The notes under the pieces were generated by a model. The model made no database searches and had not been told where the DNA came from. It was given only the letters and a program-made list of their open reading frames with translations. This document shows, piece by piece, positions 1 to 21,858 of a stretch of 21,858 nt of DNA (its first letter is position 1; every line of letters begins with the position of its first letter). This DNA is from a virus: positions 1 through 21,858 of the IMG/VR virus record IMGVR_UViG_3300043449_001412. One strand, given 5' to 3'. The position numbers and the translations under genes were made by a program.

Positions 1-382
1 CCGTCGCCTGGGCGAGGATCTCGTCGGTGTGCGTGTCCATGATGACGTCAGAAATGGTGATGAAATCGCCATACTGACCGAGGGTCGCGGTGTAGTCCTG
101 ATTGGCGAGCTTGGTGCCAACCGGCGTCACGCCTTCAACCAGCGGCGAAGTCGCCACGGGAATGAAGAACGGATTGGCGGGGTTACCGGAACCAGCAGAG
201 CCGGTTGCCCCCGACAAAAAATATCGCCTAAATTTTGCGACCTGTGTGCTGTTGGTCGGCAGAGGATAGGTCTGGCCGAACTTTTCGATGTGAAGGTAGG
301 GCATACCGCGCTTCAGCATACGAACGACTGAATAAGCGGCTACGGCGGGCGAAATATCGCCATACGCAGTGACCTGCGCCAT
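1..382 (-). CDS. Major capsid protein, N4-gp56 family (C-terminal part outside window)
   Basis: This is the main shell protein of the phage head; only its N-terminal 127 residues are inside the window. It begins MAQVTAYGDISPAVAAY. From about residue 85 it carries the pattern typical of the N4-gp56 capsid family: LVEGVTPVG, then a conserved ATLGQYGDFITISD block, then DTHTDEIL. The start ATG at 382 follows a GGAG ribosome binding site with about 7 bases of spacing. It lies downstream of scaffold, portal and terminase genes on the same strand, which is the expected place for a capsid gene. A 115-base gap with two inverted repeats precedes it and may serve high expression. Family assignment is from recalled motifs and is fairly firm. 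Confidence 0.88.
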   Translation of the reverse strand, partial: MAQVTAYGDISPAVAAYSVVRMLKRGMPYLHIEKFGQTYPLPTNSTQVAKFRRYFLSGATGSAGSGNPANPFFIPVATSPLVEGVTPVGTKLANQDYTATLGQYGDFITISDVIMDTHTDEILAQAT

Positions 383-391
383 AGGGATTCT

Positions 392-442
392 CCAAGCAAG
401 ATTGATCGAGAGCCGCGCTCAATCGAGATCCCGCTTGCTTGG
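392..442 (-). promoter_or_regulatory. Long inverted repeat in the capsid gene leader
   Basis: Nine-base perfect arms, CCAAGCAAG at 392-400 and CTTGCTTGG at 434-442, enclose a second small inverted repeat. The structure sits just before the ribosome binding site of the capsid gene. It has no following T-run, so an mRNA stabilising or processing hairpin is more likely than a terminator. Function is inferred. Confidence 0.5.
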
Positions 443-456
443 GTGATCGCTCGGCG

Positions 457-474
457 GTGGTATTTACATACCAC
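457..474 (-). repeat. TGGTAT/ATACCA hairpin upstream of capsid gene
   Basis: Perfect 7-bp arms (GTGGTAT and ATACCAC) around a four-base loop. The same six-base arms recur in the gap before the portal gene at 5406-5421. Placement before two major structural genes suggests a shared regulatory or RNA-processing site. Confidence 0.5.
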
Positions 475-497
475 ACAAAATTTCTGTCAAATAAGGT

Positions 498-689
498 TCA
501 GCGCATCACGCATTTGATGCGCGCATACTCGTCTTCATGCACACCGCTGACGCTGACGAGCGGCCCCGCCATCGACGGCGAGGCGCACCCGACTTGTTCA
601 ACGTGCATGGAAATGACGGCTCTCGCTGTCTGTGGCGTGCATTCCAGACGCGCCAGAGACGAAGCGCAGATCAGGATGACGACGAGCAT
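498..689 (-). CDS. Small protein with signal-like N-terminus
   Basis: 63-aa protein beginning MLVVILICASSLA, a short hydrophobic stretch with a cysteine at residue 8. It could be a signal peptide or lipoprotein signal, although the usual lipobox is not clear. The rest is mildly polar and contains three more cysteines. The start overlaps the end of the preceding gene by 19 bases, so translation is probably coupled; its own ribosome binding site is weak. It is the last gene before the capsid leader. I do not recognise a family. The overlap pattern and lack of a competing gene support it, but it could be spurious. Confidence 0.5.
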   Translation of the reverse strand: MLVVILICASSLARLECTPQTARAVISMHVEQVGCASPSMAGPLVSVSGVHEDEYARIKCVMR

Positions 690-907
690 TCGGCGCCGCC
701 CTGTATCGCGACGAGATCCGCCGTCGACCCCGTCTTGATCGACCGGCGCAGAGAGGCGAGCATCATCATGCCCTCCTTGCGCATGGCCTTGTCGCGCTCC
801 TTCGAGACGATGCTGAAAACCCGCTCATACGCGAAAGCCCTCGCCGCGATGGCGTCCTGAACGTCAGGGTCGACGTATGCAACCTCAATGTCGTCGTCGT
901 CCATCAT
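671..907 (-). CDS. Small acidic/helical protein
   Basis: 78-aa protein beginning MMDDDDIEVAYVDP, with a charged helical middle (AFAYERVFSIVSKERDKAMRK) and a serine-rich tail. An in-frame ATG exists at 919, but GGAGG at 917-913 lies five bases before the ATG at 907 (eight before that at 904), so the later start is chosen. The ribosome binding site is embedded in the last codons of the preceding gene, whose stop lies two bases before this start. Function unknown. It sits between the metallophosphoesterase and the capsid gene, a slot often used in phages for small head-decoration or assembly helpers; that role is a guess. Confidence 0.6.
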   Translation of the reverse strand: MMDDDDIEVAYVDPDVQDAIAARAFAYERVFSIVSKERDKAMRKEGMMMLASLRRSIKTGSTADLVAIQGGAECSSSS

Positions 908-908
908 C

Positions 909-1106
909 TCAGCCTCCATCAGGCTTTCGCCTCACAAATCCGGCAGGTATCGCACTTTCCGCCTTGCGGCGTTGCGCGTCGATCTCAAGTATCCATAAGC
1001 CCGCGTCATGCAGTGCCGCCATTGGGTTCTGATTGTTCGCCGCGAGAAGCTGTTCAACGATTTCCTCCGCCTCGCTTCTCTCTTTTCTTACTGCCGCCAA
1101 TTTCAT
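909..1106 (-). CDS. Small helical protein overlapping the metallophosphoesterase gene
   Basis: 65-aa protein beginning MKLAAVRKERSEAEEIVEQLL, predicted mostly alpha-helical and basic at its C-terminus (FVRRKPDGG). Its first 53 bases overlap the end of the metallophosphoesterase gene in another frame. Its end carries the GGAGG that serves the next gene. No strong ribosome binding site is visible before the ATG at 1106, so the start is uncertain. No family recognised. Retained because it fills an otherwise empty interval in a tightly packed operon. Confidence 0.5.
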   Translation of the reverse strand: MKLAAVRKERSEAEEIVEQLLAANNQNPMAALHDAGLWILEIDAQRRKAESAIPAGFVRRKPDGG

Positions 1107-2139
1107 ATTCGGCCCTCAACGTATCCAGGAATTTTACGCCGTGTTCGACAGTCGGGGCGCACCAGCATCGCGCCCGCGAAGTTTCCGGCTCGCGCGGGTC
1201 AATGATGATCAGTGCTGAAGGATGGATCGGAACCTTCTTGAGCCCCAGCTCCTGGGCGTAATGATCCACCACCTTGAAGCCTGACACGCGGACAAGTTGT
1301 GCGCAAACACCGTCCGGCATCACCATGCCCTCGTCGCCGCCGACATGCAGATGACCTGCGACGATCAGGTGGTCCCTGTGGCCGAAATAGACCTCGCGCT
1401 TCGGGCCGTGATTGACATGGTAGATACTGGAGCCTTTGAAGTTGTGGCGACAATGAATGCGCGTCTTGGCGCCGCACGGGTGGTTAAGTTGCATGCGAAC
1501 GCCGTGCGCCTCGTAAAGGCTTCCGGCCTGACGCGCGATCCAGTCGAGTGGGTCTCCAGAACCTGCCCAAAGGTCGTGATTGCCGCCGATCAAAAATAGC
1601 CAGTGAATCGGGCTGACAAGCCACTCGACAAGTTTCCATGCCTCTTTTGCCGTGACGTTCTGTTCTCCAAAAAGGCGCCCCAAACGCCCTATCCACGCAT
1701 TTTGGTGATCGCCTATTGAAGCCGAGACGACATACGGATGCTCAATGGCGATCTGCCTGTGACGCGCCAGCGTTTCAAAGTCGCAGCCGTCGTCGTCGAC
1801 ATGCGGGTCACCAAAAATCAGCAAGCCAAATGGGCCGTCGATGTTGAGTGGGATCGGAATGAGATCGCGCGCCTCGTCGGCATTCTTTGCGCGGCGCGTA
1901 ATCTCCAGCTTGTCTGCGACGAGTTCATCGATCGACCGGGACGACGAGGGCAGTTCCGGCGTAATGAATTTTGCCGTTACCGCCGGATAGTTCCGCACCC
2001 TGTTTTGCAGCGTCGGGCGGGGGATGCCCATTGCCCGAGCCGCGCGCATCAGGTTGACGGTCCCGTCAGGATTTCTGTTCTGATTGATCGCCTGACGGGT
2101 CTTGACGATCTCTTCCTGGCTTAAAGGCGAACTTGCCAT
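1054..2139 (-). CDS. Metallophosphoesterase with N-terminal helix-turn-helix
   Basis: 361-aa calcineurin-like phosphoesterase. Residues about 10-50 resemble a helix-turn-helix (RAARAMGIPRPTLQNRV). The metal-binding motifs follow in order: GDPHVDDDG at 110-118, GDHQN at 143-147, GGNHDLW at 185-191, a histidine near 232, and AGHLH at 261-265, so the catalytic site looks complete. Such enzymes cleave phosphodiesters or phosphomonoesters using two metal ions; the substrate here is unknown. The start ATG at 2139 follows GGGAG with 8 bases of spacing. It lies between scaffold and capsid genes, a position where several phages carry this family, which hints at a role in head assembly or DNA metabolism rather than scavenging. 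Confidence 0.88.
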   Translation of the reverse strand: MASSPLSQEEIVKTRQAINQNRNPDGTVNLMRAARAMGIPRPTLQNRVRNYPAVTAKFITPELPSSSRSIDELVADKLEITRRAKNADEARDLIPIPLNIDGPFGLLIFGDPHVDDDGCDFETLARHRQIAIEHPYVVSASIGDHQNAWIGRLGRLFGEQNVTAKEAWKLVEWLVSPIHWLFLIGGNHDLWAGSGDPLDWIARQAGSLYEAHGVRMQLNHPCGAKTRIHCRHNFKGSSIYHVNHGPKREVYFGHRDHLIVAGHLHVGGDEGMVMPDGVCAQLVRVSGFKVVDHYAQELGLKKVPIHPSALIIIDPREPETSRARCWCAPTVEHGVKFLDTLRAEYEIGGSKKREKRGGGNR

Positions 2140-2164
2140 TTGCCTGACTCCCGCAGGAGGGCGC

Positions 2165-3052
2165 TTACATCATGTCTGAGAAGCGGGAGAACGCGCCCTC
2201 AAAATCGTTCGGGTCTTCCGCCCGCACGACGTTCGAGCGCTTCGACTGCACGGGCGCGAGAGCGGCTGCGGCTTTCTTCACGGCGGGAGAAAGCTGCTTT
2301 GGCTGCGGCGCGGCCTGTTGCGGCGCGGGCGCGGGGGGCGGCGCATTCTCCATGCGATAGCGCTGGATGAGATCCGCCACTTCGTCGGTTGTCCCATTCT
2401 GGATGACATGACCGTAGGCGGCGCGCAGATACGGGGGCTGTTTCATCGCCCAGTCGACAACCTTGTCGCGGATGTCGTCGTAATCCTCGACCTTGTTGTG
2501 CAACTGCTCGACATGCCGCTCCTGGCGCAAAGCGATCACTTCGCGCGCGATGGGTCGGAACTCCTGCGCGAACTCTTTGAAGACATGGTTCACGACGGCG
2601 TGCGTCTGTTCCTTCAGGATCAGATTGATCGCTTTCGAGACATCCGGCCAGTCCTTGTCGAAGGTCTCAAGCGTCTTGTAATCTTCTTGCGTCAGAACGG
2701 GCTGCGGCTCGTAAGATTGCGGCTGCTGCTCATACTGAGGCTGCTGCGGCGGCTGGACGCGCTCTTTTACCGCCTGCGCGAGACGGTCGATGATGTCCTG
2801 CTGATCTGGCGCCGCCTTCTGAGGTTCAGGCTTCGGCTCTTCCTTCGGCTCCTCGACCGGGGCGTCTTCCTCGGCAGTCGTCTCTACAGGCGCCTCTTCC
2901 GCCGGAGGTTCTTCCGCAACAGGCTCTTCAGCGGCGACGGGCTCCGGTTCAGGAGCAGCAGCTATCGGCGCGGGCGCCTCGCCGGTCTCGGCCAGTCTGT
3001 CGAAGGCCTCAGTGAAAACGTCGTCGGCGCTCTTCTCTTCTTCACCACTCAT
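2165..3052 (-). CDS. Putative head scaffolding protein
   Basis: 295 aa. The first third is extremely acidic and rich in Pro, Ala and Glu (residues about 24-80), followed by a Gln/Pro-rich linker. A helical core begins near VLTQEDYKTLETFDKDW and runs to about residue 235. A basic Pro/Ala segment follows, ending in EDPNDFEGAFSRFSDMM. This acidic-helical-basic arrangement, the gene order portal, scaffold, capsid and the length fit a scaffolding protein that co-assembles with the capsid protein and is lost on maturation. The start codon overlaps the stop of the preceding gene (TGATG). No enzymatic motif is visible. The call rests on context and composition. Confidence 0.7.
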   Translation of the reverse strand: MSGEEEKSADDVFTEAFDRLAETGEAPAPIAAAPEPEPVAAEEPVAEEPPAEEAPVETTAEEDAPVEEPKEEPKPEPQKAAPDQQDIIDRLAQAVKERVQPPQQPQYEQQPQSYEPQPVLTQEDYKTLETFDKDWPDVSKAINLILKEQTHAVVNHVFKEFAQEFRPIAREVIALRQERHVEQLHNKVEDYDDIRDKVVDWAMKQPPYLRAAYGHVIQNGTTDEVADLIQRYRMENAPPPAPAPQQAAPQPKQLSPAVKKAAAALAPVQSKRSNVVRAEDPNDFEGAFSRFSDMM

Positions 3053-3282
3053 CAGTTACTCCTGATCGGCGGGCGCGTAATCATCCGCTCGACGTCGTCG
3101 AGAGCGCGGACACGCCCCTGATATTCCTTGAACCGGGCCTCTTCACACGTAGCTAGTGTCTCAAGGGTCTCTGCGCGCAGGCTTCTCAGAAGGTCCAGAA
3201 TGCTCTGGACTTCATAAGTGCCAAGGCTGTCATGCAGTTTCTTCGCCAGCTCCTGCTGGGTTCTGCGCCTGTCCGGCGTCAT
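3052..3282 (-). CDS. Small helical protein between portal and scaffold
   Basis: 76-aa charged helical protein (MTPDRRRTQQELAKKLHDSL, then leucine- and glutamate-rich heptads to about residue 60). The frame is open further upstream to an ATG at 3336, but the ATG at 3282 is preferred because a GGAGG and an AGGA lie just before it and the overlap with the portal gene drops to 53 bases. The stop shares one base with the scaffold start (TGATG), indicating coupled translation. No family recognised. A coiled-coil assembly accessory is plausible from its neighbours. Confidence 0.65.
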   Translation of the reverse strand: MTPDRRRTQQELAKKLHDSLGTYEVQSILDLLRSLRAETLETLATCEEARFKEYQGRVRALDDVERMITRPPIRSN

Positions 3283-5374
3283 TTGGGTCAAGTCCTGCCT
3301 CCAATATGTCGAGCGCAGCTTTAGTCTTCGTGGCATCGGCGTTCGCGTCGTTCTTCTTCGCCTGCGCGATGTTCTTCATCGCGTCGGACAGGAGCTTGCG
3401 AACCTGGGCCTCGGACACCTGCTGCTGCGCAGCCAGCGCCGCCTGCTGAGACTGATCCGCCGCCGCCTTCTTGCGCTCGGCCTCGTCGGGGGCGACAAGC
3501 AGGTTCTGGAGATCGCGCACGGCGAAACGCTGCTCGACAAACTTGCGCTCGTCGATGTGCATCATCTCCTCGGGGCGCAGGCTCATGGCGAGCTGGTCGA
3601 TCTGCATGCCGCGCACTTCCTTCGCGATGAGCGAAGTCGCGCCGCGCGCGATGACGTTGTAGTCGCCAGCCGGGACCAGTTCTGGATTGAACAGGCGGTT
3701 GAAGTGAACGATGCTCTGGATGATCGACTGCGTGAAGCTGTCGAAATTCCTGATGATGTCCTTGAACGGCAGCGCCGCGTCTCCGCGCATCATCGAGGCG
3801 CCCGCCGCCGTCCGCATCGGCTCAGACGGCATCTTGCCCGCCTCCATGTCGCCGCCCGTCGCCGGACCCACAAAAGTCTCGGCGTCAGCGAACTTCATGA
3901 AGAGTTCGATGATCTGCAGAAGTTCCGGCAGGTGGCTGTCGATCTGGACATTGCGCACCGCAGGCTGAGAGGCGTCCGCGCCGGAACCCTCGCGATACCA
4001 GATTTTGTAGGCGGAGGTGCTGGTCAAGTCCTGATCGGGGCGCAGCAGGTCTGTGTTCAGTTCAAGATTAGGACCGCAAACCACAGACGCATTATCAAGG
4101 AGCATCCTCGACGCAGCGCAGATAGACATTTGAGAATCGCGTATGACATTGGGGAGACCATTTCCGATCGGCGCCGTGTCGTCTTCGTCGAAGATGAATG
4201 TGTGCAGCGTTTTTACGTCAACGCCCAGAGCGCGCCACGGGTTCATGTCGGCGCGAATGACATTGCCCTCGATCATCCAGACTTCGGCGTCGATGTCCTC
4301 GGCCTCGGTCCCTTCCTCGATCTCGACGCCCGCCTGTTTCAGCAGTTCGCCCGAGACGGGGCCGTTCCAGACGATGACCTCATACTTGGTCCCGTCAGCC
4401 TTCATCTCGTTCGTATTGACGCGAACGCCCATCGTGCGGAGTTCGGTCTCGAACGGCTGCGGCTTGTAATTGCCGTTGGAGTTACGGTTCAGATACTGCG
4501 TGATCTGGTCAGCAAAGAAACCGGGGCGGTCGCGCAGCTTCTTCACCTGCGAGCGCGACATCACGTAACGGCGGAAGTAACCGTCCATCTGCGACAGCGC
4601 CTTGGCCGACAGGTCGAGATACAAGTCCCACACCGGCAGGAACTCATACATCGGCTTGTAGATTTCGGTGGTCTGCGGCATCGGCATGCCGCTGTAGGGG
4701 TCCATCTGCCAGGTCGTCGCCTGCTCGACGCGCGCAAACGGCCCGACCAACGCGCCCAGCCCATACAGGATGCCGGACTTCAAAGCCTGACGGTTCAGGG
4801 CGATGTAGTCGATCGTCTGGTCGCCGCCGAGTTCCTGCAACTGGTCGTCGATTGTCTTCGACATATCGTCTGCGCGGGACTGCGCGAGGCGCATTGTCGC
4901 TTGCTTGATAAGTTCCGGCGTGATCTGCATCTGGACGCCCGTCTGGGCGTTCTGCTGCATGATCGCCTCTATGGACGCCATGACTTCCTGCGGGTCCATG
5001 TCGGGCGACGGCGAGGCTTCAAGCGACCAGTTGCGCTCGTTGCCGGGGAACATCAGCCCCATGATCCTGGACAGAACCGAGATTGTCTTGACGCGCGTGA
5101 TGCGCGGATAGGCGCGCGACCGATTGGGTGACAGATCGCGATCGACCTCGGGGTCGTAGACGCCGAGATACTGGCGCAGGTTGCGCAGCCACTTCAGTTC
5201 CTGAATGCGGCGGTCGGAGACATACTGGCGGAACAGCTTGTCGAGCTTGTCGCCCAGCGCCCGCAAATCTTCAGAGCGAATGACAGGAGTAGGAGCCGTC
5301 TCGGGCGCATTCACCATAACATCCGGCGCGTTAAGCTCCGCTTGAGCTTGCGCCGGGAAATTAGGGTCAATCAT
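3230..5374 (-). CDS. Portal (head-tail connector) protein
   Basis: 714 aa, the length of P22-like and N4-like portals. It forms the dodecameric ring through which DNA enters and leaves the head. The N-terminal region (about 35-115) has the usual helical stretch ending in RVKTISVLSRIMGLMFPGNERNW. A central region contains VWDLYLDLSAKALSQMDGYF and QLNRNSNG-like loops. A helical segment after residue 520 (SMMRGDAALPFKDIIRNFDSF) resembles the portal stem/wing. The last 80 residues are a Gln/Ala-rich helix (AAADQSQQAALAAQQQVSE) like the barrel of podoviral portals. The start ATG at 5374 follows AGGGG. It is flanked by the large terminase and the scaffold, which supports the call. Confidence 0.88.
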   Translation of the reverse strand: MIDPNFPAQAQAELNAPDVMVNAPETAPTPVIRSEDLRALGDKLDKLFRQYVSDRRIQELKWLRNLRQYLGVYDPEVDRDLSPNRSRAYPRITRVKTISVLSRIMGLMFPGNERNWSLEASPSPDMDPQEVMASIEAIMQQNAQTGVQMQITPELIKQATMRLAQSRADDMSKTIDDQLQELGGDQTIDYIALNRQALKSGILYGLGALVGPFARVEQATTWQMDPYSGMPMPQTTEIYKPMYEFLPVWDLYLDLSAKALSQMDGYFRRYVMSRSQVKKLRDRPGFFADQITQYLNRNSNGNYKPQPFETELRTMGVRVNTNEMKADGTKYEVIVWNGPVSGELLKQAGVEIEEGTEAEDIDAEVWMIEGNVIRADMNPWRALGVDVKTLHTFIFDEDDTAPIGNGLPNVIRDSQMSICAASRMLLDNASVVCGPNLELNTDLLRPDQDLTSTSAYKIWYREGSGADASQPAVRNVQIDSHLPELLQIIELFMKFADAETFVGPATGGDMEAGKMPSEPMRTAAGASMMRGDAALPFKDIIRNFDSFTQSIIQSIVHFNRLFNPELVPAGDYNVIARGATSLIAKEVRGMQIDQLAMSLRPEEMMHIDERKFVEQRFAVRDLQNLLVAPDEAERKKAAADQSQQAALAAQQQVSEAQVRKLLSDAMKNIAQAKKNDANADATKTKAALDILEAGLDPNDAGQAQNPAGAGEETA

Positions 5375-5405
5375 CTACTACCCCTAGCGTCTGCGGATTT
5401 CACAG

Positions 5406-5421
5406 ATACCATTAGTGGTAT
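5406..5421 (-). repeat. ATACCA/TGGTAT hairpin upstream of portal gene
   Basis: Perfect 6-bp arms with a four-base loop in the 72-base gap between terminase and portal. It uses the same arm sequence as the hairpin before the capsid gene at 457-474, with left and right arms exchanged. Probably a shared regulatory or mRNA processing element. Confidence 0.5.
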
Positions 5422-5446
5422 TTCGATGCGGCTGTAAAATAACGGG

Positions 5447-6865
5447 TCAGCGGAAGTGGTAGCCGTTGTTCGTGAAACGCGGCGGCGTGAACGGCTTGCG
5501 GCCAGCCGTAGCGTATCGCGCCTCCCGCTCGCCCTGCTTGTGAAAGTAACGGGCGAGGTAGCCGAAGGCGTCACCGGGGTGCGAGAACTGGTTCTTCTCC
5601 GGCACCGGCCCCTTCATGGCGTCGTTCTTCGTATTGACCTCGAAGCGCCACCCGCCGCGCAACGCGCGCACGAGCGTCGGGCACTCTTTCTCGTCGATCA
5701 GGAGAGCCGCCCTGCCCTCGACCAGTCGCGTCGTGAAGTGGTCGATCGCGTCGAGGCGCAGCGGCAGACGGTTGTTGCTCTCCGGCTTTGCGGGGAAGTA
5801 TCGGCGTATGATCTCGACGACGGCGCGCTCGTCGGTCTGCGCGCGGTTCGCGGACGCCGGGTCGGGGGCGCAGATGATGTCGCGCGCGTCAGGAAAACGG
5901 CGCCGGATATACGGCTTCAGCAGTTCCTCAATGAAGCGCTGCGTGCCGTATCCTTCAGCGATGACCTCGCCCATGACAAGGAGGCGCCCGTTCAGGTCTT
6001 GCTGCCCGAAGATCGCCGCCGTCCCACCCAGACCGGGGTCGAAGCCGAAGACGATCGGCAGGTGCGGATTGAACAGCAGCGGCTTCTTGGAGAGGTGCAT
6101 CTCGGGGTTGAAGGTGGAAACAACAGGCTTGCCGGAAGACGAGAAGCCCCAGACGCACTCAATGAACTGCTTTACCCACTCGTCCGGCTTGCCCTGAATA
6201 GCGCTCAGATAATAGTTCGGCGGAAGGTTATCGACGTTCTCGGCGTCTTCGCTGAGACCTGACGGCTGCACGAAGAAGCGCGCATTACTCGGCAGACTGT
6301 GGTGCAGGTAGTCATACCACCAGTTGTCTTCCGTATCCGAGTTGGACGAGCCCCACATGCCAAAGTTCGTGGCGCCGCCGTCTTTCTTGGACGGGTAACG
6401 ACCGACACGCGCGGACAGGGCGTCGATGATCTTTCGCGGGATCTGCACGAACTCGTCGATGATCGCGAAGGTGATTTCAAGAGACAGGACGCGCGCGACG
6501 TCGTCTGCCGTGTCCAGGGGGCGGAACAGAACGTCGCACTCGACGTCGTCGAACTTGAGGAGGAACTTGTTCTCGGACGCGCGCCACGAGCCAGCCTCGC
6601 CGTCCTTGAACCAGTAGTTCCACGAGGTGATCGTCGTGTCGCGCAACTGCGGTAGCGTATTACGAACGATGACGGCGCGCGTCCTGCGGATGCCGTCCGG
6701 CCCCGGCTCCTGCAGCTTCGCCATGTATGCGAGCTTGAAGAACAGTCCCGTCGTCTTGCCCGAGCCGACCGGGCCGACGATCCAGTCGTAGAACAACTCG
6801 CGCGGACGGTAGTCCATGATGAAGTCGCGCACAGTCAGCGGCGGCTTGTAGTCGATGACGCTCAT
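5447..6865 (-). CDS. Terminase large subunit (packaging ATPase/nuclease)
   Basis: 472 aa. The motor protein that pumps and cuts DNA during packaging. Walker A is GPVGSGKT at residues 31-38 and Walker B ITFAIIDEF at 131-139, with a coupling-type motif WGSSNSD near 171. The C-terminal nuclease has the three expected acidic sites: FGFDPGLGG (D276), CAPDP (D335) and SHPGDAFGY (D432). All key residues are present, so it should be active. The ATG at 6865 is the first in frame with the conserved ATPase and is preceded by a divergent, non-coding stretch. The portal follows after a short gap. The candidate small subunit is not adjacent but about 3.4 kb upstream. Confidence 0.93.
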   Translation of the reverse strand: MSVIDYKPPLTVRDFIMDYRPRELFYDWIVGPVGSGKTTGLFFKLAYMAKLQEPGPDGIRRTRAVIVRNTLPQLRDTTITSWNYWFKDGEAGSWRASENKFLLKFDDVECDVLFRPLDTADDVARVLSLEITFAIIDEFVQIPRKIIDALSARVGRYPSKKDGGATNFGMWGSSNSDTEDNWWYDYLHHSLPSNARFFVQPSGLSEDAENVDNLPPNYYLSAIQGKPDEWVKQFIECVWGFSSSGKPVVSTFNPEMHLSKKPLLFNPHLPIVFGFDPGLGGTAAIFGQQDLNGRLLVMGEVIAEGYGTQRFIEELLKPYIRRRFPDARDIICAPDPASANRAQTDERAVVEIIRRYFPAKPESNNRLPLRLDAIDHFTTRLVEGRAALLIDEKECPTLVRALRGGWRFEVNTKNDAMKGPVPEKNQFSHPGDAFGYLARYFHKQGEREARYATAGRKPFTPPRFTNNGYHFR

Positions 6866-6948
6866 CGCACTCTCTCTGTGCAGAAGACGCCCACGACGAC
6901 CAGGAAGAGAGAGAGAACCAGCCGCCGTGAGCGCTCGCCCGTGGGCAA
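6862..6948 (-). CDS. Possible membrane microprotein overlapping terminase start
   Basis: A 28-codon frame beginning with TTG encodes LPTGERSRRLVLSLFLVV and continues into a short hydrophobic run before a charged end. The stop overlaps the terminase start codon (ATGA), as for genuine coupled genes in this window. There is no clear ribosome binding site and the start is non-standard, so this is a weak candidate. Confidence 0.2.
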   Translation of the reverse strand: MPTGERSRRLVLSLFLVVVGVFCTERVR

Positions 6949-6988
6949 TTCACAGTAGCTGAGTGTGAAATAGGTGGGCAAATAACGG

Positions 6989-7017
6989 TTGTGCGTAGGA
7001 TTAAGCGGCGATAGATT
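6989..7017 (+). promoter_or_regulatory. Weak sigma70-like promoter for the plus-strand gene
   Basis: TTGTGC at 6989-6994 and TAGATT at 7012-7017 are separated by 17 bases in the 239-base divergent gap between the terminase and the 84-aa gene. Matches to consensus are only moderate. The gap must contain a plus-strand promoter if the 84-aa gene is expressed. Confidence 0.25.
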
Positions 7018-7104
7018 GAACGTGCATCAAGAGCCGGGACCGTCAGGTCACGCGCCAACCGACATCGAACGGTGGCAAAACGATGCGACCCTTGGAGGTA
7101 AACG

Positions 7105-7359
7105 ATGACTGTCAAACCCTGGAAATCGAAACGTCTCGGCGCCGTCAAAGGCCTCAATGCGCGCTATCACAAGGTCAAGCGCATAGAGAACGATGGCGAC
7201 TATCTTGATGTCCAGTTCGTGCGTGAGGACGGCGAGATTGTTGTTGGTGTTTACAAGCGCATTGGCTGGAGTTGGGCGCCCTCGAAAGAGCGCGCCGAAC
7301 TCGTCGAAATGCTCTCGTCACCGCCGCTGGTCTTCGCGCGTGGCGGCAAGGCCCGCTGA
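7105..7359 (+). CDS. Small basic protein on the opposite strand within the structural module
   Basis: 84 aa, beginning MTVKPWKSKRLGAVKG. The N-terminus is basic; the middle has a beta-strand pattern (YLDVQFVREDGEIVVGVYKR) and a tryptophan-rich turn. A strong GGAGG lies six bases before the ATG, the best evidence that this is a gene. Its last 42 bases overlap the 3' end of the 890-aa gene tail to tail, and it diverges from the terminase. Single plus-strand genes embedded in a phage late operon are often later acquisitions with their own promoter. No family recognised; the small folded, DNA-binding-like character is only an impression. Confidence 0.75.
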   Translation: MTVKPWKSKRLGAVKGLNARYHKVKRIENDGDYLDVQFVREDGEIVVGVYKRIGWSWAPSKERAELVEMLSSPPLVFARGGKAR

Positions 7360-9990
7360 CGGGGCGGCAACGCCTGCGCCAATCAGGAACTTTTCAAGCG
7401 CCGATTTGCCGCCGCTTTGCAGCGCGTCAAGTCCTTGCTGCATCATGCCATGACCACCGGGACGCGAGAGCAACTCAATTGAGTTGTTGATGTCCAAACG
7501 CCCGTTGCCGCCGTTCGCAATCTTGCCTTGCCGGAACGCAAGTATGTCTTTTGCCTGCTGAAGAACGGCGGGATCTGTGTCTGCAATTTTCTGTTCTTTT
7601 GCAGGCATAGCGTTGAAACGCCGCACCAGTTCGCTGGACACAAGACCGTGCCCAGCATTTTCGGCGGCAAACATCGGTAGGTCTGAGCGCGGCGCAATCG
7701 GTGATTCCGGCTTCGCCTCAAAGTCAACGTAGCCGCGTCCTTTTGTCATACCGCTCTTGGTGCGCTCGTAATTGTCTGGATTGCCGGAGAAAGTCGTGGC
7801 GATTTTCTCTTCGTCGGAAGTGGTGAATGGTGTTTTTTCGTCAAAGTTCAGGACATAAGCGCCTCGGCCAGTGTCTATTGCTGCTGTATTGGGATACTCC
7901 TCAAGATGAGCGCGAAGTGTAGGCGCGTCCAGCTTGCCATCGCGTTTTATTGCGAGGTTAGGTCCACCCTCTATCGGAACCTCTGCAATGTTCGGTACGC
8001 CATATTGCCCAAGGAACATGCCACGCCGAGCAGCGGAATAGTCGAGAATGTTCTGTGTGCGGTCGGCTACTTGTCCGCTCTTTCCGATCGGAAGCTCGAA
8101 GCCGGTGGCGCCAGCAACATTTGTCTCCAAAGGCTTTGCAATTCCATCCGGCCCAGGCAATGGCTGGAATGCGCCTTGCACTGGCTGCGTGGCGATCGTT
8201 TTCAATCCAAGACGACGGTTGATGATGTCGTGGCCCTGCTCGTCCTTGAACGTCGCAAGCGCCGACGACGAGAAGGCGTCACGGCTACCGGGCGTTGCTT
8301 CAAGCAACTCTTGGAAGTCTCCGACGCCATTGCCGCCGATCGCCTCGACCGGCTGGTAACCCATGATCGAATTAAACTCGGCGCCAGGGTAGAATTTCTT
8401 TGACGCGCTTTCTCTGCCGCGAATGGCGCGCAAATCCTCAAGCGTCTTGGCCGACGCCATCAGGTTGCGCTCGTCAGCCGCTGTCATGGGGATTGGGTTG
8501 TTTGCTCCGAACATACCAACGGTCGGGGTCAGGTTCTGCAACTTGTCGCCATAACCCGAACGCTGGAGAATGTCCGCATATTGCGGTTGCGTAAACAGCG
8601 TCTCAAAATCCGGCGTTCCCGCGATCATGTCGCGCGTCAGCATCCCTCGTTGCAGCAAATCTCGCGCCGGTATGCCCGTATTGTTCTGCAACTCCATCAA
8701 GGGCATCGCGACAGACCAGCCGGTCTCCTGTACTTCTGCAGGCGTCAGGCCGATCTTCTGGCCCGCCTCGCGCTGGCGGGCGCTCATGGCAAGATAGCCG
8801 GGTGAAAAACCGGCGTTGCCTTCCGCAAGCTGCTTGGCGGTGGGCGACTGACGGAACAGCCCCTGGTCGACGCCGGAGACGTTCGCCATCCAGGCGTCGT
8901 TCGTCACCTTGTAAACGTCGTCGGCAAGGTTTCTGAAGAAACTGTCCACCTTCGGCCCGGACAGAACAGTCTTCAGCGGGTCTTGTGACGAAAGCGCACG
9001 CACCGTATTCGGCACCCAAGCGCCAAGCACGCTGTCCTCGCCTTTGTTGCCCTGCACAGAACGGCCCATCACCGCCTTGATCACGGTCGGGTCTGTCGGA
9101 CGACCAGCGGAGTTCCACTCGCGCCAGATGTTCAGAGCGTTGGTCAGGTTGCTCTCGACGCTCGTCTGGGGGCTCGTCGCAGCAAGAAGCGCTGCAAACC
9201 TCGGCGCATCCTCCTTGCCAAAGACGTCAAGGAGCGCCTGCGTCGATCCGCGATACCAACCCAGTTTTGGCGCGCCCGCTTTAGACAGCGAAGCAAACTG
9301 CGCCGCAGACGGGATAACATCAAGAAGCCGCTTCATCGGCTCGATCATGCCTGGGTTCCGAGCGATGATCTCTAGTTCGTTCGGCAGAAGAAACTTCGCG
9401 GTCTGGTTGAACGTCGGGTCGGCTGCGCGAAGATCCGCGATAATGTTGCCCGCCTTGTCCGAAAGGCCGGTCTTCTGCATGCGGGCAATTTCCTGCGTGG
9501 TCTGGCCGCGAACCGGCGCTGTTGCCGGAGCGAACCCGCCAGCAAGCCCGGCGACTTTCTCGCCCTTCGCCAGCATCGGCATTCCCATTGCCGCCAGTTT
9601 TGCAGCCAAAGGCGCCTTCAACATGCCGCCAAGCCAAGCGCCTGCGCCAGTTGCATACAGAGCGTCACCAGCCGCAGACGCGCCCTTCATCAGGCCAGAA
9701 ACAATATTTTTGTCGCGGAAGTCCTGCATCATCGAGGGCTCGTAGCCGCCCTCTGCACGCGGGAACAGGCCAGCCGCCGCTGCGGCGCCGGAGCCAGGAG
9801 CCATGCCCGCGCCCATCAGCGCCAGCCTGTCGCGCATCAATGCGCCAGCCGCGTCGTCCTGCTGCGGAAGCTGATCCTCGCCGCCGTAGAGCTGCGACCT
9901 TACAAAGGAAGACGCACGGTCTTTTGCCGGAACCAACCCCATATACGACGACCACGGGGCGTTGCGAAAAGGAATGCGTTCGTCAGCCAT
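7318..9990 (-). CDS. Large virion/ejection-type protein with glycosylase-like region
   Basis: 890 aa from the ATG at 9990 (a TTG two codons earlier is also possible). Residues about 60-160 are Ala/Gly/Met-rich with hydrophobic helices (AWLGGMLKAPLAAKLAA), suiting membrane passage. Residues about 225-400 contain LAATSPQT, then LSGPKVDSFFRNL and VTNDAWM. This ordered pattern recalls helix-hairpin-helix glycosylase-like domains seen in other phage and plasmid polyproteins. The C-terminal third includes GATGFELPIGKSGQV and many short polar segments. Size, composition and position between candidate small and large terminase genes fit an internal head protein injected with DNA, or a multi-domain effector. 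I know no closely related characterised protein. A hairpin-like CGGTA/TACCG sequence lies just upstream. Confidence 0.75.
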   Translation of the reverse strand: MADERIPFRNAPWSSYMGLVPAKDRASSFVRSQLYGGEDQLPQQDDAAGALMRDRLALMGAGMAPGSGAAAAAGLFPRAEGGYEPSMMQDFRDKNIVSGLMKGASAAGDALYATGAGAWLGGMLKAPLAAKLAAMGMPMLAKGEKVAGLAGGFAPATAPVRGQTTQEIARMQKTGLSDKAGNIIADLRAADPTFNQTAKFLLPNELEIIARNPGMIEPMKRLLDVIPSAAQFASLSKAGAPKLGWYRGSTQALLDVFGKEDAPRFAALLAATSPQTSVESNLTNALNIWREWNSAGRPTDPTVIKAVMGRSVQGNKGEDSVLGAWVPNTVRALSSQDPLKTVLSGPKVDSFFRNLADDVYKVTNDAWMANVSGVDQGLFRQSPTAKQLAEGNAGFSPGYLAMSARQREAGQKIGLTPAEVQETGWSVAMPLMELQNNTGIPARDLLQRGMLTRDMIAGTPDFETLFTQPQYADILQRSGYGDKLQNLTPTVGMFGANNPIPMTAADERNLMASAKTLEDLRAIRGRESASKKFYPGAEFNSIMGYQPVEAIGGNGVGDFQELLEATPGSRDAFSSSALATFKDEQGHDIINRRLGLKTIATQPVQGAFQPLPGPDGIAKPLETNVAGATGFELPIGKSGQVADRTQNILDYSAARRGMFLGQYGVPNIAEVPIEGGPNLAIKRDGKLDAPTLRAHLEEYPNTAAIDTGRGAYVLNFDEKTPFTTSDEEKIATTFSGNPDNYERTKSGMTKGRGYVDFEAKPESPIAPRSDLPMFAAENAGHGLVSSELVRRFNAMPAKEQKIADTDPAVLQQAKDILAFRQGKIANGGNGRLDINNSIELLSRPGGHGMMQQGLDALQSGGKSALEKFLIGAGVAAPSAGLAATREDQRR

Positions 9991-10144
9991 GCGCAAAACT
10001 CTGATACGGTAACTTAATACCGCCTATCACATTGCGCGACGACGATCGAATAAGGCCGTTACTTCAGCGCGACGGACCCGCGCGCATATCGAGCGTGACT
10101 GCTGAACCTACTGTCAGACGGCTAGTTCACGTTACGCTCGAAAT

Positions 10145-10300
10145 TCAGTTCCTCAACCATTCATATATGAAGATGACGGCGAGGATCGATACAGACACCG
10201 CAAAGAACGCCGCCTCGCCGTCAGTGAGCCTGCCGCTCGCCTGTGTCGATTGAGACGAGGCGAGGCTCGTCGTAAAAGTGGCGATAGATACCGCGTCCAT
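10145..10300 (-). CDS. 51-aa single-pass membrane protein (holin-like candidate)
   Basis: 51 aa, starting MDAVSIATFTTSLASS. A polar half is followed by one transmembrane segment (AAFFAVSVSILAVIFIY) and a short charged end EWLRN. The ATG shares one base with the stop of the preceding gene (TGATG), and a run of G residues seven bases upstream can act as ribosome binding site. Too short for standard gene calling but well supported by spacing. A single-pass protein beside packaging genes could be a pinholin or a membrane anchor, but there is no adjacent endolysin in the window, so function is open. A 148-base gap before the next gene shows no convincing further gene. Confidence 0.7.
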   Translation of the reverse strand: MDAVSIATFTTSLASSQSTQASGRLTDGEAAFFAVSVSILAVIFIYEWLRN

Positions 10301-10836
10301 CACTTATCCCCCAGGATCAGGTTGATGCTCAGACCAACGGCATTGCCGACGCCGACGCCCTCCTTGCTGTCGTATCCGGCAACGCGGAACGTCGTCTTGA
10401 TCAGGTCGGCGCGCTGCGGGGCGGGCGTGTCCTCGTCGTGGATCATCTTCCAGCTTGTCTTCAGGATTTCTTCCGCCTGCAGACGCGCCTTCATCTTGAA
10501 GGACATGCCCTCAGTCTTCAGAGCCTCGCGCTGTGCGTCGACCTCCGCAAGGAAGTCGGGGTTGCATGACAGGACCGCCCAGTCCTCGGGGCTGATCTTG
10601 TAGGCCTCGACCAGCTTCTCGATCGGCCCGGTCTGCAGCGCGATCTCGATCGGCAGCGTGCGCGGCCAGAGTTGGATCTCGGCAGGGTCGAGCGGGTTCA
10701 GGACGCGGGTCTGGACGGCGGGAGGCTTCGGCGCCGGGGGGAGGATTTCCGCAGGCGGCTCGAACTGCGACGGCTCGAGTTGCTGCAGCGGATGCTTCCT
10801 CGGTCTGCCGCGCCCTCTCTTCGGCGTGTCGGTCAT
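10300..10836 (-). CDS. AT-hook protein, candidate small terminase subunit
   Basis: 178 aa. The N-terminus has an AT-hook (KRGRGRPRKHP, residues 6-16), followed by a proline-rich linker to about residue 45. The rest is helical and includes FKMKARLQAEEILKTSWKMI and a region ending VGNAVGLSINLILGDK. The helical block with a conserved Met-Lys-Ala-Arg motif resembles proteins found upstream of large terminases in N4-gp56-type phages. A DNA-recognition role in packaging is therefore plausible, though no classical small terminase family is evident. Start ATG shares a base with the upstream stop (TAATG) and follows GGAG by 8 bases. Confidence 0.6.
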   Translation of the reverse strand: MTDTPKRGRGRPRKHPLQQLEPSQFEPPAEILPPAPKPPAVQTRVLNPLDPAEIQLWPRTLPIEIALQTGPIEKLVEAYKISPEDWAVLSCNPDFLAEVDAQREALKTEGMSFKMKARLQAEEILKTSWKMIHDEDTPAPQRADLIKTTFRVAGYDSKEGVGVGNAVGLSINLILGDK

Positions 10837-11087
10837 TAACCGCGCTCCAGCATGTCTCTGTCGGAGTAGAGCAGTTCAATCTGCCCCTCAAGGCCCACGA
10901 TCTTCTTCTCAAGAACGTCAATATACCGGACCTGACCGGCGCAGTTCTCGCGAAAATGATCCCGCTCCGCGAGAAGCCTACCAATCTGGTCTATCAGACC
11001 ATTCACAATGCGGTCTTCCTCGTCGTCGGGCCAGATACGGGAAGAGGCGTCGGCAATCAGATCGTTCAGTTTATCCGCCTCAGTCAT
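10836..11087 (-). CDS. Small coiled-coil protein
   Basis: 83 aa, beginning MTEADKLNDLIADASSRIW. It is almost wholly helical with regular hydrophobic spacing (LEKKIVGLEGQIELLYSDRD), consistent with a coiled coil. It starts seven bases after the preceding stop with a purine-rich GAGAGAG ribosome binding site and ends overlapping the AT-hook gene start. Its operon position suggests a partner of packaging or head proteins, but no family is recognised. Confidence 0.75.
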   Translation of the reverse strand: MTEADKLNDLIADASSRIWPDDEEDRIVNGLIDQIGRLLAERDHFRENCAGQVRYIDVLEKKIVGLEGQIELLYSDRDMLERG

Positions 11088-11094
11088 CTCTCTC

Positions 11095-11466
11095 TCACTT
11101 CAAAAAACGCACCTTGTAGGTCGTCTGGTCGATCAAAGCGACGATCTCGTCGATGATGTTCTGCAGGTGGCTGTCGGCGCAGATCGCCGCTCGGTTCTTG
11201 CCGATCCAGCCGTCGAGTTCCTTCAGCAGGGACATCGGCGTCTCGGCGCCGTGCAGCTCGTCGGGGTAGTCGGTCAGCAGACCGTAGCGGCCCTGGTAGG
11301 CCTCCGCGAACGTGTCGGCCAGCGGGACGATGTCCTTGTAGAAGCCGCGCAGAGCCATGTGCAGGGCAAAAGAGTTGGTCCGCAGGTGCAGGATGTGCGC
11401 GATCGTGCGGGCGTGAAAGCAGCGCGAAACAAGTTCGGCGGCGAGTTGGGGGGAGTGGTCGGCCAT
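11095..11466 (-). CDS. DUF5856-like protein (ferritin/Dps-like helical fold suspected)
   Basis: 123 aa, all helical. The segment AHILHLRTNSFALHMALRGF followed by YKDIVPLADTFAEAYQGRYG has the histidine/acidic spacing of Dps- or ferritin-like four-helix bundles. It matches my recollection of DUF5856 proteins common in phages. No enzymatic role is known to me. It is the first gene of the leftward structural operon. There is no obvious ribosome binding site before the ATG at 11466, so it may be leaderless or start slightly differently. The control region with an inverted repeat lies directly upstream. Confidence 0.75.
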   Translation of the reverse strand: MADHSPQLAAELVSRCFHARTIAHILHLRTNSFALHMALRGFYKDIVPLADTFAEAYQGRYGLLTDYPDELHGAETPMSLLKELDGWIGKNRAAICADSHLQNIIDEIVALIDQTTYKVRFLK

Positions 11467-11511
11467 ACGCGGAGTAAGCGGGCGGATGGCGGGGGCGTCA
11501 AATAAGGGAGC

Positions 11512-11551
11512 AGTGAAGTCACTTGGCTGCCGGTAATGAAGTGACTACGCT
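11512..11551 (+). promoter_or_regulatory. Promoter with overlapping inverted repeats
   Basis: A palindrome AGTGAAGTCACT at 11512-11523 is followed by AAGTGACT at 11539-11546, so GTCACTT and AAGTGAC form a spaced inverted repeat. TTGGCT (11523-11528) and TACGCT (11546-11551) with 17-base spacing could be the -35 and -10 boxes of the plus-strand microprotein gene. If so, the repeats would be an operator. Promoter matches are modest. Confidence 0.35.
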
Positions 11552-11572
11552 ACCGGAAACGGAGAGAGAGCA

Positions 11573-11692
11573 ATGGCAGTCATCAAGGTTGAGGTCGAGG
11601 AGAAGGTCGTCGTCAGGGATGAGACGAAGGCGGAGGTGAAGGAAGAGAAGAAGGAGCCGGTCGAGAAGTCGGAGGAAAATTCCAAAAAATGA
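11573..11692 (+). CDS. 39-aa highly charged microprotein
   Basis: 39 aa, beginning MAVIKVEVEEKVVVRDET and continuing with a lysine/glutamate-rich tail ending SEENSKK. GGAG precedes the ATG by eight bases. Nearly every residue after position 5 is Lys, Glu, Val or Asp/Arg, so it is probably unstructured or a single charged helix. It is isolated on the plus strand between the structural module and the non-coding region, and its stop codon lies inside a strong hairpin. It is too short for standard calling. Function unknown. Confidence 0.6.
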   Translation: MAVIKVEVEEKVVVRDETKAEVKEEKKEPVEKSEENSKK

Positions 11693-11711
11693 GCCAAAAA
11701 ATTTTTTGGAA
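11680..11711 (+). terminator. AT-rich hairpin over the microprotein stop codon
   Basis: Arms TTCCAAAAAAT (11680-11690) and ATTTTTTGGAA (11701-11711) are perfectly complementary over 11 bp with a 10-base loop. The right part also contains the 16-base palindrome CCAAAAAATTTTTTGG. It could terminate or stabilise the transcript. It lacks a GC-rich stem and a following T-run, so terminator function is uncertain. Confidence 0.4.
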
Positions 11712-12092
11712 ATTGGACATACGTCGTGCGTATAACGGGCCTTAGCGCAAGCTTGGCTATTGGGGAAAACCAAGAAAAATTATGTGGGGGACCATTAAAT
11801 AGAATCTATAGATAGCTCTAACCCCCTCGCCCCCTCTGTTCCGGCAAAAGAATTATTGCCTTGAGCGTGGGCGCCAGGGCGATCGATCAGCCTTGAGCCC
11901 GGCTGCACTGTGGGGCGTCTGCCGCCCCACAATCGCGCACAAGCATTTGTTTTTATTTATTCTCCGGCGGTTTACGAAACCGTTGTGGCCTCCCGGCGCC
12001 CGTCTTGGGGGTCCGGTCGGCGGGTCAATTCAAAAATGAATCGCGTTATATGTTAGTGTGTTGCGCGTCGAAACTACTGTGAGTCACAACGC
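11693..12092. other. Non-coding control region
   Basis: About 400 bases with no credible gene on either strand. They contain a C-rich stretch near 11820 and three perfect hairpins: 11909-11931, 11968-11982 and 12028-12041. The composition alternates between AT-rich and GC-rich blocks. It separates the leftward structural operon from the rightward 143-aa gene. It may contain promoters, but I cannot point to a convincing one. Confidence 0.55.
11909..11931. terminator. GC-rich hairpin in non-coding region
   Basis: Perfect 9-bp stem (TGTGGGGCG and CGCCCCACA) with a five-base loop. The nearest T-rich tract starts about 16 bases after it on the plus strand, too far for a textbook intrinsic terminator. 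It may still block transcription or act as a structured RNA or DNA site. Confidence 0.4.
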
Positions 12093-12524
12093 ATGTCGTT
12101 TTACACGACCGACCTCGATGACTTGAACAGCGCCCCGCGACTTCCGACCGAGAGCGAGCGGGAGAAGGCAGAGCGCTTGACGCCCGTCGAGCTGCGGCTC
12201 GGCGCCGCCCTGTCAAAGATACCGGCGGCAGTTCAGCGGAAAGGCCTGCCGATCGCCACCATACAGGCGCAACTGCCGGGACGAACGAAAGGCAAGCGCT
12301 GCGACCTTGGCGAACTGGCAAAGGCCTTGCGTCGGCGTGGGTGGCAGAAGAGGCAGCACTGGGAGCGGCGCAACGAAGAGGCGTCCGCGACCCTCTGGTA
12401 TCCGCCCGGCGTCGACCCGGTGCAAGCGAGCATCGCAGCTCGAATGAAACTCCCGCCCGGTCGACCGCCGAAATGGCTGGCCCACGCCCGCAAGCTGGCG
12501 CGCGAGTCCGGTCTCGTCTTCTAG
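12093..12524 (+). CDS. Small winged-helix-like DNA-binding protein
   Basis: 143 aa. The N-terminus is acidic and polar. Residues about 50-105 (from GLPIATIQAQLPGR through DLGELAKALRRRGWQKRQHW to ATLWYPP) have the helix-helix-recognition helix-beta hairpin layout of a winged helix. A basic segment follows near the C-terminus (KLPPGRPPKWLAHARKLARE). No strong ribosome binding site is visible before the ATG; GTGAG lies about 10 bases upstream. The gene faces the 159-aa minus-strand gene and overlaps it by four bases at the 3' ends. A regulator or replication accessory protein is likely given its position beside the repeat block, but this is inferred. Confidence 0.7.
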   Translation: MSFYTTDLDDLNSAPRLPTESEREKAERLTPVELRLGAALSKIPAAVQRKGLPIATIQAQLPGRTKGKRCDLGELAKALRRRGWQKRQHWERRNEEASATLWYPPGVDPVQASIAARMKLPPGRPPKWLAHARKLARESGLVF

Positions 12525-13000
12525 ACGCCCGCCTCGACCCAGCGCTCTGCGATCTCGTCGAGCGCCCGGCGCACGGCGCACAGTTCGTCGAGCGTGCGAG
12601 GATAGCGACCGCGACCTTCGATGATCCCGCGCTCGAGCGGCCCCATGATCGGCGCGAGCGTTCTGTATCGCCGGATCACCTGCCGCTCGAACTGGTCGAG
12701 GCGCGCCGACGACAGTCTGCGGTCGACTGCGCCCGCGTCAGGATCCTGACGGTCGTGCAAGCCACTGACGATCGCCCGGTAGGCGCGTGAGAGGGCTGTC
12801 CATTTCTTCGACGTCGCGAACTGGTCGATGGTGATTCTGGACTGCGCCGCAAGCTTGGACATGACACAACGCACGGGCGCCTCCTGACTGTCGAGAGGGT
12901 CCATTGCAGCGTCGAAAAAGCGCCCCGGCAAATAGCGCTGCTGGCTCCTGCCAAGCTCTCGTTTCGCAAATTTCGCAGTTTCGCAACATCCTCTAGACAT
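12521..13000 (-). CDS. Hypothetical basic helical protein
   Basis: Up to 159 aa from an ATG at 13000. The C-terminal 110 residues look coherent and helical (SKKWTALSRAYRAIVSGLHD, later LDELCAVRRALDEIAERW). The first 30 codons include the TTTCGC repeat triplet at 12962-12984, so the real start may be the ATG at 12904 (MDPLDSQEAPVR), leaving the repeats as an upstream control site. Neither start has a good ribosome binding site. No family recognised. Being next to the repeat block, it may regulate or use it. Confidence 0.55.
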   Translation of the reverse strand: MSRGCCETAKFAKRELGRSQQRYLPGRFFDAAMDPLDSQEAPVRCVMSKLAAQSRITIDQFATSKKWTALSRAYRAIVSGLHDRQDPDAGAVDRRLSSARLDQFERQVIRRYRTLAPIMGPLERGIIEGRGRYPRTLDELCAVRRALDEIAERWVEAGV

Positions 13001-13248
13001 ATACTCAGGCTTGACTATACGGAGGGACTCAAAGAGGCTGACGCGAAATTGCGAAAAGTGCGAAAGATTATAAATAGGAATATATATAAGATATATATTT
13101 CAGTATATTACCACCCATTTTCCTGGATTTTTCGTTTCGCAAACCTTTTGCGAAATCGTGCGAATTTCGCGCGAAATTTTCTTGCCAAGCTTATGTTCCA
13201 GGGCGACACGTTTGCGAAATCGTATTTTTCGCGCGAAATTTTGCGAAA
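12962..13248. repeat. TTTCGC/GCGAAA iteron cluster with AT-rich core (candidate origin or multi-site operator)
   Basis: Fourteen exact copies of TTTCGC or its complement GCGAAA occur in 287 bases, starting at 12962, 12971, 12979, 13043, 13051, 13060, 13135, 13150, 13165, 13171, 13214, 13227, 13233 and 13243. Between the second and third groups, 13066-13110 is almost pure A and T and would melt easily. Repeated protein sites flanking an AT-rich segment are the classical design of replication origins. A repressor-binding array or a partition site are alternatives. No credible gene occupies 13001-13305. Confidence 0.75.
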
Positions 13249-13250
13249 AG

Positions 13251-13277
13251 AAAAAGGCGCCCGGAGGCGCCCCTTTT
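13251..13277 (-). terminator. Intrinsic terminator of the leftward small-gene operon
   Basis: GGCGCC arms at 13256-13261 and 13266-13271 around a CGGA loop, followed on the minus strand by a T-rich run (TTTTTCTTTT). On the plus strand it is followed by TTTT, so it may act in both directions. It lies 28 bases after the stop of the 73-aa gene. Confidence 0.8.
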
Positions 13278-13305
13278 AGCTAGTCACACACCCGACCCGC
13301 CGACC

Positions 13306-13527
13306 CTACGCGAGCCCCCGGTCGATCGCCCGCATGAGCCTTCGGAAGGCCGTCTCGTATGGGCACGGCCTCGACTGGTAGAGCCACCCCTTGAGCGTAT
13401 TGAACCGCACGCCGAGCGCCTCCGCAGCCTCCTCTGCGCCGCCGTATCCGTTGGCCTCGATCCATGCCCGGAGGACGTCGCGGAACGGTCTCGGATCGTT
13501 TTCCCAGTCGTGATATGAAGCGGCCAT
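13306..13527 (-). CDS. Helix-turn-helix (Cro/CI-like) protein
   Basis: 73 aa. Residues about 30-62 (EEAAEALGVRFNTLKGWL followed by ETAFRRLMRAID) match the helix-turn-helix of small phage repressors or excision-type regulators: a short helix with Ala-Leu-Gly-Val turn, then a recognition helix. The ATG at 13527 follows a purine-rich GAAGG with 9 bases of spacing, and AGGAG lies further upstream in the conserved ACAGGAGAG context. It is the last gene of the leftward operon before the terminator and adjacent to the repeat cluster, making it a good candidate for a repeat-binding regulator. That target is inferred. Confidence 0.75.
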   Translation of the reverse strand: MAASYHDWENDPRPFRDVLRAWIEANGYGGAEEAAEALGVRFNTLKGWLYQSRPCPYETAFRRLMRAIDRGLA

Positions 13528-13563
13528 GCTGGTCTGCCTTCTCTCCTGTTGGTGGACAAGCTA

Positions 13564-13595
13564 GGGGCGCCTCGATCTGGACAATCGGGCGCCCC
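13564..13595 (-). promoter_or_regulatory. GTCCAG-loop hairpin, variant 1 (upstream of helix-turn-helix gene)
   Basis: On the minus strand CGAT and ATCG enclose a TGTCCAG loop, and GGGGCGCC/GGCGCCCC arms form an outer stem with one bulged base. A second, weak GTCCAC-containing copy follows before the ACAGGAG ribosome binding site. It is the most divergent member of the hairpin family. Confidence 0.6.
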
Positions 13596-13602
13596 GTCTG
13601 CG

Positions 13603-13770
13603 TTACGGCTTGGCGAGGTAGACCGCCGAGCCCTTCACGATTTTGCAGCCGGGAAAGAACCGGCGCACCTGACTGACGCTGTCGAAGTGCACCTTGGCGA
13701 ACCATTCCCTATTGTAGAGGTATAGGTCGAACGCGGTCGGCGTCTTCTGCGTCTTCGTCTTCTTCGTCAT
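13603..13770 (-). CDS. 55-aa basic protein
   Basis: 55 aa, beginning MTKKTKTQKTPTAFDLYLYN. A lysine/threonine-rich start is followed by an aromatic, mixed helix-strand core containing EWFAKVHFDS and FFPGCKIVKG. GGGAG lies seven bases before the ATG, and the gap to the preceding gene is 12 bases, so it is cotranscribed with it. It does not have its own GTCCAG hairpin, unlike its neighbours. Below normal gene-calling length but well supported. No family recognised. Confidence 0.75.
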   Translation of the reverse strand: MTKKTKTQKTPTAFDLYLYNREWFAKVHFDSVSQVRRFFPGCKIVKGSAVYLAKP

Positions 13771-13782
13771 GTCGTTTCTCCC

Positions 13783-13998
13783 TTAGCCGCGATCAAACCA
13801 AGCCACGCAGGCCTCGTTCTGGTCGGTGTCGCGGATACAAACAATTTTTTCCGCGACGGGCGTGAAGGCCTCCAATTCGTTCGCCAGTTCCCGAAGGATG
13901 CGGGCGCACTCGAACGCGGTGCCGGTAGACACGGCCTTGTCGCCGTCGACTGGGTCGAAGGCGTCACTGTCACAATCTATGAGAATACGTAGTTGCAT
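13783..13998 (-). CDS. Small acidic protein
   Basis: 71 aa, beginning MQLRILIDCDSDAFDP. It is strongly acidic, with an alternating beta-strand start and a helix rich in Ala/Glu/Leu (ARILRELANELEAF), ending with a strand. The ATG at 13998, rather than any upstream in-frame ATG, is set by AGGAG nine bases before it (AGGAGAAAGAAG) and by the hairpin 5 bases further upstream. No family recognised. It belongs to the leftward set of hairpin-led small genes, whose proteins are probably host-takeover or accessory factors. Confidence 0.8.
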   Translation of the reverse strand: MQLRILIDCDSDAFDPVDGDKAVSTGTAFECARILRELANELEAFTPVAEKIVCIRDTDQNEACVAWFDRG

Positions 13999-14015
13999 CT
14001 TCTTTCTCCTGTGTA

Positions 14016-14033
14016 GGAGGGCTGGACCCCTCC
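14016..14033 (-). promoter_or_regulatory. GTCCAG-loop hairpin 2
   Basis: Six-bp perfect stem (GGAGGG/CCCTCC, read on the minus strand) around GTCCAG. It lies 5 bases before ACAGGAG's AGGAG and controls the 71-aa gene. The closing pair is G-C rather than the more common T-A. Confidence 0.85.
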
Positions 14034-14036
14034 GCA

Positions 14037-14059
14037 GAGGGCGCCGCTTGGACGCCCTC
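14037..14059 (-). other. GC-rich hairpin after the 161-aa gene
   Basis: Arms GAGGGCG and CGCCCTC with a nine-base loop, located a few bases upstream of hairpin 2. It follows the stop of the 161-aa gene directly. It has no T-run, so RNA protection or processing is as likely as termination. Confidence 0.6.
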
Positions 14060-14069
14060 GCCGGAACTG

Positions 14070-14555
14070 TCAGCGCACCGTAAACTCGTTTCGCTTGGCG
14101 AGGCTCCAAGCGGCGTTCCACAGTTCAAAGTCTTCGGGCTCTTCTCCCGTCTCCGGGTCTTCGCCCTCACACTCGCGCCCCACGACCTTTGTGAAGGCCT
14201 CGTCCATTGCCATGTTGGCGTCGCAGAAGTCGTGCGAGTGGCAGACGTTCGGGTTGTCCTGCGCGCGGTTGCGCTGAACGACTGCCACCATTTGCTCCAC
14301 GGTCAGCCAATCTCGCAGGACGCGCGAAAAGGCCTTGGACAGTTTCAGCACCTTGTCCTCGAACACGACCGCGCGATGCCACGCCGCCTCGAAGTCGTCC
14401 AGCCACTCGCGCTGGCTGTTCGTCAGTTCCGCGCCGTGTGCGTGGCGCAGGTGTTCCACTGGCAGTGATTCGTCGAAGTCGTTTGCGACGAGCCACTCGC
14501 CATAAATGTCACTGAGCCGGTCGCTGTCTTTGATGTTGTCGAAGTCGCGTTGCAT
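14070..14555 (-). CDS. Hypothetical acidic protein, 161 aa
   Basis: 161 aa from the ATG at 14555 (MQRDFDNIKDSDRLSDIYGE), placed nine bases after AGGAG. A helical N-terminal half (EWLDDFEAAWHRAVVFEDK, later SRVLRDWLTVEQMVAVVQRN) is followed by a cysteine/histidine segment CHSHDFCDANMAMDEAF and an acidic loop. The CHSHDFCD cluster could bind a metal ion. No family recognised. Related-looking small acidic proteins with such clusters are common among phage early genes. It is the second gene of the leftward operon. Confidence 0.8.
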   Translation of the reverse strand: MQRDFDNIKDSDRLSDIYGEWLVANDFDESLPVEHLRHAHGAELTNSQREWLDDFEAAWHRAVVFEDKVLKLSKAFSRVLRDWLTVEQMVAVVQRNRAQDNPNVCHSHDFCDANMAMDEAFTKVVGRECEGEDPETGEEPEDFELWNAAWSLAKRNEFTVR

Positions 14556-14577
14556 CTGTTTCTCCTGTTTGCTGTGT

Positions 14578-14595
14578 GAAGGTCTGGACACCTTC
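14578..14595 (-). promoter_or_regulatory. GTCCAG-loop hairpin 3
   Basis: Six-bp stem GAAGGT/ACCTTC with loop GTCCAG read on the minus strand. It is followed by an 11-base A/C-rich spacer and ACAGGAG before the 161-aa gene. The stem sequence is unrelated to those of hairpins 2 and 4. Confidence 0.88.
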
Positions 14596-14599
14596 GCGA

Positions 14600-14621
14600 G
14601 GGGCGCCTTGTGAGACGCCCC
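14600..14621 (-). other. GC-rich hairpin after the 107-aa gene
   Basis: Arms GGGGCG and CGCCCC with a ten-base loop, a few bases upstream of hairpin 3 and just after the stop of the 107-aa gene. It occupies the same relative position as the hairpin at 14037-14059. Confidence 0.6.
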
Positions 14622-14632
14622 CACCGAAATTG

Positions 14633-14956
14633 TCACTTGTCGAGGATCAGAGCGCGCTCCAACCCGATACGCGCTGTCTCGTCGTTGATCGCCTTGAGGA
14701 TTGCATCCCAGTCGTCGGTGCTGACGATGTCCTGTTCGGTCATCGTGCCGTCGCCCGTGCGATACAGCGTGAAACGCGCCGTGTCGGGGTAGTCGCGCTT
14801 TTGCGGATCAAGGTAGTCGACGAAGATCGCCAGCGAAATCGCCTCGTTGCAGAAATTGGGGCATGCGTCGTTGCACCATGACGTGTCGACGAAACCCTCT
14901 GGGATGTTTGGCATCGTGGCCGGGTCGAAGTCTGGAAACTCTTCTCTGTAGGTCAT
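14633..14956 (-). CDS. Hypothetical acidic protein, 107 aa
   Basis: 107 aa, beginning MTYREEFPDFDPATMPNIPE. It contains WCNDACPNFCNEAISLAIFV, with three closely spaced cysteines that could bind a metal, then a strand-rich middle (DTARFTLYRTGDG) and a C-terminal helix with charged residues. The ATG follows AGGAGAGACAG. It is the first gene of the leftward operon, driven by a recognisable promoter at 15003-15031 with a hairpin at the transcript start. I recall similar uncharacterised proteins in other phages but cannot name a function. Confidence 0.82.
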   Translation of the reverse strand: MTYREEFPDFDPATMPNIPEGFVDTSWCNDACPNFCNEAISLAIFVDYLDPQKRDYPDTARFTLYRTGDGTMTEQDIVSTDDWDAILKAINDETARIGLERALILDK

Positions 14957-14978
14957 CTGTCTCTCCTGTTCATTTCAA

Positions 14979-14996
14979 GCGCCTCTGGACAGGCGC
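14979..14996 (-). promoter_or_regulatory. GTCCAG-loop hairpin 4 at the predicted 5' end of the leftward transcript
   Basis: Six-bp stem GCGCCT/AGGCGC around GTCCAG on the minus strand. Its first base is 7 bases after the -10 box, so the mRNA should begin with this hairpin. It is followed by an 11-base spacer and ACAGGAG. Confidence 0.88.
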
Positions 14997-15002
14997 CCCC
15001 CC

Positions 15003-15031
15003 TATATAGCGGATCGCTACACGACAGACAA
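15003..15031 (-). promoter_or_regulatory. Sigma70-type promoter of the leftward small-gene operon
   Basis: On the minus strand, TTGTCT (15031-15026) and TATATA (15008-15003) are separated by 17 bases. Four of six bases match consensus in each box, and the spacing is ideal. The predicted start is near 14996, at the base of hairpin 4. Confidence 0.65.
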
Positions 15032-15045
15032 GCGATTTTTGGCTA

Positions 15046-15074
15046 TTGACTTCATCTGTGACTAGCGCCATTCT
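15046..15074 (+). promoter_or_regulatory. Sigma70-type promoter of the rightward small-gene operon
   Basis: TTGACT (15046-15051, five of six matches) and CATTCT (15069-15074, three of six) are separated by 17 bases. The predicted start near 15081 coincides with the base of hairpin 5. The two promoters lie back to back. Confidence 0.5.
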
Positions 15075-15081
15075 GTCGCCT

Positions 15082-15097
15082 GTCCTGTCCAGAGGAC
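15082..15097 (+). promoter_or_regulatory. GTCCAG-loop hairpin 5 at the predicted 5' end of the rightward transcript
   Basis: Five-bp stem GTCCT/AGGAC (extendable by a wobble pair) around GTCCAG, followed after six bases by the AGGAG of the 65-aa gene. Confidence 0.85.
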
Positions 15098-15114
15098 GAA
15101 CACAGGAGACTGCA

Positions 15115-15312
15115 ATGCTAATTGTTCGTGAAATCATCTCAGCTTTCGAGATGCCCATAATTGGCCGCGCCAAAAACATTCATGAGGCGCTGCAAATGAT
15201 CCCGAGCGCGTATCACTCGCTCGAAGAAGATCGCGACCACCCCGGCCATTACGACCTGATGAATCTGCGCGGCCAGCAGTTCACGATTGAACCAGAAAAG
15301 AACGCAGCGTGA
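15115..15312 (+). CDS. Small protein, 65 aa
   Basis: 65 aa, beginning MLIVREIISAFEMPIIGRAK. An N-terminal amphipathic stretch is followed by polar, histidine-rich sequence (EEDRDHPGHYDLMNLRGQQF). The ATG at 15115 is chosen over upstream in-frame starts because AGGAG lies 8 bases before it in the ACAGGAG context and hairpin 5 precedes that. It is the first gene of the rightward operon. Function unknown; no family recognised. Confidence 0.78.
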   Translation: MLIVREIISAFEMPIIGRAKNIHEALQMIPSAYHSLEEDRDHPGHYDLMNLRGQQFTIEPEKNAA

Positions 15313-15324
15313 TGCTTGCGTATT

Positions 15325-15362
15325 GCGGGCGGGCTACGGCCCTCCCGCGATGCAGAGGCATC
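15325..15362 (+). other. Tandem intergenic hairpins
   Basis: A GC-rich hairpin (GCGGG and CCCGC with inner GGGC/GCCC pairing, 15325-15348) is immediately followed by GATGC/GCATC around AGAG (15349-15362). Both lie between the stop of the 65-aa gene and hairpin 6. Confidence 0.6.
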
Positions 15363-15368
15363 CCCTCT

Positions 15369-15386
15369 CGCTCTGTCCAGAGAGCG
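15369..15386 (+). promoter_or_regulatory. GTCCAG-loop hairpin 6
   Basis: Six-bp stem CGCTCT/AGAGCG around GTCCAG. AGGAG of the 85-aa gene follows after six bases (CAATAC). Confidence 0.9.
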
Positions 15387-15403
15387 CAATACAGGAGAAG
15401 ACA

Positions 15404-15661
15404 ATGCAGATCATCGAAACAAAATATATCGGCGCGACAAATCATCGCGGCTCTCGCGTTTCCGCCAAGGCGTCTGGCTGCGGAGCGAAAGTGGTCGTTT
15501 CGTGGGATTACGAACTGAACGCCGAAGCGAACCACAAACGCGCCGCCCACGCCCTCATGGAAAAACTCGACTGGGTCGGAAAATATGTTGGCGGTCACAC
15601 AAAGACCGGCATGGCGTTCGTTTGCGCCGACGACAGGTTCTCATACTCGGTCGAGCGCTGA
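15404..15661 (+). CDS. Small conserved phage protein, 85 aa
   Basis: 85 aa, beginning MQIIETKYIGATNHRGSRVS. The first half is a beta-rich segment (GATNHRGSRVSAKASGCGAK, then VVVSWDYELNAEANH), the second a helix and strands ending FSYSVER. I recall similar short uncharacterised proteins (KY.G.TN.RGSR followed by a Y.LN motif) in phages and Proteobacteria. AGGAG lies eight bases before the ATG. It is the second gene of the rightward operon. Function unknown. Confidence 0.85.
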   Translation: MQIIETKYIGATNHRGSRVSAKASGCGAKVVVSWDYELNAEANHKRAAHALMEKLDWVGKYVGGHTKTGMAFVCADDRFSYSVER

Positions 15662-15671
15662 CCTTTGCGTT

Positions 15672-15720
15672 TTTGGGGCGGGTTACGGCCCTCCCCAAAG
15701 CCGGAACGATCAGCCGTTCC
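15672..15720 (+). other. Tandem intergenic hairpins with a decayed GTCCAG-like copy
   Basis: TTTGGGG and CCCCAAA arms with inner GGG/CCC pairing (15672-15699) are followed by GGAACG/CGTTCC around ATCAGC (15703-15720). The second stem is identical to that of hairpin 8, but the loop differs from GTCCAG, as if the element had been duplicated and altered. Confidence 0.65.
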
Positions 15721-15740
15721 CCGCGCTGTCCAGAGCGCGG
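15721..15740 (+). promoter_or_regulatory. GTCCAG-loop hairpin 7
   Basis: Seven-bp stem CCGCGCT/AGCGCGG around GTCCAG, the longest stem of the family. AGGAG of the next gene follows after five bases (CACAC). Confidence 0.9.
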
Positions 15741-15757
15741 CACACAGGAGAGAAAAC

Positions 15758-15955
15758 ATGCGTATTGTCCCTATTCAGCAAATCGCCTCCGCCCGCAATG
15801 GCCGTTATCAGGTCTGGGCGAGGTGGGATGACGACGCGATGATCTATGAACTGTTCGCGAGCGCCGCCGCCGACGACTACGTAGGATGCGCCGCCGACAT
15901 GCACGAGGCGCGCGACATTGCGCAGCGACTGATTCGCGAGTGGCAGTCGTTCTGA
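15758..15955 (+). CDS. Small protein, 65 aa
   Basis: 65 aa, beginning MRIVPIQQIASARNGRYQVW. Three beta strands (YQVWARWDDDAMIYELFAS) are followed by a C-terminal helix (MHEARDIAQRLIREWQSF), an arrangement seen in many small phage regulators. AGGAG lies seven bases before the ATG. No family recognised. Third gene of the rightward operon. Confidence 0.8.
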   Translation: MRIVPIQQIASARNGRYQVWARWDDDAMIYELFASAAADDYVGCAADMHEARDIAQRLIREWQSF

Positions 15956-15965
15956 CCTTTGCGTT

Positions 15966-15993
15966 TTGCGGGCGGGCTCACGCTCTCCCGCAA
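15966..15993 (+). other. Intergenic GC-rich hairpin
   Basis: Perfect seven-bp arms TTGCGGG and CCCGCAA around a loop. The sequence from the stop codon to the first arm (ACCTTTGCGTTTTG) is shared with the gap after the 85-aa gene, so these gaps are related copies. Confidence 0.65.
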
Positions 15994-15996
15994 GGC

Positions 15997-16014
15997 GGAA
16001 CGGTCCAGCGTTCC
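15997..16014 (+). promoter_or_regulatory. GTCCAG-loop hairpin 8
   Basis: Six-bp stem GGAACG/CGTTCC around GTCCAG. AGGAG of the 96-aa gene follows after seven bases. The closing pair is G-C. Confidence 0.9.
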
Positions 16015-16032
16015 ATCAAACAGGAGAATGCA

Positions 16033-16323
16033 ATGCCGACAGAATCTTTTGTCTGTTACGGAGAAGGAAAAACCGCGCAAGAAGCCTTCGACAGCGAGCG
16101 CGCTGCGTTTCGTGAGGCGTGGGGCGGGCAGGAATACACTGGCACAATTGCGGAGAAGGATTCCTTCGTGATGATCGACCTTCCCGCAGGCGAGGACGCC
16201 GAGGCGTATGCCTATAGTCTGATCGACGCCAACGATCCACGCATAGCCGACAAATACGGGCCTGCGGGCTGCATTGAGGTAGGCGGCGACGAGTGGCTGT
16301 TCTTTGGTCTGTCCATTGGTTGA
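16033..16323 (+). CDS. Small acidic protein, paralog A
   Basis: 96 aa. It contains GKTAQEAF near residue 12, YTGTIAEKDSFVMI in the middle and DKYGPAGCIEVGGDEWLFFG at the C-terminus. The next gene encodes a clear relative with the same three blocks, so they arose by tandem duplication. Acidic and mixed alpha/beta. I recall uncharacterised bacterial and phage proteins with this YTG-IAEK-SFV pattern, but no function. AGGAG lies seven bases before the ATG at 16033. Confidence 0.85.
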   Translation: MPTESFVCYGEGKTAQEAFDSERAAFREAWGGQEYTGTIAEKDSFVMIDLPAGEDAEAYAYSLIDANDPRIADKYGPAGCIEVGGDEWLFFGLSIG

Positions 16324-16371
16324 AAGCATGACGCCGGGGGCGGGTGGCGCCGCCCCCCCCGGGATGCTTTC
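16322..16371 (+). other. Intergenic long hairpin overlapping the stop codon
   Basis: GAAAGCAT (16322-16329, starting inside the stop codon) pairs with ATGCTTTC (16364-16371). It encloses a very GC-rich inner stem (CCGGGGG with CCCCCGG). This is the strongest intergenic stem in the rightward operon and could slow or stop transcription. Confidence 0.7.
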
Positions 16372-16375
16372 CCCT

Positions 16376-16393
16376 CGCCCTGTCCAGAGGGCG
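16376..16393 (+). promoter_or_regulatory. GTCCAG-loop hairpin 9
   Basis: Six-bp stem CGCCCT/AGGGCG around GTCCAG. AGGAG of the 98-aa gene follows after nine bases. Confidence 0.9.
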
Positions 16394-16413
16394 TGAACAC
16401 ACAGGAGAAAAAA

Positions 16414-16710
16414 ATGGGTGCGCAGATATTCTCAACCCAAGCCCCCGGCAAAACAGCGCAGGAGGCTTTTAACAACGCAGTCCGCGAGGCGCAGCATGAA
16501 TACGGCCACAGCGGATACACCGGGTCGATCGCGGAGAAAGACTCCTTCGTCATGATCAAAGACCCAATCCCCGGCGACATGAGCGTGAGCGAATACGCCT
16601 ACAAGCTTGTGATGGATCAAGACCCGCGCATCGACGACAAATGGGGGCCTGCGGGCTGTATTCATCTGGGCGGCAATAACTGGCTCTTTTTCGGCATCGC
16701 CTCGTCCTGA
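16414..16710 (+). CDS. Small acidic protein, paralog B
   Basis: 98 aa, beginning MGAQIFSTQAPGKTAQEAF. It shares GKTAQEAF, YTG.IAEKDSFVMI, YAY.L, DPRI.DK and GPAGCI..GG..WLFFG with paralog A, roughly half of all positions by eye. The ATG at 16414 follows AGGAG with an A-rich spacer; an in-frame start 21 bases earlier would lie inside hairpin 9 and is rejected. It is the last gene with a GTCCAG hairpin. Function unknown. Confidence 0.85.
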   Translation: MGAQIFSTQAPGKTAQEAFNNAVREAQHEYGHSGYTGSIAEKDSFVMIKDPIPGDMSVSEYAYKLVMDQDPRIDDKWGPAGCIHLGGNNWLFFGIASS

Positions 16711-16718
16711 CCCACCCA

Positions 16719-16757
16719 CGCCCCGCTCGCGGTTGATTCTGCGGGCGGGTTTTCTTT
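16719..16757 (+). terminator. Intrinsic terminator after the rightward hairpin operon
   Basis: CCCGC (16722-16726) pairs with GCGGG (16741-16745), with a bulged extension, and is followed by GGGTTTTCTTT. The T-rich tail makes termination likely, though some read-through into the next gene is possible because it has no other obvious promoter. Confidence 0.6.
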
Positions 16758-16783
16758 ATCCTTCGTCTCACAGGAGACCGACC

Positions 16784-16999
16784 ATGCGTAAACTGATTTT
16801 CGCCGCCCTTGCGCTTGCCCCCGGCGTGGCGCAGGCGGGGTACCTCGACCGCGTGCCGACCGACAATGCCTACCACTATGACCGGCGCGACGACCCCATG
16901 CCGCGCGATTACGAGCGCCCCTACCAGCCACCGCCGGTCGAGCAAAAGTGCATATCCATTCCGCTGGACGACGGTCGGTCTGTCATCAAATGCCGGTAA
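16784..16999 (+). CDS. Small exported protein
   Basis: 71 aa. MRKLIFAALALAPGVAQA is a classical Sec signal peptide with an AQA cleavage site, leaving a mature peptide of about 53 residues. The mature part is rich in Tyr, Asp, Arg and Pro (DRRDDPMPRDYERPYQPPP) and has two cysteines (EQKCISIP and IKCR), which could form a disulfide in the periplasm. ACAGGAG precedes the ATG. It keeps the ribosome binding site of the preceding genes but not the hairpin. No family recognised. Confidence 0.8.
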   Translation: MRKLIFAALALAPGVAQAGYLDRVPTDNAYHYDRRDDPMPRDYERPYQPPPVEQKCISIPLDDGRSVIKCR

Positions 17000-17193
17000 C
17001 CGACCCGCAGACGCGGCAGGCGCGCAGCCGGGCAGCTCGGATTGCTGAAGGGGGGCGTGCGGTGCATGTCGTCCTGACGCCGGACGAGGCTCGCGCCCTC
17101 GACATGATCAAGCAAAGTCTCAGCCTCGGAGGCCGGGACGCGATCGGCGCCGCGCTCCTGAGAACGGCGTCGAGATTGCCGAAAAAGCGCTGA
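16990..17193 (+). CDS. Ribbon-helix-helix-like protein
   Basis: 67 aa from the ATG at 16990 (MPVTDPQTRQARSRAAR). The basic N-terminus is followed by a strand (AVHVVLTPDEARALDMI) and helices (GGRDAIGAALLRTASRL), the pattern of ribbon-helix-helix DNA-binding proteins. The start lies within the last codons of the exported-protein gene, overlapping it by 10 bases, so translation is coupled. An upstream in-frame ATG is less likely. It may be an autoregulator or a repressor for the operon; the target is unknown. Confidence 0.7.
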   Translation: MPVTDPQTRQARSRAARIAEGGRAVHVVLTPDEARALDMIKQSLSLGGRDAIGAALLRTASRLPKKR

Positions 17194-17253
17194 ACTGAGC
17201 GCCGCGCATTGACTTGACCCTGGCCCAGGCGCGTCCAGGCGGCGCAAAATTCT

Positions 17254-17297
17254 ATCGCCCCGCGTTCACACCTATATGTGCGCGGGGCGATTTTTTT
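17254..17297 (+). terminator. Strong intrinsic terminator
   Basis: Eleven-bp perfect stem (ATCGCCCCGCG at 17254-17264 with CGCGGGGCGAT at 17281-17291), with a further CACA/TGTG inner stem and a run of seven T residues. It ends the rightward operon and sits at the tail of the convergent leftward operon, which it may also serve weakly. Confidence 0.9.
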
Positions 17298-17481
17298 ATT
17301 GTGGCGACGTATCCAATACGAAACGAAGATACATCACCTCGTCCCGGCATTCCTCGATAACTTCTTCCGCCCGCGCCAGATCGACCTGCAAATCGTGCGC
17401 CCTCCGCGCCAGCTCGACATGCTCAAGGCGATTTTTGTGCAGTTTTTTCCATATCGCCTGTTCGACTTCGACCGTTCCCAT
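17296..17481 (-). CDS. Small coiled-coil protein
   Basis: 61 aa, beginning MGTVEVEQAIWKKLHKNR. It is helical with repeated Glu/Leu/Ala and a probable coiled coil (LARRAHDLQVDLARAEEVIE). GGAG lies seven bases before the ATG. It starts 10 bases after the primase stop and is the last gene of the leftward replication operon. No family recognised. Confidence 0.75.
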   Translation of the reverse strand: MGTVEVEQAIWKKLHKNRLEHVELARRAHDLQVDLARAEEVIEECRDEVMYLRFVLDTSPQ

Positions 17482-17491
17482 TGCCGCTCTC

Positions 17492-19789
17492 CTACGTCAG
17501 GATCGTATAAATTCGGTTCGTCATGTTCAGCCCGGTCACGGTCTGCTTGACCCGGCCCGCCTCGACGAGGGCGTTGACGACTTCGTCCACCCGCTTTGAC
17601 GGCATCTTCACGGCGCGCATCAGGCGCATGCGCGTGACTTCCCCCCCCGCCTTCTTGATGAAGCCGTAGACCTTGTTCATCTCGGCCTCGAACGGGTTCT
17701 CGGAAATCTTGTCTTCCGTGTCCTCGCACATTGTGTCAGCGGCGCCGAAGACGTAGGTCGACGCCCACAACAGGTCGTCCTTTGTCACCGCCGGGTTGCG
17801 CCAGTCCCGTGAGATCGCGACGAGCGTGGCGACCCGGATCGTGTTCTCGGCGCATCGCACATAAAGCCCGTTCGATCGCGTCTTCGCGCGCCCGTGCTTC
17901 TCGATGTCCTTCCACGTGTCCTTCGCCTCGCTATTGGCGAACGGAACATCGAGCTTGTCTGCCGAGACGGGCGTCCTGCCGTCGCCGTGATAGTTGGCGC
18001 CTTCGAGGCTCTCCCGATCATAGACCTGCTTGCAGCCGACGATGATCTCGCCGGGAACGTCGGTGATGTCGTCCTGCGGGTCGCAGTCGATCGGCTCCTC
18101 GTCGTTGCGCAGGATGATGAAGCGGTTCAGCAGACCGTTCTCGACTTCCGACTTCGACATCTTCGCGTAGAGTTCGCCGGTCGTAGTTGCGCCGAAAATC
18201 GAGAAGTTCGGCCAGTGGACGACTTCCGCCTTGCGAGCTGCCGATTCCTTCGTCTTGTAGAGCTTGAAGTTGCGCGAGTAGATTTTCCTGATCTCAGCCG
18301 AGATGCCCGTCTCGTAGGTCGCCGCGTTGCGCGAAGAGCCCCGCCCGATCAGCCCGGCGCACTCGTCGATGCAGCACACGAGGTTCGGCTGGTTGAGGAG
18401 GGCCGAGAAGATCGCGACGTCCGATGAAAATTCACCTGGCCCGAGGTGGTCGATGAGCCCTGCGGCGCCGAGGATTTCAGCCACACCGTCCATCGGGTTC
18501 TGCTTTCCAAAGCCAGACGGCGCGGCGATGATCTGGTAGAGCGACGTTCCCGTCCCGGTCGGGCCACGGTATTGGCGACCAGTCAGGACAGACATGACGG
18601 CCAGCGCCGCGCCCATCGAGAACAGCGGCTGCTGAAAACGCGCCGACAGCGTGATGTGGTTCGCCATCATGCCAAGGAGGCCGGGAGCCTGCGTGACGTC
18701 GATCCGAGGCATCTTCATGGGCTCCCGCGCGGGCTCTTCCGGCGCCTCTGGGGGTGCAGCTTCATTGGTCTTGGGCGTGATGTTGTCGAACTGATTGTAG
18801 TTGAAATGGGCCAAGCCATAGACGAGATCCGCGAGGAACCTGTAGGCGTCTCCGGTCGTTAACTTACGGCACACGGCGACGAGATCGATCGGGCTGTAGC
18901 CCTTGGCGTTATCCCCGAAGTCCACGATGGCCGGGGAGCGCAGGTCGATCTTGAGGTTCTGGCTGCGGTCTTCGAGGTTGTTGCCCGTCGAGGAGTCTCG
19001 GAAGTTTGCGACAGCAATATAGCCGTTGCGCGTTGACTCCAATTTGAACAGGCCGAGCGTATGTATCCATTTCTCGACGTTCGCCCAGGCGTCCTGGTTC
19101 AGAATTTTGTAGGGCTTTGTCTGGTCGAAATTGTTGAAGCGCGGGTCGCCCGCCCTTGCCGCCGCGTTCATCGCGTGGCTGTGCGGCATCGTCTCGTCGT
19201 TGTAGCCTTGGTCGCGCAGCACATCCTTCAGCCGCTCGAACGTGTCCTCCGGCAGCTCGGGCAGGTCGTCCGGCTCGATCTCGTCGAGGGCATACTTGCC
19301 CGTCCATTTGTAGGGCTGTCCGGTTTTGGGATGGATCGACGGCGGCAGCACGGTCTGTCGCCCCTCCGCGAGGACGTCGACCAAGCGCACGATCCTGCCG
19401 TCGAACTTGGTGCCGTTGAACGCCGTCGAGGGGATCGACTTCGACCGGAAAAAGAAAGTCGCGCCCTTCTGCCCCTTCTTCACGACGTCTGTGTGCGGCA
19501 GGGCGCGCCTGACATCCTCGACGGCCTCGTCAACATCGACGTCGATCGCGACCACGTATTGAGACGCGCGCCCGAGGATCAGGCAGACGCCGCCGTCCGG
19601 CTTGTTCGCCCACGACGCGACCTGCCGCTCCGAGGGGAGGTTGGCCGTGTATTTGGAAGTCCAGTTCGACATGGGCTTCCACGCGCCGGAGATGAAGTCG
19701 GCGGGTATCTTGTCGCCCGGCATGCAGGGCACGGCGCAGAAGCCACGCTCGACCAGCCGGGCGCCATAGATTGCGTAGGGCGAACTCAC
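17492..19789 (-). CDS. Bifunctional primase-polymerase / helicase (Prim-Pol with DUF3987-like ATPase)
   Basis: 765 aa. The N-terminal Prim-Pol domain (about 1-170) has VVAIDVDVDE (metal-binding D83 and D85) and EGRQTVLPPSIHPKTGQPYKW, features of PF09250-like proteins that make primers. A middle region (about 255-330) contains DFGDNAKGYSPIDLVAVCRK. A DUF3987-like helicase follows: Walker A-like APSGFGKQ (423-430), Walker B LVCCIDECAG (470-479), then FSIFGATTTGELYAKMS and LLNRFIIL. The Walker A is unusual, with Ala for the first Gly and Gln for the last Thr/Ser. A winged-helix-like tail closes it. The GTG start overlaps the previous stop (GTGA) and has GGGAG seven bases upstream. This is the replication core of the phage. 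Confidence 0.9.
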   Translation of the reverse strand: MSSPYAIYGARLVERGFCAVPCMPGDKIPADFISGAWKPMSNWTSKYTANLPSERQVASWANKPDGGVCLILGRASQYVVAIDVDVDEAVEDVRRALPHTDVVKKGQKGATFFFRSKSIPSTAFNGTKFDGRIVRLVDVLAEGRQTVLPPSIHPKTGQPYKWTGKYALDEIEPDDLPELPEDTFERLKDVLRDQGYNDETMPHSHAMNAAARAGDPRFNNFDQTKPYKILNQDAWANVEKWIHTLGLFKLESTRNGYIAVANFRDSSTGNNLEDRSQNLKIDLRSPAIVDFGDNAKGYSPIDLVAVCRKLTTGDAYRFLADLVYGLAHFNYNQFDNITPKTNEAAPPEAPEEPAREPMKMPRIDVTQAPGLLGMMANHITLSARFQQPLFSMGAALAVMSVLTGRQYRGPTGTGTSLYQIIAAPSGFGKQNPMDGVAEILGAAGLIDHLGPGEFSSDVAIFSALLNQPNLVCCIDECAGLIGRGSSRNAATYETGISAEIRKIYSRNFKLYKTKESAARKAEVVHWPNFSIFGATTTGELYAKMSKSEVENGLLNRFIILRNDEEPIDCDPQDDITDVPGEIIVGCKQVYDRESLEGANYHGDGRTPVSADKLDVPFANSEAKDTWKDIEKHGRAKTRSNGLYVRCAENTIRVATLVAISRDWRNPAVTKDDLLWASTYVFGAADTMCEDTEDKISENPFEAEMNKVYGFIKKAGGEVTRMRLMRAVKMPSKRVDEVVNALVEAGRVKQTVTGLNMTNRIYTILT

Positions 19790-19914
19790 GGCGCTTCTCT
19801 CCCGCAGCAGCAGAGCCAGATCATCAGGACGGAATAAGCGTTGTGCGGCGGCCCCAAGTCAGTGTCGAGCGCATAGCCCTGCATCATGCGATGCCTGACA
19901 TCTGGGTAGGGCAC
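19786..19914 (-). CDS. Small protein preceding the primase gene
   Basis: About 42 aa (from GTG at 19914; a shorter version starts ATG at 19887 after GTCAGG). The sequence includes PYPDVRHRMMQGYALDTDLG and PPHNAYSVLMIWLCC. The segment with a Tyr-Pro-Asp start, Asp-Leu-Gly and a Tyr-Ser-Val-Leu-Met end resembles short phage proteins I recall, but the start is uncertain. Its stop overlaps the primase start (GTGA), supporting a real gene. The frame extends further upstream across the end of the 104-aa gene, which is not believed. Confidence 0.5.
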   Translation of the reverse strand: MPYPDVRHRMMQGYALDTDLGPPHNAYSVLMIWLCCCGREAP

Positions 19915-19931
19915 ATACCGATAGGCGACGC

Positions 19932-20246
19932 TTAGTCCACAAGTTCCGGCGTTTTTGTTTTTGTTTTGATCGGCTGTTCGGTGAGCAGTTCGGTCAAGCT
20001 GTTCGGCAATTCGAGGCGTCGAAATCTGCATAGGAGATACCCAAGGTTCAGAACGCCTAGAGCCATGTTGTAAGTTACGCCGGGTGCGACTTCGTGCAAC
20101 GTGGCGACGAAATCACCGTCAATACCAATCGTGATTGCCCGAAGCGTGTAGACCTGACCCAATGTCAATCGGGACGGCCCGTAAGCTCCATCGCTATCGT
20201 CAATGCAGACGATCTCAGTGCCGGGTGGCGTGTCAGGAGAAATCAT
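19932..20246 (-). CDS. Conserved hypothetical phage protein, 104 aa
   Basis: 104 aa, beginning MISPDTPPGTEIVCIDDSDG. A beta-rich fold is suggested by TLGQVYTLRAITIGIDGDFV and a C-terminal RFRRLELP followed by a charged tail. The GTE-VVCI-type start, L-GQ-YT pattern and RFR.L end recall a common, uncharacterised small-domain family in phage genomes. The ATG overlaps the stop of the preceding gene (ATGA) and follows GAGG. Function unknown. Confidence 0.8.
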   Translation of the reverse strand: MISPDTPPGTEIVCIDDSDGAYGPSRLTLGQVYTLRAITIGIDGDFVATLHEVAPGVTYNMALGVLNLGYLLCRFRRLELPNSLTELLTEQPIKTKTKTPELVD

Positions 20247-20356
20247 TTCCGCCTCTTTGGCTTGTCGTCATCCCCCAGCATGAGGTGAACAACGAAGGCG
20301 ACGAAGGCTGCGACGGTGACGCTGATCACGGCGTGCATGAGGGTTTCATCGTCCAT
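20243..20356 (-). CDS. 37-aa single-pass membrane protein
   Basis: 37 aa: MDDETLMHAVISVTVAAFV starts a transmembrane helix to about residue 27, followed by a basic tail DDDKPKRRK. The ATG lies at the end of the previous gene and follows AGGAAGAGG. It overlaps the next gene by ATGA. It is too short for ordinary calling. Function unknown; the basic tail should lie in the cytoplasm by the positive-inside rule. Confidence 0.7.
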   Translation of the reverse strand: MDDETLMHAVISVTVAAFVAFVVHLMLGDDDKPKRRK

Positions 20357-20525
20357 CGTCCTCTTCCTTTTCAGCCTGAAGAGGAACGTCGCGCCACTCT
20401 TCGATGTAGTAGACGCGACCCATGTCGCCTTTTGTGATCTTCCAAAGCTGCTGAAGAACTTTCACCTCGTCGCGACAGACGAACCGCAGTTGCATCGTTG
20501 GCTTCTCTTCCACCCACCGCCCCAT
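20346..20525 (-). CDS. Small protein, 59 aa
   Basis: 59 aa from the ATG at 20525 (MGRWVEEKPTMQLRFVCRDE). The strong GGGGAGG six bases before it fixes this start; the frame is open further upstream but without a good ribosome binding site. Two strands flank a short helix (VLQQLWKITK), ending in an acidic tail. Its stop is overlapped by the start region of the 37-aa gene. No family recognised. Confidence 0.75.
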   Translation of the reverse strand: MGRWVEEKPTMQLRFVCRDEVKVLQQLWKITKGDMGRVYYIEEWRDVPLQAEKEEDDGR

Positions 20526-20644
20526 CACTGACCTCCCCGCGTCACGTAAATAAAAACCAGCCAGCCGAACTTGAACGCCAGCACAACCCCGTATGCGAAC
20601 ATGACCGCCCGCAAGATCATCCACGCCTGTTCGAGCGGGTGCAT
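20525..20644 (-). CDS. 39-aa single-pass membrane protein
   Basis: 39 aa: MHPLEQAWMILRAVMFAYG followed by a hydrophobic stretch VVLAFKFGWLVFIYV and a short polar end TRGGQ. AAGGAG lies six bases before the ATG. The stop shares one base with the next start (TGATG). It and the 37-aa protein may act together in the membrane, for example in host-envelope control, but this is speculation. Confidence 0.7.
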   Translation of the reverse strand: MHPLEQAWMILRAVMFAYGVVLAFKFGWLVFIYVTRGGQ

Positions 20645-20654
20645 GAGCGTCTCC

Positions 20655-21074
20655 TTAAAACGGCGCCTCTTCGCCCGACATCACCTTGTCGAGGTGCGAC
20701 ACATATTCGGACATGAACTTGGTGAACGCCGCCTGGACGTTGACGTCCATCTTCGCAACGCGCTCCAGACCGGCGAACGTCTGCCCGTCGATGTCGTCGA
20801 GCGACTTGATCCCGCGCTCCCACATGAGAGACAGCACCGCCTCAAGCAGCGCCGACACGACGGCCTCCTTGGCGCGCGAGATCGCCGCCGCCTCGTAAAC
20901 TGTGAGTTCCTTCTTCGTCATCTGATAGACCCTCTTCGCGTATCCGATGTGCCGATCACAGGCCCACAGAATGTCCGGCGCCTTGATGTCCTTCCTTGCG
21001 TAGCCGGAAGGACCGGCCAGTCTCCCGCACACGCCACAGACGACGGGCGCGGGAGACCTGAGACCAAAGATCAC
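20655..21074 (-). CDS. DUF6511-like zinc-binding protein
   Basis: 139 aa. CxxC (C13, C16) and C39-x2-H42, in VCGVCG and WACDRH, can form a zinc site. It is followed by GYAKRVYQMTKKELTVYEAA, a pattern matching my memory of DUF6511 phage proteins. The C-terminal half is helical (KEAVVSALLEAVLSLMWERG). GTG start overlaps the preceding stop (GTGA). Probable DNA- or protein-binding role in replication or host takeover; inferred only. Confidence 0.75.
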   Translation of the reverse strand: MIFGLRSPAPVVCGVCGRLAGPSGYARKDIKAPDILWACDRHIGYAKRVYQMTKKELTVYEAAAISRAKEAVVSALLEAVLSLMWERGIKSLDDIDGQTFAGLERVAKMDVNVQAAFTKFMSEYVSHLDKVMSGEEAPF

Positions 21075-21295
21075 TGAGGCTTCTCTTCCTTGTCAGCCTT
21101 GAGGAGATCCTCGCGGACCCCGCCGACGCTGCTGTTAAAAAACTCGACCGCTTTGTTAAACTGTTCGTCGTCTACCGGCGCCGTCAAACAAGCGAACACC
21201 GTGACAAGCGAGGCCAGCACGACAGCAGGCTCTTCGCCCTCGCAGACCGCGCCTAGCTTTACGGTCAATTTTTTAATCTGCTCACCATTCGCCAT
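21071..21295 (-). CDS. Small helical protein, 74 aa
   Basis: 74 aa, beginning MANGEQIKKLTVKLGAVCEG. Helix-rich with a hydrophobic stretch (AVVLASLVTVFACLTAP) too short or mixed to be a sure membrane span, and an acidic/basic end KADKEEKPQ. AGGAG lies seven bases before the ATG, and the stop overlaps the DUF6511 gene start. Probably the same small-protein class as the next gene upstream, with which it shares a similar helical layout. Function unknown. Confidence 0.75.
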   Translation of the reverse strand: MANGEQIKKLTVKLGAVCEGEEPAVVLASLVTVFACLTAPVDDEQFNKAVEFFNSSVGGVREDLLKADKEEKPQ

Positions 21296-21305
21296 GATTT
21301 TTCTC

Positions 21306-21545
21306 CTATTGAAACGAGCGATTGTGCTTCACGCACCGCCACCCCTCACACACTTGCTCGACGAAGCTGGGCAGCAGTTCTTTCGCGTCCTCGTCCGAGT
21401 TGATATTGGACGCGATCAGGTAAGCGAACGCCGTCAGCATGTGTTCGCGCGGCTCCCCGACAAGGACGGCCAGCAGCCGATCGATCATCGCGTCAATTTG
21501 TTCGACGGATTCAGCGGCCTCTTCGTCTGTGATTTCGTCAGTCAT
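21306..21545 (-). CDS. Small acidic protein, 79 aa
   Basis: 79 aa from the ATG at 21545 (MTDEITDEEAAESVEQIDAM). Acidic N-terminus, then two helices (MIDRLLAVLVGEPREHMLT and AFAYLIASNINSDEDAKELL), ending with a tryptophan/cysteine segment (CEGWRCVKHN). GGAG lies seven bases upstream within the end of the methyltransferase gene. No family recognised. Confidence 0.78.
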   Translation of the reverse strand: MTDEITDEEAAESVEQIDAMIDRLLAVLVGEPREHMLTAFAYLIASNINSDEDAKELLPSFVEQVCEGWRCVKHNRSFQ

Positions 21546-21858
21546 CAAGGGTCTCCATTAGCGCGGCGATGACTTCCGCCGCGAGGATCGGAACGATTGC
21601 ATTGCCCGCAATGCGGAGGCTTGCCACTCGGTTGGGAAACCCATCAACCAGTAGACAAAGATCGGACTTAACGCGCCGCGCCTTGCCGTCTGCGCCGACG
21701 CGCCACTCGGCGTCGGACCAGTAGGAACCGCCGCATCGACGAGAGTTGTGCCCGAATTGTGCTTGCTGTTCGGGTTGTGCCGAACTGCCGTATTCTTCCG
21801 ACCACCGCGACTGTCGTTCACAGTCGGCGTCGGCCATGTCGTCTGCATCGCCGTGTTG
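21538..21858 (-). CDS. C5-cytosine DNA methyltransferase, C-terminal end (start outside window)
   Basis: The frame is open to the right edge, so only the last 106 residues are seen. They contain YWSDAEWRVGADGKARRVK, then LLVDGFPNRVASLRIAGNAI and VPILAAEVIAAL. The last part is the conserved C-terminal motif X region (R..GNAIVP..A) of C5-cytosine methyltransferases that methylate DNA, typically to evade host restriction or mark phage DNA. The catalytic PC motif is beyond the edge. A second frame (21558-21858) also looks methyltransferase-like, so which frame the real protein uses at its end is not settled. Confidence 0.7.
   Translation of the reverse strand, partial: QHGDADDMADADCERQSRWSEEYGSSAQPEQQAQFGHNSRRCGGSYWSDAEWRVGADGKARRVKSDLCLLVDGFPNRVASLRIAGNAIVPILAAEVIAALMETLDD
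21558..21858 (-). other. Alternative methyltransferase-like reading frame
   Basis: In another frame the same DNA encodes TTWPTPTVNDSRGGRKN, later SKHNSGTTLVDAAV, and LSPIFVYWLMGFPTEW, motifs that I also associate with ends of phage DNA methyltransferases. It is open to the window edge and stops 12 bases before the next gene. It is either the true C-terminus, a dual-coded segment or a result of past frameshifting. Confidence 0.3.

What the first reader, a model, noticed from the sequence alone, without database searches (positions are those of the whole stretch)
13564..16393. A family of nine hairpins with an invariant GTCCAG loop before small-gene ribosome binding sites
Seen directly: on both strands outward from 15030, the sequence before nine genes contains a perfect 5 to 7 bp stem around the same loop. 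Examples are CGCTCT-GTCCAG-AGAGCG, GGAACG-GTCCAG-CGTTCC, GAAGGT-GTCCAG-ACCTTC and GGAGGG-GTCCAG-CCCTCC. Stem sequences are unrelated, so pairing and loop are conserved while the stem is not, the hallmark of a selected RNA structure. After 5 to 11 unpaired bases comes ACAGGAG and the start codon. The loop's UCC could pair with GGA of the ribosome binding site as a pseudoknot, or the loop could be read by a phage or host RNA-binding protein. I know of no described element with this design.
Basis: partly seen in the sequence, partly recalled or inferred. Interest (0 to 1): 0.92.

Follow-up and report, generated by a model that had tools for sequence, protein, structure and literature searches.

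The report
Phage gene leaders with shared hairpin loop
In a virus of bacteria, eight neighbouring small genes each start with a tiny RNA hairpin whose six-letter loop is always the same while its stem is different every time, which points to a shared, apparently undescribed switch that acts on the messages of a whole block of genes.

Summary
Eight hairpins with loop GTCCAG and perfect 5-7 bp stems stand before eight small genes, in gene orientation on both strands. Each is followed by ACAGGAGA, 5-7 nt and ATG. Shuffled windows give at most two copies of any hexaloop; here there are eight. All six stem pairs covary (48/48 cells paired, 20 double changes). The claimed ninth copy (13577) is bulged, with off-register spacing. 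None of the 18 other GTCCAG sites has a stem of 5 bp or more.

The genes form two divergent operons. By-eye promoter boxes would put the first hairpin of each at the 5' end of its mRNA. Internal copies follow a larger GC-rich hairpin. Homologues of one gene pair in other phages lack the leader, so it goes with the operon.

A covariance model found no convincing copy in about 1,180 Pseudomonadota genomes (best 28 bits, background; window copies 45-56). One unrelated phage contig has a 42-bit copy, flanked by genes with TTCCAG hairpins; I call it probable. Rfam has no match.

Best explanation: an RNA operator read through its loop by a trans-acting factor that controls translation or mRNA stability. 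The selected hairpin is well supported; the factor is inferred. The loop/Shine-Dalgarno pseudoknot is only 3 bp and unsupported.

The parts
15081..15098 (+). hairpin H2, (T)GTCCT-GTCCAG-AGGAC(G); first gene of rightward operon, starts a few nt after the by-eye -10 box
   Evidence: (47.8 bits); an alternative fold is preferred in silico
15369..15386 (+). hairpin H2, CGCTCT-GTCCAG-AGAGCG
   Evidence: 49.3 bits
15721..15740 (+). hairpin H2, CCGCGCT-GTCCAG-AGCGCGG
   Evidence: 51.1 bits
15997..16014 (+). hairpin H2, GGAACG-GTCCAG-CGTTCC
   Evidence: 53 bits; an alternative fold is preferred in silico
16376..16393 (+). hairpin H2, CGCCCT-GTCCAG-AGGGCG
   Evidence: 55.6 bits
14979..14996 (-). hairpin H2, GCGCCT-GTCCAG-AGGCGC; first gene of leftward operon, at predicted mRNA 5' end
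   Evidence: (45.4 bits)
14578..14595 (-). hairpin H2, GAAGGT-GTCCAG-ACCTTC
   Evidence: 48.4 bits
14016..14033 (-). hairpin H2, GGAGGG-GTCCAG-CCCTCC
   Evidence: 49.1 bits; an alternative fold is preferred in silico
13564..13595 (-). degenerate ninth copy: GTCCAG in a bulged stem merged with a larger hairpin; Shine-Dalgarno 15 nt from ATG
   Evidence: not found by model R1
15115..15312 (+). small gene 1 of rightward operon (65 aa, no family)
15404..15661 (+). small gene 2 (85 aa; phrog_3199, unknown function)
15758..15955 (+). small gene 3 (65 aa)
16033..16323 (+). small gene 4 (96 aa), paralogue of gene 5 (50% identical)
16414..16710 (+). small gene 5 (98 aa); relatives in Rhodococcus, Gordonia and Caulobacter phages
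16722..16759 (+). intrinsic terminator closing the rightward operon
14633..14956 (-). small gene 1 of leftward operon (107 aa)
14070..14555 (-). small gene 2 of leftward operon (161 aa; phrog_21393, unknown function)
13783..13998 (-). small gene 3 of leftward operon (71 aa)
15046..15074 (+). promoter-like boxes TTGACT-17-CATTCT of the rightward operon (by eye; the consensus scan found none)
15003..15031 (-). promoter-like boxes TTGTCT-17-TATATA of the leftward operon (by eye; the consensus scan found none)
15311..15362 (+). larger GC-rich hairpin H1 ahead of the H2 of gene 2
   Evidence: fold
15671..15700 (+). larger GC-rich hairpin H1 ahead of the H2 of gene 3, followed by GGAACG-ATCAGC-CGTTCC (possible dead H2 copy)
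   Evidence: fold
16322..16371 (+). larger GC-rich hairpin H1 ahead of the H2 of gene 5
   Evidence: fold

Best explanation
Each leader carries a cis-acting RNA operator: a short hairpin whose stem only has to pair and whose hexaloop GUCCAG is read as a sequence. One trans-acting factor, probably a phage-encoded or host RNA-binding protein (less likely a small RNA with a CUGGAC seed), is proposed to bind the loop. The hairpin edge lies about 19-27 nt before the start codon, at the rim of the 30S footprint and 3-9 nt from the ACAGGAGA site, so binding would set translation and/or mRNA lifetime for all eight genes together. The first hairpin of each operon would also cap the mRNA 5' end. Shown: existence, positional rule, covariation, loop invariance, operon restriction. 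Inferred: the factor, the sign of the effect, and the point of action.
For: Eight canonical copies in leaders and none elsewhere in the window. Shuffle control maximum 2. Full covariation with an invariant loop, including between the leaders of two paralogous genes whose stems differ (GGAACG versus CGCCCT). Orientation follows the gene on both strands, which favours action in RNA over duplex DNA. By-eye promoter boxes place the first hairpin of each operon within a few nt of the start. A second, otherwise unrelated phage contig repeats the design: 42.3 bits against a background best of 28.2 in about 1,180 genomes, with TTCCAG-loop hairpins before the neighbouring genes and a promoter-proximal first hairpin.
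Against: No factor is identified. The one small basic protein modelled (13603-13770) gave no fold match. Three of the eight leaders are predicted to prefer another fold when folded alone. Homologues of one gene pair in other phages do without the leader, so it is not needed for those genes as such. The second phage is a single contig; from the scan counts alone it has a chance expectation of roughly 0.02-0.1 before its neighbours are considered.
Confidence: 0.6

Rival explanations
1. mRNA stability and insulation element without a dedicated factor: the hairpin protects the 5' end of primary or processed transcripts and keeps the ribosome binding site open, with the larger H1 hairpin protecting the 3' end of the upstream message. 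The loop would be conserved only because it is a structurally favoured hexaloop.
For: First hairpins lie near the predicted transcript start; internal leaders have the H1 then H2 arrangement. 5' hairpins as shields against decay are established knowledge (not tested here).
Against: Does not explain why all eight loops are letter-for-letter identical while stems are free. GUCCAG is not among the special hexaloops of the standard energy tables (my recollection). H2 formation is not dominant in three leaders.
Confidence: 0.2
2. Loop/Shine-Dalgarno pseudoknot: UCC of the loop pairs with GGA of AGGAG and closes the ribosome binding site, perhaps with a ligand, as in preQ1-I or SAM-II type riboswitches.
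For: UCC:GGA is possible in all eight, and linkers of about 6-12 nt to GGA are long enough to span a 6 bp stem.
Against: Only 3 bp; both sides invariant, so no covariation; flanking loop bases G, A, G do not extend the pairing; ACAGGAGA also occurs before a window gene that has no hairpin (16784).
Confidence: 0.07
3. Antitermination or transcription-level RNA signal (nut- or put-like): the hairpin in nascent RNA is bound by RNA polymerase or a phage factor to pass the upstream H1 hairpins.
For: Repeated along operons that hold strong hairpins and end in one good terminator.
Against: Such signals normally occur once or twice per operon, not before every gene, and have no fixed tie to the ribosome binding site (established knowledge); here the distance to the start codon is tightly kept.
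Confidence: 0.06
4. DNA-level element, for example a cassette recombination site or single-strand hairpin target, that only happens to sit before genes.
For: Genes in the block look like a swappable small-gene array; a possible dead hairpin copy (GGAACG-ATCAGC-CGTTCC) beside a live one suggests turnover.
Against: Stems differ completely, so no shared duplex sequence remains for a recombinase; the fixed register to the Shine-Dalgarno site and start codon is unexplained; none occur at gene ends or elsewhere.
Confidence: 0.04

Closest known systems
[quoted passage not shown]
   Same: Many copies in one phage, just upstream of start codons of non-structural genes, overlapping the Shine-Dalgarno site; about half of the copies have an inverted repeat upstream; function unresolved.
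   Different: SAS is a conserved 13-nt linear sequence (GGGATAGGAGCCC), and ESAS repeats are conserved in sequence and contain promoter hexamers. Here the stem sequence is free, only the loop is fixed, and it lies in the transcript.
T4/RB69 gene 43 translational operator (PMC3014915)
   Same: A phage hairpin beside the ribosome binding site whose loop is read by an RNA-binding protein to control translation.
   Different: One gene, autogenous, UAAC loop, top of the hairpin identical between the two phages; here eight genes share one loop and no stem.
T4 RegA and RegB (PMC3014915)
   Same: One phage factor acting on the initiation regions of many early mRNAs; RegB cuts GGAG, which occurs in every leader here.
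   Different: RegA sites lack RNA structure and RegB is inhibited by it; neither uses a hairpin with a fixed loop.
Iron-responsive element (eukaryotic; own knowledge)
   Same: Variable stem with a fixed hexaloop in the 5' leader of several mRNAs, read by one protein.
   Different: Different loop (CAGUGN), a bulged C, different domain of life; analogy only.

Membership tests
SAS/ESAS of cluster K mycobacteriophages | 13-nt consensus GGGATAGGAGCCC within a few nt of the start codon | tested here: not met
   Leaders read ACAGGAGA with no GGG...CCC frame.
SAS/ESAS of cluster K mycobacteriophages | 17-bp imperfect inverted repeats of conserved sequence that contain -35/-10 hexamers | tested here: not met
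   Arms are 5-7 bp with unrelated sequences; promoter-like boxes were seen only ahead of the first gene of each operon.
Any Rfam family (release 15) | Covariance-model match at or above the gathering score | tested here: not met
   Best hits in 13000-17300 are far below gathering; Mu-gpT-DE 17.4 bits against 49, resting on CCCUG/CAGG and the Shine-Dalgarno/ATG only.
H-type pseudoknot that closes the Shine-Dalgarno site | Conserved loop/Shine-Dalgarno pairing supported by covariation | tested here: inconclusive
   3 bp UCC:GGA possible in all; both sides invariant.
Intrinsic terminator | GC-rich stem followed directly by a U run | tested here: not met
   None of the eight H2 hairpins is in the terminator list; the only good one in the block closes the operon at 16722.
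Protein-bound translational operator (T4 gp43 type) | Cognate protein that binds the loop and represses translation | not testable with these tools
   Needs binding and reporter experiments.

The most novel reading that the evidence does not exclude
A phage operon-wide regulon in RNA: a previously undescribed hairpin class (variable stem, fixed (G/U)UCCAG hexaloop, fixed register to the ribosome binding site) read by one unknown RNA-binding factor that switches eight early/accessory genes together, and present in at least two unrelated phages.
Probability: 0.4. Interest if true: 0.8.

Novelty: new variant of a known kind. Interest (0 to 1): 0.6.

Why it matters
If read by one factor, this would be a DNA phage using one RNA hairpin code to control many genes at once, which is rare: the known phage hairpin operators that I can name serve one or two genes. 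The loop is a ready bait for finding the factor, and an orthogonal variable-stem/fixed-loop leader would be a useful translation-control part. It also gives a structural counterpart to the unexplained SAS/ESAS elements.

Tried and rejected
Searches that led nowhere: megablast of the window against phages, no match; close relatives of the primase in viral contigs, none. Homologues of the small gene pair 16033/16414 in Finch, Stormageddon, Caulobacter C1 and IMG/VR contigs: leaders lack the hairpin. Stretches around homologues of 15404 in Roseobacter CRP-207 and CRP-5, Rhizobium RHph_I20 and Caulobacter GB2A, and both parts of Pseudomonas phage Rollin: no recurring loops. Homologues of 14070 were found but their leaders were not inspected.

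L133 (TAATCT-GTCCAG-AGATTA) looks to lie inside a reading frame; L140 is a lone copy with no recurrence. The bacterial match L312 (28 bits) looks coding and the other top hits I inspected lack the loop.

Considered and dropped: intrinsic terminators; Mu-gpT-DE RNA; a stop-codon UGAC:GUC switch (in silico in a minority of leaders, not conserved); the basic 55-aa protein 13603-13770 as the loop reader (model pLDDT 76, no fold match); hairpin-before-SD as a generic trait (none of the other loci scanned had a loop recurring before Shine-Dalgarno sites with three different stems).
Full report
WHAT IS THERE. The window is a 21.9-kb virus record with phage genes: terminase, head-tail adaptor/portal, DNA primase. 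Its nearest isolates are far away: portal 39% identical to Pseudomonas phage Rollin and about 25% to Rhizobium, Sinorhizobium and Roseobacter phages; primase about 27% to Sinorhizobium and Rhizobium phages. An alphaproteobacterial host is therefore likely but not shown.

THE HAIRPINS. Between 13.9 and 16.4 kb two divergent operons of small genes leave a promoter-like region near 15030. Eight of these genes have, in their own orientation, a perfect 5-7 bp stem around GTCCAG, then 3-9 nt, then ACAGGAGA, 5-7 nt and ATG. The motif is enriched (26 against 10.3 expected), but the real signal is the hairpin: all eight copies with a stem of at least 5 bp are in leaders, and the other 18 have stems of at most 3 bp. 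In 100 shuffles no non-palindromic hexaloop reached more than two such hairpins. On the alignment all six pairs vary on both sides, 48 of 48 cells pair, and 20 cells are double changes; sliding the partners destroys this. The paralogous genes 16033 and 16414 (50% identical) have different stems but identical loop and Shine-Dalgarno. The ninth copy (13577) is degenerate, and gene 13603-13770 has none.

SURROUNDINGS. By eye, TTGACT-17-CATTCT (+) and TTGTCT-17-TATATA (-) end within about 10 nt of the first stems, so the hairpin would lie near the very 5' end of each mRNA. The tool's stricter consensus scan found no promoter, so this is inference. Internal leaders hold a larger GC-rich hairpin (H1) and then the GTCCAG hairpin (H2). 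The rightward operon ends in a good terminator at 16722. In isolation folding, H2 dominates in five leaders (P of about 0.6-1) but not in 15087, 16003 and 14022; the covariation is the stronger evidence that H2 is the selected form.

ELSEWHERE. Relatives of the small gene pair in actinobacterial and Caulobacter phages and in IMG/VR contigs lack the leader, and stretches around relatives of 15404 show no recurring loop, so the element follows the operon and not the gene. A covariance model of the eight copies scores them at 45-56 bits. Its best match in 398 Pseudomonadota, 385 class-level and 397 order-level genomes (overlapping draws, about 1,180 in all) is 28.2 bits. The top ones I inspected are coding or lack the loop, so 28 bits is background. 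One viral contig, L288 (24.5 kb, only the terminase about 32% similar), holds GGATCG-GTCCAG-CGATCC-gcaac-ACAGGAGA-ccacg-ATG at 42.3 bits. The genes on either side have TTCCAG in hairpin loops, and the first of these again lies just after a promoter-like TTGACA-17-TATATG. From the 22 pattern hits about 0.02-0.03 would be expected to have such a stem by chance; with the neighbours I regard L288 as a probable second case with loop (G/U)UCCAG. No other locus in 3.3 Mb of held DNA had it before a start, apart from the lone L133 that the same loop pattern had brought in.

HOW IT PROBABLY WORKS. Free stem and fixed loop mean that something reads the loop. Strand orientation and the fixed register to the ribosome binding site place the action in the mRNA near initiation. 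I therefore favour a trans-acting factor, most likely an RNA-binding protein, that binds the loops of all eight leaders and sets translation or stability together. Factor, sign and step are inferred. A stability/insulation role without a factor is the main rival; the pseudoknot has 3 bp and no covariation.

KNOWN OR NOT. Rfam gives nothing, and a full-text search for GUCCAG with 'hairpin loop' returned three papers, which by title and abstract concern microRNAs. In architecture the nearest is SAS/ESAS of cluster K mycobacteriophages, whose role is still called unclear in 2024, but the defining sequences are absent. In mechanism the nearest is the T4/RB69 gene 43 operator hairpin. I rate it a new variant of a known kind (protein-read or structured phage leaders), with an unusual operon-wide use.

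LIMITS. One phage and one probable second phage; no experiment; two of the viral scans were truncated; metagenome contigs could not be scanned; the CM E-values are rough.

Noticed in passing
window 12962-13250: AT-rich intergenic stretch with about 14 copies of TTTCGC/GCGAAA on both strands, iteron-like; possible replication origin or regulator sites.
   Followed up: partly
window 16033-16323 and 16414-16710 (+): Paralogous small genes (50% identical) with relatives at about 47-52% identity in Rhodococcus phage Finch, Gordonia phages and the terminal repeats of Caulobacter jumbo phages: a small protein family of unknown function spread across very different phages.
   Followed up: partly
window 15700-15745 (+): GGAACG-ATCAGC-CGTTCC directly before the live hairpin of gene 3 has the same stem as the live hairpin of gene 4: perhaps a dead copy, hinting at turnover of leaders.
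   Followed up: no
L327 about 7955-8000: A relative (59%) of the first leader gene of L288 has a long hairpin (GAAGGTATGGTTCGC-AAAGAA-GCGAATCATACCTTC) in the same place before its start, with a quite different loop.
   Followed up: no
window 11095-11466 (-): 123-aa protein matching Pfam DUF5856 and PHROG 858 (annotated as starvation-inducible transcriptional regulator).
   Followed up: no
window 13306-13527 (-): 73-aa helix-turn-helix-like protein, weakly CII-like (phrog_101, E 2.6e-4), behind the degenerate ninth hairpin.
   Followed up: no
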